Below, piece by piece: positions 1 through 64,000 of a DNA stretch of 64,000 nt. Position 1 is the stretch's first letter. Each line of letters opens with the position of its first letter. Origin of the DNA: Bacteriovoracales bacterium (GTDB lineage Bacteria; Bdellovibrionota; Bacteriovoracia; Bacteriovoracales; Bacteriovoracaceae); the NCBI GenBank assembly GCA_030149295.1, contig JASBRV010000028.1, positions 1 through 64,000 on the forward strand, given 5' to 3'. The position numbers were made by a program, and so were the translations under genes. Under the pieces are notes generated by a model. That model was not told the origin of the DNA. It saw only the letters and a list, made by a program, of their open reading frames with translations, and ran no database searches.

Positions 1-209
1 GCAGTAAAGTTCTTTTGCTCAAAAAAGGATTCACTCGAATAGTCTTTCGAAATAATCTTTACACCTTTTTTATCCCCTACTTCAATAAAGACCTTGGCCT
101 TTAGTGAAGTGGCTACATTTAAGGTAACAACATTTTCTAAAATGAGATTGATAGGATTGAGATCGAGAGTTCCTCCTAAAAGATCAACTCTAACTGAGCC
201 AGTGATCAC
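1..209 (-). CDS. GHMP-family kinase, 5' part only (runs off the window)
   Basis: The first 69 codons of a gene that continues beyond base 1. It probably starts at GTG (207-209), with a GAGGA ribosome-binding site just upstream and only two bases after the hpt stop codon. The visible N-terminus carries RVDLLGGTLDLNP (about residues 7-19), the first conserved block of GHMP small-molecule kinases, followed by a strand-rich stretch (NVVTLNVATSLKAKV) typical of their first domain. The substrate cannot be told because the ATP-binding GLGSSA-type loop lies outside the window. It looks like the last visible gene of the salvage operon. Confidence 0.7.
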   Translation of the reverse strand, partial: MITGSVRVDLLGGTLDLNPINLILENVVTLNVATSLKAKVFIEVGDKKGVKIISKDYSSESFFEQKNFT

Positions 210-211
210 AG

Positions 212-730
212 CTAATCCTCACAATAAATTCCCACATAGGGAAGTTCGCGGTAACGACCAGCATAGTCTAGACCATAACCAATAACAAAGTGGTCTTCTA
301 TTTCAAAGCATAGGTAATCGATATCAACTGGATGCTCCAGTCGAGCCGGCTTATAAAGAAAACTTGCTAACTTTAAAGAAGCTGGGCTACGTTCCAAAAG
401 ATTCTTCTTTAAAACACTAAGAGTAAGTCCCGTATCGACAATATCCTCAATGACTAGGACATGCTTATCTTTAATATCTTTCTTGATATCAAGATTAATA
501 GTCAATTTTCCACTGGAAGTTGTTCCGTCTCCATAACTAGAGGCAGACATGAACTCCAAGGTCACAGGTACATCTAAGTGGCGAACCAAATCTGCAGTGA
601 ACATAAAAGCACCATTGAGGACTCCTATGATGTGAAGCTCTTTCCCTGAAAAGTCCTTATTGATTTGCTCGGCAACTTCTTTGACTCTCGTCTTAATTTT
701 CTCTTGTGATAAATAAACTTCTACAGCCAT
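212..730 (-). CDS. hpt: Hypoxanthine(-guanine) phosphoribosyltransferase
   Basis: Cytoplasmic purine salvage enzyme that joins hypoxanthine or guanine to PRPP. The PRPP-binding signature VLVIEDIVDTGLT lies at about residues 91-103 and the flexible SSYGDGT loop at about 64-70. The length (172 aa) is normal for the family. I chose ATG at 730 over an upstream in-frame TTG at 742 because the TTG would abut the stop codon of the preceding gene and leave no room for a ribosome-binding site. It lies in one transcription unit with tdk and the UPRT-like gene, so the operon covers purine and pyrimidine recovery. Confidence 0.92.
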   Translation of the reverse strand: MAVEVYLSQEKIKTRVKEVAEQINKDFSGKELHIIGVLNGAFMFTADLVRHLDVPVTLEFMSASSYGDGTTSSGKLTINLDIKKDIKDKHVLVIEDIVDTGLTLSVLKKNLLERSPASLKLASFLYKPARLEHPVDIDYLCFEIEDHFVIGYGLDYAGRYRELPYVGIYCED

Positions 731-742
731 TATGGCCCCCAA

Positions 743-1561
743 CTATACAAAGGAGTTATTTAAAATTTCTCCGATACCACCAGCACCGGGTACAATATAT
801 TGGTTTTCATTTAAGCCAACTTCTCTATCCCAAAACTTACCGGGAGTTGCCTCTAGAACGTCTTTAGGTGAAAGGCCTCGGTCTAAACGAAGAGCATAAA
901 TTTCAACATCAGGATGATCTTGCGTCATTTTTCTTATATACTCAGGAGTAATGATTAAATGAAGAGCAATATACTTTTTTGCTTTTCCTTTTACCTCGTT
1001 TTTGTAATGACTGACACAATAAGAAAGGCTAGTACCAGTTGCTCCCATTGGGTCTGGAAAAAAAACATAGGCGCCCTCAATGGCGCCACCAATTTTTGAT
1101 CCACTTACATCTAAGCCTATCACTTCATTTTTTTCATTGGTCTTTCTATTGAGATAAAAATGATCTTGACGCAAATTTTGGGGAGAACAAATATAATGTA
1201 AACTTTCAAAGCAAGAGTGACTCGGCCAAGTCCCTGCTCTAGCAAGATCAACAACGACCGCACGGGTATCGGGATCAATCGCTTGACCCCAATATACCCC
1301 AGCTGAGCTAACAGCTTTCATGCGCGTCTCACTTTGAATAACCCTTTTATCAAAATGAGAATTTACAGACTTTTCCAAAAGAGTTTTGTAACAAAACTCC
1401 ATCAAATGATTAAGTTCAGGTAGATTCGTCTCTGGATGACCAATTTTGGCCAACACCGTCTGACTAAAGGGCTCCGCCAGGATATGCACCTTTGATCCAT
1501 ACTCATGCTCAATTTCACTTGAATTAAATGGGATGAGTCCGTAATTTTTATCTTGATTCAT
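743..1561 (-). CDS. Uracil phosphoribosyltransferase-like protein
   Basis: A 272-residue PRTase-fold protein. FFPDPMGATGTSL (about 167-179) matches the PRPP loop of uracil phosphoribosyltransferases (FPDPMLATGGS in classical Upp), and the C-terminus carries GAGGIGEILNN. It is about 60 residues longer than classical Upp and its C-terminal uracil-binding block is atypical, so uracil is the probable but unproven substrate. The start is ATG at 1561, three bases after the tdk stop, which points to co-translation in the salvage operon. Confidence 0.75.
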   Translation of the reverse strand: MNQDKNYGLIPFNSSEIEHEYGSKVHILAEPFSQTVLAKIGHPETNLPELNHLMEFCYKTLLEKSVNSHFDKRVIQSETRMKAVSSAGVYWGQAIDPDTRAVVVDLARAGTWPSHSCFESLHYICSPQNLRQDHFYLNRKTNEKNEVIGLDVSGSKIGGAIEGAYVFFPDPMGATGTSLSYCVSHYKNEVKGKAKKYIALHLIITPEYIRKMTQDHPDVEIYALRLDRGLSPKDVLEATPGKFWDREVGLNENQYIVPGAGGIGEILNNSFV

Positions 1562-1564
1562 TCT

Positions 1565-2206
1565 CTATTCGCTAACGTGGCTGGTTTCTCCAGATTGTAG
1601 TGAATGAGAAAAAGCAAGTAAATCTTCATCTTCTTCATGGTCATCCCAATGACCACGGCAACGAGCTTCATAATGATCACTTTCTCCAACGAGAACTTGA
1701 TCACTCATTTCTTCAGCATTTCTCCTGTAAGTTTTGGAAGCTGGAGCTCCACAGACAGTACAGATTGCTTGAATTTTATCAACTCTATCTGCCATGCAAA
1801 GTAGCTCAGGCAATGGTCCGAAAGAAGATCCTTTATAATCCTGATCTAGTCCCGCACAAATAACGCGAATACCTCGCCTTGCTAGTTTTTTAATAACAGG
1901 AATAATTTTTTCATCAAAGAATTGGATTTCATCAATTGCAACGACTCTTGTTGAATCATATAAATTGGCAAGAATCTCGGTCGATGATGTCACTGGCTGC
2001 GCCTCAACTGACAAACTAGAATGACTGACCACATCTGATTTGTGATAACGATCATCAATAGTAGGTTTAAAAATCTGCACTTTCTGTCTTGCAATTTGCG
2101 CTCTGCGCACTCGGCGAATAAGCTCTTCTGTTTTGCCAGAAAACATTGGTCCGCAAACGACCTCGACAGTTCCTGACGCTAAATGTCCCATGTTGTACCC
2201 AACCAT
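1565..2206 (-). CDS. tdk: Thymidine kinase
   Basis: Phosphorylates thymidine to dTMP. It has the type II TK Walker A motif GPMFSGKT near the N-terminus, AIDEIQFF as the Walker B region, and a zinc-site pair of the CxxC type (CTVC) followed by a CRGH segment. An upstream in-frame GTG at 2230 is possible, but ATG at 2206 has a perfect AAGGAG six bases before it, so I place the start there (213 aa). First gene of the salvage operon tdk / UPRT-like / hpt / GHMP kinase. The extra acidic C-terminal tail (DDHEEDED) is unremarkable. Confidence 0.93.
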   Translation of the reverse strand: MVGYNMGHLASGTVEVVCGPMFSGKTEELIRRVRRAQIARQKVQIFKPTIDDRYHKSDVVSHSSLSVEAQPVTSSTEILANLYDSTRVVAIDEIQFFDEKIIPVIKKLARRGIRVICAGLDQDYKGSSFGPLPELLCMADRVDKIQAICTVCGAPASKTYRRNAEEMSDQVLVGESDHYEARCRGHWDDHEEDEDLLAFSHSLQSGETSHVSE

Positions 2207-2369
2207 GTCTAACTCCTTTAGAAATGGCACTTTTAATAAGTGTGTTTGTGTTGTGTGTAGAATAAGTTTACTTAGGTTTTGAGAATAGGCCAGTCAGATT
2301 TATGGCCTACCTCATGCACAACTAGAAAAATCAAAGAGATAACCAATTAAAAAATTTCTTACAGGTACT

Positions 2370-3050
2370 TTAGAGACCTGAAGCCGCCATGCCAACACTT
2401 AGCATCATCATAAAAAGGGCGAAAAGAAAAAGAAGCAAAGGACAAATAATGACGAGACCAGCTTGAAGATTGTTAAAACTAAGATTTCTTTTTAGGCCAC
2501 CAAAGAGATAAATCAGATTCGTTACCCTATAGAGAAATTCTCCCACAATAGGAATGACCATGAGGGTATGGCTGGTGAAAGCATTGGAGACAATTTCCTC
2601 ACTGATATGGTCCACATTCTCCCCTTTTTCGAATAAGGAGGAAAACACCTTTATGATATTGATCCAAAATTTACCATAGAGCCAAAAATAGAGAGGAAAG
2701 AAAACTAAACGCGCCAAAAAGGAAATAATCCAAAACGAAGTCCAGAGGACTTGAAAATGATCAAGAAGTTGATCCTCCAGAGCAAAACTTTTAAAAGTTT
2801 CTAGGCCCATAAAATAACCAATCATGACATAAAAACCATTCATAATGACAAAGAGCCAAGAGACACAAAGACTTTGCTCGAACGAAACTCCAACCTCCTC
2901 TTCTAAAAGACTTGAGTTCTCTTCTTGGACCAGCTCCAACTGTGCTTGATCACGAATCTCATTCCTGAGTTCTCTTCTCTCTTTTAAAAGTTCTTGGGTT
3001 GTCCAAGGATGAAGAAAGCTAAGGATGTAATTATTTAAAATGTCACTCAT
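2370..3050 (-). CDS. Multi-pass inner-membrane protein of the Gld-like operon
   Basis: 226 residues with a charged, coiled N-terminus (about 1-55) and then four or five hydrophobic segments (about 63-82, 100-125, 160-180, 195-222). The layout resembles Yip1-type membrane proteins, but I see no diagnostic motif and do not assign a function. Its start overlaps the end of the DUF4340-like gene by 8 bp, so it is translationally coupled to the ABC exporter upstream and is probably an accessory component. There is no clear terminator in the 139 bp before tdk, so read-through into the salvage operon is possible. Confidence 0.7.
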   Translation of the reverse strand: MSDILNNYILSFLHPWTTQELLKERRELRNEIRDQAQLELVQEENSSLLEEEVGVSFEQSLCVSWLFVIMNGFYVMIGYFMGLETFKSFALEDQLLDHFQVLWTSFWIISFLARLVFFPLYFWLYGKFWINIIKVFSSLFEKGENVDHISEEIVSNAFTSHTLMVIPIVGEFLYRVTNLIYLFGGLKRNLSFNNLQAGLVIICPLLLFLFALFMMMLSVGMAASGL

Positions 3051-4389
3051 AGAAATATTCAGTTTTTAAAACCTTTATGGGAACTTCTCCCTCAATTTTA
3101 TAGATCAGGGATTGTGTACTCTCTTTATGGTACAGGATTATCTCACCTGAGCGTGTCAGTAGGAAAAACTCTCCTTTTCCCCAGTCTAATGAGAAATGAA
3201 TCTTTGCAGAACTTAAAATCTCCGGTCCCATGGTCCAGTAGCTTGCCCTAGTTTTCAGGAATTTCAAAAGCCCATTAAATGCAGCATGAATCGCCTTTTT
3301 TGGTTCACTAGTAGCGTAAAAACGCCCATTTTTCGTTTCAAAACCAACTAAAAGGGTATCCTTATCGAAACTTACCTTCATCGAAGTCGGGTTCTCTTTA
3401 ATTAATTCCAAATCCCAGAAACTTTGCAGAGGGGCGAGCAGGAATTCAGCTTGCTCCTTTTTCACTCTGTAAGTGTGACCATCGAGACTGCTGTAGATTA
3501 GGTATTCTTCTTTCTTTGTGGGGTGGGGGAAGACACTTAATCTGGCTTCACCCATAGTAGAGTTTGCTACCACCTTCACAAGAGGAGGAAGCTTCGTAAA
3601 CTTTTTATTTTTATAGAGAAAGGCTATTGCCTCTAAACTTGAAAGCTCCTTTTCAAACTTTAAAAACGCTTCCCTTTTTATATCCAAAAGTGATGGCACT
3701 CTAGGGTTGGTTTTCGCCTCAGGAAAATTAACACTGTAATCCCTATTTCTTCCCTCTGAGAACTGAACCTCCAAAAAAGACCACTTCTTCTTCATCCAGT
3801 GTCGAAAGATTCGATAGTCTCTAAAGAAATCTTCATTTAGTTTAAATAAGGATAATAACCTTTTGTAATGGTGATCAGAACGATGGGCCTGATCCTTATC
3901 ATAAATAGCTTCGTGGTCTCCTGAGTCGAAAGCGATAACGAGCTGACGTTTCTCTTGGGTCTCGACTTCCATGTAAAAACTTCTCGCAAAATCCAGTTTC
4001 TTCCCCAACGTAAACTTGGCGGAACCTCCCACAAAAACAAACTCAACGGTATTATCTTCTTCGGGAAAAAAAAGTTCTCTTTCTTTCTGAATCCACTCTT
4101 CTTCTTTTAAAACTCTCTTTACCTTTACACCAGCAAGAATATTGAGAAACCACTCAACCCTTCTTTCATCGACGAGAGCACCACTCTTAACAAAGAGATA
4201 TTGGTCACCTTGCTTGGTTAAAGCTACCTTAGGTAAACTAAAGCCCTTTAATTCACCAAGTTTTTCGAGATCTAGAATTTGCCCTTCTTTCTCTTTTTGA
4301 AGATGCCTCTCTTGATCCCCCTTCTCCTGGAAAAAATAAGTGAACACCCCAAGCCCGAAAGCAATCAATAACAGAGCAAGGTTTTTCAT
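3043..4389 (-). CDS. DUF4340-like periplasmic protein
   Basis: 448 residues with one N-terminal membrane anchor (about 3-19) and then a long soluble, strand-rich region presumably in the periplasm. The opening pattern (anchor, Glu/Lys-rich linker, then LEKLGELKGFSLPKVALTKQGDQYLF) matches DUF4340 proteins, which usually sit next to GldG-type proteins in gliding or export operons. It overlaps the GldG-like gene by one base and the next membrane gene by 8 bp. The exact role is unknown; part of an envelope complex with the ABC exporter is the contextual inference. Confidence 0.75.
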   Translation of the reverse strand: MKNLALLLIAFGLGVFTYFFQEKGDQERHLQKEKEGQILDLEKLGELKGFSLPKVALTKQGDQYLFVKSGALVDERRVEWFLNILAGVKVKRVLKEEEWIQKERELFFPEEDNTVEFVFVGGSAKFTLGKKLDFARSFYMEVETQEKRQLVIAFDSGDHEAIYDKDQAHRSDHHYKRLLSLFKLNEDFFRDYRIFRHWMKKKWSFLEVQFSEGRNRDYSVNFPEAKTNPRVPSLLDIKREAFLKFEKELSSLEAIAFLYKNKKFTKLPPLVKVVANSTMGEARLSVFPHPTKKEEYLIYSSLDGHTYRVKKEQAEFLLAPLQSFWDLELIKENPTSMKVSFDKDTLLVGFETKNGRFYATSEPKKAIHAAFNGLLKFLKTRASYWTMGPEILSSAKIHFSLDWGKGEFFLLTRSGEIILYHKESTQSLIYKIEGEVPIKVLKTEYFYE

Positions 4390-5918
4390 TAATCTCTATT
4401 CCTTCTTCGATACATAAAAAAGGCTATAATTACTAAAACAAGTGGACAAAAAATAACCGTAAAATAGAAAATAACACCAATTTGATTTTGACTCATAAAA
4501 ATAGGTCGATCTTCGAGAACTGGTGAATTAAGCGTAATCAACCTTTCTTCTCCGACGATCCAATTGATACTATTCATAAAAAACATAAAGTTTTTAGGAA
4601 ACTTCTTATAGGTATTTGTCACGAAGGATGAGTTACCAAAAACGAGAAGTTTATGATTATTACTATCTTTGATACCCACGTAGTGAAGAGGTCCTTTGTG
4701 ATCAACCCCCTCTGTGAAAGTCAATTTCATTGATGTCATTTCATCTCGACTTGTCTCCCCCCAAGCAGCAGGAAAGCGATTAGAGGAAGCCAAGGCCTGC
4801 CAAGAATTATCTAAGAAATGAAGAGATTGAACTAAAGGAAAGAAGAGGTCTCCCTTAAAGTCTTTTGTAATGGGATGTTGTGGATTAAATTTATGAACAA
4901 CAGGAACGCTCCCTTGTGAACCATTGACATGCTTAATCTGATCAATAACCAAGTCATTACGAAGTTCTAATCCAAATTGGGTGAGAAGTTCTTTTAAATC
5001 TTTTACTCCCTGACCGTTGAAGTCAGGGTCAAGTGCAAAGACACCATTTCCTCCTCCATTGAGATAATCCTTAATAGCTTTTATTTCAGAAGGAAAAAAA
5101 CCTTCCTTACTTCCTAAAAAGATAATGGCCTTGGCGTCATCTGGTATCACAGCCTTCTCTCTTAAGTTAAGAAATCTAACTTGGTAGTTTTGAGCACTTA
5201 AGAGAGTGACGAGATGACTTCCCCCCTCATTTTCATAAGAGTTCAGATCAATCTCATCATGACCTTTGATAAAATAGATTGTAGGATCTGATGAGCGCGT
5301 TACCTTTACCAAAGCGTTGGTAAGATTCAATTCGTTAAGGTCTTGAACTAACGCTTTTCGGCCACGATAACCGACCTCGATTGCAGGAACTTTTGTAACA
5401 TTTGCTTCTCTTACTAATTGAGGCTCTAATTCGGCATCAACGTAGCTAATTTCTAAATCTGGTTTTATTAAACGATAAAGATCCGCTAAAGCATATACAA
5501 GAGAGTAAGTCTTCTTTTGAGAGAAAATTTTAAAACGAACTTCACCATCAATATCTTCGAGAATATTTTTAGTCTGGTCAGTCAGGGAATTGATTTGATT
5601 CTTAGTAATGTCCCATACGACGGGGTTTTTAAAAGACAGATAATTTAAAAATCCCAATATGACAAAGACAAGAAAAACTGTCACAAGGGAGGACATCATC
5701 TTTATAAAGAACTGGCTCTTATAAAAATTAGAGAAGGCTTCCTTATTAAAGAGGATTAATCCACTTGTTATCATCAAAGAGGCAAGTGTCGTGAACAAGT
5801 TAAGAGCGGTTTCTTCAGGTATGCTTATCCACATCCCCACGACAACAAGGTAAAGCAGAAAGTTGATGACACTAAAGAGGCTCATCATCCAGCCTTTGAT
5901 TTTTTTCTTATCTACCAT
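4389..5918 (-). CDS. GldG-like ABC transporter auxiliary protein
   Basis: 509 residues with two N-terminal hydrophobic segments (about 12-33 and 40-60), a third near 72-95, a large extracytoplasmic domain, and a C-terminal transmembrane helix (about 480-503) ending in a basic tail. This is the architecture of the GldG/ABC_transp_aux family, including the conserved LNSLTDQT-type start of the soluble domain (QINSLTDQTKNILE). It overlaps the permease gene by 7 bp. In gliding bacteria GldA-GldF-GldG form an ABC exporter; the cargo here is unknown. Confidence 0.82.
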   Translation of the reverse strand: MVDKKKIKGWMMSLFSVINFLLYLVVVGMWISIPEETALNLFTTLASLMITSGLILFNKEAFSNFYKSQFFIKMMSSLVTVFLVFVILGFLNYLSFKNPVVWDITKNQINSLTDQTKNILEDIDGEVRFKIFSQKKTYSLVYALADLYRLIKPDLEISYVDAELEPQLVREANVTKVPAIEVGYRGRKALVQDLNELNLTNALVKVTRSSDPTIYFIKGHDEIDLNSYENEGGSHLVTLLSAQNYQVRFLNLREKAVIPDDAKAIIFLGSKEGFFPSEIKAIKDYLNGGGNGVFALDPDFNGQGVKDLKELLTQFGLELRNDLVIDQIKHVNGSQGSVPVVHKFNPQHPITKDFKGDLFFPLVQSLHFLDNSWQALASSNRFPAAWGETSRDEMTSMKLTFTEGVDHKGPLHYVGIKDSNNHKLLVFGNSSFVTNTYKKFPKNFMFFMNSINWIVGEERLITLNSPVLEDRPIFMSQNQIGVIFYFTVIFCPLVLVIIAFFMYRRRNRD

Positions 5919-6655
5919 CTTCTCGACTCCAAAGAAATATGTGTAAGGAAGCCAAAAAAGCCTATAAATGAAAATAGATAAATCAAATTAAAAGATCTAA
6001 TTCCGCCCTTAATAAAGCTGTCAAAATGATAAGGAACAGCAAAGTATTGAAAGATTTGACCTAAAAGAACGTTTTGAGTTGCATTTCCCGTCAAAGAAAA
6101 AAGCATAATGCCTAGAAGGATTGTAAAGCCCATTAGAGCTGCAATCACCAGGTTTTCTGTCAGAGAGCTAGCAAAGCATCCAACTGCAATATAACAAAGA
6201 ACTGAGAGGAATATTCCACCATAAGAGGAAAAAACAATATTCCAATGTTCATACCCACTCATGGCCAAAATTACTGGAAAAATAAAAGTCAAAGAGATCA
6301 TAAAGACGGCCATGGCAAAAGTACCTAAAATCTTAGAAATAATTATTTGGGCATGACTTAATCTTGAAGTTAATAAGAGCTCAATAGTTTTTAATTTCTT
6401 TTCTTCTGCAAATGTCCTCATTGTAAGAAGAGGCGCTAAGAACAGAAAAATAAAATTCATATTGCCAAAAATTGGCAAAAGAACTGACTGAGTTAGGGTT
6501 TGCTCGGTAAATTCTTTAGAGGCAATTAAATAATTAAAAAACAACCATCCCATCAAAAGACAAAATAAAGCTGAAAGGATGTATACTAAAGGAGAAAGAA
6601 AACTATCTTTTATTTCTTTTGCTGTAAGAAGCCAAATACCTTTAAAAAAGCTCAT
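5912..6655 (-). CDS. ABC-2 type permease, GldF-like
   Basis: 247 residues with six predicted membrane helices. The extracytoplasmic loop and FAEEKKLKTIELLLT segment (about 83-97) are typical of ABC-2/GldF permeases. The start overlaps the stop of the ATPase gene (ATGA arrangement) and its end overlaps gldG, so the three are made together. It forms the membrane channel of the Gld-like exporter. The family call is secure; the substrate is not visible. Confidence 0.88.
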   Translation of the reverse strand: MSFFKGIWLLTAKEIKDSFLSPLVYILSALFCLLMGWLFFNYLIASKEFTEQTLTQSVLLPIFGNMNFIFLFLAPLLTMRTFAEEKKLKTIELLLTSRLSHAQIIISKILGTFAMAVFMISLTFIFPVILAMSGYEHWNIVFSSYGGIFLSVLCYIAVGCFASSLTENLVIAALMGFTILLGIMLFSLTGNATQNVLLGQIFQYFAVPYHFDSFIKGGIRSFNLIYLFSFIGFFGFLTHISLESRRW

Positions 6656-7593
6656 TTGACGACCTCCTTAAAGATTTCCTCTAATTCCATTGTTTTCTCA
6701 ACGAATTGAAATAAGCGGGACTCCTTGGTTAGAAGCTCCGTTAGAGTGGCTCTATAGTCTTCATGGCTTGAAACATGAACCCTAAGCATGACTTCCCCTT
6801 CTTGATCAAAAGTATCAAAGCCCTGAATAAAATCTTTCGAAAGTAAATGGGTCTTTAAAGAATCACTTAAAGTAGAAATAATTGCTTCATAGGTTTTAAA
6901 AGCATTAAATTCACTTTGTACATCAAGCAGATTGCCTGACTTGATAATTTTTCCTTTATCAATAATCGTAACTTCATCACAAACTTTTGCGACTTCATAA
7001 AGCTGGTGACTGCTAAGTAAGATTGTATGATCTTTTCTTAGCTCTCTTATCAGATCTCGAACTTCAGAGATTGCATTGGGATCAAGCCCAACTGTAGGTT
7101 CATCAAGAATAATAATCTTTGCCCCATAAACAAGGGCCTGCGCCATGGCCACTCGTTGCTTATAGCCTCTTGATAAATTGGATATGAGACGGTCTTTCAC
7201 TTCCAAGAGACCACAGCGCTTAATCATTTTCTGTAAATGCTCTTGTGGAAAGTCCAGATCTGCCATATTAATACTCTGACAAAACTCTAGATATTCTTTC
7301 ACCCGCATATTGAGATAAAGTGGTGGTGTTTCAGGTAAAAGACCAATCGTTGAAGAAATATATTCGGGGTTCTTTAAAGCATCTTTTCCATTTACTAAGA
7401 TTTCTCCCTCACTAGGAGGAATCAGACCTGCAATGATTTTCATGGTAGTCGATTTACCCGCTCCATTTGGTCCGATAAAACCATGGACACTTCCCACTTT
7501 TACCTTGAGATCAATTCCATCAAGTGCCATGACACCTGGATAACTTTTCTTTACTCCTCTAAGATCTAGAGCAAGCTCACTTTGCGCATCCAT
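6652..7593 (-). CDS. ABC transporter ATP-binding protein, GldA-like
   Basis: 313 residues with all ABC ATPase motifs: Walker A GPNGAGKST, signature NLSRGYKQR, Walker B IIILDEPTVGLDP and the switch histidine in LLSSHQL. The C-terminal extension of about 100 residues is typical of ABC-2 exporter ATPases. I prefer ATG at 7593, with a GAGGG site before it, over an in-frame TTG at 7638 that would add residues foreign to the family. First gene of the exporter operon, divergent from the DHH phosphoesterase. Confidence 0.93.
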   Translation of the reverse strand: MDAQSELALDLRGVKKSYPGVMALDGIDLKVKVGSVHGFIGPNGAGKSTTMKIIAGLIPPSEGEILVNGKDALKNPEYISSTIGLLPETPPLYLNMRVKEYLEFCQSINMADLDFPQEHLQKMIKRCGLLEVKDRLISNLSRGYKQRVAMAQALVYGAKIIILDEPTVGLDPNAISEVRDLIRELRKDHTILLSSHQLYEVAKVCDEVTIIDKGKIIKSGNLLDVQSEFNAFKTYEAIISTLSDSLKTHLLSKDFIQGFDTFDQEGEVMLRVHVSSHEDYRATLTELLTKESRLFQFVEKTMELEEIFKEVVK

Positions 7594-7687
7594 GAATTCC
7601 CTCTTCTCCTTGAGACAATAACAGAGTAAGAGTAGCAAAAAGTTTTCAAATTGTTAAAAATACTACAGCCTAAAGTCACAAGAGCCG

Positions 7688-8689
7688 ATGAGTCGGCATA
7701 TGAGAATGATTAATCTTTTTAAATCCTTGACTGAAAAGGCCAAGAATATTGTTATCACTACCCATATCCAGCCCGATGCTGATGGGATTGGCTCAGAAAT
7801 TGCTTTATGTATGGCCCTAAAAGCCATTGGAAAAAACGCGATCTGTGTTAATGAAGAGCCTTTACTGGATAGGTATCGCTATTTAGATCCCGAAGACTGT
7901 GTTATTTCTTATGAGGAATACGCAAAACTTCGTGAAACGAATAAGGAGCACATTGACCTCTTTATTGTTACGGACACAAATTCATTGAGTCGTATCGGAA
8001 CTCGCCTTCAAACAGTTGTGCCTAATTCAAAAAACCTTCTCTTTATAGATCACCACCCAGCTCCTAAAGAACTAGCAGCCATCCATTGTATCGATACCAA
8101 CATGGCCGCAACGGGTGAACTCGTAGGCTCACTTATTGAATCTATCGACGTTCCCTTCACTAAAGACATGGCTTACGCACTCTATACAAGCATTTTGATT
8201 GATACCAGTAGCTTTCGCTACCCTACCGTCACAGGCAATACCCATCGCCTTATCGCGAAGCTTATGGATACAGGAATTGAGCCACCTGAAGCCTACAACA
8301 AGATCTACGGCACAAAAAAAATAAGCTATATGCAAATGCTAGGTATTGTTCTTTCAAGTGCCGAGTCCTCGGATGACGGTAGAATCGCGTGGCTAAAACT
8401 CACTGAAGATAACCTCAAGAAGTTCAATGTTGATACAGAAGACACTCATGGTCTCGTTAATCATCTTCTCATTCTCGACAATATAAAAGTCGCTTGTATG
8501 TTTCGCCAAATAGGAGATCTCGTTAAGATTTCCATGCGTTCTGCCGGTGATGTCGACGTGGGAGTTATGGCCCAAGCACTGGGTGGTGGTGGTCACGACC
8601 ACTCTGCGGCAACGGTCATAGAAGGAAAGATTGAAGAGGTGATTAAAGAAACTGTTCCAAAGATCGAGTTAATGCTGGATGATGATTAA
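7688..8689 (+). CDS. DHH/DHHA1 phosphoesterase, NrnA-like oligoribonuclease / pAp phosphatase
   Basis: 333 residues. The DHH domain shows THIQPDADGIGSE (about 26-38), VTDTN (95-99) and the DHH block FIDHHPAP; the DHHA1 domain ends with GGGGHDHSAA. This is the NrnA layout: a manganese-dependent enzyme that degrades nano-RNA and/or 3'-phosphoadenosine 5'-phosphate in the cytoplasm. Three in-frame ATG codons (7688, 7700, 7706) lie close together and no ribosome-binding site decides between them. The 3' end overlaps the converging gene by 4 bp. Confidence 0.88.
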   Translation: MSRHMRMINLFKSLTEKAKNIVITTHIQPDADGIGSEIALCMALKAIGKNAICVNEEPLLDRYRYLDPEDCVISYEEYAKLRETNKEHIDLFIVTDTNSLSRIGTRLQTVVPNSKNLLFIDHHPAPKELAAIHCIDTNMAATGELVGSLIESIDVPFTKDMAYALYTSILIDTSSFRYPTVTGNTHRLIAKLMDTGIEPPEAYNKIYGTKKISYMQMLGIVLSSAESSDDGRIAWLKLTEDNLKKFNVDTEDTHGLVNHLLILDNIKVACMFRQIGDLVKISMRSAGDVDVGVMAQALGGGGHDHSAATVIEGKIEEVIKETVPKIELMLDDD

Positions 8690-9081
8690 TTCCCTAAAAT
8701 TTTTCTAAGAACTTCCTGTTCTTTACCACTAAAGTTCACCGCACCTGAATTAAGCATACTTTTTAATTTCTCTGAGGTCATCGGATCTCTAGGATCATTA
8801 GAAGAGACCTCTTTTCCGTCCTCTCCAACTTTCATAAATCCATCACCAAACTTTTGCCCCTTAGCTTTTTTCTGAGGAACTTTGGCTGGACCTTGTGCCT
8901 TTTCGAGCTTTTCAAGGATCTCGGAGCGAGAAAGACTAGGTTTTTCATTTAAAGAACGCTTTACCATACCATTTTTATCTTTGGGCATAGATCTATAACG
9001 TTGCCCTTTGGATAATGGGCTATTTCCCTTATACGAGGTCGAAGACTTGGGAAATGTGGAGAACACCCGTAAATTGTCCAT
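8686..9081 (-). CDS. Small polar protein of unknown function
   Basis: About 132 residues from ATG 9081. An in-frame start at 9156 exists, but it would add a Cys-rich stretch that looks like untranslated sequence. The protein is rich in Lys, Ser, Pro and Gly and is probably disordered in its first 70 residues. The C-terminal 30 residues (TSEKLKSMLNSGAVNFSGKEQ...) are the most structured part, likely a pair of helices. I recognise no family. It converges on the DHH phosphoesterase with a 4-bp overlap. Confidence 0.55.
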   Translation of the reverse strand: MDNLRVFSTFPKSSTSYKGNSPLSKGQRYRSMPKDKNGMVKRSLNEKPSLSRSEILEKLEKAQGPAKVPQKKAKGQKFGDGFMKVGEDGKEVSSNDPRDPMTSEKLKSMLNSGAVNFSGKEQEVLRKILGN

Positions 9082-9437
9082 AAATAAAGGGTAACAGAAA
9101 AGCATGAAACACGCTCCAGCAGGGCAATTAACGCCTATGCCACACTTTCTTGGCAATTTTTCAACTACACTGCATTTTTTAATTCTTATAATTTGTTAGT
9201 CAAATTGTCGTACTGAACTGTGATTAAATGGCTGATACTTCGATTGTACCTTAGTTTTTTTAAAAGATTCCTAAAGTAACGGCAAAATTTTCCGAACTTT
9301 GAATTGACCCTATTATTGAATTTGATAGTCTTAGGCAGCGGTGAAACTTGACTAATACTATCAAGAAAATTTGAGATCGCGATTTTTTGCTGTACGTTTT
9401 TTACCCCTGTCCGTTCGTTGAAAAAAAAACCCGATCA
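9082..9437. other. Intergenic region before the lipoprotein gene
   Basis: About 390 bp without a convincing gene, very AT-rich. A possible promoter for the downstream lipoprotein is TTGACC (9304-9309) with TAGTCT (9326-9331) at 16-bp spacing, a weak match. The last 35 bases hold the hairpin described next. Short frames here have no ribosome-binding site or recognisable product. Confidence 0.35.
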
Positions 9438-9462
9438 TCAAAAGAAACGACGTTTCTTTTGA
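9438..9462 (+). promoter_or_regulatory. Perfect 11-bp inverted repeat just upstream of a lipoprotein start codon
   Basis: TCAAAAGAAAC and its exact complement GTTTCTTTTGA, separated by GAC, end nine bases before the ATG at 9472. The arm runs into the GAGAG that would serve as ribosome-binding site, so as RNA the hairpin could mask translation initiation; as DNA it could be an operator. The repeat is directly visible; either role is inference. Confidence 0.5.
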
Positions 9463-9471
9463 GAGAAAACC

Positions 9472-10119
9472 ATGAACCTTGTAAATGCAAAAAGAACCAG
9501 AAACTTACTTATGTCTTCCCTCATTCTGCTAGCAGCAGTTTTTGGGACTTCTTGTGGAGATGGAAAAACGTCACTCGAAATTCCTGGAGTAACAGGACCT
9601 AACCTCGCTCTTCAACAAGACAATCTCCTTATCTCAATGGTGTTTGATAACATCCAACTTGATGGAGGACTTCGTTACAACATTCCACAATACAATAATT
9701 CCTACATTGCAATTGAGCCAGATCTTCAATCAGCTGGAACACTTATGTCTATTAGTGTTTCTCTTGATGATGTATTCAACGGCGACCTTCAACTTTTACC
9801 TCCACAATCACTTCCAGGTGGTAGAAATCTTCCCGGTGTATCATCAGGTCGTCTGCCCGCTGTAGCTTTTTCAATTCCTAAGTGGAAAAACATGTCTTTC
9901 TACCTAGGACCTAAGTTCTTTGGTGTTTTTGTACCAGTAAAGCTTGATATCGGTCAGGACAACATTGTGACTGCTCGTTATTACTCAGGTAGCGCTCGTG
10001 CCGGTAACATCTCATTGGTTGGACCAGATGCAAATGGTGAAAACTCAGGTTTTGTTCTTCTTCTTGACCTAAACAGTACTGTAAAGAGAAGGCTTAAAAG
10101 AGTTGCTAACAAATACTAA
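9472..10119 (+). CDS. Lipoprotein of unknown function
   Basis: 215 residues. It has a signal peptide with lipobox LAAVFGTSC (lipidated Cys about residue 28). The mature part is strand-rich with no charged clusters, plus a proline-rich segment (LLPPQSLPGGRNLPG) around 105-120, suggesting a small outer-membrane-attached beta domain. No catalytic motif is seen. It is a single gene preceded by a strong inverted repeat and followed by a clear terminator, consistent with independent, possibly high-level expression. Confidence 0.7.
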   Translation: MNLVNAKRTRNLLMSSLILLAAVFGTSCGDGKTSLEIPGVTGPNLALQQDNLLISMVFDNIQLDGGLRYNIPQYNNSYIAIEPDLQSAGTLMSISVSLDDVFNGDLQLLPPQSLPGGRNLPGVSSGRLPAVAFSIPKWKNMSFYLGPKFFGVFVPVKLDIGQDNIVTARYYSGSARAGNISLVGPDANGENSGFVLLLDLNSTVKRRLKRVANKY

Positions 10120-10151
10120 TCATCGCACTCAAAATGTGATTGAATAATTCA

Positions 10152-10178
10152 AAGGCCCTCTTCGGAGGGTCTTTTTTT
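10152..10178 (+). terminator. Rho-independent terminator after the 9472 lipoprotein
   Basis: GGCCCTC-TTCG-GAGGGTC stem-loop with one G-T pair, followed by seven T residues (10172-10178). It lies 33 bp after the stop codon, between convergent genes. Confidence 0.9.
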
Positions 10179-10208
10179 ATAACTCGGGAGGATAATAAAT
10201 TAGCAATA

Positions 10209-11213
10209 CTAAAGCTTACTTTCAAAGAGCTTCTTCATAAGCTTAATCTTATTTGGGCACTTATTAGTTTGAATGCACGTCCTGAAGATAAACTCTCTAT
10301 TGCCTTCATTTGTTATAATTTTGTAGTCCTTACCCAATATCTTCGTATGGTAATAAATGACAAAAGATTCAGCAAAATCATCAAATGGATTAATCACACT
10401 GTATAGTGAAGGAAAACGAGTTTTACTTAATTTGTTGTATATATTTTGGATATTACCATTATCCTGTCTACCTTTTTCAGGTCTATAGAAAAAAATCTCT
10501 TTAAACTCGTTTTCATACTTTTTTCTTACATACTTCTTATTACCTATTTCCCATGAGATTGTTGCAAAGGGATAAGTCTTTAAACTCTCTGGAACTTTAT
10601 CCTCCCAAAAGGGCAAATATTCTCTAAAGCCTCTATTCACCACATGGCCGAGTTCATGGATAAAGATAAATTGAAATGCCGAAAACTCATTATTTTCTTT
10701 TTCTTCTCTAATCACGCACTTTAACTCGATAGCTCCTTCTTTAAAGACACTATGCTCTTTCCATGTGCACCAATCATTCGCTTTCTTTTGAAAGACTTTA
10801 CGATCATAAATCATAAAGCTCCCATCTTTATCGTATGAAATTCCATCTGTGAGACCTGATGAGCCTAAATCGTCAACAATGAAGACCCCCTTCAGGTTAT
10901 TAGCAACAAATCTTTTTATATTTGGTGGTAGAGTATTAATGACTTTCTTAAAATAAGCTTTTTCAATAAAACTTAGTTCTACGCCTTTAACTGCTGGCTC
11001 AAAGCCATCGATAATGTTGGCCCGGTTAAGATACTCTAACATTATCTTATCAACTGGAAATATCCGCTCCTCTATTGGTGTCTTCTCAAAATCTTTCCAA
11101 TAGGAAGCCTTGTGAATTAGGCTAGCTTTTTGAAGTTTCTTCAGTTCCTTAATATTTGGTTTATGCGCACAGGAAATAAGCAAACCAAGGAAGACTAAAT
11201 ATATAAACCTCAT
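10209..11213 (-). CDS. Lipoprotein with HExxH zinc-metallopeptidase motif
   Basis: 334 residues with lipobox LGLLISCAH (Cys about 15). FIFIHELGHVVNRG (about 185-198) is a canonical HExxH zinc site. A downstream NPFDDFAESF could supply the third (Glu) ligand as in gluzincin-like enzymes, though that is inference. ATG at 11213 follows GGAG at good spacing. It is the last gene of the TRAP operon, 10 bp after the Pro/Thr-rich protein. Likely an envelope-anchored protease or a degenerate relative. Confidence 0.68.
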   Translation of the reverse strand: MRFIYLVFLGLLISCAHKPNIKELKKLQKASLIHKASYWKDFEKTPIEERIFPVDKIMLEYLNRANIIDGFEPAVKGVELSFIEKAYFKKVINTLPPNIKRFVANNLKGVFIVDDLGSSGLTDGISYDKDGSFMIYDRKVFQKKANDWCTWKEHSVFKEGAIELKCVIREEKENNEFSAFQFIFIHELGHVVNRGFREYLPFWEDKVPESLKTYPFATISWEIGNKKYVRKKYENEFKEIFFYRPEKGRQDNGNIQNIYNKLSKTRFPSLYSVINPFDDFAESFVIYYHTKILGKDYKIITNEGNREFIFRTCIQTNKCPNKIKLMKKLFESKL

Positions 11214-11223
11214 TAACTTCTCC

Positions 11224-12819
11224 TTACTTGTTTTCCAAAAATGTCGACTCTTTTACTATAGTCAGCTGCCAAATATGATTTGTGGATGCATCATTTTCAA
11301 GCTTAACGACCACAGGTACTTTCTTTCTTTCTAGATCATTTATCACGTAAAAGGTATTTCCTAAGACAGAGATAATATTCCAAAGCCCCTTATGTTCTTC
11401 TTGGTCTATTAATAACTTCAAAAACAAGAGTCTTACCGGCTGTCGTTTACTTCCTAGCTTGTCGTACCGCTTAAGATCCTGAAGCGCTTCCCTTGTTTGA
11501 AAATCACGTAAAGGAACACTGACGGCCTTTAAAACTTGCTCGGGAAAATTAAATTCATCAGAAAACTTAGGCATATCGACACGACTTTGCTTTAGACCAT
11601 TTTTAACAAGTTTAATTCTCGCTAATTCAAACTCTGAAGGTTTTGGCACCGGTGTTGGTTTAGGAGTAGGTTTAGGAGTAGGAATAGGGGTTGGTTTTGG
11701 CGTTGGCGCAGGGGTAGCTTTCGCCACAATAACTGGTTTCGGTTTAGGTGTTGGAACAGGTGTCGCAATAGGTGTAGGTGTTGGAGTCACAAAAAGAAAC
11801 TCCGTTAGTCCCCTATCATCAAACTCTTTTAAAGCACCAGGAAGAAAAACTTCACCTTGTTGATATTTTCGATTCTCTGCTTTTATCTGACCATAAATCT
11901 GGGGAAAGAGGCCATCCAGCCATGGATAATGAACCTCCTTGTTCCTAAAAAGGACAGCGTAACGGTCGAGACAATTCTTGGCGAAGCCTCCCTCGTTGAT
12001 AACCCTCATCACATTAGACTGGCTAAGGACCTTCCGAGGTAAATCATAGTAACTCAAACCAAATAAATCATCTTTTTCAGAACACAGCTGATGAACAAGC
12101 ATGCGGTCATTTTGACAGGCATTCTTTAAAGAAGCCCTTAGATCACTTTCATCTAGGCTTCCGCAACCTTTTTCAGCGCAGTAGTTTTTCAATCGAAAAT
12201 TAAAAATAGAATTCTCTGGTGTCCCTTTTAACTCTCTTTCTTTTTCACTCAACCATGCCTTTCTCTGGGAACTACTGAGTTGTGGAGTACTAAGAAGTTG
12301 ATAATCTAGTAAGTAACGGCTTTTACTTCTTCTCACAAAGGCTTTCATATCCTTACTAACAGGCTTACACTGACCAAAGACCTTATCCCAGTCTAGAGTA
12401 CAAACTTTATCATCCATTCCCATTGAGTAAGCAACACGGGCATGTTCTTTAAGTGATTCAAATAGATAAGAGATCGTAATTAGTCGATAAAGATAACGAA
12501 TATAGTCAATGTTACTCTTTAAATAGTAATTGGGACAAGAGCTCATTGATGGAAAATCTTCAAACCAAATTTTTTGAACTTCCTCTAATTGAGGAGAGGT
12601 GATGTCGTAAAAGTATTGTTTCTTGTAGATGTCATCAAGAAACATTTGGGTCGCTGTATGACTATTTATTTTGACTTCAGGGCTCAGGGGTCCCTTATAA
12701 TGCCCCATCTTTTTCTCACCCAAAAAAACTGCATCATAATAAGGATTGGATTCCTCTTTTGCTCCTGCAGTTAACAGGAAAGTGAGACTTAAAAAAAGGA
12801 AAGATTTCTTTATCAACAA
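11224..12819 (-). CDS. Secreted protein with Pro/Thr/Lys repeat linker, unknown function
   Basis: About 531 residues. It has an N-terminal signal peptide ([19 protein letters not shown]), a Cys-containing helical domain (about 25-340), a low-complexity linker of repeating TP and KP units (about 345-395), and a C-terminal domain of about 130 residues. Such linkers usually span the periplasm or wall, as in TonB. No ATG is suitable; the start is one of two adjacent TTG codons (12819 or 12816), and AGGTG lies better for the second. It is encoded 4 bp after dctM, so it is tied to the TRAP transporter, but no function can be assigned. Confidence 0.65.
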
Positions 12820-12823
12820 TCAC

Positions 12824-14083
12824 CTACTTTACTAGGGCTAAACTTAAAGCTGGGACATAAGTAATTATCGCAAGCGCCAACAGTAAAAGTAAGAGGAAGG
12901 GAAAAGATGCCCTGTAAAGTTCGGTTATTGGCTTTTTAAAGCGAAAACTAGAGATAAAGAGGTTAATACCCACAGGCGGTGTAATATAGCCGATCTCTAA
13001 ATTTGTGAGGAAAATGATGGCCAGGTGAATAGGGTCTACACCAAACTCTTGAGCTATTGGTGTGATAAGAGGAACCACAACAATAATGGCGCTAAAAATA
13101 TCCATCAATGAACCGACGATCAACAAAAAGATATTTAAGAAAAACAAGAAGGAATATTTACTTGTAAGATATTCCTGCATGAACTCTAGAATCTTCATGG
13201 GAATTTCTTCATCTACCAACCAGTTTGTAAAACCAAGAGCACAGCAAAGAATTAGGAGGATACCACCCACAAGAGACATTGAGTCTTTTACTACTCTTGG
13301 GATATCTCTTCTTATAGACAAGTCTCTATAGACAAAGACCTCAATAATAAAGATATAAAAAGCAGTTACGGCAGCGGCCTCAGTTGTCGTGGTTTTACCG
13401 CTATAAATACCATAGAGCACACCTATGGGAAGTAAAACTTCCCACCAGCAACCTTTAAAACTATCCCAAAGTTCTTGCGCCTCAAATTTGGTATGAGAAG
13501 TTTGAAGAGTCCCCTTTCTAATACTATATACGGACAAAATAATGATCAAAAGAATTCCCGGAAGAATACCGGCAAGAAAAAGCTTTTCGATATCAACATT
13601 GGTCACAAGACCATAGAGAATTATGGGAAGAGATGGAGGAAAGAGAAGACCGAGAGAGCCAGAAGTTGTAATCAACCCTAAAGAAAATTTTTCAGAATAC
13701 CCTTCGTTATTAAGAATGGGATAGAGTAACCCTCCTAAGGCAATAATAGTCACACCCGAAGCGCCAGTGAATGCCGTAAAAAAAGCACAAATGACAAGAC
13801 TTACGATCGCAACACCACCAGGTAGCCAACCAAGAGAGGCTTCAGCAAAACGCAGAAGTCTTTTGGGAGAGCCAGACTCAGCCATCATATACCCGGCGAA
13901 CGTAAAGAGAGGAATTGTTAAAATACTCGCTTGCGAAGAAAGCTTGTTGACCTCAATGGCCACTGCTACTAAGGGAACCTCTGAGAAATAAAAGCCCACC
14001 ATCGCGGCAAGGGCCATAACAATAAATAAAGGGGTTCCAATAAGAGCAAGAATACCTATGAGGGGAAGAGCTAACAACTCCAT
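12824..14083 (-). CDS. dctM: TRAP transporter large permease subunit
   Basis: 419 residues, about 12 hydrophobic segments. It has the DctM-type family blocks: FTGASGVTIIALGGLLYP, SGSLGLLFPPSLPIILYG and the C-terminal TPPVGINLFI. It drives sodium- or proton-coupled uptake of an organic acid-like solute delivered by DctP. The ATG at 14083 overlaps the dctQ stop by one base (TAATG). Confidence 0.95.
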   Translation of the reverse strand: MELLALPLIGILALIGTPLFIVMALAAMVGFYFSEVPLVAVAIEVNKLSSQASILTIPLFTFAGYMMAESGSPKRLLRFAEASLGWLPGGVAIVSLVICAFFTAFTGASGVTIIALGGLLYPILNNEGYSEKFSLGLITTSGSLGLLFPPSLPIILYGLVTNVDIEKLFLAGILPGILLIIILSVYSIRKGTLQTSHTKFEAQELWDSFKGCWWEVLLPIGVLYGIYSGKTTTTEAAAVTAFYIFIIEVFVYRDLSIRRDIPRVVKDSMSLVGGILLILCCALGFTNWLVDEEIPMKILEFMQEYLTSKYSFLFFLNIFLLIVGSLMDIFSAIIVVVPLITPIAQEFGVDPIHLAIIFLTNLEIGYITPPVGINLFISSFRFKKPITELYRASFPFLLLLLLALAIITYVPALSLALVK

Positions 14084-14604
14084 TATTCTTCCTCCTCATA
14101 TTTAAGGCCATAGTCCTTAGAAAAAGAAAGAATAATATTATTAAAAAACCGAAAGGCAATTATTCCAAAACCAAAGGGAATAATAGAAGCGAGGTGCTTT
14201 GCATGAAGACCGATAAAGACATTCGCACGCCCATATTTCGCTTCCTCTGCGACAAAGTCAATACAAGCATCTGTTAAAACAACCAAAACAATCAAAGAAA
14301 CCAAATCAATAAGTCGACAAACCCAACGGTGAGCCTTCCAATTTTTAGTCGATTCTAAGTATTTACCAATAAGGTCAATGCCTATATGAGTGCGTTTTCC
14401 TGTGGCAAGAGCACCACCGAGGAAGGCACTGAGAAAAACTAAATACCTAACAGCTGGCTCAAACCATAAAATATGAGAATCAAACCATCTTAAAACAATA
14501 TTAGAAATGCTCATTCCAAGCATTCCAAAGACACAGGTCACGAGAAGAACAGTAACAACTTTTTCAGTAAAGTCGTCAATGGTATGAACAATTTTAAAAA
14601 CCAA
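14083..14604 (-). CDS. dctQ: TRAP transporter small permease subunit
   Basis: 173 residues, four predicted membrane helices with the DctQ pattern (WFEPAVRYLVFLSAFLGGALATGKRTHIGIDL). The start is TTG at 14604: no ATG lies near it, and a perfect AAGGAGG sits four bases upstream. It is the small partner of DctM, with coupled stop/start. Confidence 0.9.
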   Translation of the reverse strand: MVFKIVHTIDDFTEKVVTVLLVTCVFGMLGMSISNIVLRWFDSHILWFEPAVRYLVFLSAFLGGALATGKRTHIGIDLIGKYLESTKNWKAHRWVCRLIDLVSLIVLVVLTDACIDFVAEEAKYGRANVFIGLHAKHLASIIPFGFGIIAFRFFNNIILSFSKDYGLKYEEEE

Positions 14605-14625
14605 AACGCCTCCTTGCGTCTTTAC

Positions 14626-15594
14626 CTAGATTGCGGCTTTTAATTTACTTAATCCCTCTTCGGTAAAGAGTTTTCCCTTTAATTTTGTCATAATTTCTGT
14701 TTTGAGAGTTTTTGCCTTTGTTTCATCAGCTTCAGGGAACTTGAGAACTTCCACCCCATTGGATTTAATAATCTCCAAGGCTTGCTTATTGTCCTCAATA
14801 TTCGCTTCATTCACTTTTGCCATATACTTCTTTGATATTTTGGAAATAAGAGTCTGATGAGCTGGCTTAATCTTTTTCCAAGCCTTATTACTAATGAGAA
14901 AACTTCCTACCGAATAAGCAATTGGAAAATCAACAAGGTACTTCACCTTAGAACTCCACTGAAGGGCAACAATAGGCATTGCTGGTGCATAAGCAGCCTC
15001 AATAATCCCCGTTGAAAGCGAAGATAAAACATCTGGTAGAGGTAAAGGAACTGAAACGAGGTTCATTTTCTTTATCATTGTCTCAACAATGCGATCTCCT
15101 TCCCAAGACCAAATTTTCACCCCATTGAGAGCTTTTAAACTTTCTGTCTTCTTTTGGGAGACAAAGTAGACGAGACCAATTTCAAAAAAACCTAAATTCT
15201 GAAATCCCTTTTCCTCGATTTTGTCATTAAAATACGGAGTCAGCTTTTCTACAGTGCTCCAAGCTTTCCCTCTATCTCCACCAAAAACAAAGGGAATCTC
15301 GACAGTTCTAATATCACCATGAATATCTCCAAGAGTTTTTCCCGTAAAAATTCCCCCTTGAAGTTGATTGATGCGAACCTTTCTTAGAACATCGGCTTCA
15401 TCTCCTTGAGCCCCTCCAAAGTAAAATTTGAACTTCACCTTTCCATCTGTCGCCTTTTTAATCTCTTTGGCCATGGCCTTCATGTGCTTAGCCCAGTTCG
15501 TTCCCTCTGGGGCTAAAACCCCAACCTTTATGCGAGCAGCTTGTAACGAGTTAATTGAACAAAAGAGTAAAAATCCGAGAAAAATATTTTTCAT
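14626..15594 (-). CDS. dctP: TRAP transporter solute-binding protein
   Basis: 322 residues with a signal peptide ending near LQAA (about 19). DctP-family features: VGVLAPEGTNWAKHMKAMAKEI, the KVRINQLQGGIFTG segment, and a conserved arginine (DRIVETMIKK) region in the second lobe. It is a periplasmic receptor that hands ligand to DctQM. Ligand identity cannot be read from the sequence. AGGTG precedes the ATG. Confidence 0.93.
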   Translation of the reverse strand: MKNIFLGFLLFCSINSLQAARIKVGVLAPEGTNWAKHMKAMAKEIKKATDGKVKFKFYFGGAQGDEADVLRKVRINQLQGGIFTGKTLGDIHGDIRTVEIPFVFGGDRGKAWSTVEKLTPYFNDKIEEKGFQNLGFFEIGLVYFVSQKKTESLKALNGVKIWSWEGDRIVETMIKKMNLVSVPLPLPDVLSSLSTGIIEAAYAPAMPIVALQWSSKVKYLVDFPIAYSVGSFLISNKAWKKIKPAHQTLISKISKKYMAKVNEANIEDNKQALEIIKSNGVEVLKFPEADETKAKTLKTEIMTKLKGKLFTEEGLSKLKAAI

Positions 15595-15606
15595 AAAGCA
15601 CCTATT

Positions 15607-16608
15607 TTAAAAAATTTCCTTTTCATATTTTTTTATAATTTCAAATCTTTTCATTCCTATAGCCTGATAAAGACGCAAGGTCTTATTAGCGAAAGCCTCT
15701 TCTTTCTTTTGAGAGGGATCCCACTTTTGTGCCGCTTTATGGAGAACTAAGAACTTCTCAAGATCCTTCTTTTGGCGGAGGTAAGAATCTTCATCATATT
15801 GGGCAATTGAATACTGCTCAATAAACGCAAGACGACCTAACCAATTGTGAGGATTATTTTTTATGAAATCGAGAAAGATTTTACGCCCTCGCTCAGGATT
15901 CCCTCCAAGCATGGCAGGGCGGCCAGCTTCATAAGAGCCGTAAAAGATATCACACGCTCCATGAGCGATTTGGGGATCCACCCCACAGGCCCAATCAAAC
16001 ATTCCCTTAGCCATAGGAAGATAACTAATCAGTTGAATATTTTCTCTCTGTAAATTGATCATGGAGGCTAAAGCTTGAGCAGTAAAAAGAATTCCTTCCA
16101 AAGAAGTTTGATCCTCTCTTAACTGAGAATCTAAAAGACCCGGTATCCCTTTTTTCTCTTTCAAAGCTTCTTTTAAATCATTAAGTGTTAAGTCGTTTGC
16201 CTCTAAAAATTTTTCTCCATAAGAAAAGGCTTTCGTATAGTAATAGATGGCTTTGTCTCTGTTGATAGTGCTGTCATTTTCAGCCAACTTATCATCAAGA
16301 TATAAAGTTTCATAAACCCCAAAACCATAACCCGCATTACCTTTAATAGCGGCAACGAGAAGACTTTCATCAAGGGGGCGAACCGCAAGAAGTCCATCAA
16401 CTAAAGAGAGCATTCCAGGGGTCGATTCTTTAAAATGTTCCCATGAACCTTCAGCCTCAATGCCGGCCATTGAATCCATAAATAATGGTGCCGCTGTCTT
16501 CAAAGCCGCACTTCTCATGGTTGAACAGCTAGCTAGTGTGAAGAATATACCCAAGATTCCAACAATCTTTGCCACAAATCTATCCTCATTTTTCATAACA
16601 TTTCCCAT
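15607..16608 (-). CDS. TatT-family TRAP-associated lipoprotein
   Basis: 333 residues, lipobox FTLASCS (Cys about 28). The mature part is entirely helical with TPR-like repeats; the opening (LKTAAPLFMDSMAGIEAEGSWEHFKESTPGMLSLVDGLL) matches TatT proteins, which bind DctP-type receptors in spirochaetes and other bacteria. It lies 12 bp before dctP. ATG at 16608 and ATG at 16596 are both possible; the second has GGGAA before it. TatT-type proteins suggest a periplasmic ligand-handover step, perhaps for hydrophobic ligands (established for the family, inferred here). Confidence 0.85.
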   Translation of the reverse strand: MGNVMKNEDRFVAKIVGILGIFFTLASCSTMRSAALKTAAPLFMDSMAGIEAEGSWEHFKESTPGMLSLVDGLLAVRPLDESLLVAAIKGNAGYGFGVYETLYLDDKLAENDSTINRDKAIYYYTKAFSYGEKFLEANDLTLNDLKEALKEKKGIPGLLDSQLREDQTSLEGILFTAQALASMINLQRENIQLISYLPMAKGMFDWACGVDPQIAHGACDIFYGSYEAGRPAMLGGNPERGRKIFLDFIKNNPHNWLGRLAFIEQYSIAQYDEDSYLRQKKDLEKFLVLHKAAQKWDPSQKKEEAFANKTLRLYQAIGMKRFEIIKKYEKEIF

Positions 16609-16949
16609 TAGATTGCCCTAGATTTCAAGTATTTACAATTCTCATGGCACCAATGGAGGAGTTTGCCCACCCTGCTAACTGGCCAATTTTGCGTTGTGTG
16701 CTATAGTGAGACGTAATAGGATGCATTAGTCGTTAAGTTTCGGGTTATTACGTCCGAAAAACTGACTAAGGTATTCAGAAATAACCGTCAGGAGGTTGTA
16801 TTGAGTCTAGCTTTACTCAACAAGCAGATTCGATGAGACCCCTCTTAATAAAGACCTGACCCTAGTGGGCCTAATTTCTTTATGAAGAGTGGAAGTTCTC
16901 AGTCGGAGACTGCAATTCACTAACTTAAAAAGACTATTAGGAGTTCATT
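16609..16949 (+). promoter_or_regulatory. Long structured leader upstream of a small basic protein
   Basis: A 340-bp non-coding stretch. An extended -10 (TGC-TATAGT, 16702-16707) suggests transcription towards the 16950 gene. Inside the leader: TTAGTC (16726-16731) pairs with GACTAA (16764-16769) and TTTCGG (16738-16743) with CCGAAA (16754-16759), forming one composite stem. Further on are TTGAGT/ACTCAA (16801-16820) and CAGTC/GACTG (16900-16912). AGGAGG followed by TTG at 16801 could start an 11-codon leader peptide ending at TGA (16834-16836). Whether this is a regulatory leader or a separate small RNA is open. Confidence 0.45.
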
Positions 16950-17153
16950 ATGAATCAGGAAAATAACACTTCCAAAACAAAATCAAACACTGCCACAGAC
17001 GTAAAAAATGTCAGCGTATTTACGCGTGGTGACGTTGTGGCTATCAAACTTGATCAGTTAAAAAGATCTCCAGCTGCAAAGCTTAGCTCGAGACCAACAA
17101 AGAGTTTATTGAAAGCGAGATCATTAACGAAGCCTTTCAAGGCCAATCGTTAA
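16950..17153 (+). CDS. Small basic protein, unknown
   Basis: 67 residues, strongly basic (many Lys/Arg, with a Ser/Thr-rich N-terminus) and no hydrophobic segment. A good AGGAG lies six bases before the ATG. The C-terminal half (KSLLKARSLTKPFKANR) could bind nucleic acid, but there is no recognised domain. The long structured leader ahead of it supports a real, regulated gene. The last bases overlap the converging gene at 17150. Confidence 0.55.
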   Translation: MNQENNTSKTKSNTATDVKNVSVFTRGDVVAIKLDQLKRSPAAKLSSRPTKSLLKARSLTKPFKANR

Positions 17154-17617
17154 TAGCGACGTTTTTTGTCAAAGCTTCTTTGTAGGCTTTTCACTGCATT
17201 TTCTCTGGCAGTCTCTAATTCCTTTATGCGTTTTTCATGAAGGAATTTTAAATACTTCTTTCTTGCCTGAAACAGGTTGTTGATAAATGTCAATTGAAGG
17301 GCTTTGAGTTCGCGGAAACATAATTTTCGCTCCTCTGGTTTGAGCTTAACCGGTTTTTTTTCCTGACTATTTCTTTCACTAAGAATAACCGTGGAAAATT
17401 CGCCTTCGCAAACTCGTTTTTTCTGATCAAAGAACTTTTCTAGCTCTATTCTGTAATTATCAACATTACTGAAATAATCCTCGGGCTTTAATGTTTTAAG
17501 CTCTTCTAAGCTCTCATGAATTCTTTTGGTATAATCAAAGACATTACCTTCATTTTGCGCAGAAACAATAAAAGGTAAGCCCATAACTATTCCCATTAAA
17601 AAAGCTTTTTTTAGCAT
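17150..17617 (-). CDS. Secreted coiled-coil protein, unknown
   Basis: 155 residues with a signal peptide ending at VSAQ (about 21). The mature part is highly charged and helical, with a likely coiled coil at 110-150 (KRIKELETARENAVKSLQRSF) and two Cys (about 71 and 100) that could pair in the periplasm. It overlaps maf by 7 bp, so the two are co-translated. No family recognised. Confidence 0.6.
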   Translation of the reverse strand: MLKKAFLMGIVMGLPFIVSAQNEGNVFDYTKRIHESLEELKTLKPEDYFSNVDNYRIELEKFFDQKKRVCEGEFSTVILSERNSQEKKPVKLKPEERKLCFRELKALQLTFINNLFQARKKYLKFLHEKRIKELETARENAVKSLQRSFDKKRRY

Positions 17618-18234
17618 TTAAAACTCTCCCGCCATTGGATATCTTTCCCAGATAAGCCGAGAAAAGTTTTTAATTCATTAAGGAACTCAACGAGTGGGAA
17701 ACCAACGACATTGGAGTAAGAACCCTCTATAGACTCAACAAAAACAAGGCCTTTTCCCTGAATACCATAAGCCCCGGCCTTATCAAGAGATTCACCACTT
17801 CTTAAATAGGGTTCCATAATATCATCATTAATTTCAGAAAACTTCACTTTAGTCTTAACAGAAAAACAATGTTCTTTAATGCCTTCATCAAACTGTGCCT
17901 TAAAGAAAACAGAGGTCACAACTTGATGCCATTTATTTGAAAGCTCTAATAACATTTCCCGCGCCTCTTGTTTGTCTTTAGGTTTGCCAAAGATCTTACC
18001 ATCTAATTCAACGATAGTATCTGAAGAGACAATGAAGGGATTATCAAAAGAACTTATACCCCACACATCCCTACCTTTTAATCGTGCCAAGTCTTCGGCA
18101 AAGGCAACGGGCTTTGTCTCACGACTTACCTCTTTAATATCACTAGGATGAATTTCAAAAGGTACATCGATCCATCCTAGAAGTTCTCTTCTCCTAGGGC
18201 TTTGCGAGGCTAAAACTAATTGATAGGGCTTCAT
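17611..18234 (-). CDS. maf: Maf-like nucleotide pyrophosphatase
   Basis: 207 residues. Maf signatures are clear: ASQSPRRRELLG (about 9-20), VSSDTIVELDGKIFGKP (about 69-85) and the EPYLRSGESLDKAGAYGIQGKG block (about 139-160). Family members hydrolyse dTTP/UTP or modified NTPs to monophosphates, keeping them out of nucleic acids, and are linked to septum control. It sits between a FecR-like protein and a small secreted protein on one strand. Confidence 0.93.
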   Translation of the reverse strand: MKPYQLVLASQSPRRRELLGWIDVPFEIHPSDIKEVSRETKPVAFAEDLARLKGRDVWGISSFDNPFIVSSDTIVELDGKIFGKPKDKQEAREMLLELSNKWHQVVTSVFFKAQFDEGIKEHCFSVKTKVKFSEINDDIMEPYLRSGESLDKAGAYGIQGKGLVFVESIEGSYSNVVGFPLVEFLNELKTFLGLSGKDIQWRESFKC

Positions 18235-18240
18235 GGGGTC

Positions 18241-19701
18241 CTACTTCTTACTATTCACTTTTCTCCAAAAAGGCTTTCTTTCCGAGTTAAGTGATTCCTT
18301 AACACCAGAAAATATACTAGCGCCTTCACGGTAATTGTAAAAGTCCCCCATCGCCTTGCGATAAAAATCTTGTGTATATTCCGAAGATTCCCACTTTTCT
18401 CCGCTTCTCTCCAGTTTTTTCTTAAATTGCTCTGCTACAAGGAGATTTGTCGTCTCGACCCTCCTTGTGTACTCAATGAGAAAGTTCAATCGTTGCTCGA
18501 GGTCAGAGTTTTTACTCTTTCGACTTTGCCACAGCCTGTAGCCATATTCCTCAGCTAATTCCTTGTCATTGAGAACCTCTTGAGTGAAAAGCGAATATTT
18601 CGAAAAGAGCAATTCTCTTGCAATAAAAATGGAGGGAATGTTCTTTGTGACAAATTCTCCCATAGCAAGAACACCTGCCTCTCTATTTTTTAGTTCCCTT
18701 CCCTTTGCATCAACCTCATACCACTTGCCATGATCAAGTTGCACCTTATCCTCATTACTAAAGCCTCGGAAATAAAAAGTAATATCAGGGTTGGTAAACT
18801 CTCCTTTTAAGCCAACTTGCTCTTTGTCCCTTAATTTAAAAAAGCTCTTATTTCCTGTTAAGACGACAAACTCTCCCACAATACTCGATCCTTGAATTGT
18901 GCCATTTGGCATTACAAGGAAGTACTCAGTCTTTTTGGAAATAAAAACATTATTTCTCTTTATAAGCTTATTAAGTTTTTCATATTTAACGAAAGTGTCA
19001 TTGGAGTCCTCTAAGAATTTAAACAAATCCTCCTCATCGAGCTTTTTTTCTCTACGAGGTGGGTTCGCCTCCCCGAGAGAAAGGGGAAAAAAGAGGGAGT
19101 CCGTTTCTTTTATAGACTGAGCTTCAAGTTCATTGGTCCTTCGGCTCCAAACCAATGAGTTACCCGCGTTAAGACGAAGATAGAGAAAATTCTCTTTAAG
19201 TCCGATATTAAACTCTTTAAATGTAATAGAACCTTGGGGAGAGAGACGAACCATAGTGCCATCAAGTAGATAGACCCACACATAAGAGTCATCTTTTGTT
19301 TGAAGTTCATCTCCTTCTCGAATAGTCGAGAGATAACCAACATTAGCATAACCTAGACCTCGATAAAGACGGCACTCTCCCACACACTCTAAGATGTAGC
19401 CCATTTTTTCTCTCAGACGTCTTTCTTGTAAGTTTCTTCGCCATCGAGGTTCTTTTTGCTTAACCCTGATATCAACGCGCCACTGATCCAAGTCTAAGAA
19501 TTTCGATTCTTCAAGGCGATCCCATTCAATAAGTGAAGCCTGCTCTCCTTTAAATTTGAGGATTTCAGGGTTAACGAGTTGTTCATCTGGGCTTACATAA
19601 ATTCGCACCTTTTCATCTTCACTCTTCGCGAGCTCTTCTTGAGCCAAGCTCCAAGAAGTTGCAAAAAGGAAAGTGATCAAAATTTTTTTAACAATATCCA
19701 T
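18241..19701 (-). CDS. Secreted FecR-like domain protein
   Basis: 486 residues with an N-terminal signal peptide (SLAQ cut near 22). Residues about 120-200 (SVxEGDELQTKDDSYVWVYLLDG type, then LSPQGSITFKEF) form a FecR-type beta domain, here probably a periplasmic scaffold rather than an anti-sigma regulator because no sigma factor or transmembrane segment follows. The rest is charged and helical. ATG at 19701 is preferred to the adjacent GTG. It is the first gene of a three-gene unit with maf. Confidence 0.7.
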   Translation of the reverse strand: MDIVKKILITFLFATSWSLAQEELAKSEDEKVRIYVSPDEQLVNPEILKFKGEQASLIEWDRLEESKFLDLDQWRVDIRVKQKEPRWRRNLQERRLREKMGYILECVGECRLYRGLGYANVGYLSTIREGDELQTKDDSYVWVYLLDGTMVRLSPQGSITFKEFNIGLKENFLYLRLNAGNSLVWSRRTNELEAQSIKETDSLFFPLSLGEANPPRREKKLDEEDLFKFLEDSNDTFVKYEKLNKLIKRNNVFISKKTEYFLVMPNGTIQGSSIVGEFVVLTGNKSFFKLRDKEQVGLKGEFTNPDITFYFRGFSNEDKVQLDHGKWYEVDAKGRELKNREAGVLAMGEFVTKNIPSIFIARELLFSKYSLFTQEVLNDKELAEEYGYRLWQSRKSKNSDLEQRLNFLIEYTRRVETTNLLVAEQFKKKLERSGEKWESSEYTQDFYRKAMGDFYNYREGASIFSGVKESLNSERKPFWRKVNSKK

Positions 19702-19849
19702 CACTTACCTTTTCGTCCAAAGCTCCCATCAACCCAAGACCCAAACCCTAAACCCCTGCCCTCAGGAAAGTATTGCCCAGTGCCACTCTCGCCATAACCT
19801 CTTTAATTTGTTAGGATGACGCGAATTGACCACCCCTCCAGGAGAAGAC

Positions 19850-22800
19850 GTGAGCGAGTCTAATAACAGCGATAATTTTTCTTTTGTTGAAAGCGAACAC
19901 AAAATTCTTAAGTTTTGGGAAGAAAATCAGACTTTTAAGAAATCCCTAGAAAAAACTAAAGATGGCGCTCCTTATATTTTTTATGACGGACCTCCCTTTG
20001 CCACAGGTCTTCCTCACCATGGCCACTTAGTTGGCGGTATTCTTAAAGATGCTGTTCCCCGCTATTGGACAATGAAAGGCCGCTATGTTGAGCGCCGTTT
20101 TGGTTGGGATTGCCATGGTCTTCCCGTAGAACACGAGATTGACAAGAAGCTTGGCATGTCTGCTCAAGATGCGGTGAAAGAAATGGGTGTCGCCGGATAC
20201 AATAAAGAGTGCCGCAGCATCGTCCAACGATATACTTCTGAATGGGAAAAAACAGTCAATCGTATTGGTCGCTGGGTTGATTTTGAAAACGATTATAAAA
20301 CTATGGATACGGATTTTATGGAATCTGTATGGTGGGTTTTTAAGCAACTCTGGGAGAAGAACCTCATTTATCAAGGGACGAGAGTTGTTCCCTTTTCAAC
20401 AGCTCTAGGAACAGTCCTTTCAAACTTTGAAGCTGGTCAAAATTATCAAGATGTACAAGACCCTGCGATAACAGTTCTCTTTAAACTAAAAGAAGAAGAC
20501 GCTTATGTATCTGCTTGGACCACGACTCCATGGACACTTCCCTCTAACTTGGGACTGTGTGCAGGCGCGGATATTGATTATGTTCTCCTAAAAGATGAAG
20601 ACCTTGGTAAAAATATCTACTTCGCTAAAGACCTAGTTGCCAATTATGAAAAGAAAAGAAACTTTACGATAATTAAAGAGCTCAAGGGAAGTGAACTTAA
20701 GGGTAAAACTTATGAGCCACTCTTTCCCTACTTTGCGGATATGGCAAGCATTGGAGCCTTTCAAATTCATAATGATGACTATGTAACCACAGATGCCGGT
20801 ACAGGTATTGTTCACCTAGCCCCAGGATTTGGTGAAGATGATAATCGCGTTATGAAAGAAGCTGGTCTCCATGAGGTTTTTGCTTGCCCTGTGGATGATG
20901 CAGGAAAATACACCAAAGAAATCTCTGATTACCAAGGCCAGTACATTAAGGACGCTGACAAACCTCTCATCAAAAGACTTAAAGAAGAGGGAAAGCTCTA
21001 TGAACAAGGTGTTCTCGTTCACTCGTACCCATTTTGTTATCGCTCAGACACCCCTCTCATCTATAAAGCGATCCCCTCTTGGTATGTTAGAGTTGAAGAG
21101 ATTAAACAAAGGCTTCTTCATTCCAATTCTCAAATCAATTGGGTTCCCGGCCACATTAAAGGGGGACGTTTTGGTAAATGGCTTGAAGGAGCCCGAGATT
21201 GGTCCATTTCTCGAAACCGCGTTTGGGGAACACCTCTTCCCATTTGGTACAACCAAGAAGAAGATAAATTCATTTGTATTGGTTCCGTAGAAGAACTGGA
21301 AAAATATTCTGGGAAAAAGTTAGATGATCTTCATCGTGAGTATGTCGACCCTATTGAATTTAGCATCTCTGGAGAAAAAGGGACTTACAAAAGAATCACT
21401 GAGGTCCTCGACTGTTGGTTTGAATCCGGATCTATGCCCTATGCTCAACTTCACTACCCCTTTGAAAACAAAGAGATGTTTGAGAAAGGATTTCCAGCAG
21501 AATTCATCGCTGAAGGCCTCGATCAAACAAGGGGCTGGTTTTACACCCTAACGATTTTGGCAACTGCGCTCTTTGATAAGCCTGCGTTTAAGAATGTTAT
21601 CGTGAATGGCATCGTTATGGCCGAAGATGGCAAGAAAATGTCAAAACGCCTTAAGAACTACACGGCCCCTGACGAACTGATGGAAACCTATGGGGCAGAT
21701 GCCATGAGACTCTATCTCATTAACTCAGGCCTCGTTCGTGCAGAAGAAATGCGATTTTCTGATAGTGGTGTCAAGGACATGGTTCGTCGCGCACTTTTAC
21801 CATGGCTTAATTCACATAAGTTCTTTTCAACATATGCAAGTGTTGATGGCTGGAATGCTTCTCAACATTTTGAGGTCTCAGAAAATATTACTGACAACTG
21901 GATTCTTTCTAACCTACAAACTCTCAAGAAAAATATTGCCGAGGAAATGGAGGGCTATCGTCTTTACAATGTTGTGCCAGCACTCTTTACCTTTATTGAG
22001 GACCTGACCAATTGGTACATCAGACTAAATCGCACTAGATTCTGGGGAGAAGGACTGAGCAAAGATAAGTGTGCAGCCTACTCCACTCTTTATCGAGCTC
22101 TGCTCGAAGTCTCTCAGGCGATGGCGCCATTTGCTCCCTTCCTAAGCGAACATATCTACCAAGAGCTGATGGAATACGCTGATAAGTCGATTCATCCCGA
22201 ATCTGTTCACCTCTGTGACTACCCTGTTGCAGACGAAAAGCTTATTCGCCCTAAACTTGAAGAAGCCGTCAATCGCATGCAACAACTCATTCTTCTAGGT
22301 CGCCAAAAAAGAACTGAGGCGAAAATCAAAGTAAAAACTCCACTTTCACGAGTAACAATCATCCATCAAGATAAAGAACTCCTAGATGAGATTAAAAAAC
22401 TCGAGGAATACATCACGTCAGAACTCAACATTAAAAACGTTGAATATGACACCCAAGAAGACAAGTATATTAACCTTTACGCCAAACCAAATCTTCCCGT
22501 GCTAGGAAAGAGATTTGGAAAACGTATGGGTCAATTTATGAAAATGATTAAATCTTTATCGACCGAGCAACTTCAAGAGCTAGAAGAAAAAGGAAGTCTC
22601 ATTCTAGGCAATGAAGCCTTCACTCCAGATGACTTTCTTATCTTTAGGGAGGCGAAGCCAGGAACCCAGGCTATCAGTAACCGCTATATAAGCATTGACC
22701 TTGATTGCGAACTTACGGATGATCTCATTGATGAGGGATTGGCCCGTGAGTGTGTCAATAGGATTCAAAGAACAAGAAAGGACATTGGTCTTAATGTTGA

Positions 22801-22987
22801 GGACCGAATTTCTATTGAATTTTCAAGCTCATCAGATCGTCTTAAAAATGCCATCGAGAAACACAAAGACTACATATGTGGAGAAACATTGGCAGTTAGC
22901 CTCTCAAATGCTGGCGAAAAAACGAACGGTCAGTCTTTTTCTATTGAAGAGCATGAGATTGTTCTCAACATCAAAAAACATAGTTAA
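19850..22987 (+). CDS. ileS: Isoleucyl-tRNA synthetase
   Basis: 1045 residues, class I synthetase charging tRNA-Ile. The HIGH motif appears as HGHL (about residue 56) inside the GPPFATGLPHHGH block, the editing domain as TTPWTLPSN, and KMSKR at about 596, followed by a long anticodon-binding region. The size and GLPHHGH signature match the eukaryote-like (type 2) IleS group, which is often less sensitive to mupirocin; the resistance statement is family knowledge only. GTG at 19850 follows AGGAG at 5-bp spacing; an upstream TTG (19826) lacks such a site. No T-box precedes it. Confidence 0.95.
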   Translation: MSESNNSDNFSFVESEHKILKFWEENQTFKKSLEKTKDGAPYIFYDGPPFATGLPHHGHLVGGILKDAVPRYWTMKGRYVERRFGWDCHGLPVEHEIDKKLGMSAQDAVKEMGVAGYNKECRSIVQRYTSEWEKTVNRIGRWVDFENDYKTMDTDFMESVWWVFKQLWEKNLIYQGTRVVPFSTALGTVLSNFEAGQNYQDVQDPAITVLFKLKEEDAYVSAWTTTPWTLPSNLGLCAGADIDYVLLKDEDLGKNIYFAKDLVANYEKKRNFTIIKELKGSELKGKTYEPLFPYFADMASIGAFQIHNDDYVTTDAGTGIVHLAPGFGEDDNRVMKEAGLHEVFACPVDDAGKYTKEISDYQGQYIKDADKPLIKRLKEEGKLYEQGVLVHSYPFCYRSDTPLIYKAIPSWYVRVEEIKQRLLHSNSQINWVPGHIKGGRFGKWLEGARDWSISRNRVWGTPLPIWYNQEEDKFICIGSVEELEKYSGKKLDDLHREYVDPIEFSISGEKGTYKRITEVLDCWFESGSMPYAQLHYPFENKEMFEKGFPAEFIAEGLDQTRGWFYTLTILATALFDKPAFKNVIVNGIVMAEDGKKMSKRLKNYTAPDELMETYGADAMRLYLINSGLVRAEEMRFSDSGVKDMVRRALLPWLNSHKFFSTYASVDGWNASQHFEVSENITDNWILSNLQTLKKNIAEEMEGYRLYNVVPALFTFIEDLTNWYIRLNRTRFWGEGLSKDKCAAYSTLYRALLEVSQAMAPFAPFLSEHIYQELMEYADKSIHPESVHLCDYPVADEKLIRPKLEEAVNRMQQLILLGRQKRTEAKIKVKTPLSRVTIIHQDKELLDEIKKLEEYITSELNIKNVEYDTQEDKYINLYAKPNLPVLGKRFGKRMGQFMKMIKSLSTEQLQELEEKGSLILGNEAFTPDDFLIFREAKPGTQAISNRYISIDLDCELTDDLIDEGLARECVNRIQRTRKDIGLNVEDRISIEFSSSSDRLKNAIEKHKDYICGETLAVSLSNAGEKTNGQSFSIEEHEIVLNIKKHS

Positions 22988-23008
22988 TTTAAGCACTTAA
23001 CCAAAAAG

Positions 23009-23037
23009 AAGCCCCTTATTTTTAAGGGGCTTTATTC
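23009..23037 (+). terminator. Terminator after ileS
   Basis: AAGCCCCTTA-TTTT-TAAGGGGCTT, a perfect 10-bp stem (23009-23032) followed by a T-rich tract, 21 bp after the ileS stop. Confidence 0.88.
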
Positions 23038-23117
23038 TATTTTTCCTAATAATTACCTTCTGTTAGACGATAAGTAGTTATCATAGACACTCTATCGCTA
23101 GATCAAGGGAAACCGTC

Positions 23118-23669
23118 ATGGGAATAAAATCGGGAAAAATTGCTCTCAAAAAGGCCGGGCAAAAAAAGTGCATGAAAAGTGTGAGCTATCGTTTGCCCCA
23201 AAGAGACTTTAGTGTGTCGGAAACCCTAATGAAAGAGTTTCAGTCTCTTGAACTCAGTGATGAAGAGAAAGGAAAATTATCACGCAGTCATAGAAAGACT
23301 ATGTGTAACTATACCCACCTAAGTGAAGGTGACATAGCCAATTACAGAAATCAACTCATCAAAGAATTATCCCAATACACAGATGAGCGTTTAGTGATTG
23401 TCGCTTCAGAAATGGGAGCGTTTATTTGTTTAGCAGCCATTTTTAGTGGAGAACTTCCCCAAAATGTAAATTGGCACTTTGAACTCAAGGAATTTGCTCC
23501 ACCTCTCTTTCCTAAAAACTTAGTAAAAAAGAAATCTGCCGGCCAATCATATGACATAAGCCTAAAGTTTAGTCGAGATGGCTGGATAAGACCTTTTCCT
23601 ACCCTATGCAAGGTTCCTTCCTATATGCATCTGAATTCAACAATCGACCATGAGGAACTAGCCGCTTAG
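23118..23669 (+). CDS. Cytoplasmic protein of unknown function
   Basis: 183 residues, no signal peptide. The N-terminus is basic (about 1-25); the middle is helical (SLELSDEEKGKLSRSHRKTM). A hydrophobic segment around residues 90-110 (RLVIVASEMGAFICLAAIFSGELP) looks like a buried strand-helix unit rather than a membrane anchor. I recognise no family. It is followed closely by a secreted-protein gene on the same strand. Confidence 0.55.
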   Translation: MGIKSGKIALKKAGQKKCMKSVSYRLPQRDFSVSETLMKEFQSLELSDEEKGKLSRSHRKTMCNYTHLSEGDIANYRNQLIKELSQYTDERLVIVASEMGAFICLAAIFSGELPQNVNWHFELKEFAPPLFPKNLVKKKSAGQSYDISLKFSRDGWIRPFPTLCKVPSYMHLNSTIDHEELAA

Positions 23670-23694
23670 CCTAGAATTCCTTATACTACTTGTT

Positions 23695-24528
23695 ATGAAG
23701 TGGTTGTCGATTCTATTTTTCATCATTTGCTTACCCGTTCACTCCCAAGTGAAAAGTACCTATTTTCTTTATGATGATAAAGAAATTAAGATCGACCCCA
23801 GAAGCTTTAATCGCTATATTCTTCCTCAGCTTCGTGCCATTAATCAAGAATTCTTTCTTATTTTAAAAAAGCTCCATCCTCTTCATCAATCTACAATAAA
23901 GATTTACCAACATCTAAAGAAAATTGAGAGAAACTATAATTCCTTTTCAAAGGAGTGTGGTAAGTTAGATGAAAAGTGTCATAAGGCTCTTCATTCCATC
24001 TATGAACAATCAAGGGAATTAGAATTACTTCTCTTAAGGCCTCAAAATGAGGCAATGAGTTTTTCTCATCCAGAAAATGTTGCCCACACAGACTCTTTGC
24101 TTCACCTCATCTCAGACATGACCCTAATAGGAAATACAAATTATCGATTAATGCATACTCTAGAAGAATATCTATTAACGGCTAATACAACATTTTTTAA
24201 TTTTTTCGATGAGAGAAAAATTATAGAGCCTAAAATCCATCAGATGGTGGTAACAGCTGATCTCATGTTGACACCTCTTCTAAAAAAAGAGTTAAAAGAT
24301 CCATTTCATTCAGTATGGATTCATTTTTTTAGTAATATAAATGAGCACCTTCTTCACAACAAAGATCAGAAATTTCTCATTTCAAGGCTTGAGGAGCTCA
24401 ACCTAGCTTGGAATACCTTTCATATGAAAATGACGAAGGAGAATAACGACCTACCCAACAATCTCATTAAACTCATTAAGATCATGCACAATCGCTGGAA
24501 CTCTTGCCTAAAAATTATACTGCGCTAG
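23695..24528 (+). CDS. Secreted helical protein, unknown
   Basis: 277 residues with signal peptide LSILFFIICLPVHSQ (cut about 18). The mature part is all helical, with two Cys close together (ECGKLDEKC, about 83-90), probably a disulfide. No enzyme motif is seen. The 3' end converges on the 24525 gene with a 4-bp overlap. Confidence 0.6.
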   Translation: MKWLSILFFIICLPVHSQVKSTYFLYDDKEIKIDPRSFNRYILPQLRAINQEFFLILKKLHPLHQSTIKIYQHLKKIERNYNSFSKECGKLDEKCHKALHSIYEQSRELELLLLRPQNEAMSFSHPENVAHTDSLLHLISDMTLIGNTNYRLMHTLEEYLLTANTTFFNFFDERKIIEPKIHQMVVTADLMLTPLLKKELKDPFHSVWIHFFSNINEHLLHNKDQKFLISRLEELNLAWNTFHMKMTKENNDLPNNLIKLIKIMHNRWNSCLKIILR

Positions 24529-24839
24529 TCTTTGATGAATTGATTTTTCTCATCGATGAGACCTTCCATCCTCGCAAGGTTAATTGCAGTTGATGACAGA
24601 AGATGCTCCAAATTTACCGAAGTTGCTTTGAGCCAATTATGAATCATTTCATCCTCAGGCTTTACTTTTATGCATTTTTCTTGGTAGGCGGTAAACTCTT
24701 TTACTGATCTTAGAAGATGGATAAGGTTACCAGGACATTCACAAGAAACACTATCTCCACTTTTTTCCATTTCTGCCATGGCCTCCTCTGTGAGGATTCC
24801 GTTTGAATCTAAAAGGGAAAAACTCTTATCATTGCTCAT
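24525..24839 (-). CDS. Small helical cytoplasmic protein, unknown
   Basis: 104 residues, acidic, mostly helical, with CEC in the middle (SVSCECPGNLIHLL, about 31-44). This is the kind of segment seen where a helix follows a metal- or redox-active turn, but a role is not demonstrable. Its ATG overlaps the stop of the 24836 gene by 4 bp, so the two are co-translated and may act together. Confidence 0.6.
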   Translation of the reverse strand: MSNDKSFSLLDSNGILTEEAMAEMEKSGDSVSCECPGNLIHLLRSVKEFTAYQEKCIKVKPEDEMIHNWLKATSVNLEHLLSSTAINLARMEGLIDEKNQFIKD

Positions 24840-25312
24840 GTTAACTCCTGTATATGGGTTATCACTCTCAAGGTGCTTATATGACAGTTAAAAATATCTT
24901 GGCCCAACTGCTTAGGTGCTTTTGGGAATGCGACAACACAGCTCTTACCTTCAATTTTTTTCACAACTCCTGGACCCAATATTGGCGTCGCCTTGGATTT
25001 CACAACACTACCAATGATGACCTCCGCCTGACGTGGATTGATTAACTTAGACCTTCCCACATTGTGATCCAAAAAAAGAAAGGGATCTTTGAATAAGTTT
25101 AAGAGTCCCATTTCGTCTACTAATTGAATTGGCCTGTAAAAGTTTTCGTCATTTTTTTGTCCTGCCACATCAGAATAAACGAATATGGCCTCTGCGGTAC
25201 AATAGATGATGTCAGACAATTTTTTGGCAAACTTCACCTTATAACAAAGTTTAGCGTCAGTGGGAATATCAGGTTTATCAGGTAGCCCAATAAAAAATAC
25301 AGTATTTTTCAT
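24836..25312 (-). CDS. Cytoplasmic protein, unknown
   Basis: 158 residues, alternating strands and helices (MKNTVFFIGLPDKPDIP, then IIYCTAEAIFVYSD), which suggests an alpha/beta, receiver-like fold. The phospho-acceptor pattern of response regulators is not convincing. Partner of the coupled 104-residue protein. No family call. Confidence 0.55.
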   Translation of the reverse strand: MKNTVFFIGLPDKPDIPTDAKLCYKVKFAKKLSDIIYCTAEAIFVYSDVAGQKNDENFYRPIQLVDEMGLLNLFKDPFLFLDHNVGRSKLINPRQAEVIIGSVVKSKATPILGPGVVKKIEGKSCVVAFPKAPKQLGQDIFNCHISTLRVITHIQELT

Positions 25313-25416
25313 AGGCTTATCTTAATCATTCTATAAAAGTTGTGGAAGAAAAGATGTTACACGGAAAGTCTGGATTAAATGATTGTCCAAGACAAATACT
25401 CTAAGCTATTGAAATT

Positions 25417-25441
25417 AAAAAGCCACCTACAAGAGGTGGCT
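25417..25441 (-). terminator. Terminator after rpsU
   Basis: On the minus strand AGCCACCT-CTTGT-AGGTGGCT forms an 8-bp perfect stem (25421-25441) followed by a run of T (AAAA at 25417-25420 on the plus strand), 36 bp after the rpsU stop. Confidence 0.88.
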
Positions 25442-25476
25442 CATTATTTAAAATGCATATTGTAAATGAAGATTAA

Positions 25477-25695
25477 CTAGATCTTGCGACCTCTTCTTAC
25501 TTTAAAGAGAGATTTACTTCTCCTTTTAGCGGCAGCTTCATTTTTCTCTTTCATTTTAACAGAAGGTTTTTTGTATTCTTGGCGCTTGCGGTACTCACGA
25601 ACCACACCGTAGTTCTCGCACATACGCTTAAACTTACGTAGAGATCTCTCTACACCACGACTATCTTCAATTTCTACACGAATTGTTGTCGACAT
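25477..25695 (-). CDS. rpsU: Ribosomal protein bS21
   Basis: 72 residues of the 30S subunit protein that helps mRNA engagement. The family core RKFKRMCENYGVVREYRKR (about 20-38) and a basic C-terminal tail ending in RRGRKI are clear. ATG at 25695 is chosen because a full AAGGAGGTGA lies five bases before it. It is a single gene with its own terminator, divergent from rarA. Confidence 0.96.
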   Translation of the reverse strand: MSTTIRVEIEDSRGVERSLRKFKRMCENYGVVREYRKRQEYKKPSVKMKEKNEAAAKRRSKSLFKVRRGRKI

Positions 25696-25812
25696 AAAAT
25701 TCACCTCCTTCTCTAGAGCATTTGACCCTCTACTGAGGGGTTAAGATCAACTGTAGGGGCTCAAAGTAGGATGAGGGCCTTACAAAGTCAATTAAGAAGT
25801 CTATGAAAGGCC

Positions 25813-27042
25813 ATGAATGATTTATTCTCAAAGCCCGCCACCCCTACACACCAACCTCTTGCGCACAGAGTAAGACCTAAATCCTTTGACCTTTTCCACG
25901 GTCATGAGGCGATTTTTAGAAAGTACCCCTTTCTCAAAGACCAGGCCCTTCCGAGTCTGATTCTCAGTGGCCCTCCAGGCTCAGGAAAGACGACTCTTGC
26001 TCAGGTAATAGCTTCACATCATGGTCTTGAGCTTTATTCTTTTAACGCTGTCCTAGGCGGTGTTGCTGACTTAAAAAAACTTATCGCTAAGGCCATGGAG
26101 GTTCAAAGTTTTTACGAAAAACGGGCGATCATTTTCGTCGATGAGATTCATCGTTTTAATAAGGCCCAGCAAGATGCCCTTCTCCCCTTTGTAGAAAAAG
26201 GTGACTTCATTTTTATTGGGGCGACGACAGAGCATCCTAAAACCAGCATTAACAGGGCCCTTCTCTCTCGAGTTCATCTTATTCGATTAAATAAGCTTGA
26301 GCCAAAAGACATCGAAATCATCCTAAGGAATGCTCTGTCTCATGAAGAAAAGACTATTGAAAAAGAGATCATAACAACAATCGCCCTTCACTCAGACGGT
26401 GATGCTCGCTATGCACTTAACGCCCTTGAAACCTTTCTGCGCCAAGGAGAAAACCAAAGCGTCGAAGAGCTCAAAAATCAATTGGGTGGTGGAAGCCGCC
26501 ACTATGATAAGAATAATGATAGGCACTATGATGTCATTTCGGCTTTTATTAAAAGTGTACGTGGTAGTGACCCAAGTGCTGCTCTTCTTTATTTGGCGAT
26601 CATGCTTGATGGTGGAGAGGATCCTAAATTCATTGCCAGAAGACTTGTTATCCTCGCCTCTGAGGATATTGGCAATGCCGATCCACAGGCCCTTACCCTT
26701 GCTATATCTGGTCTTCACACAACAGAAGCCATTGGTATGCCAGAAGCCAGAATCACGCTCTCTCAAGTCACCACCTACTTAGCTTCCACTCAAAAATCGA
26801 ATGCTGCCTATCAAGGCATAAATGATGCCCTCGAATTCGTGAGAGAAAGACCTACAATCGAAGTTCCCAATCATCTTCGAAACCATCACCCTGAAAAAAA
26901 GGACTATAAATATCCGCATAATTATGAAGGGGCTCACGTAACGCAAAGATATGCACCTCAAGAGACTCCAGAGTTCTATCAACCCAAAAATATTGGAACG
27001 GAATCAAAAATTAAAGCCCGTCTAGAGTCTCTAAAGAAGTAA
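25813..27042 (+). CDS. rarA: Replication-associated recombination protein A (AAA+ ATPase)
   Basis: 409 residues. Walker [10 protein letters not shown] (about 53-61), Walker [11 protein letters not shown] (about 106-115), sensor GATTEHP and SRVHL (arginine finger region), then the MgsA/RarA C-terminal helical domain with DGDARYALN and [17 protein letters not shown]. It acts at stalled replication forks. The length is typical. Confidence 0.95.
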
Positions 27043-27091
27043 AAAGTTCAAAGTTATGGCCACCTTAAGCTCTGGGGGATAGCTTTTCTCA

Positions 27092-28018
27092 ATGAAAAAT
27101 ATCGCAAGACTTATTATCTTCTGTATCCTCTTCTGTCCCTCGACTTATGCAGACATCTTTGGCACAGATGACAGAAGAGACGTTAAGCCCGGATCTCATC
27201 ATTTTAACAGAGCACGTTCTGTTGCTGTGGGAGTCATCAATTCCCTATGGACGGATAAGCATCCCGCCTATTCAGAACTGTGGGCCGACCCTATCAGTGA
27301 TTTCTTATGTAAGGATGAACCCTTTTCTAAACAGAGATCTGTCTCATATGCTTGTACAGGATTTTTGGTAGGGCCAGATCTTCTTGTTACGGCAGGACAC
27401 TGTAGTGTTAATGGAGGAGAGGTAAGAAACTCATCTGAGAATTACTGCGAAGCCTATACATGGATGTTTGACTTTTATGCTCACACCAACACCAATCGCG
27501 TTCTAAAAAGAAATATATATAAGTGTAAAGAAATTATCTATGCCACTCAAATTGGGGAAGGCATTGGTAGCCAAGACTTCGCACTTATTAGACTTGATAG
27601 AAAAGTAGTTGACCGAAGACCATTAAAACTTGCAGAGAACTCTCCAAGCCTCTTTGATAAAGTTCACATGATGGGTCATCCCATGGGTCTTCCCATGAAA
27701 TATGCCGATAACTCTGAAGTTTTTAGTATTGATAACAAGCGTTCTTTTCTCACTAATCTCGATGCCTTTTCAGGGAATAGTGGAAGTCCTGTTTTTAATG
27801 AAAATGATGAAGTTATAGGTGTACTCGTTGCTGGTAATCCTGCGGTCTCGACCTACACAGACGAAGAGAAAAAATGTGAGAGATTTAATCGTTGTGATGA
27901 AAACGGTGAAAACTGTAAAGCGATTGCAATAAATGAGGACAATCAAGGCTTTCCTCAAACCTTTTCAGAAGTTCAAGACATACAATTTTACAAAAACCTT
28001 ATCAACGACAGTCTCTAA
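27092..28018 (+). CDS. Secreted trypsin-like serine protease
   Basis: 308 residues with signal peptide (LIIFCILFCPSTYA, cut about 20). Catalytic triad in order: His in LLVTAGHC (about 101), Asp in SQDFALIRL (about 161), Ser in FSGNSGSPV (about 229), the S1/V8-type pattern. Several Cys pairs suggest disulfides outside the cytoplasm. A protease of this kind suits degradation of prey or environmental protein (inference). It overlaps the converging lipoprotein gene by 17 bp. Confidence 0.88.
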   Translation: MKNIARLIIFCILFCPSTYADIFGTDDRRDVKPGSHHFNRARSVAVGVINSLWTDKHPAYSELWADPISDFLCKDEPFSKQRSVSYACTGFLVGPDLLVTAGHCSVNGGEVRNSSENYCEAYTWMFDFYAHTNTNRVLKRNIYKCKEIIYATQIGEGIGSQDFALIRLDRKVVDRRPLKLAENSPSLFDKVHMMGHPMGLPMKYADNSEVFSIDNKRSFLTNLDAFSGNSGSPVFNENDEVIGVLVAGNPAVSTYTDEEKKCERFNRCDENGENCKAIAINEDNQGFPQTFSEVQDIQFYKNLINDSL

Positions 28019-29393
28019 AAATCATAGAATTTTCTTTGATGGTTAAAATCTTTTGGATGCGAAGGTTCAAAGGAGGTGTCGCCAATCCCTTGGTAATTTG
28101 AGAACTTGAACCTTGATAAAAGTAATAAAGGTAGTCTGCCCAATTGTCTTCAGTAATATTTGTGTGACGTGAGGAAAAGTGGCGTAAATAACCAAGTTTT
28201 TCTTTTAAAACAAACATCGTGGCAATGGCAGCATTTTGGGGATTATCGAGGTCAGCTTCTTTTAAATAAGAGTAACTCGAATCTTCTAACAGAGGACCAA
28301 TGTCTTTAATCTGGGTTAATCCTCTTGAATTTTCGTCACTTCGTCCTTTGATTCTTTTTAAAAGTTTGATTCCAAATTGGCCGAGGTTTAATTCACCAAT
28401 ACGTAAATCTTCTTTAATTTTATATTTTAAGCTCGTGCCCATTTTACTCTCCACCGCCAAAATACCAAGAGAAAGCACCATAAGTTCATCATATTCATTA
28501 TTGGTTAATTCCAGTTCTCTCATCAAACGAGATTTATGAGATAGTAGGGTATCCATAAAGATCTTTGCTTCTTTTCTACGCGAAAGAGATCTAAAATAAA
28601 ATTTAGTCTTACATGCATAATTGGGATCAAATAACGTTTCCCCATGAAGAAAGCTTTGATATTTTTGATTTTCATAAACTTGATAACCATTTATTTCAGG
28701 AAATAGTTTCTTTGAGTCATAGTTCATCAGATCAAAAGGAGATATTTCAATGTCCGGTCCAACCTGAGATTTAAAGTCCTTCATAATGTAATTGAAATTT
28801 TCTTTGAAAACTTGGTGTCCACTTGGAAGGATTAATGCAGTACCATCTTTAAAACGATGAATAGTATTGCGATTGAAAACATCAAGAATCAGTCTTTTTC
28901 TTTCATAATGAGGATTAAAATTATTCGCTTTGAAAAAAGTCCAATGATTGATTTCTGTTCCAACTAGTTTAAGACCACTGAGCGTATAATAGAAAAGTCC
29001 CTTTCTAAAAACATAATCTCCCTTAAGATAGGTTTCAACAATGTCCTCTTTCATCTCAAGCCAAGTATTAAAGTCAACTTGCTTTACACGAGAAAGATCA
29101 AAGAGGTTTCTATAAACGATTTCGTCTCCCGTGAGACGAGAAGGAATTAGGTCATAATGATTGAGATCAATTCTTCCCATTAGGCGATAAAGTTCTTCTC
29201 TATCCCTTATTAACGAATTGAAATCACCGTATTTCTTGGGTTCATACCTTAAGACAAAACGAGCCGATTCTTCTTCATATTTTTGGAGATAATCTTCAGT
29301 CGTCTGGTTGGCTGGATTTCGAAACGAACCTCTTTGAAAAAGAGAGCAGGAAAATGACAATAGTAACAAAGAGAGACCTATTAGACGATACAT
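28002..29393 (-). CDS. Lipoprotein with lytic-transglycosylase-like domain
   Basis: 463 residues from ATG 29393; an upstream TTG (29453) would bury the signal peptide. Lipobox LLLLSFSCS. The long N-terminal region has no recognised family. The C-terminal 150 residues show SLGILAVESKMGTSL, then SRGLTQIKDIG, then NPQNAAIATMFVLKEKL: the order of catalytic Glu, GLxQ and helical motifs of SLT-type transglycosylases. Peptidoglycan cleavage is therefore probable; sequence divergence leaves activity uncertain. Confidence 0.65.
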   Translation of the reverse strand: MYRLIGLSLLLLSFSCSLFQRGSFRNPANQTTEDYLQKYEEESARFVLRYEPKKYGDFNSLIRDREELYRLMGRIDLNHYDLIPSRLTGDEIVYRNLFDLSRVKQVDFNTWLEMKEDIVETYLKGDYVFRKGLFYYTLSGLKLVGTEINHWTFFKANNFNPHYERKRLILDVFNRNTIHRFKDGTALILPSGHQVFKENFNYIMKDFKSQVGPDIEISPFDLMNYDSKKLFPEINGYQVYENQKYQSFLHGETLFDPNYACKTKFYFRSLSRRKEAKIFMDTLLSHKSRLMRELELTNNEYDELMVLSLGILAVESKMGTSLKYKIKEDLRIGELNLGQFGIKLLKRIKGRSDENSRGLTQIKDIGPLLEDSSYSYLKEADLDNPQNAAIATMFVLKEKLGYLRHFSSRHTNITEDNWADYLYYFYQGSSSQITKGLATPPLNLRIQKILTIKENSMIFRDCR

Positions 29394-29473
29394 GCCTTCT
29401 TTTCGGCATAAAAAAGAGTCAGTAAAGCCTTTATTTAGCTTCTCATCAACCAAATAGGTCAGGTAAAATTTTA

Positions 29474-32400
29474 TTATGGTAGAGCCTTGTAAGCCGCATC
29501 CTCAGCTCTAATCCAGTTGATTACGGCTTCCCTATACTTCGTTCTCAAACGCTCTAAGTCCCTTTCCATATCAACAGGGCCCTGAATACCTGGAAGATCA
29601 TCACGGTAATCAATCACCTTTGGCATAGCGACCTTTTCCCCTGCTGTTTTTTCTAGGTTGAGAATCAATCGATTGTATCTCCTGCGTCCATCATCATAAG
29701 TATAAGTACTTGGATTAGAAACATAGCTCAGATCATTTGGTCCTAAGTACATCGCCCTACCAGCACGACCTCTATCAAAAACAATGGGATCAATCTCAAT
29801 CAGAGGATCATCTATAGTACCAGGATCAGGAATGTGATTAGGATCAATAATATCTCGCTCCCCTCTAATTCCACCGAGAAAGTCGAAGTGAAGAAATTCA
29901 TCATAACCACCAATAAGGGCTGGGTCAGTTGGAATTTTCATATAACGTATGCCCTTAAACTGCCCCAGAGTTTGCGCTTTATCTTGATCCGCCGCTGAGA
30001 GAGAAGAAAAACCACTCGCAGGGAGTCCTAACTCAGCTCTTCTATTGATGGAGAAAGGCCCATTAAAAAACTTAGATTTATAACCTGCCGGGGCGGGATG
30101 CAAAGTAAACTCTTGTAGATAATCATCGGCAAGATCGTGAGTCGCCCATCTTTTTTGAGAGCTATCTTCGTAAACGAGTTCCTCAGAGAAAACAAATTTT
30201 GGATGATTATTCGTCCCATTAATTCCTCGAATCAAGGTGGATTGATAGAAGTTTTCAAAATTTACCCTCGAAAGCGCCTGCTTACAAAGAATGTCATCAT
30301 TATAATCGAAGGTCGTCATTTTGAAGAAGGGATGAGTTTCATTGTGACAAGTCATGCATCGATAAAATTCAAGACTATCTTGCTGTCCATCAGGGTCACC
30401 AGGAAAGTCATTGATCGTATCGTTAAGTGAACTATTTAAAACAACTCTCACATGTTTAAGGATTGGCTTCACTGTATTCTTAAACAACTCTAATTCTAAA
30501 CAGGCACGAGGTTCAGGTAATTTGGGCAACTCTCCAGCGGGGCTTAATTCACTTGCCGGACCATCGACAATACTGAGTTTATTAAAAACAAAAGAAAATT
30601 GGTTATTTTCTTTGCTGCTAGGATCAGGAACGAGAGTTACCAGTGGTGCATAAGTAACCACACGGTCTAGACCAAGTTTGGCGTCAATTTGACTATAAGT
30701 CGCATCAGTAAATTCATGTTTGCCGTTGATAAGACCCCTTATCCCACTGACATGAAGAAACTTACCTCTTGAATTGTTATAGATAAATCGAGGTGAACGA
30801 AAAATATAGTTTTGACCACCGAACTCCTCTTCCACTTCAATCGAGAAGTATGCTTCCTCTCCTTGCTCGAGATCGACAAGATGGGAGAGATCATATTTCA
30901 AGATTTTTCGCTCATAATTTGAAATATACTTTTCATCCCTGGTTCGAATGTCTGGTTGAAAATTAAGTCGTCCTTCATCACTAAGATCTTTCACTTTATT
31001 CAGAGCCACTAAGTCCAGTTCTACCCCTAGGTCATCTTCAAAGATCTCTAAAGTATAAAGACCTTGGGAAAGATTCCAATAGACACGATTATCGGGAACA
31101 GCAATAGGATTGCCAAAATCATCTAAGATGATTTCACCATTGGGCCCAATACTTCCTTTTTCACCACCTCTTCCTTCGGTAGACCACCCCCATTCATCAA
31201 AGCTCACGTCAAAATCTCTACAAGTTCCAGAGATACCGTTAAGTCGTCCTCCATTATTTCTGAAGACACCTTCAGGAGCTCCTCTGTCATTTAATAATCT
31301 ATAATTGAATTTGCGATCATTGTCTGTGCTCTTCCTTGCCCTAAACCAAATATTATAGGCGCCAGGTTCGTTCACTTGAAATTGATAACGTGCAATTCCT
31401 GGAGTTCGATCCGCCACACTAAGACCTTGGATTCCGTCTCCAGAGCTATCTGCCTCATTTGCTGTTTTCCAGTCCCTAATCGCACTGATAAAAGCATTTT
31501 TCAGAGCTTCATCATTAGCACAGTCATAGCGAGAGTCACCCGTGCCATTCATGCATCGATGGACAACACCTTCTCCTCGACCTCGAAATGAATTACCTGC
31601 ATCAACAAAATTAACCAGATTATTTTCTTTGATAATTTTCATCGCCAATGACGAGTTTTCTTGAGCAAATCTTGCTTGATCACCAGTTGAGTGACAATCG
31701 ATACAACGAGCATTTCTTATTACTGGAAAAAGAGTCTGTTCAAAATTTTCTAACTCTAAACCTCGATCGAGCCCAGCGGTATTCCCTACGAAGACTCCAG
31801 ATAGGTCTAAATTCTCATCCCCACGATTTAAGTCGTAACGAAGCTCTCCATTGTTGCCAATACTTCGATCAGGAGAAAACGTTTCATTTGGATCAAAAGT
31901 ACCACTTTGGCCTTGATGAAAAGTCACAGTAAAATCACTATTTTCATCTTTACTGGAAATATTAACAATCATATGCATAAAGAGATCAATCCGATGAAAC
32001 CATCTTCCACTCGCTAAATCGCTTGGCCGAGCTGGAATAATCTGCGTTTCATCATCACTCAGGGATAGTTGATCCATGGAATTATCATAAGTCAGAGGCG
32101 TGATATCTGCTTTAGGAGTTGTCACTTCATACACGAGGTACCAATAACGTCCTGGATAGTTAGGATCTGTAGGGTCACAATTTCTATATCCTCTGCCTGG
32201 ACGACTAGGATCAACAAGTTGATCTTCTTGACCAATCCATTCATCTCTACAATCAAGAGCAATGGTTATGGGTTCAGTCGATAGAAAATACTCTAGATCT
32301 AGTTTTCTAACGCGACTAAACTCTCCACTTCGACTATTAAGATAAGCTCGCGCCCCTTCTTTGAGTCTTCTATATAAGACCGCCTTCTTTAAATAAGGCT

Positions 32401-33607
32401 CTTCATTTAATTCCTTAAGTACGATATGAGCTTGGGGCTCATAAGCACCGTCAGCAAAAAGTTTGTATACATCTTCTGAGCTTCCGTCGTCCTTAACAAA
32501 GGTATTACCAGCTGCCTTAAAAGTTCCATCGTTATTGAAAACCTCATTCCATTTAGCAAAATGAGGGAGAATTTCCAAATTACCTGAACCAATCGTAACC
32601 GTTGTGTCACCAATATCAGGAGCTAAAACACCAGGCCTTTTTGTTATTCTCGGAAAATTACCAATCGTTACCAGTTGATTTCCAAAAACAAGACCACTTG
32701 ATCGGTTCAAAAGAGCTTTTGCTCTCTCCAACCTTCTATCTGGTCTCACTAAGAAACCACTCAATTGGTAAGAAAAAGGGGTATAACCATCTTTCACCGT
32801 GCTACCCGTTACACTTGAAAACCGAGTGTTACTTGATACATGAGTGCTTTCTTCTCTTATTTGATAAGCTCCATTTGTTAAATTATTAATTGCACCGGTA
32901 GAAGGAACACTACACCGCGCTTTGTTCACACTACCAGTGCGAGAAACTTGAGTAATAGGATTAGCGACGGGAAAAGGACCTTTGATATAAGCCTGTCCTA
33001 ATGCTTTTGCATCAATAAAGCTTTGGTAGCGACCAGATAAGACTCCAGGCGTCCTTTGCTCGGCTTGTAAAATAAGTGTTCCATATTCTGTTTGCGCTAT
33101 CTTTGTATTTAAAATGTCGGGAAAGCCGACACTTTTTGTTTGGATATTCCCCAACCCTTGATCAGTTGTATTAGATAGGCGTGCCCATTCTTTTACAGCT
33201 TCCAACATCTCATTAGCATTATCCGCACAATCACTCCAACAATTGTGCGATTGATCGATAATCTTTCGAACAATTCGTGAGGATTCAGGATCTGTTAAAT
33301 CAACTTTACTTGCGCTCACCAGATTATGATAGGCTTCCTCTGGTTCGTTGACGGCAAATTTTGGAGATTGATGAGAGCCGTGACAGGAAAAACAGGTATT
33401 ATTTTTTACGATAGGATAAACAGTTTTCTTAAAAATTTCTAAATCATTAATGGCCTCGCCATCGCCACCTCGTCCTCCGATAGGATTACCATTTCTGTCT
33501 CTAAAGACCAACTCAGATTTAGAAGCATCACCATCTGTAAGACTATCAGGCACACAACCAGTACTCACCAGAAGGATCAAGAGCATGCAAATAAAGAGAG
33601 CTTTCAC
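29474..33607 (-). CDS. Large lipoprotein with three CxxCH haem-binding motifs
   Basis: 1377 residues, GTG start with GAGG before it, lipobox LLVSTGCVP (Cys about 18). Three c-type haem motifs: CFSCH (about 72), CIDCH (about 637) and CMTCH (about 1085). Each of the first two is followed by a Cys-pair segment (CWSDC; CMNGTG...DC) and a helix ending in W, so a cytochrome-like unit is repeated. Between them lies a beta domain resembling carbohydrate-binding modules (GAYNIWFRARKSTDNDRKF). It is probably an outer-membrane-attached multihaem protein. First three genes upstream on the same strand appear to be partners. Confidence 0.72.
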   Translation of the reverse strand: MKALFICMLLILLVSTGCVPDSLTDGDASKSELVFRDRNGNPIGGRGGDGEAINDLEIFKKTVYPIVKNNTCFSCHGSHQSPKFAVNEPEEAYHNLVSASKVDLTDPESSRIVRKIIDQSHNCWSDCADNANEMLEAVKEWARLSNTTDQGLGNIQTKSVGFPDILNTKIAQTEYGTLILQAEQRTPGVLSGRYQSFIDAKALGQAYIKGPFPVANPITQVSRTGSVNKARCSVPSTGAINNLTNGAYQIREESTHVSSNTRFSSVTGSTVKDGYTPFSYQLSGFLVRPDRRLERAKALLNRSSGLVFGNQLVTIGNFPRITKRPGVLAPDIGDTTVTIGSGNLEILPHFAKWNEVFNNDGTFKAAGNTFVKDDGSSEDVYKLFADGAYEPQAHIVLKELNEEPYLKKAVLYRRLKEGARAYLNSRSGEFSRVRKLDLEYFLSTEPITIALDCRDEWIGQEDQLVDPSRPGRGYRNCDPTDPNYPGRYWYLVYEVTTPKADITPLTYDNSMDQLSLSDDETQIIPARPSDLASGRWFHRIDLFMHMIVNISSKDENSDFTVTFHQGQSGTFDPNETFSPDRSIGNNGELRYDLNRGDENLDLSGVFVGNTAGLDRGLELENFEQTLFPVIRNARCIDCHSTGDQARFAQENSSLAMKIIKENNLVNFVDAGNSFRGRGEGVVHRCMNGTGDSRYDCANDEALKNAFISAIRDWKTANEADSSGDGIQGLSVADRTPGIARYQFQVNEPGAYNIWFRARKSTDNDRKFNYRLLNDRGAPEGVFRNNGGRLNGISGTCRDFDVSFDEWGWSTEGRGGEKGSIGPNGEIILDDFGNPIAVPDNRVYWNLSQGLYTLEIFEDDLGVELDLVALNKVKDLSDEGRLNFQPDIRTRDEKYISNYERKILKYDLSHLVDLEQGEEAYFSIEVEEEFGGQNYIFRSPRFIYNNSRGKFLHVSGIRGLINGKHEFTDATYSQIDAKLGLDRVVTYAPLVTLVPDPSSKENNQFSFVFNKLSIVDGPASELSPAGELPKLPEPRACLELELFKNTVKPILKHVRVVLNSSLNDTINDFPGDPDGQQDSLEFYRCMTCHNETHPFFKMTTFDYNDDILCKQALSRVNFENFYQSTLIRGINGTNNHPKFVFSEELVYEDSSQKRWATHDLADDYLQEFTLHPAPAGYKSKFFNGPFSINRRAELGLPASGFSSLSAADQDKAQTLGQFKGIRYMKIPTDPALIGGYDEFLHFDFLGGIRGERDIIDPNHIPDPGTIDDPLIEIDPIVFDRGRAGRAMYLGPNDLSYVSNPSTYTYDDGRRRYNRLILNLEKTAGEKVAMPKVIDYRDDLPGIQGPVDMERDLERLRTKYREAVINWIRAEDAAYKALP

Positions 33608-33635
33608 GAGGCAACCTCATGAAAAACCTTATTCC

Positions 33636-35267
33636 TCAAGCGACTAGGGACCGCAAACGAATAAGATTTTTCCAATCTGGAGGCGGATCCCCGAAACGTT
33701 CCTTAAACACCGTCCCCACAATATTGATAATTTCGTCATCATCAGTACTATTCACCATGGTCGCCATATAATTTAAAATGACGGCCATCCACAATTGGTT
33801 AATGTTATTACTCATGGAATTCGCGTTGGCGTTCACACCACCAGCTTGTTTAAAATATCCCACCTGACGTTTACGACCACTAAGTAATAGAGATGAGGAT
33901 TCGCCATAATCAACTCGATTATGCCCGTGCTTGTAGACAAGCATTAAAGTACCAGATCGGGTGCCTGAATCTGAAATCCAATTCACCCTGCCTTTTCCTT
34001 CAGCCGTGATGTCAATGGCACCACCGCTATCTCCCGTAACACCACCATCAGTGTATACGTGCACAAAAAGACTCTCCCCTTTTGCGGCAGCTAACTTAAT
34101 ACACATTCCAATATAGCGCCCAAGCTCATAATCTTTATTATTACCTGAAGCTGCTGTCCCATTATGATAGTCATACCCACCAAGAGTAATATTACCGACT
34201 CCCGCAATTCTCTTCATCACGAGATTAGCAATTGTGGCCACTTCTTCTGCCTTTCTATCAATTTGGTAGCTACCATCACCTTGGAGGTCTCCAAAAATAG
34301 GAGCTAGTAAATTAATATCAGAGTTTTTAGAAGGATTCAGTTCTACTGGCGAATATTTATCAAATATCCCAAGAGTTCCTCCCAAGGTTTTTTGAACTTT
34401 TTGTTTTGCCTTAAATTCTTCTTGAACCGAAGCTGCTTCTCTAAATCGAGAAACGCCGACCTTTCTGACCTTATCCATAAAAGCCTTGATTCTTTGAACG
34501 CCGAAGCTAGGATCACTGGCATTGAGATACTCTCCCCCCATCATCCTATCACCAATACTTATAAGTCCTTCTCCATCTTTAAAACGTTTAAGAGTACTTG
34601 GGCGATACAATAAATTGATCTCACTTTGAGGCGCGCTAGAGCGAGCACCAGTTGGCGTGTTCTGTGTGCCTAAAATTTGCACCAGGTCTCCTTGAGCACC
34701 AGCCTTTCTCGCCATATGGGAGGTATTAATAGGGTTTGCATTTGAATCATCTGCACTGATAGCACAAACGAAAACTCCATCCACCGACCTTCGAAGATCA
34801 GGATCACCTGGCAAGGTGGGTGCAAGAGCAGCATTTAAACCTGCCAAAAGACCAGATGTGGAATGAAACTTTAGCCCAAAAGTACTGTTAATCATTCCAG
34901 TGGCACTGGGATGCATCCCAGGGGGCAAGCCCATTTTGATATAATCACTAAGACTCTGGCTTGAGCCAAAATCCATTTGATCCTCTCCGGCACCAAAACC
35001 CACCATCACATTACCACCAGGAAGATTCATCCCCCCCGCAGCTTCAAAACATAGATAAGGTATTGATTGACACATTTTAGGATGGGCACATTCAGCGGCC
35101 ATAAGCTCATTAGGTGATAGTTTTAAAAGATTATTCAGATTCGGGCCTAGAGCAAAGGTCGCAAATCCAACGAGACCTGAGGTTAGGAAATCACGTCTAG
35201 AGCTAGGTCTCTTATGATCTTTATAAAGGAAAACTTCTTCATCACGTTTTTTGTTTTCGTTACTCAT
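33636..35267 (-). CDS. Tat-exported DUF1501-like protein
   Basis: 543 residues. A twin-arginine signal SSRRDFLTSGLVGFATFALG lies at about 22-41. Downstream it has the layout of DUF1501-type proteins, which are commonly encoded beside cytochrome-type DUF1549/1553/1588 genes: here too it adjoins two haem-motif proteins. Conserved-looking blocks are LGGYDYHNGT and VHVYTDGGVTGDSGGA. GAGG precedes the ATG. Folded export through Tat fits a cofactor- or metal-containing protein. Confidence 0.7.
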   Translation of the reverse strand: MSNENKKRDEEVFLYKDHKRPSSRRDFLTSGLVGFATFALGPNLNNLLKLSPNELMAAECAHPKMCQSIPYLCFEAAGGMNLPGGNVMVGFGAGEDQMDFGSSQSLSDYIKMGLPPGMHPSATGMINSTFGLKFHSTSGLLAGLNAALAPTLPGDPDLRRSVDGVFVCAISADDSNANPINTSHMARKAGAQGDLVQILGTQNTPTGARSSAPQSEINLLYRPSTLKRFKDGEGLISIGDRMMGGEYLNASDPSFGVQRIKAFMDKVRKVGVSRFREAASVQEEFKAKQKVQKTLGGTLGIFDKYSPVELNPSKNSDINLLAPIFGDLQGDGSYQIDRKAEEVATIANLVMKRIAGVGNITLGGYDYHNGTAASGNNKDYELGRYIGMCIKLAAAKGESLFVHVYTDGGVTGDSGGAIDITAEGKGRVNWISDSGTRSGTLMLVYKHGHNRVDYGESSSLLLSGRKRQVGYFKQAGGVNANANSMSNNINQLWMAVILNYMATMVNSTDDDEIINIVGTVFKERFGDPPPDWKNLIRLRSLVA

Positions 35268-35276
35268 ATAAACCTC

Positions 35277-35939
35277 TTAAATTAGAGTCACAAAAGACGA
35301 TGAAAGAATTATTGAACAAGCCATCTTGCTTAATCGCTCTTTAAGCTCTGCCCTATCAACTCCACTTTCATCCAATAGCTTCCCAGCATCAGTTAAGTCT
35401 TCATTATTTAAAATAGAAAGCATTTCCTTTCTTAGGACATCATATTTTTGGGGTTCATCTGAAGGAAGTTCATCCAAGAATCTTTCAATCATGGCATCTG
35501 CCAAATCCTCGCTAGACACACTTCCATAATCAAGCGCAGAAAATTCCTTATCTTCATCAATAAACAACTCGCAATAGTTAAAAGCCAGTCGAGTAATTGA
35601 AATTTGATGAAAAGGAGTAAAGGAATTAAGGTCATTATTCGCCGGCAATTGGTTGAGGATTTGGCTCATGACATCAACTATATTAGTTCGTGAACGATCA
35701 ATGCCGGTAAGTTTTGAAAAACTCATATTAATTTGGTTAAAATTCTTAATATGAACACCAGAGATAAGCTCTTCTTTTTTAAGTTCTTGCCCTGAACCAC
35801 CAGAATTACCTGCATTAGGTATAGGATTACCCGAAGTATCTACCTCCTGCTCTATAAACTCCCCAGTATTTTCTACACAACCAGAAAAACAAACGAATAG
35901 AAAAATAAGAAATATATTTTTTAGCGACTCCATTCCCAT
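35277..35939 (-). CDS. Small lipoprotein of the haem-protein cluster
   Basis: 221 residues from ATG 35939 (TAATG overlap with the upstream stop). Lipobox FVCFSGCVE. After a Gly/Asn/Ser linker the protein is helical and acidic, with two Cys near the ends of the folded part (NYCELF and KMACS). No family recognised. The position inside the cluster suggests a structural partner. Confidence 0.6.
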   Translation of the reverse strand: MGMESLKNIFLIFLFVCFSGCVENTGEFIEQEVDTSGNPIPNAGNSGGSGQELKKEELISGVHIKNFNQINMSFSKLTGIDRSRTNIVDVMSQILNQLPANNDLNSFTPFHQISITRLAFNYCELFIDEDKEFSALDYGSVSSEDLADAMIERFLDELPSDEPQKYDVLRKEMLSILNNEDLTDAGKLLDESGVDRAELKERLSKMACSIILSSSFVTLI

Positions 35940-37366
35940 TACTCCATACAATCCAATGCAGTTTTAATAAAAAGCCTCTTCAAATTGAAGGACGTATTTT
36001 TAAAATATTGAGCGTTGCTTTTGATAACGTTCCAATCCGTGCCAGAAGGATCACGATAACAAACCTTTTTAAAAACCTGTTGACTCATACACTGAGGAAA
36101 CGCTTCACTTGAAGAAAGAAGCTGGCCGAAGCTTTTAGCACCATAACCATTTTTGGGGAATCCCCAGCCTAAGCTTGCATTCTGACCTTCATCCCAAAGG
36201 TTTATCCAAGAATCATCACTTGTGACATAGCCATCAGCAAAGATCACATTATGATTCATCTTGGAAACCACGATTCCCGGCTCATAGGTGACTCCCCCGT
36301 TCCAATTGTAATAAGCAAAAGCACCTGCCATGGCATCCATACCAGCATGACAACCGACGCATCGATTTTTATAAATTGAGGAATTCCCCCCTGGCGAGCG
36401 ATCCACATCTCGTCTGTTTCGATAATCAGGAGTTGTTGAGTCATTTAACTCTTCCATGTCTTTGCAAAAAAAGTACTTCATGGAAAAAGCAAGGGCAGCC
36501 CGATTTGTCCCGGCACTGTAATAAGCTTTTCCAAAGGCCCTGGTCGACAAAAGCCCAGCTATCGCAGATTGACTGCGATGAAGTTTTTCCAATTGAGTTG
36601 TTCTTTGAAAGATATCTCTATTCGCCAAATTAATACCTTGCTGCTCAATCGACTGATAATGACGGTTTGATTCTTTGATTCTATTAGTAGCAATAATTTT
36701 ATCGAGAGAGGGAACGTAGAGGGCGTTATCAAAATAGGCTTGATCTAACTCTGCTTTAGTATAGTCCGTTAGGCGGCAGTCTGTGTTATTGACATCAGTA
36801 GGGGCTGAATTAGGCTTGAGTGGATCAACAAACCAAACTCTCCACTTAGTATTAGAAGGATCACTTTGATTGACATCTAAACAAACACTACTTGCACTTG
36901 TACCAGAGGGATAATTAGAGCCCCTAAAGTAAACCAGCTGTCCGCCTTTAAAAGTGACACCGATCGCCTTATAAACACCGTCTCTCCACAAAATTTCATT
37001 AAAAGGGAGCTCATCGCGAGTGTAACCAATTACAGTCGCCGTCATGTCATTGAGTTCTTCAAAGAGGAGACCCTCTTCAGTTGACCATGGAGTAGCGAAA
37101 TCCTTCACAGTCACATTATAAAAACTTCCGAAATTATTAAATCCGTTTCGTGATTCAATAATGTCATAAGCAATACTTTCTAAATCACCACGCTCTCTTG
37201 CTTCTAAAATGAGATTGACTTCATCGCTTGAAGGTGAAGCGCCGGTAAGGGATGTATAAAAGTTCACTGCCGCCTTTCGCTCTGCTTTGTTATAAGCGAA
37301 GGGCTGTAAGCAAAAAACCGAGAGAGAAAAACTAAGACCTACCTTGATCAAAAGATGAGTTTTCAT
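35939..37366 (-). CDS. Exported protein with CxxCH haem motif
   Basis: 475 residues with signal peptide (LSFSLSVFCLQPFAYN, cut about 25). One c-type haem motif NRCVGCHAGMDAMAGAF lies at about residues 338-354. The N-terminal region (AAVNFYTSLTGASPSSDEVN) resembles DUF1585/1588-type planctomycete-cytochrome-associated proteins, but the match is distant. First gene of a four-gene unit with the lipoprotein, the Tat protein and the large CxxCH lipoprotein, all coupled or closely spaced. Confidence 0.68.
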   Translation of the reverse strand: MKTHLLIKVGLSFSLSVFCLQPFAYNKAERKAAVNFYTSLTGASPSSDEVNLILEARERGDLESIAYDIIESRNGFNNFGSFYNVTVKDFATPWSTEEGLLFEELNDMTATVIGYTRDELPFNEILWRDGVYKAIGVTFKGGQLVYFRGSNYPSGTSASSVCLDVNQSDPSNTKWRVWFVDPLKPNSAPTDVNNTDCRLTDYTKAELDQAYFDNALYVPSLDKIIATNRIKESNRHYQSIEQQGINLANRDIFQRTTQLEKLHRSQSAIAGLLSTRAFGKAYYSAGTNRAALAFSMKYFFCKDMEELNDSTTPDYRNRRDVDRSPGGNSSIYKNRCVGCHAGMDAMAGAFAYYNWNGGVTYEPGIVVSKMNHNVIFADGYVTSDDSWINLWDEGQNASLGWGFPKNGYGAKSFGQLLSSSEAFPQCMSQQVFKKVCYRDPSGTDWNVIKSNAQYFKNTSFNLKRLFIKTALDCME

Positions 37367-37611
37367 ACCGAGTGAGTCCCTTTTAAAAAAATTAAGAAAG
37401 CAAAGTGGCTATGGTCACTGAGTATGAAGGATTCGAAAAAAATAGGGAGAATATTCCATTATTGCGAAAGAAAACAGTGTGATTTCAAAAACTTAGGCTA
37501 TTAACTTCGTCAAATTCAATGACTTTTTGGCATAGAAAAAATTTGCCAACAATCCGAGGTAAGAAGCCCAAGAACCCCTAAATCATAATTCTTCGTAGCG
37601 ATTGGAAGCTA

Positions 37612-38442
37612 TTAGAAGTTGTAAATAGAAGAAACTAAATGAGGATAATCAATAAAAGGATTACGGTTCCCTTGAACCTTATGGATGAGATCATTTCTCA
37701 TACGCTCGTTTTCATCTACTGGATCTAATTGATGCCAACGGCGTAAATATTCTTCTTCATCTGCAGAGATCTTAAGCTTATATCTTATCGAAAAATAGAA
37801 AAGTGCCCTCGCAACATTTCCCTTATGCTCTGTTGGTGGTTCAAAATGAGCTGAGCCATACCATTTTTGAACACCCACATACGATCCTTCACAGTCTACT
37901 AAGGCATCTCCATCAACATCTGCAAATTCATTATTTCCCCTAGTAGAATTTGCTTTTGAGTCAGTTGGGTATAAATGATGAAGATCTGATTTCTGAAGGT
38001 TTTTGCTAAAAGAACGACTAAAGCGTGACTGAGGCCATGTATGCTCACAGTTCATGATACTGTGCTTAGGGATAATATTAGGGCCAATATTAGTAACATC
38101 TCTCGTAATTTTCTTACGACAATAGACATCTTTGATAAAGTAACGGCCATCTCTATCCTGTCTTAAATGAATTTTTCCAAAAAGAACTTTTCTAGCACCT
38201 CTATAACCGATGCTACGATGCTCGTAACATTTACCCTTTCCGGTGCAATGAGGAGCAATTTCGTCATCCTGGTTGCTCTTATAAACGTGAACAGAGGTAA
38301 GCAAAACAAAAAGTTTATCCTTTAACTCTTCTCCTTCAAAAGATTTAGAAGCAAAGGCCTTCTTGTAATTTGTTGGGTAGTAATTACTGGCGGCAACCAG
38401 TGAAGAGAAAAGAAAAATTAGAATAACTACGCTAAGTCTCAA
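37612..38442 (-). CDS. Secreted endonuclease I family nuclease
   Basis: 276 residues with signal peptide (VVILIFLFSSLVAAS). The endonuclease I (EndA/NucM) His-Me finger core is clear: MNCEHTWPQSRF (about 136-147) and DLHHLYPTDSKANSTRGNNEF (about 157-177). Non-specific DNA/RNA cleavage outside the cytoplasm is the family activity. The only workable start is TTG at 38442, with AGGA upstream. A useful enzyme for a predator or scavenger that also has the salvage operon at the window start (inference). Confidence 0.9.
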   Translation of the reverse strand: MRLSVVILIFLFSSLVAASNYYPTNYKKAFASKSFEGEELKDKLFVLLTSVHVYKSNQDDEIAPHCTGKGKCYEHRSIGYRGARKVLFGKIHLRQDRDGRYFIKDVYCRKKITRDVTNIGPNIIPKHSIMNCEHTWPQSRFSRSFSKNLQKSDLHHLYPTDSKANSTRGNNEFADVDGDALVDCEGSYVGVQKWYGSAHFEPPTEHKGNVARALFYFSIRYKLKISADEEEYLRRWHQLDPVDENERMRNDLIHKVQGNRNPFIDYPHLVSSIYNF

Positions 38443-38548
38443 GGTTCCAATCCTGTTAAAGGTTGTGGTGAGCTTTTATTATCCAAAATGAAGTAGTTTT
38501 ACTAATGTTTTTTTTAAGTTTTACTTAATACATATCTATAAACAGATA

Positions 38549-38565
38549 CTTGGCGCACCGCCAAG
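38549..38565. promoter_or_regulatory. 7-bp hairpin in the spacer before the 38670 gene
   Basis: CTTGGCG-CAC-CGCCAAG is a perfect inverted repeat. A T-run (38575-38580) lies ten bases further, too far for a classic terminator. It sits between divergent genes and may be an operator; function unknown. Confidence 0.3.
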
Positions 38566-38669
38566 ATGCGTCATTTTTTCCTTTCTAGAGCTTTTTCTTT
38601 ACAGAAAAGGGCCCTCTTGGGTAAAAAAGACCACTCAAAATTGTCAGAGACTCATAGCAGGAGCTAACC

Positions 38670-39071
38670 TTGAACGTAGTGAAATCACTTATTGCCTTAG
38701 GATTACTTGTTCTTTTAAGCCAAGGCATCCAAGCCTCAGCAAGAGATTGCATTGCCAATCTTACAAACAATAGCCTGCAAGACACTTTCTCCTACTCCCT
38801 CCACGCAGACGACGTGGATAGAGACTTTGGCAGAGACTACCTGGCCGAGGCAATCTACACGATTCGTATTCTTATCGATAGAGAAGGCTGCAAAAGGGAT
38901 GCTATCAACTTTGGCCAGGGACCACACGGGCGTAGTCACTCTCGCTGCAGTAAAATTATTCGTAACCAAGAACATACTCGCGTTTGTTACATTGAAACAA
39001 ATCTTGGCTACTTCTTCCTCACCAAAGACTTATTAGACAATATCAATATCACCTACTCACGTTGGGATTAG
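38670..39071 (+). CDS. Small secreted Cys-containing protein (paralogue of 41746 gene)
   Basis: 133 residues, TTG start with AGGAG seven bases before it, signal peptide cut near IQASA (about 24). The C-terminal 29 residues (VCYIETNLGYFFLTKDLLDNINITYSRWD) align with the C-terminus of the protein at 41746-42114 (VCYVESQHGYFF...NRWD). Two further Cys fit disulfides. A small secreted family of unknown role; the two copies flank the photolyase pair. Confidence 0.65.
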   Translation: MNVVKSLIALGLLVLLSQGIQASARDCIANLTNNSLQDTFSYSLHADDVDRDFGRDYLAEAIYTIRILIDREGCKRDAINFGQGPHGRSHSRCSKIIRNQEHTRVCYIETNLGYFFLTKDLLDNINITYSRWD

Positions 39072-39120
39072 TCTAATATTTGAGCCCATCCAAATTTAAC
39101 CAGTAGGATACTATAAAGGC

Positions 39121-40560
39121 GTGAAAGACGTCGTGCTAGTGTGGTTAAAAAGAGATCTCCGTTTTCAAGATCATCAAGCCTTTTGGGAAGCCTATAAAAC
39201 AGGCCTGCCCATTTTGTGCGTTTATTTCTTTGAACCCAGTCAGAGTTTTCACTATGACTTTGATTGGCGTCATTGGCGCTTTACTTTTCAATCTCTCATG
39301 GATCTTGAAAGACAGAGGGGATCTCAATTTATCTCCCTTTATTACCAAGAAGCCCTTACTGCTTTTGAAAGACTAAGACATAGCTTTCGCATTCATGGGG
39401 TTTACTCCCACCAAGAAACAGGAACCCGTTTAACCTACGACCGAGACCTCGCAGTTGGCCAATTTTTAAAAGAAAAAGATATTCCATGGTATGAATACCA
39501 GACAAACGGCGTATTGAGAGGGAAAATAAACCGCCAAGGATGGGATGCGGCTTGGATTAAAACGATGAAGGAAACTCCCTTTCAAGTTGATCTCGGTAAA
39601 CTTCATTTTGCTGAACCCAATTCCAGAGAAATTCCCGAAGAAGTCAAAGGGGATTTTCCTCACTTTCAAAAAGGTGGAGAAACACTAGCGCACAAAAGAC
39701 TAGAAACATTTCTTGAAGAACTCGTACCTCAATATTTTCAAAATATCTCGAAACCACAGAAAGCAAAATATTATTGTTCCCGCCTCTCTCCCTATATTAG
39801 TTGGGGCAATATTACGATTAGACAGATCAATCAAGCAATCGATCAAGTACGACCTGCTTCTTTACACAAGAAAAGCCTTAATCAATTTCATGTGAGGACC
39901 AAGTGGCAAAGTCACTTTATCCAAAAATTTGAGATGGAAGTGGAAATGGAGAAGCGAAACCAAAATCCCTCTTACAACGGCTTTCGAACAAAGAAAAATA
40001 AACGTTTTATCAAAGCCTGGAAAGAAGGAAGAACAGGTTATCCTCTTGTTGATGCGTCTATGCGCTGTGTTCAGCAAACCGGTTACCTAAACTTTAGAAT
40101 GCGCGCCATGGTAGTTTCTTTTTTAACACATACCTTATGGCAACCTTGGCAGGAAGGAGCTAAGTATCTGGCCAAAATGTTCCTTGATTATCATCCAGGT
40201 ATCCACTTTCCCCAATTTCAAATGCAAGCGGGAACAACTGGTATCCATACCATTCGTATTTACAATCCTATCAAACAGGCAAAGGAAAAGGACCCCCAAG
40301 CTGAATTTATCAAAGAATGGGTTCCTGAATTAAAGACTCTACCTCCAAACCTTGCTCAATGCCCTTGGGAAATTACGCCCATGGAAGAGGTCATGTATGG
40401 TTTTCAATTGGGAAGGGACTACCCTAAACCCATCGTAAACTTTGAAAAAGCGAGCAAAGAAGCTCGGGAAAAACTATGGAGTATAAAGAAAGATCAAGGC
40501 ACTCAAAAATATGGCAAAAAGATTTTACGTAAACATACTTCAAGAAGTGGTTGGAGATGA
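39121..40560 (+). CDS. Cryptochrome/photolyase family protein
   Basis: 479 residues. The N-terminal Rossmann-like domain starts [17 protein letters not shown], the photolyase opening. The FAD-binding C-terminal domain includes [29 protein letters not shown] and [21 protein letters not shown], with family positions for FAD and DNA contacts. Repair of UV-damaged DNA is likely; a blue-light receptor is the alternative. GTG start; overlaps the next gene by the ATGA of its stop. Confidence 0.88.
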
Positions 40561-41762
40561 AAGGCCTTTACTACTTCACGAATGACCAGCGCTTATCGGA
40601 TAATTTTCTCCTTCAAGAGGCAACAAAAGATTGTGATGAAATATTATTTGTCGCCAAAGCCCCTTCTTCACTCTGGGGAATTTATAGACAAAAGTTTCAC
40701 TGGGAATCTCTACAGTGCCTTGATCGTCAATTAAAGCTTTTTAATCAATCGCTCACCATCTTAGAAGAGCCCTTACAAGAAATTCCTCTTGATAAGTTTG
40801 ATAAAGTTTATGTGGCGAAATGGAATACACCTTATGAAAAAAAGGAGTTTGCATGTATTCCTGAGAATAAAATGGTCACTCACTTTCAAGATAGACTGCT
40901 TGAAGACCTAAGCCTCTCTGTTCCTGACATTTTTACCGAATTCAGAAAAAAAATCGAAAAAATCTACATCTGTCCAAAGGAAATCTCACCAATTATAGAC
41001 TTTCCCAACCAAATAGATCTCGACGAAAAGAGTTCTCTCAAAGCTCCTCCATTTAAAGGGCCTCATGTACTGTCGTCTTTTCCATTTTCAGGAGGAGAAA
41101 AGGCAGCTCTTGAAAGGCTTAACTGTTATACTTTTAAAAAAGAGCACATAACCTCTTATAAGGAGACTCGTAATGGTCTTATTGGAACGGAATATTCCAC
41201 TAAACTAAGTCCTTATCTTGCCATAGGAAACCTCTCTCCTAGAACTATTTATCGGACTGTAGAGAAGTTTGAAAGAGAGGTTAAGAAAAGCCAAGACACT
41301 TATTGGGTAAAGTTTGAGTTATGGTGGCGTGAGTACTTTCGTTGGGTCTTTGAAAAATATCCCCATAGGTTCTTTTCACCTTTAGGTATCAAAAAAAGAG
41401 ACCTTAGTCTAAAGGAGGACCCAAGTGTTTTTCAAAAGTGGAGAGAAGGAGAAACTCAGAACCAGTTTATAAACGCTTTCATGAGAGAACTTAAAGAGAC
41501 GGGTTATATGAGTAATCGCGGTCGTCAGATCGTCGCATCCTATCTTGTTAATGACCTGAAACAACCTTGGTGGTGGGGTGCAGACTATTTTGAGAAGTTA
41601 CTTGTTGACTATGATGTTTATTCAAATTGGGGAAATTGGCAATATATTGCAGGTGTGGGAAATGATCCAAGACCTAATCGTTATTTTAATCCCCAAAAGC
41701 AAGCTGATGTTTATGACCCTTCAAAAGAGTTTCAAAATCTATGGGCTAGTCCCAGCGATTAA
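40557..41762 (+). CDS. Cryptochrome, DASH-type photolyase
   Basis: 402 residues. The C-terminal block ([61 protein letters not shown]) is the DASH signature; members repair single-stranded or loop CPDs. ATG at 40557 overlaps the stop of the first photolyase gene (ATGA); an in-frame TTG two codons earlier is less likely. The N-terminal antenna-binding domain is short compared with typical DASH proteins. Two photolyase genes in one operon suggest exposure to light. Confidence 0.9.
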
Positions 41763-42114
41763 AAACTACGTTTAGGCCATCCATCATGTCGACAGAAACA
41801 AAGAAGTATCCATGCTGGCTTTCGACATAACAAACTTTTGAGAGAATGTTTCCTGGAACAACCTCTCTACAGGCTACTTCAGAAACTGCAAAAGAGTTCT
41901 TTTCACAGCCGAGGATAGATTCAAGTTGGCCTACCCCCAAGACCGCAGCTCTCTCTGCGTTTTCCTCAAAAATTTCTACAGCGTTTTCAATTCTCACTTG
42001 AAAAGCTGCAGAGTCTGAAGAGAAGTCGTTGAGAACTTTTCTGTAACACTCATAGTTCGCAGCTGCACCAAAAGAGAAAACCATGGCCAAGACGACTAAT
42101 AATGCTTTTTTCAT
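41746..42114 (-). CDS. Small secreted Cys-containing protein (paralogue of 38670 gene)
   Basis: 122 residues with a signal peptide (VVLAMVFSFGAAA) and strong AAGGAG before the ATG. It shares its C-terminal part ([29 protein letters not shown]) with the 38670 product; both end in RWD and have Cys at matching places. It converges on the DASH gene with a 17-bp overlap. No function known. Confidence 0.65.
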   Translation of the reverse strand: MKKALLVVLAMVFSFGAAANYECYRKVLNDFSSDSAAFQVRIENAVEIFEENAERAAVLGVGQLESILGCEKNSFAVSEVACREVVPGNILSKVCYVESQHGYFFVSVDMMDGLNVVFNRWD

Positions 42115-42259
42115 TTCTCACTCCTTGTAACTTCTATGTCTTTTGTATACGCCCGCGCACAAGGGAAGGAAAGGATAATTATTAGATTAAGCCCATATAT
42201 TTTAGACAAAGTATTAGAATAGCTAATACCTGAGTATAGGTTAATCTTTGAGAATAGAG

Positions 42260-43840
42260 CTATCTACGTCTTTGAGGAGGGTGCTGAAGGTCCAAAGACT
42301 TAAAATAACGTGACTGGGGTACATAACGCACATCAAAAATACCGCCAATATAAAGTTCTTTCAATGTTAATTCTGAGTTCTCACCTAAAACCGAACTATC
42401 AACTGAGGGCCGATCCCCAAAAGTAATCACTCTTTTAAATTTCAATTGGCTTTGCTTCTTTCCTTTCAAAAGAATTTTACGAATGAAGGCCTTTAGCCAA
42501 TAAGAGCCAGTCTTTGTTTTTCCCAAAATCATAAGGGCAAGCCGAAAGGCAATCATCTTTAGAGGACTAAAGGTTGGTTGATTCCAAAATTGTAAATCGC
42601 CAGTAACTTCAATTTTATCTTTCATTTTAATTTGATAATCATCATTCCACTCTAAGGAAGTCACTAACCTCCCCTCTTTTGTTTTCCCCAAAATACCGCT
42701 ATCAATGATCACATCACCATTATGACAAAATGAAATGAGATGCCCACCACGCTTAAGATGAAGAACACTATAACTTTTTTCTTCCTTTCTTACGTAAAGT
42801 CCCGCACGAGAAAAATACTTTTCAAATGGGCTCCTTTTACAAGGTAAAATCCATTGAAAAGAAGAAACTGTATTTCCCATGGTACTTTCCAAAAAGCCAC
42901 TTTCTAAAAATTCTACCATTCGATAAATAAAGTAATGATCATCATGATCCTGAGGAATCAATTGTTTCTGATTTTTAAGAGACTCTTTATCCCAGTCAAG
43001 TAGGTGCGAAGCGATCTCGACTCCCTGGCCACACCAATAGACCAACCCATAATGAAAAAGTGTTTCCGTCTGCCTACCACCAATTTTACGAGCAAAAGTA
43101 TGATCGGGATAAAAAAAGTAACTGATAAAATTTAGAGATTGTTCACATATCTCTCTGATCTCATCACCCCTTTGATAGCGATGAAGTCTTGCTAAAAAGC
43201 TAATGGTGGCCGACTGGTACCCAATATCCGGTCCATCATATTCAATCCCCCAGCCTTCTTCACTATCAAAATAGTTTTTAAATTTTTTAAATAAAGCTTG
43301 AAAACCCTTTAGAAGTTTATCTTCTCCTGTCAGATGATAAACTTGGTAGATAGGCAAGAGCGCCATCGCAATATGGTTAAAGAGAATATGCTCCTCCCAA
43401 CCTTCACTTAAAAACCCTGCTCCTTTTTTTAAGCATTGAAGAACCTGATTTTCAGTGTCGCTATCCAAAGAGTCTCTACAAATTTCGAAGGATCGGCCAA
43501 GGGCATAGATAACGTAACCAGTTGGTCCAGCCCATCCTCTTTCATTGGGGTACCATTCATCAAAACTTCCGTCATTTTTCTGAATTTTGCAGGTATATAT
43601 CATCGCGCCTTTGATAAACTCTAAAAGCTCATCAGAGCGGTAATAAAAATTTCCCTCTAACTTCCAGAGGAGTGAAAGGCATAGGACTCCCTGTTGGCGC
43701 GAACTACTCGGAAAGTCACACATCCGTTGATGCCAATATTCACGATGAAAACATCCATAAGTAGGACTAAGTGGGTTTTTATCCATTAAGCCTAATAAAC
43801 GATCTGTTGCCTTAAAACAGCTTTCCCAAAAGATGCTCAT
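42260..43840 (-). CDS. Heparinase II/III-like or polysaccharide-processing protein
   Basis: 526 residues. An alpha/alpha-toroid region (about 20-330), with repeats such as SDELLEFIKGAMIYT and EYDGPDIGYQSATISFLARLH, is followed by a beta region (LHLKRGGHLISFCHNGDVIIDSGILG). This is the layout of heparinase II/III and alginate-lyase-like proteins. No signal peptide is seen. It overlaps the glycosyltransferase gene by 4 bp, so it is part of the polysaccharide operon, perhaps trimming or editing the product. Confidence 0.6.
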   Translation of the reverse strand: MSIFWESCFKATDRLLGLMDKNPLSPTYGCFHREYWHQRMCDFPSSSRQQGVLCLSLLWKLEGNFYYRSDELLEFIKGAMIYTCKIQKNDGSFDEWYPNERGWAGPTGYVIYALGRSFEICRDSLDSDTENQVLQCLKKGAGFLSEGWEEHILFNHIAMALLPIYQVYHLTGEDKLLKGFQALFKKFKNYFDSEEGWGIEYDGPDIGYQSATISFLARLHRYQRGDEIREICEQSLNFISYFFYPDHTFARKIGGRQTETLFHYGLVYWCGQGVEIASHLLDWDKESLKNQKQLIPQDHDDHYFIYRMVEFLESGFLESTMGNTVSSFQWILPCKRSPFEKYFSRAGLYVRKEEKSYSVLHLKRGGHLISFCHNGDVIIDSGILGKTKEGRLVTSLEWNDDYQIKMKDKIEVTGDLQFWNQPTFSPLKMIAFRLALMILGKTKTGSYWLKAFIRKILLKGKKQSQLKFKRVITFGDRPSVDSSVLGENSELTLKELYIGGIFDVRYVPQSRYFKSLDLQHPPQRRR

Positions 43841-44760
43841 ATTTTTACAGAGAGCCTTCTTTTGATATTTCCAAGTAACTCGATGGTAAAACCAAAAAAG
43901 AAAAGATTAAGTCCTATCATGAAAAGAAGAAGTATAAGGTGAAAAGATTGTCGATCTAACATCTCTCTGAAGTGCAATCCTGTATCATAAGAAACCCAAA
44001 GAAAGTCTAAGATAGACAACATGATGAAAAACATTCCGAGAGGATAAAGAAATCTTATATGCTGTCCTGCTCTTAAAATTAAAATGGGAAGCGTATAAAA
44101 AACATACTTTGGAATAGAGCGAACGATACGACTTTTTCCGTGATTGCGCTTATGCCACGCACTTGAAATCTCTTTTACACGAAAACCCTTTTCAACCGCA
44201 TCAATGATACATTCTTGTACATAAGTATGGGTGCCAATAAGCTCAAGTTCTTTAACGACAGTAGGCTTCATCGCCCTAAAACCACCATGTGAATCTGTAA
44301 GAGGTAATCCCGTCAGTTTCCTTAAAATAAAGACTAAAATCCGAATCCCACTTCTATTGATAAAAGGATAGTCGTAACCGACCTTTCCTTTTTCCTTAAA
44401 GCGAGAGCCGAGAACAAGATCCGCGCTATCATTAAGAACCGGATCAACGAATTTTTTCAGTTCCTTAATATCAACCTGGCCATCAGTATCAAGACTCACA
44501 ATCAAATCACTTTCAAAACGCAAAGCCGCTTTTAAGCCACGATACATCGCCTGGCCTAAACCCTGACCACCACCAATGACAACAGTCGCTCCCAACTCTT
44601 TAGCAATATCCCTTGTATGATCATGGCTATCATCGGCAACAATGATTTGCTGAATTGCAAGATTGAGATCACGGCACTCACTCTGTAGTTCTTCCATCAC
44701 TTTTTGAATTGTCTTCTCCTCATCTCTAGTGGGTAAGACAAAAGTGATTTTCTTGGTCAT
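43837..44760 (-). CDS. Glycosyltransferase family 2, membrane-anchored
   Basis: 307 residues from ATG 44760 (AGAGAG before it). GT-A core: FVLPTRDEEKTIQKVMEEL, VADDSHDHTRDIA, VSLDTDGQVD (the DxD motif) and a C-terminal pair of membrane helices (about 245-295). It resembles dolichyl- or polyprenyl-phosphate sugar transferases, which load a sugar onto a lipid carrier for use by the neighbouring GT39-like protein. The family is secure, the sugar is not. Confidence 0.88.
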   Translation of the reverse strand: MTKKITFVLPTRDEEKTIQKVMEELQSECRDLNLAIQQIIVADDSHDHTRDIAKELGATVVIGGGQGLGQAMYRGLKAALRFESDLIVSLDTDGQVDIKELKKFVDPVLNDSADLVLGSRFKEKGKVGYDYPFINRSGIRILVFILRKLTGLPLTDSHGGFRAMKPTVVKELELIGTHTYVQECIIDAVEKGFRVKEISSAWHKRNHGKSRIVRSIPKYVFYTLPILILRAGQHIRFLYPLGMFFIMLSILDFLWVSYDTGLHFREMLDRQSFHLILLLFMIGLNLFFFGFTIELLGNIKRRLSVKI

Positions 44761-44773
44761 ATTACTCTCTTTT

Positions 44774-46057
44774 CTAAAAGGGAAAGTCTGTCGTTTCCTT
44801 GTGGAATCCCAGATCAATAACATTCACTTTCAATCTCTTTAATTCTTCAAGATTTCCATTTGGTAATGAGAAGGGACCTTTTATTATTAAATCATAATCT
44901 CCAAGAGTTAACTCATCAAGTGAGATCATCCTTATGAATTCTTTCTCTGCAATAGGGGCACTCTTAAGTCTTGAAATTACCATTGGCCTATCAAGAATCG
45001 TGAGCTTCGCAGGAACAAGATAACTAGGCTTATTTATCAGTCTCTCTATGAGAGATAGCACAAAGCTATGACGCAAATCATCGGTATTTTCCTTAAATGT
45101 CACTCCACAAAACAGAATATTCTTTGCTTCCAACTTTTCAATAGATGTCAAAAATCTTTCAAAGTGGCGCTCATTACTATTGGCAATCTCATTAATTAAA
45201 GGAAATTCATGGGTACTTTTACGCCCCAGCCATGCAAGCGCTTCTACTTCTTTACTCAAACATGGTCCTCCATAACTAAAGCCAGGTTTAAGATAGGTAC
45301 CAGGTTTTTCATTCTCATTATGGCCACTCATAAGCTTATAAAGCTCCTCATGAGAAACACCATAGCTACTCGCAATTGTGCCTAATTCATTGGCAAAAGT
45401 TATTCTTAAGGCATTATAAGAGTTTTGAGCATATTTGATCAGTTCTGCACTCTCAAAACTAACCCATAAGTTTTGAGAAAAGCCCGGAAGCAATTGAAAA
45501 AAGTCTATCCACTTCTTTTCACAATCCGACTCTCCGCCTAAACAAAAAAGTCTAGGCTTATTAAAGTCCTCAATGGCCTGCCCCTCCCGAAGAAACTCTG
45601 GATAGAAAACAAAGTCGAGCCTTTCTTTTGGGAAATGACTTAGGAATTCTTTAAAAAGAGAACGACTTGTTCCAGGTGGAATTGTTGATCTTAAGAGAAC
45701 GAGAGTTTCATCCTCTGGCTGACCCCTAAGAAGTTCTTCTATTTCGCTAAAGACTCCCCTCACCTGCTCTAAGTTGACAGACCCATCAGCATTCATGGGA
45801 GTGCCAACACAAATACAAATGACATTTCTCTTTTCTTTGAAAGATGTTGGTTTTTGTCGTGGTATAAAAGTCCCTGATTCACAGACCTTATTAAGCTGTT
45901 CATCCAATCCCTCCTCAAAGAGATGAAGTTTCCCTTCTCTCAGCGACTTTACTTTTTCTGCTACAGATTCAATTCCTTCTACTTGATGACCAAGTTGGCA
46001 AAGAGAGAGGGCCGTCACCGTTCCGACATAACCAAGTCCAAAAACTTTTACTTCCAT
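44774..46057 (-). CDS. UDP-glucose/GDP-mannose dehydrogenase family protein
   Basis: 427 residues. Rossmann motif VFGLGYVGTVTALSL at the N-terminus, conserved CVGTPMNADGSV and STIPPGTS, and the catalytic Cys in GGPCLSKE (about 259-266). It oxidises an NDP-sugar to the uronic acid, giving precursors for acidic polysaccharide. It overlaps the GT39-like gene by 10 bp. The exact sugar (UDP-glucose or GDP-mannose) cannot be decided. Confidence 0.9.
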   Translation of the reverse strand: MEVKVFGLGYVGTVTALSLCQLGHQVEGIESVAEKVKSLREGKLHLFEEGLDEQLNKVCESGTFIPRQKPTSFKEKRNVICICVGTPMNADGSVNLEQVRGVFSEIEELLRGQPEDETLVLLRSTIPPGTSRSLFKEFLSHFPKERLDFVFYPEFLREGQAIEDFNKPRLFCLGGESDCEKKWIDFFQLLPGFSQNLWVSFESAELIKYAQNSYNALRITFANELGTIASSYGVSHEELYKLMSGHNENEKPGTYLKPGFSYGGPCLSKEVEALAWLGRKSTHEFPLINEIANSNERHFERFLTSIEKLEAKNILFCGVTFKENTDDLRHSFVLSLIERLINKPSYLVPAKLTILDRPMVISRLKSAPIAEKEFIRMISLDELTLGDYDLIIKGPFSLPNGNLEELKRLKVNVIDLGFHKETTDFPF

Positions 46058-48033
46058 TTTTCCCTCATTGCTTTTTCAAAAAACTTAACCCTTTCATAAT
46101 GAACACTTCTTTTGGGGTAGATTAAACCGTCAAGGGTGTGCCGACCTTCAATATCAATATTACGATAATTTTCAAGAATATTCTCATAGTCCTCTTTATT
46201 TTTACCATAGTTTAATTCCATCATAAGTAAGGTCTCATAGAATGGAGTTATATGCTCATAGGGACGAAATTTTTCAACTAACTCTTTAAAATATTTCTTT
46301 TTCGTCTCATAAAGATTTCCTTTGATAGGAATTTTATAAAGATCAATAAGACGATATTGTAACTTCTCCTGTACACTTTCTGTCATAAGATCTCTAAAAA
46401 CATGATTATAGGAATAGGGTAAAGTCATCACATATAAATAACGCCCACTCTTTTCATAATCAAAGTTGATGTCATAAAAAAAATGATTAGAAAAACTCCA
46501 ATTCTCTTTCTTAGCATGCCTGACTAGTTGAGACTTAAGGGTTTCATTTGCGTAGATATAGTCACCGACATAGATACTTCCACGCCAATCTCCATAAACA
46601 CCAAAAGCCACCCTAACGACGTAATCTTCCTTTGTTACTTCTTTATTGAGATACTGATAGACACCTTTCCAATCAGGTCTTTCAATATAGAGAATGCTTT
46701 CATTAATAGGGTTCGTTGTATTTTGAATACCCGCATATAAAACGAGAGTCGCTAGCCCTACATATAATAGCTTTCTCAGTTTAAGTTTTTCTAAAAGTGT
46801 GAGTACTATACCTAGCGCAAGACCATATAAGGAATAGACACAAAAGGTGTAACGAATGGCAAAATTCCAAGAGATAAAGGTTTTATAAATAATAAAATAG
46901 GAAAAAAGATACACAAAAGGTAGCGCAAGAAAAATCCCCTTAAGATATTGACGACGAAAAAGTACATACAAAAACGAGGGCACAAGAAAAAAACCAAAAA
47001 ACTTAACGAGGATCTTATCCTGCTCATAAATTTCACCAATATCCCTTAAACTATCAAAGTCGATGGCCAAAAGAAAATTTGATAAGAAGTCATGATTAAA
47101 TTGATTAGTCTCTTTTGTTCCAATGATCAAAAAAACTAAAAGGGGAAGATGGAGTAAAAAGCAGATTACTCCACTCGAGAGTAATTTAAAGGCATCTATC
47201 CCCCTTTTATTAAGAGAGAGATGACCAACACTAAAAATGATCGTAAAGAAAATAAAAAGTTGAGGTTGAAGACCTGTGGTGTAGATAAACAACATTTGGC
47301 TCACGATGAGCCAGCCCCAATCTTTCCCTTCCTTGATAAAGTTTATTAAGAAAATCAAATAAATGAGAGAAAAGAAAAGGGCAATCATTAAGGGTCGCCC
47401 CTCTAGAGAGTAAGCGAGTAATGGATTAGAAAAGAGAATAATAAAGCTCGGAAGCCATCGAGTTATCAAGCTATCTGAAAAAAAGGAGATAGCCTTTGGT
47501 AGTGTGGAGCCAAAGAGAAAAGTAAACAAAAGAGCGTGGAACTTAATGGCAAAAGCATTGAGACCAAAGAGGGTCCCTGCAAAACCACCCAGAACATAAT
47601 CAAGGGCTGGTTGCTGCTCTTCAATAGAATGACCAATCACACTATAATCAGAAAATTGGTTACCAAAAGCAAATTGAGTATGCTCGTCTAGCCACACTGG
47701 CATCTCTGGAAATTTTAAATAGCGAGAGATGATATAAAGCACAGTATAAACGAGAAGAATGAGCAAATCTTTTCTGTCTTGAAAAAGAGGACCCTCTTTT
47801 ATCTCTTTGACTCTTGCCAGTGGAAAGGCCAACAAGCCTAGAAAGGTCAAAGCGTAAAACAGATCGAGAGGATGGTCTCGGACCATGAGATTGAAAAAAA
47901 AGTTCAACCATACAATAGCAAAGTACACAACCAGGATGAGGACAAGCGCTTTAGTCTCTCTGACGCTACGAGAAAAACAATTTGGCAATTTTAAACCTTT
48001 TTTCCTTATTATAGCCCTGGAGTCTCTAAGCAA
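46048..48033 (-). CDS. Polytopic membrane glycosyltransferase, GT39/ArnT-like
   Basis: About 661 residues with 11-13 membrane helices and a C-terminal soluble domain. The first extracytoplasmic loop has MPVWLDEHTQFAFG, the acidic loop of GT39/PMT-type enzymes that use lipid-linked sugars. The start is unclear: TTG at 48033 has no ribosome-binding site, while a TTG 45 bp downstream (47988) follows AAAGG. First gene of the polysaccharide operon (46048 to 42260), preceded by the E2 terminator. Confidence 0.72.
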   Translation of the reverse strand: MLRDSRAIIRKKGLKLPNCFSRSVRETKALVLILVVYFAIVWLNFFFNLMVRDHPLDLFYALTFLGLLAFPLARVKEIKEGPLFQDRKDLLILLVYTVLYIISRYLKFPEMPVWLDEHTQFAFGNQFSDYSVIGHSIEEQQPALDYVLGGFAGTLFGLNAFAIKFHALLFTFLFGSTLPKAISFFSDSLITRWLPSFIILFSNPLLAYSLEGRPLMIALFFSLIYLIFLINFIKEGKDWGWLIVSQMLFIYTTGLQPQLFIFFTIIFSVGHLSLNKRGIDAFKLLSSGVICFLLHLPLLVFLIIGTKETNQFNHDFLSNFLLAIDFDSLRDIGEIYEQDKILVKFFGFFLVPSFLYVLFRRQYLKGIFLALPFVYLFSYFIIYKTFISWNFAIRYTFCVYSLYGLALGIVLTLLEKLKLRKLLYVGLATLVLYAGIQNTTNPINESILYIERPDWKGVYQYLNKEVTKEDYVVRVAFGVYGDWRGSIYVGDYIYANETLKSQLVRHAKKENWSFSNHFFYDINFDYEKSGRYLYVMTLPYSYNHVFRDLMTESVQEKLQYRLIDLYKIPIKGNLYETKKKYFKELVEKFRPYEHITPFYETLLMMELNYGKNKEDYENILENYRNIDIEGRHTLDGLIYPKRSVHYERVKFFEKAMREKWK

Positions 48034-48040
48034 AAAGAAT

Positions 48041-48064
48041 AAAAAAGCCCCATTAAATGGGGCT
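48041..48064 (-). terminator. Terminator after the E2 gene
   Basis: On the minus strand AGCCCCAT-TTA-ATGGGGCT forms a perfect 8-bp stem (48046-48064) followed by TTTTTT (48041-48046), 27 bp after the E2 stop. Confidence 0.9.
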
Positions 48065-48090
48065 TTTAAAAGATTAATTTAGCAAAAGTC

Positions 48091-49401
48091 TTAGAAGAGA
48101 GCTTTTGGATCCATAGTCTCAAGAGTGTTAAGAACATGTTTAAGAAACTTTGAGCCCTGCTCTCCATCAATAAGACGATGATCATAGGTATGCGTAGCAT
48201 ACATAATACTTCTGATAGCGATAGCATCATCAGCAGTCACAACAGGAGTTTTCTTGATCGTTCCCACACAGAAAATACCTAGCTGGGGCTGAAGAATGAC
48301 TGGTGTCGCAGCTAATATTCCAAAAGATCCATTATTGGTGAAGGTATAAGTTCCTCCACTAAGGTCATCCATCGTTAACTTTTTAGCGCGGGCCTTTTCA
48401 ACAAGAGCATTCAAGCTTCTCGCAATTCCTGTTATGTTAAGGTTATCAGCACCTTTAATGACAGGAACAACAAGACCATTTCCTGGAACGGCTACTGCAC
48501 ATCCGAGGTTAATATCTTTTTTCATGACAATATTATCACCATCTATAGAAGCATTCACTTGAGGGAACTCTTTCAATGCTTGCACAAGAGCGTAAAGGAC
48601 GAAGTGAGTGTAAGTTAAGGAGAAACCTTCCTGCTTCTTAAACTCATTTTTAAAACCTTCTCTGAATTTCACGAGGTTTGTCATATCAACAGTGTCGATA
48701 GAGTTCACGTGGGGAGAGATTTGCTTCGAAGCGACCATATTGCGCGCGATAACCTTTCTCATATTATCCATTGGGATAATTTCCACTCTCTCACCAGAAG
48801 TAAAAGCTGGTACGGTAGGCTGTGGTGCCGAGGGAGCACTAGGCTTAGAAGACGCTTGTGTATTTGAGCTAGGAGCACTTCCTCTATTATCAAGAAAGCT
48901 CATGAAATCTGCTTTGTTCACTCTACCACCTGCACCAGAGCCTTCAATATGCTCGAGTTCTGAGAGGGCGACCCCGTGCTTATTAGCAAGGCTTCTTACC
49001 AAAGGAGTGTAAAAGCGTCGCCCTTGAGAAGAAGCTTCACTGTGAGAAGCAGGTGCTGATTCGGCTGCTGCAGGAGTTTCCTGTGTCGCCGGAGCTTCAG
49101 ACTTAGCCTCTTGCTTCGGAGCTGAATCACCAGAGCCACCTCCACCAAAAGGCACAGAAAGATCATCTTCAATAACAGCAATGACAATACCGACATCGAT
49201 GGTTTCGCCCTCTGGAAATTTGATCTCTTCAATTCTCCCCTCCATTGGAGAAGGAATTTCTGATTCTACCTTATCAGTAGAAATCTCGAGAAGGATTTCA
49301 TCAATATCAATGGTGTCACCGGGTTGTTTATGCCACTTAGTGATAGTTCCGTTTGTAATCGATTCACCCATTTGGGGCATTACGATATCGTGCTTGGCCA
49401 T
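48091..49401 (-). CDS. 2-oxoacid dehydrogenase E2 (dihydrolipoyl acyltransferase)
   Basis: 436 residues. Lipoyl domain with the modified Lys in STDKVES (about 43), an Ala/Pro/Ser/Gln linker (about 90-130), an E3-binding domain (TPLVRSLANKHGVALSELEHIEGSGAGGRV), a second linker, and a catalytic domain ending THTYDHRLIDGEQG (His/Asp catalytic pair). It is E2 of a pyruvate, 2-oxoglutarate or branched-chain complex; no E1 gene is in the window to decide. It is 32 bp downstream of lpdA. Confidence 0.93.
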   Translation of the reverse strand: MAKHDIVMPQMGESITNGTITKWHKQPGDTIDIDEILLEISTDKVESEIPSPMEGRIEEIKFPEGETIDVGIVIAVIEDDLSVPFGGGGSGDSAPKQEAKSEAPATQETPAAAESAPASHSEASSQGRRFYTPLVRSLANKHGVALSELEHIEGSGAGGRVNKADFMSFLDNRGSAPSSNTQASSKPSAPSAPQPTVPAFTSGERVEIIPMDNMRKVIARNMVASKQISPHVNSIDTVDMTNLVKFREGFKNEFKKQEGFSLTYTHFVLYALVQALKEFPQVNASIDGDNIVMKKDINLGCAVAVPGNGLVVPVIKGADNLNITGIARSLNALVEKARAKKLTMDDLSGGTYTFTNNGSFGILAATPVILQPQLGIFCVGTIKKTPVVTADDAIAIRSIMYATHTYDHRLIDGEQGSKFLKHVLNTLETMDPKALF

Positions 49402-49433
49402 TATATATTCTCCTAAAAAATGCTTCGTTATTC

Positions 49434-50822
49434 TTAAAAGTTAAGAGCGCGCCCTTTGGCCGCCATCACAGATTCTGCCAACCACTCACCAAGAGTTGGG
49501 TGGGGGTGAACAGTAGCAAAGATCTCTTCATCTATACCTTCCATTGTTCTAAAAAGCGCATACTCATGAATGAGTTCAGTAGCATGCGTTCCCACGATAT
49601 GGGCACCAAGAAGTTCACCATCTTCACCAAGAAGTGTTTTCACAAATCCTACAGTTTCATTGGAAGCCACAGCTTTTCCATTCGCCTGGAAGGGAAGTTT
49701 ACCGACAGAGTACTTAATCCCCTCTTCTTTAAGAGCTCTTTCTGTGTAGCCAACTGAAGCCACTTGAGGCTGACAGTAAGTACAACCAGGAACATTCATC
49801 TTGTCGAGAGGATGGGGCTTTTGACCAGCAATATGCTCAGCCGCGATAACGCCCTCGTGAGAAGCAGCGTGTGCGAGAAGAGGAGGGCCTGCAACATCAC
49901 CTATGGCATATATGTTTTCAACATTGGTTTGGTAGTTTTGATTGACCTGAATAAATCCGCGGTCTGTTTTAATACCAACTTTATCGAGTCCGACACTTTC
50001 AATATTTCCAACCATTCCAACTGCAATCAAGCCTTTCTCAAACTTATAGTCTACACTCTTACCCTTTTCTACAGCAGTAATGGTGATGTCCTTTCCATTA
50101 TTTTTAGCAGAGACTTTCTCAACTCCCAGGGACATCTTAATGCCATATTTCTTATAAGCTTTTTCAACTTCTTTAGAGGAGTCAGTATCTTCAATAGGGA
50201 GAAGATTTTTTTGAAGTTCAAAAATATGGACATCAACTCCAAAGGCATTCCAAAAATAGGCAAACTCAACACCAATGGCTCCTGCCCCAATGATTCCAAT
50301 ACTCTTGGGCATCTCTTCCATCTTGATAGCTTCCCATGCTCCAATCAAACGCTTTCCATCGTGCTCAAGTCCGGGGAAAGTTCTGTAGTTGGCACCAGTA
50401 GCTAAAATAATTTTTTTAGCTTCAATCGTATCAACGTGACCTTTCTCACTTTTAATTTCGATTTGTGTTTTAGACTTGAGTTTCCCTTTGCCTTTGAAAA
50501 CCTCAATCTTATTTTTCTTCATGAGGTATTCAACGCCTTTAGAAATTTTATCTGAAATTCCTTTAGCTCTTTTTACAGCTTTACCACCATCGAGACCTTT
50601 TAGCTCAACATCAATCCCTAAGTCTTTGAAGTCAGCAATCTCATGCACACTATGGGCAGACTTAAGGACAGCTTTAGTTGGGATACATCCGCGGTTAAGA
50701 CAAACACCACCCATCTTATCGTATTCAACGATGGCCGTTTTTAAACCAAGCTGACTCGCACGAATAGCAGCTACGTAACCACCTGGACCTGAACCAATTA
50801 CAACGACATCAAAGTTCTTCAT
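49434..50822 (-). CDS. lpdA: Dihydrolipoyl dehydrogenase (E3)
   Basis: 462 residues. The FAD-binding VVIGSGPGGYVAAIRA opens the protein; redox disulfide GGVCLNRGCIPTKA (about 38-51); NAD-binding GIIGAGAIGVEFA; the interface His-Glu block HPHPTLGEWLAE near the C-terminus. It reoxidises the lipoyl arm of the adjacent E2. Transcribed with the E2 gene and ended by the terminator at 48041-48064. Confidence 0.96.
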   Translation of the reverse strand: MKNFDVVVIGSGPGGYVAAIRASQLGLKTAIVEYDKMGGVCLNRGCIPTKAVLKSAHSVHEIADFKDLGIDVELKGLDGGKAVKRAKGISDKISKGVEYLMKKNKIEVFKGKGKLKSKTQIEIKSEKGHVDTIEAKKIILATGANYRTFPGLEHDGKRLIGAWEAIKMEEMPKSIGIIGAGAIGVEFAYFWNAFGVDVHIFELQKNLLPIEDTDSSKEVEKAYKKYGIKMSLGVEKVSAKNNGKDITITAVEKGKSVDYKFEKGLIAVGMVGNIESVGLDKVGIKTDRGFIQVNQNYQTNVENIYAIGDVAGPPLLAHAASHEGVIAAEHIAGQKPHPLDKMNVPGCTYCQPQVASVGYTERALKEEGIKYSVGKLPFQANGKAVASNETVGFVKTLLGEDGELLGAHIVGTHATELIHEYALFRTMEGIDEEIFATVHPHPTLGEWLAESVMAAKGRALNF

Positions 50823-50829
50823 AGGAAAT

Positions 50830-51837
50830 GTGTCCCTTTCTTTATTAAGTTATGAGTATCTGATATTAGTAATGTTTTTTAGTACCCACCCGACCTTGTG
50901 TCAACGAATAGCAACCTTAACGCGAGTCAGTAAGTTTTTGACATCATTGAGAATTGATAAGCGAGAATTCGCTCCCCTTTTGAAAGTCTTTGAAGAAGGC
51001 CTCGTTGCTATAGACCTGGAAACCACAGGACTCTCTCCCCTTATAGACGAAATCATAGAGTTAGCCGCCATCAAAATTAGACCCACGGGAAGTGACGTCT
51101 GGCATAGCTTAATTAAACCTAAAGGCCCCATACCTGCTCTAACCACAGACATCCATGGTATTACAGATGAAATGGTCGCTGATAAGCCAGCCGTTTACGA
51201 AGTTTTGGAAAACTTTTTAGATTTTACTCAGGGACTGCCTATCATTGCTCATAATGCCAAATTCGATATTGGCTTTTTAGTTTTTTCTCAACACCAAAAT
51301 AAAATCGAAATTAGGGATAATGAAATTTATTGCACCGTTAAGGCCTCAAGAAAGGCCTTTCCTGAGATGAAAAGCCATCGACTTGGTAATCTCTGCGAGA
51401 GCCTAGGGATTAAATTAGACAACCATCACAGGGCTACAGATGATGCTCTCGCATGCCTCCACTTATTTAATAAGTGTCTGCAAACAGAAAATAAAGAATT
51501 GGCACTTAAAGAGTCTCGTCTCTTCAATACCAAAGACTTTAAACGAAACAAATTTAGTGAACTTCCCAAAAAACTGGAAATTCTCAAAAAAAAGGCCGAG
51601 AGACAAACCGTCGTCGACATCAAATACAAAGGCGGAAGCCACAAAGGGAAATTTCGTCCTATAAAGCCTGTGAGCCTTTTACCTATGCCAGAAGGGAATA
51701 TCCTCTACGCACTATGTCTTTTGACTAATATTTATAAAAGTTTTGCCCTCTCCAAAATTCAAGACGTCAAAGAGCTCAATGCTGAAGAAATTAGTGAGCG
51801 TTTTAAAAACCTAGAAAAAGTTAGCAAAAAATCCTAG
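50830..51837 (+). CDS. DnaQ-like 3'-5' exonuclease with WYL-like C-terminal domain
   Basis: 335 residues from GTG 50830, or 321 from ATG 50872. The upstream start leaves only 7 bp to the divergent lpdA, so the later one is attractive. DEDDh exonuclease motifs: VAIDLETTGLSP, AHNAKFDIGFL, HRATDDALACL. After about residue 240, VVDIKYKGGSHKGKFRPIKPVSLL and NILYALCLLTNIYKSFALSKIQDV have the pattern of a WYL regulatory domain. The fusion suggests ligand- or nucleic-acid-controlled nuclease activity (inference). Confidence 0.78.
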   Translation: MSLSLLSYEYLILVMFFSTHPTLCQRIATLTRVSKFLTSLRIDKREFAPLLKVFEEGLVAIDLETTGLSPLIDEIIELAAIKIRPTGSDVWHSLIKPKGPIPALTTDIHGITDEMVADKPAVYEVLENFLDFTQGLPIIAHNAKFDIGFLVFSQHQNKIEIRDNEIYCTVKASRKAFPEMKSHRLGNLCESLGIKLDNHHRATDDALACLHLFNKCLQTENKELALKESRLFNTKDFKRNKFSELPKKLEILKKKAERQTVVDIKYKGGSHKGKFRPIKPVSLLPMPEGNILYALCLLTNIYKSFALSKIQDVKELNAEEISERFKNLEKVSKKS

Positions 51838-51846
51838 ATTAGCCCC

Positions 51847-52122
51847 ATGTCATCAGCCCGAAAAGACAAGCTCTACTATAGGCTTCAACAATTCTTCATT
51901 CTGATTCTTCACCTTATTTTATTAAAGTGGATGCACTATTCACTGAGCGAACTCGGAGCAGAAGAGACCTCTGTAGTTTTAGCCCATTTCTTTGGTATGT
52001 CTGTCTATGGTGCCCTTTTAATTAGAGGCTGCGCTGCTTGGGGAAAGTACCGCCATCGCCTAGACCTCGAAAAAGAAAAATCTCAACACGGCTCCAACAA
52101 AGAAGATCCTCATGCTAACTAG
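51847..52122 (+). CDS. Small membrane protein, unknown
   Basis: 91 residues with two hydrophobic segments (about 14-30 and 42-62) and a charged C-terminal tail. It lies between the exonuclease and the aminomutase genes; its end overlaps the latter by 11 bp. No family recognised. The operon position suggests co-expression rather than a shared pathway. Confidence 0.6.
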   Translation: MSSARKDKLYYRLQQFFILILHLILLKWMHYSLSELGAEETSVVLAHFFGMSVYGALLIRGCAAWGKYRHRLDLEKEKSQHGSNKEDPHAN

Positions 52123-53149
52123 TGAGTCTCTTTCCTCATGGCAAGAGGAGTTTAGACAGGCTATCAAAACAAGTTCAGAACTTGAACAGTATCTCGGAAA
52201 AACGATTAGTAAAGTTCCTTATCCCGTTTTTATCCCTAAACCTTTCTTAGAAAAAATCATCGCTTCCGGAGAAGGCTCTCCCCTATGGAAACAATTTATT
52301 CCTTCAATTGAAGAAAACGATCCCCGTGGTAGCCGCGACCCGATTGGTGATGAATTACACTCCAAAGGTCATGGGATTATTCATCGCTACTTTAATCGCA
52401 TCTTATTCTCTCCCACCGAAATATGTCCTATAATTTGCCGCTACTGTTTTCGAAAAAATGAGTTACAAAATCATAACGATGTTTTTCAGGCGAATCTGTC
52501 CAAAGCAATCGAATACGTGGTGAAAAATCCCGAAGTTGAGGAAGTCATCTTAACAGGTGGCGATCCTCTGGTTTTATCAGATCAAAAACTCGACCACATT
52601 CTTACTGCTTTTTCAAAGGTGCCTACGATAAAGATGGTTCGCTTTCACACGAGAACACCAGTCATTTTACCCAGCCGTATAACTCCTAGATTAATTCGTG
52701 TTTTAACTGATCATGCTCAGCACTTTCCTCTCATTTCACTGGTGATTCACACCAATCACCTCAGTGAATGGACTCCTGATTTCTTAGCCTCTCTTCAGAA
52801 GCTAAAGAGAGCATCTTTAAATCTCATGAGTCAAAGTGTCCTTTTAAAGAACATTAATGATAATGTTGAAGACCTTGAGCTCTTATTTAAGATGCTCATG
52901 ATTCACGGGGTTCGTCCTTACTATCTTCATCACCCTGACACCGTCAAAGGTGGTCAGCACTTCCTTCTCAGCTTAGAAGAAGGAAGACAAATTTATGGTG
53001 AGCTAAAAAAAAGAGTGAGTGGTTTTATCCTTCCTCGCTACGTCATAGAGTTACCTAAAGGAGAGGGAAAAGCCCTCGCCTATCAATCTGCAACAGAAAA
53101 GGGTTGGCTTAACCACACTGGTAAATTAGTCCCAGGCCCTATTCAATAA
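52112..53149 (+). CDS. Lysine 2,3-aminomutase family radical SAM protein, EpmB-like
   Basis: 345 residues. The radical SAM cluster motif CPIICRYCFRKNE (about 109-121) and SRDPIGDELHSKGHGIIHRY are typical. A PLP-binding region lies near the C-terminus (LPRYVIELPKGEGK). The size matches EpmB, which converts lysine to beta-lysine for modification of elongation factor P. No EpmA or EF-P gene is in the window, so a catabolic aminomutase remains possible. Confidence 0.82.
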   Translation: MLTSESLSSWQEEFRQAIKTSSELEQYLGKTISKVPYPVFIPKPFLEKIIASGEGSPLWKQFIPSIEENDPRGSRDPIGDELHSKGHGIIHRYFNRILFSPTEICPIICRYCFRKNELQNHNDVFQANLSKAIEYVVKNPEVEEVILTGGDPLVLSDQKLDHILTAFSKVPTIKMVRFHTRTPVILPSRITPRLIRVLTDHAQHFPLISLVIHTNHLSEWTPDFLASLQKLKRASLNLMSQSVLLKNINDNVEDLELLFKMLMIHGVRPYYLHHPDTVKGGQHFLLSLEEGRQIYGELKKRVSGFILPRYVIELPKGEGKALAYQSATEKGWLNHTGKLVPGPIQ

Positions 53150-54206
53150 AGCGATCTTTTAAAAAGGCTTTCAATTGTTTTTTAAACTGGGGCTGAAGAG
53201 GATTTCTTGCCAGATTAACCTGAGCCTTACTTGAAAAACGAGGAGAAGTGAAAGTTTCTAACTCAAGGCCAGCAATACGATTATCATTAAGGAGAATTCT
53301 TTTAAGGGCTGGTAGATCATAGAAAGTCTCTTTATCAAAAGTTGTGATCTCCATATAATTCAAGAAGATATCCTCTAGTTTTTTTAATCCACGAAAGACA
53401 TTCTTTGGTAAATAGCGAAGAGGGTTTCCTCCAAGATAAACACGCTTTAAATTGGGGGTTCCCTTAAAAAGATTGTAGGAGATATAGGTAATTTTATTAA
53501 GGCTAATCGAAAGCTCTTCAAGAGCCTCTGCAGTCTCAAGGACATTATAAGGCATGAAACGAATTTCATTAGAGTACAAACTCAAGGTTTTTAGATTTTG
53601 AAGACCATCAAAAGCCCCTGATTCAATAATGGTGATTTTATTAGCCCCCAGACTGAGATCTCTAAGTTGATTGAGTTTTTTAAAAACCTGATTATCAACT
53701 TTTTGGATTCTATTTTGACTGAGGTCTAGCACCTCAAGCGATTGTAGATCATCAAAGAACTCTGGTTTTAAATCTTGAATTTTATTCATTCCAAGATCCA
53801 ATCGCTGAAGATCTTTAACCTGAGAAAAGAAACCATTAGCAACATCTTCAATAAAGTTTGCCCTAAGGTTTAGTTCTTTAAGGTTGGGGGTTACTTGCAA
53901 AAAGTTTTTAGGGATTTTTGTAAGTCTATTGTAACTAAGATTGAGTGCTACAAGGCCAGAAAGCCCTTTCAGATCTGTGGCCGTCACCTTATCCAGCATT
54001 TTATTGGTTAAATTGAGATATTTTAAAGTCTTGAGGTCTTGTAGACTCCAATCTTCACATTCTTTTCTGAGCCTACGGGTAAGTTCTGCCAAGAAAGCTT
54101 CTTGCCTTTGACAGTTTTCATCCTCAACAACTACGTTTTGGGCTTTTACCTGCTGACTAAATCCAAAACTAGTCATAATGAATATCAAGAGGGTCGTGAT
54201 TCTCAT
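53139..54206 (-). CDS. Secreted leucine-rich-repeat protein
   Basis: 355 residues from ATG 54206, with signal peptide (LLIFIMTSFGFSQQVKA). An N-terminal Cys-containing cap is followed by about ten to eleven LRRs of 24 residues with the LxxLxLxxNxI pattern (for example LQRLDLGMNKIQDL, LEVLDLSQNRIQKV). It forms a solenoid suited to binding a protein or glycan outside the cell. It converges on the EpmB-like gene with an 11-bp overlap. A surface recognition role is plausible, not shown. Confidence 0.85.
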   Translation of the reverse strand: MRITTLLIFIMTSFGFSQQVKAQNVVVEDENCQRQEAFLAELTRRLRKECEDWSLQDLKTLKYLNLTNKMLDKVTATDLKGLSGLVALNLSYNRLTKIPKNFLQVTPNLKELNLRANFIEDVANGFFSQVKDLQRLDLGMNKIQDLKPEFFDDLQSLEVLDLSQNRIQKVDNQVFKKLNQLRDLSLGANKITIIESGAFDGLQNLKTLSLYSNEIRFMPYNVLETAEALEELSISLNKITYISYNLFKGTPNLKRVYLGGNPLRYLPKNVFRGLKKLEDIFLNYMEITTFDKETFYDLPALKRILLNDNRIAGLELETFTSPRFSSKAQVNLARNPLQPQFKKQLKAFLKDRFIE

Positions 54207-54304
54207 TGTGGCGGATATTAACGCCAAGCCCCCACACTTGCAAGCTTGACCTTATTGCTTGACAATAACCTGTTATTTCAGGCAATATTCACGAACTTAA
54301 TTAT

Positions 54305-54380
54305 GCGGGTATAGCTCAGTTGGTAGAGCGTCTGCTTGCCATGCAGAAGGTCGCCTGTTCGAATCAGGTTGCCCGCTCCA
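54305..54380 (+). tRNA. tRNA-Gly (anticodon GCC)
   Basis: A 76-nt cloverleaf: acceptor GCGGGTA pairs with TGCCCGC, D-arm GCTC..GAGC, anticodon arm TCTGC-TTGCCAT-GCAGA with GCC in the loop, TpsiC arm with GTTCGAATC, and an encoded CCA (54378-54380). A likely terminator hairpin follows. It marks the left edge of the accessory region; tRNA genes are common integration sites, but no matching repeat of its 3' end was seen further on. Confidence 0.97.
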
Positions 54381-54394
54381 ATTTCGTTAGCTGA

Positions 54395-54414
54395 TTGGGC
54401 CCTCTGGGGCCCAA
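54395..54414 (+). terminator. Hairpin after tRNA-Gly, probable terminator
   Basis: TTGGGCCC-TCTG-GGGCCCAA, a perfect 8-bp GC-rich stem 15 bp after the tRNA. No long T-run follows, so it could also be a processing signal. Confidence 0.6.
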
Positions 54415-54775
54415 AATGCTTCAAGTCTTTAAAATTAAAAAACTAATGGTTGCAATAAGTTAGTCGAATTCGGAAGTTTAGGCATCTCTGTTTATTTCAA
54501 GATATTTCATAAGTTGGCTACTTTATGGCTACTCTGAGGCTACCCTGTCCAGAGTGAACAATATGTAATATGTAAGCGACCCTTATGATAGTTAACTTTG
54601 TAGAAATTCAAGGAAAACAAAGTGAGCAAAACCTTGCTCATAGGAGGTCGTTTAAAACGACCTCCTGAAGAACGAGCAATCCCTTGCTGAACAAAAGGGA
54701 CACCGTACGATCCTCAGTTTCTCTAAGACCGTCATCCACTTTTTCGAGAGTCCTTGAAACAGAAGGAGACGGAAA
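54415..54775 (+). promoter_or_regulatory. Hairpin-rich leader upstream of the tandem-XRE gene
   Basis: 360 bp without a gene. Three consecutive inverted repeats lie at 54623-54640 (TGAGCAA-AACC-TTGCTCA), 54642-54666 (AGGAGGTCGTTT and its exact complement around one A) and 54675-54688 (AGCAA-TCCC-TTGCT). The first and third share the same sequence pattern. The middle repeat contains AGGAGG, an RBS-like sequence locked in a stem. The region may be an RNA leader, an operator cluster or a small RNA. Three GGCTAC-type words occur at 54516-54544. Confidence 0.5.
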
Positions 54776-55441
54776 ATGTATCAAGACAGATTGCACACTT
54801 ATTCAGAGAGAAAGGGAAAAGAAAAAACTAATCGCCATACTCGTGAAAGCCAGGCCTTAAGGGACGTGAGAATTTTCAAAAAAGTCACGCGTGAGGAAGT
54901 GGCCAAACTAATTGGAAAATCCAAAGAAACAGTGAAGAAATGTGAAGATGGCCGGTCAAATTTTGGCCCTGAAGATCAGGGCATCCTTTTGCGACGTTTC
55001 CGCTATACTAAAAGCGAATTTAAACAAATTTTGGAAGGAGAACTTGTTATTCCCAAACTCCCTGCCAGAAGCGCCTACAAAACCACAAAAAGAGACCCCA
55101 AAGAATACCGGAAGTATCAAAAAATTATCTCCAAAGAATCTCGTGTCCTTAAAGTTCTGCGCAGAAGAGCGAGACTTTCCCAGCCAGATGCTGCGAAACT
55201 TTGTGGTTTCAGTCGTAGCATGATTGACCACAGAGAAAGTGGCAGGGTCGATCTCACTGATAAGCTTGATGAAATACGGCACATTGTTCATTCCTATGGT
55301 CAAAAAATGGAAGACTACTATGATCTTCTGAACTCTGAGGTTTTAAGGGATGAGGTCATTGATAACTGCATGGCAATATTAGAGACAATCTCGGATGACA
55401 AACTCAAAGCTGTCCAAGCGCTCTTAGAAAATTTTAAATGA
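54776..55441 (+). CDS. Tandem XRE-type helix-turn-helix regulator
   Basis: 221 residues with two helix-turn-helix units: RIFKKVTREEVAKLIGKSKETVKKCEDGR (about 30-58) and RRRARLSQPDAAKLCGFSRSMIDHRESGR (about 132-160), each with the Q/E..A...G.S...I...E pattern of XRE/Cro DNA-binding domains. A basic N-terminus and an acidic helical C-terminus flank them. It is the only regulator-like gene between tRNA-Gly and the DGR, converging on the template repeat and reverse transcriptase, so it may control the element. That link is inference. Confidence 0.7.
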   Translation: MYQDRLHTYSERKGKEKTNRHTRESQALRDVRIFKKVTREEVAKLIGKSKETVKKCEDGRSNFGPEDQGILLRRFRYTKSEFKQILEGELVIPKLPARSAYKTTKRDPKEYRKYQKIISKESRVLKVLRRRARLSQPDAAKLCGFSRSMIDHRESGRVDLTDKLDEIRHIVHSYGQKMEDYYDLLNSEVLRDEVIDNCMAILETISDDKLKAVQALLENFK

Positions 55442-55683
55442 TTCCTGCATCCAAGTTTCACACATCACAAATAGGCTTCAACCAATTCGTGCCCCTGACT
55501 TTGAACTTCTTCATGTCGCTTAATTTTTCGGACTCCACAAAGGGGAAATTTCCCCCTCGTGGTTGGCCCAGGAATAAAACCGAAGTGCCTTGGGTTCTCA
55601 CTATTGTGAGAAAAGTGGCCTACAAGCGTACCCGTAAACTTCCTACACCTATTTTCTCCCAAGTCTGCCGACGCCAAAAAAAC
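55442..55683 (-). other. Region 3' of the DGR template repeat (in RT orientation)
   Basis: 242 bp with no credible gene. Read on the minus strand it directly follows the template repeat. In the Bordetella phage DGR, RNA flanking TR 3' (the spacer) folds and primes cDNA synthesis. Here two inverted repeats occur: GGGGAAA/TTTCCCC (55542-55555) and TCTCAC-TATT-GTGAGA (55596-55611). They are candidates for a similar structure; this is inference by analogy. Confidence 0.4.
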
Positions 55684-55802
55684 CGCAGCGAAAGCCAATG
55701 TTCGTGTTCGTGTTCGACGGAGCATTGTTCAAATTGAGCGTGAACGCACCGGCGTTCGTTCCATTGTTCCAATTACCGCCGCGAAGCGCAGCGCCCCCAG
55801 AA
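55684..55802 (-). repeat. DGR template repeat (TR)
   Basis: 119 bp matching the end of the target gene (60556-60674) without gaps, with 18 mismatches. Read on the minus strand it encodes the same frame as the target but with AAC/AAT/ACG codons (Asn, Thr) at every diversified position, the typical codon choice of DGR templates. Fourteen mismatches fall on TR adenines. The outer 28 and 18 bases are identical in both copies. It lies 16 bp after the RT stop codon. Confidence 0.93.
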
Positions 55803-55818
55803 AAAGAGCGAATCGGTT

Positions 55819-56832
55819 TTACACCTCCAATTGTAAATTTTGCCAGGCCTCATAAGATTGAATGACTTGTGCTCTGTACGCTAAGTCAAAGCCCTTCTTT
55901 TTTAGCCGCATTATTTTTTTTGTAAACTTTCTTTCATTTCTTCTCAATGGGCGCCCGCCCTCTTCGCTGAGAACATACCCAAGAAAAGGAACTGGATCAT
56001 TGGCCAGAACGACATATTTGTATGTGGGAATTTCAATTTTCAGCTCACGATCAGCAATGGACACCAGCTCACTTGCCGCGTGAAGGGCCCTTTTTTTATC
56101 GTTCGCCAAGATCACCATATCATCCATATAACGAATGTAGCCTGCATCTTTTTCATATTTATCCTCAAAAAAATCAATTTCAAGAAGTTCACATGCCTTT
56201 CTATCTAATAAAGAGAGATAAAAATTAGCAAAAAGCTGTGATGTTAGGTTTCCAATGGGGATTCCCTTTCCTTTCAAGTTGTAGTCCTCGTGTGATTTTA
56301 TTAAACTCCAGAGTATTTTTTCTAAACTATTATCGGGGAGAAGACTCATAAAACTGTGAAACAAAATTTTGTGATCTATTGATGCAAAATACTTTTTCAC
56401 GTCAAGCTTTACGCAGTAGCGTTTCTTTCCCATAATGGAGAGCTGCTTTTGAAGTCGGACCGCCGCCTTTCTATTTCCCATCCCCGTCCTGCAAGCAAAC
56501 GTTCTGCAACCAAATGACGGATCAAGAATAGGTTCAACCACACGATGAAGTGCAGTGTGAACAATTCGATCCCTAAAAGGTGCTGCCATCACGAGCCTTT
56601 TCTTGGGGTCGTGAACATAAAACTCCCGATAGCCGCCCCATTTAAAATCATTGGTCTTATTGATTTCCTCTTCAATGTGTTTTAATTTTTCACCAAAATT
56701 GAAGAGATACTTTTGATACCCCTCTTTTCGACGCTTACCTCTTGAACAATCGTAAAAGGCGATAAGGAGATTTTCAAAACTACTAACTCTCTGGATGAGC
56801 ATTTTTTCTTTCAAATCTGATGAATCCTCCAA
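55819..56832 (-). CDS. DGR reverse transcriptase
   Basis: 337 residues (327 if ATG 56802 is used). Palm-domain motifs: VKLDVKKYFASIDH (about 141-154, first catalytic Asp), GIPIGNLTSQLFANFYL (about 190-206), the IGxxxSQ form that separates DGR enzymes from group II intron and retron RTs, and IRYMDDMVILAND (about 233-245). It copies the TR RNA into adenine-mutagenised cDNA that replaces the VR of the target. Its start overlaps the avd gene by 50 bp. No maturase or endonuclease domain. Confidence 0.95.
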   Translation of the reverse strand: MEDSSDLKEKMLIQRVSSFENLLIAFYDCSRGKRRKEGYQKYLFNFGEKLKHIEEEINKTNDFKWGGYREFYVHDPKKRLVMAAPFRDRIVHTALHRVVEPILDPSFGCRTFACRTGMGNRKAAVRLQKQLSIMGKKRYCVKLDVKKYFASIDHKILFHSFMSLLPDNSLEKILWSLIKSHEDYNLKGKGIPIGNLTSQLFANFYLSLLDRKACELLEIDFFEDKYEKDAGYIRYMDDMVILANDKKRALHAASELVSIADRELKIEIPTYKYVVLANDPVPFLGYVLSEEGGRPLRRNERKFTKKIMRLKKKGFDLAYRAQVIQSYEAWQNLQLEV

Positions 56833-57142
56833 TTTCTTTTCCTATCTCTTTAGTCAGAGTTGTTATTTCGGAAAAACCAGCAACATTGAGGGCCTGCATA
56901 TCACGCGAAAATTGAATAAGAGTCCTAATCTCGTCGAGGGATTCGGATGCACTATAGAGATGCCTCAGGCGGACACTCGCCTTTGTCACCCCCGCCTTCC
57001 GAATGCTCAGAAGACAGTTTAAAGAGGCTTCTTCTATCTTGCGACCAAGTGTTGGCCGTAGGGCCTTTGGAAATGACTTTGTCCGATGAAATATTTGGAT
57101 CGCGGCCTGATAGCAATCGCTATATACTTTTGTGCTTTTCAT
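56783..57142 (-). CDS. avd: Avd-type four-helix-bundle accessory protein of the DGR
   Basis: 119 residues. The pattern AIQIFHRTKSFPKALRPTLGRKIEEASLNCLL and the later LRHLYSASESLDEIRTLIQFSRDM is the four-helix-bundle (S23-like) family to which DGR Avd proteins belong. Avd forms a ring that binds RT and TR RNA and is needed for mutagenic homing in the Bordetella phage system. Overlaps both the upstream accessory ORF (23 bp) and the RT gene (50 bp), so all three are translated together. Confidence 0.87.
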   Translation of the reverse strand: MKSTKVYSDCYQAAIQIFHRTKSFPKALRPTLGRKIEEASLNCLLSIRKAGVTKASVRLRHLYSASESLDEIRTLIQFSRDMQALNVAGFSEITTLTKEIGKEIGGFIRFERKNAHPES

Positions 57143-57617
57143 TTCTACGATCCATTCTTTTTATAAGTGCTGAATATGCAGGGAGAAGATCATCTTCAAT
57201 TTCACGAATGAGTTTTAGTGAGGTTTCGCAATCAGTTAAGTTGAAATAAGACAAAGCAAGAATGGCACCCACCTTTTGCCTTGATTCATTATAGAGATTT
57301 TTTTTATTCTTTGGCTCAAAAGAGTAGTACCCAGCACCAAGCAGTTCAATCGCAGAGAGTTTCAAATTCTCCAAGCGCTCTTTTAAGTTTGCATTGCCCT
57401 CTGATTGATCAAATTCTAGAGCGCCCAAAACATCCTTGGCCTTAGCGAATAATCTCAAGTTTTTTACGGAAAATGACTTTCCGGAATTTTCCTCTTTTTC
57501 CGTATTTTCCGAATCATTCGGAAAGCTCGTTTCCGGTTTTTCCTTTTCGGAAGGAGATGAACTACCCTTTCCAATACCAAATCTCATTGAAAAGGAAGTA
57601 AGTTGGGCGTCTGGCAC
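57120..57617 (-). CDS. Second helical accessory ORF of the DGR operon, possibly 5'-truncated
   Basis: 165 residues from GTG 57617, or 155 from ATG 57587; neither has a clear ribosome-binding site. Residues about 20-50 are polar and Ser/Glu/Pro-rich. From residue 53 on there are four predicted helices (FSVKNLRLFAKAKDVLGALEF; KERLENLKLSAIELLGA; NESRQKVGAILALSYF; SLKLIREIEDDLLPAYSALIKRM), a size and pattern like Avd. It overlaps avd by 23 bp. The 5' end abuts the IS66 element, which may have removed its promoter or first codons. Confidence 0.65.
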   Translation of the reverse strand: MPDAQLTSFSMRFGIGKGSSSPSEKEKPETSFPNDSENTEKEENSGKSFSVKNLRLFAKAKDVLGALEFDQSEGNANLKERLENLKLSAIELLGAGYYSFEPKNKKNLYNESRQKVGAILALSYFNLTDCETSLKLIREIEDDLLPAYSALIKRMDRRNEKHKSI

Positions 57618-57655
57618 AACTAGCCAGGTAATCTCTCATCAATTATCGTCCAGTC

Positions 57656-58000
57656 ATGATTTTCGATCCTAAATATCCCATTTATATTTTTAACGACTAC
57701 GTGGACATGAGAAAAGGCCACAACACTTTAGCCTACATCGTCACACATAAAATTGATCTTGAGCTGATGTCTGGTGCTCTTTTTCTTTTCGTCGCCAAGA
57801 GCAGAAAGGCCTGTAAAGCTCTATTCTTTGATGGAAATGGCCTAGTTTTAATTCATAAGAAGATTGAGCGTGGACGATTTATGTCATTTGATCACATAAA
57901 AGAGGTAACAGAAATCAATTCAAACGAATTAACTCTTATTCTAAATGGCGGACAAATCCCCTTATCAAAGTCTGGAAAGAAAATATTATTAAAAAGATAA
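57656..58000 (+). CDS. tnpB: IS66 family accessory protein TnpB
   Basis: 114 residues. The IS66 Orf2 signature is clear: YVDMRKGHNTLAYIV (about 15-29), GALFLFVAKSRKACKALFFDGNGLVLIHKKIERGRF (about 41-76). Required with TnpC for transposition in the family; its exact role is unclear. Full length. It precedes tnpC by 44 bp. Confidence 0.92.
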   Translation: MIFDPKYPIYIFNDYVDMRKGHNTLAYIVTHKIDLELMSGALFLFVAKSRKACKALFFDGNGLVLIHKKIERGRFMSFDHIKEVTEINSNELTLILNGGQIPLSKSGKKILLKR

Positions 58001-58044
58001 GAAATAATTAGGCCTTTCGATCGGGCCATTCTATAATTCAGACC

Positions 58045-59580
58045 ATGTATGATGTATCAAAGGAAAATGACAAAGAATTTCTAAGAGAAGCAGTGTTAAT
58101 GCTTCAGGAAGAACTACTCGAAGCAAAGATTGAAGTTGTTTTACTGAAAAAGCTTAAAGAAAAAGATGAAGAAGTACTTCTTAAAATATCTGAAGAATTA
58201 AAAAATCTAAGAAAACGTGTCTTTGCTTCTCAACAAGAGCGAAAAGCGAATAAACCTAAGAATCACAAGAAAAGAAAAAAGGGAAACCTCCCTCATAATA
58301 AATCTAAGAATGAAAGTTTAGATGATTTTGAAATTGATCTAGATGAAGAAGTTATTGATTATAAGATTGAAGGAACTTCATGCCCTGGATGTGGTGGGGA
58401 TAGCTTCTTTGAAATGAATAACTGCTTTGAGGAGTCCAATGAAATAGAAGTCATTGAACGCCAATATATAATTAAAAGACATAAGCGACAAAAATATTCT
58501 TGTAAGTGTTGCAATAAAATCATCACCGCAAAAGGTGGAGTTAAGCTAACTCCTGGTGGTGAATATTCAATTCAGCTTGCGACCCAAGTTGCTTGTGATA
58601 AGTTTGAGGACCATCTTCCTCTTGAGCGTCAGCGTAAGCAAATGAAAAGAGCTGGAATAAATGTTAATGTCAAAACCCTCTACGGTCAGACTGAACATCT
58701 ATACAATATTCTTTTTCCGTTAAATGAATTAATCAGGCAAGATGTACTTTCTGAAAAGTGGGTTCATATTGATGAGTCGCCAATAGACTTTTATAATCCA
58801 AGCAAGAGTAAAGGATATATTTGGTCAATGAGCAATCCTCGTGGGGCCTTTTATCAGTTTGAACCGACTAGGTCAGGAAACGTCGCCAAAGAGATGATTA
58901 AAGGCTACGAAACAGGTTGTGTCGTTAGCGATGGATATTCTGGATATAACTTTTTAGACTCTAACAAAGATTATGAAAATATTCGTCACGCCTTTTGTTG
59001 GGCCCATGTAAGAAGAAAGTTTTTTGAGGCAATGAATCACGATGATAGAGCTGAAGTTGTTATTGATCTGATTGATAAACTCTATGAAGTAGAACACATG
59101 GCAGATGAAATTCATCATTTAAAAGAAGTTCGACTAGATAACTCTGTAGTAGTCGTTAAAGAAATTGATCGTTGGGTTGACTCTATGGATGGAAAGTATC
59201 TAGATACATCCTCTCTTGGGAAAGCTATTCACTATTATCTAAATAGAAAAGAAGGCCTTCACTTATTTCTTTATGATGAGACGATACCAATTGATAATAA
59301 TATGGCCGAAAGAAAACAGCGCTGTCCTGTCATGGGAAGGAAGAACTTTAATAGTTTTAAGTCTATTAATGGAGCAGACGTAGGAACTTTCTTTTATTCA
59401 GTGATTGAATCTTGTAAATCAAACGGTCTTAATCCTAGATCGTATATAAATGATATGGCCCATAAATCTGCAAATGGAGAAGAATTAGAAAGCCCATATC
59501 AATACGGTTCTAGAATAAGTGAAGAACTAAGAGCTCAAGTAGCAAAAAAACTTGAAGCGTTATCAAAACCTTCAGGTTGA
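58045..59580 (+). CDS. tnpC: IS66 family transposase TnpC
   Basis: 511 residues. Coiled-coil N-terminus (about 15-70), a zinc-binding region with CPGCGG and CKCC (about 113-160), then the DDE_Tnp_IS66 core: VHIDESPIDFY (about 239-249), GCVVSDGYSGYNFL (about 291-304), HAFCWAHVRRKFFE (about 313-326) and the catalytic Glu in DNNMAERKQRCPVMGRKN. The C-terminus is normal (SCKSNGLNPRSYI). It appears intact and probably active. Confidence 0.95.
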   Translation: MYDVSKENDKEFLREAVLMLQEELLEAKIEVVLLKKLKEKDEEVLLKISEELKNLRKRVFASQQERKANKPKNHKKRKKGNLPHNKSKNESLDDFEIDLDEEVIDYKIEGTSCPGCGGDSFFEMNNCFEESNEIEVIERQYIIKRHKRQKYSCKCCNKIITAKGGVKLTPGGEYSIQLATQVACDKFEDHLPLERQRKQMKRAGINVNVKTLYGQTEHLYNILFPLNELIRQDVLSEKWVHIDESPIDFYNPSKSKGYIWSMSNPRGAFYQFEPTRSGNVAKEMIKGYETGCVVSDGYSGYNFLDSNKDYENIRHAFCWAHVRRKFFEAMNHDDRAEVVIDLIDKLYEVEHMADEIHHLKEVRLDNSVVVVKEIDRWVDSMDGKYLDTSSLGKAIHYYLNRKEGLHLFLYDETIPIDNNMAERKQRCPVMGRKNFNSFKSINGADVGTFFYSVIESCKSNGLNPRSYINDMAHKSANGEELESPYQYGSRISEELRAQVAKKLEALSKPSG

Positions 59581-59902
59581 AATTAATTAAACTTAATTCA
59601 TGAAACATTTTCTTATCGACAGCGACCTTCTTCGTTGAGCGCTCTGTAGCTTGCTTATCCGATTGAGAGACGACAACTTTATTAAAAGACTTTTTCTTCT
59701 CTATTCTCTTAGGCCATTGCCTAGCGGAAAATTCAGATATCGGAATATGCTTAATAAGTTCTTTTGCAGGAACTTTGTGATCAACTATGAGCTCTACTAC
59801 AATGGCCTTTAAGGACTTTGGATACTTGGTACCAGGGCCACTACCCGTAAGTGAAATAATTTTATTAGCTTCTTGAATAAGCTCAACGATTTGAATATTC
59901 AT
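59510..59902 (-). CDS. TnpA-like HTH protein, opposite in direction to TnpBC
   Basis: 130 residues with a perfect GGAGG before the ATG. KYPKSLKAIVVELIVDHKVPAKELIKHIPISEFSARQWPKRI (about 26-67) reads as the helix-turn-helix of transposase OrfA/IS66 TnpA proteins. Normally tnpA precedes tnpB on the same strand; here it lies beyond tnpC on the other strand and its last 24 codons overlap the tnpC end. The C-terminal hydrophobic stretch is odd and may reflect that overlap or a frameshift. Confidence 0.6.
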   Translation of the reverse strand: MNIQIVELIQEANKIISLTGSGPGTKYPKSLKAIVVELIVDHKVPAKELIKHIPISEFSARQWPKRIEKKKSFNKVVVSQSDKQATERSTKKVAVDKKMFHELSLINFNLKVLITLQVFLLLELLVLHLF

Positions 59903-59945
59903 GTATAACCTCCATGAATGCTAATCGTAGAAAGTCGATAGGAAT

Positions 59946-60128
59946 TTATACGTGGCAGATGCCTAACTTACAAAAGGAATCCAACGAAGCTCTTCTAATA
60001 AACCACGATTTTCCGACCTTAACTGCCTCAATCTCCTTGGCATTGATGTAGTTAATAATAGACCTTGGGGTAACTCCAAGCCGCTCTGAAGCCTCCTGAA
60101 CGGTCAAATCACCATTTTTATTTTTCAT
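59946..60128 (-). CDS. Excisionase/MerR-like small HTH protein
   Basis: 60 residues from ATG 60128 (an upstream GTG at 60140 would add four). LTVQEASERLGVTPRSIINYINAKEIEAVKVGKSWFIRRASLDSF is the HTH_17 'excisionase' fold: winged helix, DNA bending or binding. It lies 43 bp before the TnpA-like gene on the same strand and may be its partner, or a leftover of another element near tRNA-Gly. Confidence 0.65.
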   Translation of the reverse strand: MKNKNGDLTVQEASERLGVTPRSIINYINAKEIEAVKVGKSWFIRRASLDSFCKLGICHV

Positions 60129-60302
60129 AACAAACAACACTCTTTTTAAGTTAATTCTTCTTGTAAATTTTTATTATTTTAGAGGGAGAAACATAATTTA
60201 ACAATAATCAAACTATTTAGAGCAGAAAGTTTGAATAAATTTAACAAAAATTAATTCTCTGACGTGAAAAAAGAGGTGCCTCGCAACCTGTCACAAAAGT
60301 AC

Positions 60303-60367
60303 CTTTTCCGGAAATTCCGGAAATTCCGGAAAGCGTTTCCGCATTTTCCGAAAATTTTCCGAATCAT
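60303..60367. repeat. Tract of TTCCGGAA-type motifs
   Basis: Three TTCCGGAA palindromes in a row at 9-bp spacing, then TTCCGC and two TTCCGA, all within 60 bp. A similar tract (seven TTCCG/CGGAA words) lies inside the second accessory ORF at 57474-57555, and TTTTCCGAATCAT occurs in both (57505-57517 and 60355-60367). The two tracts sit on either side of the IS66 element. Function unknown. Confidence 0.55.
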
Positions 60368-60382
60368 CAAAAAAATTTTCTT

Positions 60383-60399
60383 TCGCTCCTTCGGAGCGA
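60383..60399 (-). promoter_or_regulatory. Hairpin downstream of the DGR target, possible terminator
   Basis: On the minus strand TCGCTCC-GAA-GGAGCGA, 7-bp perfect stem, followed after nine bases by ATTTTTTT. Imperfect as a terminator but placed where the target transcript should end. Confidence 0.45.
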
Positions 60400-60473
60400 G
60401 TATGATCCTCTCTTGCGATGGCCTCACATTATTTGCTTAATTTTATTTTTAATTTCCAAGGGTCAAGAGCCAA

Positions 60474-60490
60474 GGCGCGGCTTGCGCCGC
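60474..60490 (-). promoter_or_regulatory. GC-rich hairpin 3' of the variable repeat
   Basis: GGCGC-GGCTT-GCGCC, with an alternative register GCGGC-TTGC-GCCGC. It lies 52 bp beyond the target stop codon on the transcript. In Bordetella phage BPP-1 a hairpin shortly 3' of VR promotes homing; this one is further away but is the strongest GC stem in an AT-rich stretch. The equivalence is inference. Confidence 0.4.
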
Positions 60491-60541
60491 TTTTCCAATT
60501 GCCTGCCGACTTAATACAGTGCTAGCTAAGATATTCTGACG

Positions 60542-63500
60542 CTATGGGCGGTAGACGCAGCGAAAGCCAATGTACGCGAGCGTGCCCGACGACGAATTGC
60601 CCAAAACGAGTGCGAACGCACCGGCGTTCGTACCATGGTTCCAATAACCGCCGCGAAGCGCAGCGCCCCCAGAACCTCCATACCAACGCCCTGCTTGCTG
60701 CGTAGAGGTATATCCGCCACTGGTTTGAAGATCATTTGATGTCACAGAGCCGGATAGTGATGTGAGTTCTTGCCATGAAGCTGTTCCATTGGTTGGACCA
60801 CTCGTGAAGCCTGCTGTGGTGCTCCAGTCCACCCATTCCCATACGTTTCCGGCAAAATCCCAAATTTCGGAACCGTTAGAGAGCTGGTGAGTTCGTCTGA
60901 GTTTGTGGGTTCCTGTGGAAGCACAAGTATTGGCGGCGGTGTTATAGAGACAACTTGCGCCTGTCGATGGTGCCACTGCCGAGTTGGTAAAGCCGTCATC
61001 TGCTGTCGCTGCTGACCAACCACGCGCGAGATCGCCTGATCCAACCGAGCCGCCAGACCAGTTAGTGGAAACGCCTTCGAGGTCTCTGGCGATGGTCATC
61101 CACTCAGGATTGGAAATAAGTGTAAATGTGCCGGCTTCAAAGCCAGCTTCAGTCATCGCCTCGCAGGTCGATTGCGCAGTCGTGGCATTGATACTTACCC
61201 AAGGGCTGCCGGAGGCCTGAGAGACGGCGTTGCCGCCACTGTTCTTAGCTTCGTATGCCATAACACAGAAGTCCGATGTTCCGAAAGTGGCGTTTCCAGT
61301 GACAGCAACGAAGCCGGTGGGGCAACTGAGAGGCCCTGTTCCGAGTGTTCCCGTTGAGTAAGTGATAAACCAAGCTGATCCATTAGAGATAAGCTGTGCT
61401 GTTGCATATTGGCTCTGCAGTTCTTTCCCATAGATTTCGCCATCAATTGCTTCGGGAGCAACAACGGCCACCGTCTCAGATGCATCAATATTTTTAATAG
61501 TAATGGCAAACCCACTTCCTGCGGTAGCAGCAGCAGGAAGCGTTAGTGTACTCGCCCCTGAAACCAGAAAAACCTTATTATTATCTGCTGTGGTTACTGT
61601 GTAGTCTGCGGCTTTAGCTTCAAGTGTGTTTAAAATCTTGATTCCTGTGATTGCCCCATCAGCTACTTTGGCGGTAGAAATTCCACTGTCTTTAACTTGA
61701 AGATTACCACCACTGACTTCAATGGTTGAGTTATCAACATTGCTGGTTCCAAGCTTATTATTAAAGGTATTCCAGTCAGTGTTTGTTAAATAACCACTGG
61801 TGGTGGTGTTTGCTTGTTTGACTTCAATGGTGGTTCCCGTTCCAATGATGGCATTGGTTCCACTTGTGATAGTAAGGACTGATGAGGTTGCTTCGGTGAG
61901 ATTTCCCTTCGTAAGGGTGGGTTCTTTTCCAGCAATATTTCCATCGAGCTTGTTGATGGCGGAAAGAACCGTATCTGCACTAGATACCACGCCTGCCACA
62001 GAAGCGAAGCCGGTTAGTGTTGTCCCTCTTACGTCGGTAGCGAGCGTTGAAAGAGAGAGATCGCCTCTTAGATACTGCGCGGTCGTTCCAGTGGTAATGG
62101 CACTTTGTTTGTTATTAAAGGTATTCCAGTCAGTGTTTGAGAGGTAGCCATTGGTGGTGGTGTTTGCTTGGGTCATGCTGATGTTCGGTGTTGCTCCACC
62201 ACTTGAACTTAGCGGCGGTGTCGCTGTTACGTTACTTACTGATCCCGCACCGGTTGTCACCCAAGAAAGCACTCCCGAGCCATTTGTAGAAAGAACTTGC
62301 CCACTTGTTCCATCGACTCCAGGCAAGGTCCAAATAAGGCTGGCTGCAAGAGCATCTGGAGACTTGAATCCTAGATAATTTGATCCATTAGCTGTTAATT
62401 CATAAAAACGAAACTCCCCGGTCTGGCCTGCAAGTGTGCCATAAGGGGAAGCGTTAATACCCCCTTGAGCACTTGAGGTTATCGAGTTTACTGAAAGATC
62501 AGTTGAGCCTGTGATTTGGTCTTGCTTAAGGGCGAGAGCATCTGAAACATCATCACTGCTTGGAGCAGTAGTCGTTTGTCCATTGGTGATGCTTCCAACT
62601 TCAATGAGGTCGGTTCGCGCTTGTGCGGCAGTATAGTATTTATTGGTTGCCCCTTCGGGAACGACATCGGTATTCAAAGTTTGCCAGCTTTTGTCTCCGC
62701 GCCAATATTGCGCGGTTGTTCCTGCGGTAATGGAATTTTCTTTTCCTGATATATTTGTCGCATTGGTTGTGACCTGAGAGCTTAAAGCTGAAACATCAAC
62801 TCCATCTACAAGCCCTGTAGTGAAGGTGATGTTGTTTGCTCCCATGACAATGTTGCCGGTCATCGTACCACCCGCTAGCGGGAGCTTACTTGACAGGTCT
62901 GTTGAAAGATTTGCAATTTTACTTTGCGCAATCGCCGCACTTCCTGAAATATCCGCATTGGCAATAGTTCCATCGGCGATTTCCGTAGTCGTGACAGAGC
63001 CGGCCCCTCCGCCATTTAAATCGTCGCTGATGACCCAAGCAGAGCCGTTCCACTTAAGAATCTTTCCTGAAGCAATGCCAGTGGTATCAACGTCGGCAAT
63101 ATCATTAATAGAGGAGGTCGTTTTATTGATTTGTGCCCAAGTGTAATCTCCTGACTGAGGAGTGACCGCGCCACTCCTTCCGTTAAAACTTTGCACATTT
63201 GTGGCATTATCAATTTTTTCCCATTGAGCAAGAACATTGTTCCAAACCACCCAATCGCCAACTGCCCATGAGTTGGTTCCAGCTCCTCCGAGAAGATCAT
63301 AAGTCCCAGAGTTGTTGACGATATAATATTCGCCAAGATTGCCTCCGCCTGAGAGATCAGGCGAGTTCGTGGTTGCATTCCAATTTCCGGCGTAAGTGAG
63401 ACCACCAAGATCACTAGGAACCCAAGTCGTTCCATCATATTTTAAAACTTGTCCAATTCCTGCTCCCATACTGGCAAGTTTTGAAGCAGTGACAGCTCCA

Positions 63501-63877
63501 TCTTGCAGCGTGAATGTCACTTGAAAGGTCGCTGCTCCATAGGCATCAGAAATAATTAAACTGAAAACAGCGCCCACTGCAAAAGAGATATTTTTTAGGC
63601 CGTTAGCAATAAGATTGGAGGCCGTTTTGGATTCAATGGCAAAAGTTTCATCAAATCCCGAAGGGCCTGTGATTCGCACAGTATTGACGCCATCAAGGGC
63701 ACTACCATTGATAACCAATTGGTCGTTGACAATAGAGACTGCGGAAACTGTCGCCTTGGCCACACTCCCACTTTTAGTGGCATTTCGGTCAAGTCCGAAA
63801 GTCTCGACTTTGTCTGGTTGAAAAAAACAACCAGAGAGGATGAGTGATAAAGCAATGTAGACAAAGACAGTTCTCAA
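60542..63877 (-). CDS. DGR target: surface lipoprotein with tail-fibre-like stalk and variable FGE/C-lectin-like tip
   Basis: 1111 residues. TTG start at 63877 with AAGGTG five bases before it; lipobox LSLILSGCFF (Cys 17). Residues about 40-125 look like an IPT/TIG beta domain. From about 130 to 850 the Gly/Ser/Thr/Asn-rich stalk uses phage tail-fibre motifs (GRSGAVTPQSGDYTW, GTTAQYLRGD, TDWNTFNNK). From about 852 a FGE-sulfatase/C-type-lectin-like domain has GNVWEWVDW and ends LRGGYWN...GFRCVYRP. Residues 1068-1108 are the variable repeat. The base composition is visibly more GC-rich than flanking genes. Likely anchored in the outer membrane with the tip exposed; ligand unknown. Confidence 0.92.
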   Translation of the reverse strand: MRTVFVYIALSLILSGCFFQPDKVETFGLDRNATKSGSVAKATVSAVSIVNDQLVINGSALDGVNTVRITGPSGFDETFAIESKTASNLIANGLKNISFAVGAVFSLIISDAYGAATFQVTFTLQDGAVTASKLASMGAGIGQVLKYDGTTWVPSDLGGLTYAGNWNATTNSPDLSGGGNLGEYYIVNNSGTYDLLGGAGTNSWAVGDWVVWNNVLAQWEKIDNATNVQSFNGRSGAVTPQSGDYTWAQINKTTSSINDIADVDTTGIASGKILKWNGSAWVISDDLNGGGAGSVTTTEIADGTIANADISGSAAIAQSKIANLSTDLSSKLPLAGGTMTGNIVMGANNITFTTGLVDGVDVSALSSQVTTNATNISGKENSITAGTTAQYWRGDKSWQTLNTDVVPEGATNKYYTAAQARTDLIEVGSITNGQTTTAPSSDDVSDALALKQDQITGSTDLSVNSITSSAQGGINASPYGTLAGQTGEFRFYELTANGSNYLGFKSPDALAASLIWTLPGVDGTSGQVLSTNGSGVLSWVTTGAGSVSNVTATPPLSSSGGATPNISMTQANTTTNGYLSNTDWNTFNNKQSAITTGTTAQYLRGDLSLSTLATDVRGTTLTGFASVAGVVSSADTVLSAINKLDGNIAGKEPTLTKGNLTEATSSVLTITSGTNAIIGTGTTIEVKQANTTTSGYLTNTDWNTFNNKLGTSNVDNSTIEVSGGNLQVKDSGISTAKVADGAITGIKILNTLEAKAADYTVTTADNNKVFLVSGASTLTLPAAATAGSGFAITIKNIDASETVAVVAPEAIDGEIYGKELQSQYATAQLISNGSAWFITYSTGTLGTGPLSCPTGFVAVTGNATFGTSDFCVMAYEAKNSGGNAVSQASGSPWVSINATTAQSTCEAMTEAGFEAGTFTLISNPEWMTIARDLEGVSTNWSGGSVGSGDLARGWSAATADDGFTNSAVAPSTGASCLYNTAANTCASTGTHKLRRTHQLSNGSEIWDFAGNVWEWVDWSTTAGFTSGPTNGTASWQELTSLSGSVTSNDLQTSGGYTSTQQAGRWYGGSGGAALRGGYWNHGTNAGAFALVLGNSSSGTLAYIGFRCVYRP
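60556..60674 (-). repeat. DGR variable repeat (VR) with IMH-like 3' end
   Basis: 119 bp, ungapped match to TR at 55684-55802. Diversified residues (VR / TR codon): Tyr1078/Asn, His1081/Asn, Ala1089/Thr, Val1091/Asn, Gly1093/Asn, Gly1098/Asn, Leu1100/Asn, Ala1101/Thr, Tyr1102/Asn. The 18 bases at its 3' end (60556-60573) are identical to TR and would act as the homing start (IMH-like); 28 bases at the 5' end are also identical. Four mismatches are not at TR adenines: three in codons 1095-1096 and one in codon 1089. Confidence 0.93.
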
Positions 63878-64000
63878 AAATACACCTTTTCATTTAAAGC
63901 ATTGGTTTCTCAAAACCTTTTCGTAAGATTTTAAAATATGTTTAGCCTAATAAGTTTTATTTCCGTACTTTTAATGACTTAAAAATAAGCCTTTTAGACC
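63878..64000 (-). promoter_or_regulatory. Upstream region of the DGR target gene
   Basis: 123 bp to the end of the window, very AT-rich. AAGGTG at 63883-63888 (minus) is the ribosome-binding site for the TTG start. Weak -10-like sequences occur (TAAAAT near 63930) without a good -35. No other gene is visible. Confidence 0.35.

Follow-up and report, generated by a model that had tools for sequence, protein, structure and literature searches.

A variant diversity-generating retroelement, probably of the host cell and probably impaired by an IS66-family insertion, in a Bacteriovoracales bacterium

The window, by which we mean the whole 64,000-nucleotide stretch of Bacteriovoracales DNA analysed here, carries a diversity-generating retroelement (DGR) in which a template repeat (TR), a reverse transcriptase (RT), an Avd-type protein, a variable repeat (VR) whose differences from the TR are adenine-specific, a covarying RNA 3' of the TR, a third cassette gene (orf1), arrays of a short motif and an IS66-family element inside orf1 can be recognised from the sequence. 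The RT gene lies at 55819-56832 on the minus strand (337 aa, TTG start as listed) and its product, which contains the motifs IPIGNLTSQ and YMDD, matches phrog_1423 (5e-78) and PDB 8ub7. The Avd-type accessory protein (119 aa, 56783-57142, minus strand) matches phrog_3206, 'Avd protein of DGR' (6e-14). Against model cut-offs it passes Pfam 23S_rRNA_IVP (36.6 bits, threshold 33.8), narrowly misses bAvd (38.6 bits against 40, E 2e-9) and falls far short of NCBIfam Avd (48.7 bits against 80). In a tree of 51 RTs, from which rows shorter than 240 aa had been removed (55 to 51, including one group II locus, L291) and in which the 48 confirmed foreign loci are represented by their first 25, the 44 DGR-type sequences, among them the RT of the window, separate from the 7 group II sequences with support of 100/100. 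With a profile built from 14 related RTs, the Bordetella DGR RT 8ub7 is hit at 1e-54 and no group II RT does better than 1e-26. We rejected a group II intron RT on its placement in the tree and on TIGR04416 (88.8 bits against a cut-off of 300), and a retron or DRT enzyme on the family cut-offs (NF038233 43 vs 235 bits, Drt3a 48 vs 200, Drt2 41 vs 390).

Repeat comparison places the TR at 55684-55802 and the VR, its second exact-length relative, at 60556-60674, both on the minus strand, as a gapless 119-nt repeat of 85% identity. The VR ends 11 nt short of the end of a 1111-aa frame (60542-63877, minus strand; phrog_2889 9e-14) that opens with a lipobox-like LSGC seen by eye and continues through fibre-like repeats to a lectin/FGE-type tip. 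The match of this tip to FGE-sulfatase falls under the cut-off (0.002-0.005) and a search of solved structures (PDB) with the whole target gave no match, while a profile of 11 tips finds the DGR variable protein 5vf4 at 1e-12, TvpA (PDB 2y3c) at 0.004 and Mtd at 0.005. On its sequence the target is fibre-like and carries a lectin-type tip.

TR and VR differ at 18 positions, 14 of which are adenines in the TR (A to G seven times, A to T five times and A to C twice); with 26 adenines in 119 nt the chance of such an excess is p = 7e-7. The preliminary description of this DNA had called the locus a DGR, with the same RT motifs, Avd-type protein, TR adjoining the RT and VR at the 3' end of the target gene, with TR and VR at these positions, and with TR adenines changed to G, C and T; each of these points holds, and the RT phylogeny it had suggested as a check agrees. 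It had also held that duplication with drift would not give such a pattern. Although a gapless pair of 85% identity is what a simple duplication could leave, the adenine bias and the position of the TR between the RT gene and a conserved RNA make that origin exceedingly improbable. This part of the earlier argument stands, with a qualification: three of the four non-adenine mismatches (TR positions 64, 80, 82 and 83) agree with TR alleles of relatives and do not look like plain drift, and the VR may therefore preserve an older template. In relatives 175 of 179 mismatches over 14 TR/VR pairs are at adenines against 14 of 18 here, a comparison that is biased because the relatives' pairs were found by searching for adenine bias. 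These pairs come from 30 loci, 16 of which yielded none, and omit L023 4696-4763/5050-5117 (4/6 at A) and a second VR of L026 (8/8 at A). A DNA search of the genome found no further copy of the TR. A related lectin-type protein on another contig of the genome (G000:C60:5977-6762) was considered as a second target and, having no DNA match to the TR, was rejected as a recent one. No perfect stem of at least 6 pairs lies within 160 nt of the VR here; some relatives have one, and a 5-pair stem, GCGGC[GCAA]GCCGC, can be seen by eye after the VR.

Directly 3' of the TR lies a structured RNA domain (55527-55664, minus strand), supported by covariation, model search and folding, which may be the 3' portion of the DGR template RNA. 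An alignment of 11 loci shows double changes in 25 of 38 pairs, with a covariation score of 0.611 compared with 0.12-0.15 when partners are slid; the RNA model R1 scores 133 bits and the folding z-score of 55524-55683 is -2.96. The RNA has no Rfam match and no second copy in the genome, and was not found among 80 RT loci listed from other genomes, a set from which near records may be absent.

Between the VR and avd lies orf1, which joins an excisionase-like helix-turn-helix (HTH) to a helical domain. Its 5' part (59972-60128, minus strand) encodes the HTH, recognised by sequence reading and by an orf1 profile (7e-20), and its 3' part (57120-57597, minus strand), aligned with intact homologues, encodes a linker and the helical C-terminal domain and has no match in Pfam, PHROGs, NCBIfam or PADLOC. 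HTH_17 exceeds its cut-off in 6/8 intact homologues and the HTH matches PDB 4j2n (1e-6) and a PHROG excisionase (6e-5), its PHROG matches also including a terminase small subunit family. Within the phylum orf1 adjoins 18 of 19 RT loci with RT identity of at least 40% and 4 of the 25 with lower identity, which ties it, on sequence, to one RT clade; one DGR-type RT locus within the same group (G068:C199) is without it. For this count 46 RT rows were reduced to 44 loci (the pair of rows from G033:C41 counted as one, the second of the G059 fragments left out) and 37 of 39 orf1 rows were used, leaving aside the 5' part from the present genome (G000) and a second G095:C101 fragment. For fifteen of the 37 there is no RT row nearer than 3 kb; five of these are clear matches, in some cases truncated at a contig end, and ten are weak (E 2e-6 to 9e-5). 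The motif TTTCCG/CGGAAA occurs 14 times in 1048 bp before and within orf1 (0.4 expected), with seven sites in array 1 (60305-60361), before orf1 and 195-251 nt past the 3' end of the VR, and six in array 2 (57467-57535), inside orf1. Of the 70 sites counted over nine orf1 genes, 35 have a common frame and direction, so the arrays may in part be coding repeats; two of 19 regions examined carry no sites.

In the window orf1 is split by an IS66-family element (57598-59971) flanked by the 8-bp duplication AAAAGGAA at 57590-57597 and 59972-59979. The element has inverted ends (17 of the first 20 bases match), TnpB (57656-58000, plus strand; PF05717 3e-24, NF033819) and the transposase TnpC (58045-59580, plus strand; PF03050 3e-68, NF033517 4e-94), and with the duplication these are the features of an IS66 member. 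A close relative has orf1 unsplit. The preliminary description had called the DGR complete; it had missed orf1, and with the gene between VR and avd cut by IS66 the cassette is not complete.

In the mechanism that we propose, the TR transcript would extend into the 3' RNA domain, RT-Avd would copy it with errors at adenines and the cDNA would replace the VR, so that the lectin-type tip of a binding fibre anchored at the cell surface would be altered. We regard Orf1 as most likely a protein that binds the arrays and controls expression of the orf1-avd-RT operon. Because IS66 separates the Orf1 HTH from its C-terminal domain and sits upstream of avd-RT, the copy in the window is probably impaired or silent. 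We consider the cassette to be a chromosomal, host-cell DGR of variant type, with orf1 as its likely regulator, a surface fibre as its target and a copy here probably impaired by IS66 (probability about 0.75).

A DGR that is still fully active, with orf1 dispensable, IS66 neutral and avd-RT read from another promoter, seems unlikely to us. The RT and Avd frames are both open, the 14 adenine differences attest past activity and one similar RT locus does without orf1; however orf1 is retained beside 18 of the 19 similar loci, the insertion separates avd-RT from the presumed promoter region, and three of the four non-adenine mismatches have not been overwritten from the present TR. A promoter scan gave 15 sites against 14.3 in shuffled sequences, no excess. 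The mismatches may be older than the insertion, since a relative without the IS (G059) carries the same TR allele at 80-83, and this weakens the evidence for impairment. Much less probable is that the cassette is the remnant of a prophage or island and not a resident cellular system, despite the excisionase-like HTH of orf1 and a tRNA-Gly gene and a double-HTH regulator directly to the left. The host-cell assignment had been made earlier for lack of phage genes, and indeed the neighbouring proteins scanned, which are part of the window's ORFs, include none recognisable as a phage structural protein or integrase; moreover the genes of the left flank are seen again next to the DGR of G001 and in part that of G033:C41, those of the right flank next to that of G033:C63 (by eye), and orf1 was absent from 50,697 phage records searched. 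That assignment requires a qualification in that the same cassette type occurs on IMG/VR contigs labelled viral, one with an endolysin-like gene, so that carriage by phages elsewhere is possible. One neighbour of the cassette is a LysM protein, and it is this LysM part that accounts for its matches to phage endolysin and tail families.

The role of Orf1 allows another reading, to which we give limited credence, in which it belongs to the homing machinery as a tether or a second bundle subunit and not as a regulator. Array 1 lies 195-251 nt past the VR, but would serve equally well as an orf1 operator. A first AlphaFold model of the Orf1 C-terminus is a predicted helical bundle for which Foldseek ranked 2gsc first and Bordetella Avd 4dwl sixth, these rows standing at E 0.08-0.3 with nothing at E 0.001 or better; a second model did not reproduce the hint, no Avd chain being among the 50 Foldseek rows listed, and hhalign found no sequence relation between the Orf1 C-terminus and Avd. 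The specific form in which Orf1, an Avd-related bundle with an excisionase-like HTH, would be a sequence-specific tether that coats the array past the VR and delivers the RT-Avd-RNA-cDNA complex to the target site is more doubtful still. Regulation by Orf1 is the reading we retain.

The DGRs of Legionella and Treponema are cellular and have a surface lipoprotein as target, as appears to be the case here (2y3c matches the tip profile weakly, at 0.004); by description the fibre-like shaft, orf1 and the arrays set the present cassette apart. With the Bordetella phage BPP-1 DGR (mtd-avd-TR-brt; PDB 8ub7, 4dwl) it shares RT, Avd, TR, VR, adenine-specific change and a lectin-type target. It departs from that system in having the TR downstream of the RT gene, a 3' RNA whose conserved structure is its own, an additional HTH gene with site arrays in the interval from target to avd, and a fibre-like target protein with a lipobox-like start. 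In BPP-1 a structured RNA 3' of the TR recruits RT-Avd, according to the available part of PMC12875486. Thiohalocapsa DGR loci are described in the accessible text of PMC10907252 as chromosomal and in some cases degenerate, with transposons implicated and, close to one of the loci, a gene with an HTH domain that substitutes for an effector in a conflict system; that text describes neither a cassette gene between target and avd nor a site array, both of which are present here. The mosaic adhesive trimer (MAT) fibres of Bdellovibrio are long fibre-like surface proteins with a common N-terminal domain and varied tips, one of them a C-type lectin fold resembling Mtd; the likeness to our target is one of description, the PDB search of the target having given no match, and the portion of PMC10769870 available describes no DGR for them.

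The covarying RNA represents a second template-RNA architecture to compare with that of the Bordetella phage. With a putative DNA-binding cassette gene and its own arrays beside nearly all similar RT loci, DGR control and target finding become directly testable, and the split orf1 in the window and the unsplit gene of the relative offer a natural comparison. If Orf1 did act as a tether, a protein-DNA address would guide retrohoming in this clade, and the copy split by IS66 would be a natural mutant of that tether. Should the hosts prove to be predators, the DGR would offer a route to varying a prey-binding fibre tip.

The reverse transcriptase (RT), the accessory protein Avd and the 1111-residue target all lie where the preliminary description placed them, and its pair of template repeat (TR, 55684-55802, minus strand) and variable repeat (VR, 60556-60674, minus strand) was borne out as a gapless repeat of 119 nt in which 14 of 18 mismatches fall at TR adenines (p = 7e-7, given 26 adenines among the 119 TR positions). 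A profile of 14 related RTs matched the RT of the Bordetella diversity-generating retroelement (DGR; 8ub7) at 1e-54, against 1e-26 for the best group II RT. A tree of 51 RTs, the phylogeny that description had called for, separated the 44 DGR-type rows, the window RT among them, from the seven group II rows with support of 100/100. Adenine-specific TR/VR pairs were found in 48 of the 80 listed related RT loci from the genome-contig database. We conclude that the element is a true DGR, which most likely belongs to the host cell as had been proposed; its supposed completeness did not stand, because orf1, the third gene of the cassette, is split by an IS66 element.

By-eye comparison of the chromosomal flanks showed that genes on the left (dihydrolipoyl dehydrogenase, exonuclease, radical SAM and LRR proteins) also stand beside the DGR of the related genome G001 and in part beside that of G033:C41, and genes on the right (kinase, YcaO, solute-binding protein) beside that of G033:C63. 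Just left of the window DGR are tRNA-Gly(gcc) (54305-54380, plus strand) and a double-HTH regulator (54776-55441, plus strand). A genome of the same family carries a DGR without orf1 (L026, G032:C86, 2762-2833 and 6427-6498), where an additional VR lies at the end of the contig and has 8 of 8 mismatches at TR adenines.

The IS66 element (57598-59971) sits between VR and avd. Over their first 20 bases its two ends agree at 17 positions, and each side is flanked by the 8-bp duplication AAAAGGAA. The element divides orf1 into a 5' part coding for an HTH and a 3' part coding for a helical domain, the latter part without a match in four family libraries. G059, whose RT is 80% identical to that of the window, has orf1 unsplit, but its RT frame is interrupted in the assembly, so its own DGR may be inactive. 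HTH_17 scored above cut-off in six of the eight orf1 homologues scanned, and the sole PDB match of the orf1 profile at 0.1 or better was Gp37 (4j2n, 1e-6), which we take to be a phage excisionase; one homologue searched against PHROG had hits to excisionase families (6e-5, 8e-4) and also to a family of terminase small subunits (1e-4). Across 368 genomes of the phylum, 18 of 19 RT loci at 40% identity or above have orf1 no more than 3 kb away, compared with 4 of 25 less similar ones. The window RT falls inside a 17-row clade (support 100/99), every row of which comes from an orf1-bearing locus; the orf1-linked RT of L106 falls outside it, at an unresolved fork of the tree. Searches elsewhere gave two weak matches (2e-4 and 6e-4) in the 80 listed RT loci, none in 50,697 phage records with the L020 gene as query, and six IMG/VR loci, one with just 37 residues at a contig end. 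Within the IS66 element, antisense to the transposase, a 130-residue ORF without family match (59510-59902, minus strand) is possibly an unusual TnpA.

The motif TTTCCG/CGGAAA occurs 14 times in 1048 bp (the spacer together with the 5' part of orf1, plus its 3' part) against 0.40 expected (p 2e-17), the expectation being taken from the rest of the window and the regions selected after the sites were seen; 13 of the 14 fall in two arrays, at 60305-60361 and 57467-57535. Genome-wide there are ten tandem site pairs, five at this locus and one each on five other contigs; the reversed control pattern has 41 occurrences. Site density across 19 orf1 regions is at least 4.9 per kb in 15, 3.3 in two and nil in two, compared with 0.4 to 1.8 per kb for whole loci. 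Inside nine orf1 genes the sites occupy several frames and both directions, and 35 of 70 share one frame and direction, so coding repeats contribute to the arrays.

Four VR mismatches lie outside TR adenines. Three of them, at TR positions 80, 82 and 83, agree with a TR allele that is older than the present one or distinct from it, since the G001 TR carries T80, G82 and A83 and the G095 TR reads TCGT at 80-83, identical to the VR there; the fourth, at position 64, is left unaccounted for by relatives' alleles. As G059 has the window's TR allele at 80-83 without the IS66 insertion, this part of the VR may not have been overwritten since a time preceding the arrival of IS66. In 14 TR/VR pairs of relatives 175 of 179 mismatches are at adenines, compared with 14 of 18 in the window's own pair (p 0.003), a biased comparison because those pairs were picked by a search for A-bias. 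Taken alone, the non-adenine mismatches are not proof that IS66 stopped the DGR.

Some 20 nt after the TR begins an RNA domain of 138 nt whose structure is kept in 11 loci, with 25 of 38 pairs changed on both sides, 95% of cells pairing and a covariation score of 0.611 against 0.12-0.15 for slid partners; the window's own stretch has a folding z of -2.96. A model of it, R1, built from ten seed rows gave 17 matches spread over 16 of 37 local sources, including the non-seed loci L098, L099, L101 and L092 at 5e-8 to 8e-5, the first three beginning 18-19 nt after the TR. Under strict filters 10 of the 368 genomes were matched. R1 found none of the 80 listed RT loci and gave no match in L023, L024 and L102-L106, and therefore covers just part of the orf1-bearing DGRs; Rfam had no match at the domain. 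In BPP-1 (PMC12875486) the spacer 3' of the TR is structured, brings in RT-Avd and provides the priming for cDNA synthesis, and by analogy it is natural to infer that this domain would act similarly. Further R1 matches lie at G059:C50:1-136, G095:C83:23422-23554 (adjoining a barrel-type gene) and G247:C103:1715-1894. At about 2095-2600 of L021 (G033:C41) two tandem TR-plus-RNA units, the second containing a run of N, follow a single RT, which suggests that one RT may serve two templates.

The window DGR is thus a variant that carries a third gene with an HTH, arrays of sites and its own RNA domain, and in this genome it is interrupted. The DGR literature within reach, most subscription titles lying outside it, gave no account of this orf1, array or RNA among the entries listed under Bdellovibrio and predators, accessory genes, HTH, excisionase, template RNA structure, Avd or metagenomes, which does not prove novelty.

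At its start the target has what looks by eye like a lipobox (LSGC), followed by fibre-like repeats and a tip of lectin/FGE type. The tip alone matched FGE-sulfatase weakly (0.002-0.005, below cut-off), but a profile of 11 tips had a match to 5vf4, a DGR variable protein, at 1e-12 and weak ones to TvpA and Mtd. A second lectin-tip protein of this genome (L034, G000:C60:5977-6762), with a lipobox-like start, is 46% identical to the target C-terminus over the VR region, shows no DNA similarity to the TR and is perhaps a former DGR target. Adjoining the target (C104:64789-65853) is a 354-residue protein without a Pfam match, LysM-like at its start and, in our own reading, barrel-like. Of the 23 DGR loci of orf1 type that were fetched, 12 contain relatives of this protein; the 80 listed RT loci contain none. 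The barrel-type family occurs in 71 of 368 genomes, and 12 of its 13 best matches share a contig with a DGR-type RT (the exception is G059:C59). In L023 (G056:C92), from a genome of another family, the target N-terminus is 84%, the barrel neighbour 62% and the RT only 43% identical to the window's; the fibre pair may move separately from the DGR, or the contig may be misbinned. The first 150 residues of the target belong to a family that, across 59 genomes, has as many as 15 matches in a single genome, and in G002, G006, G021 and G036, for which no RT match at 1e-20 is listed, such a gene and a barrel-type gene share a contig within about 2 kb. From these gene arrangements we infer a putative fibre-plus-barrel surface pair onto which the DGR would have been fitted, its closest published analogue being the MAT fibres of Bdellovibrio (PMC10769870), a likeness that does not establish relationship.
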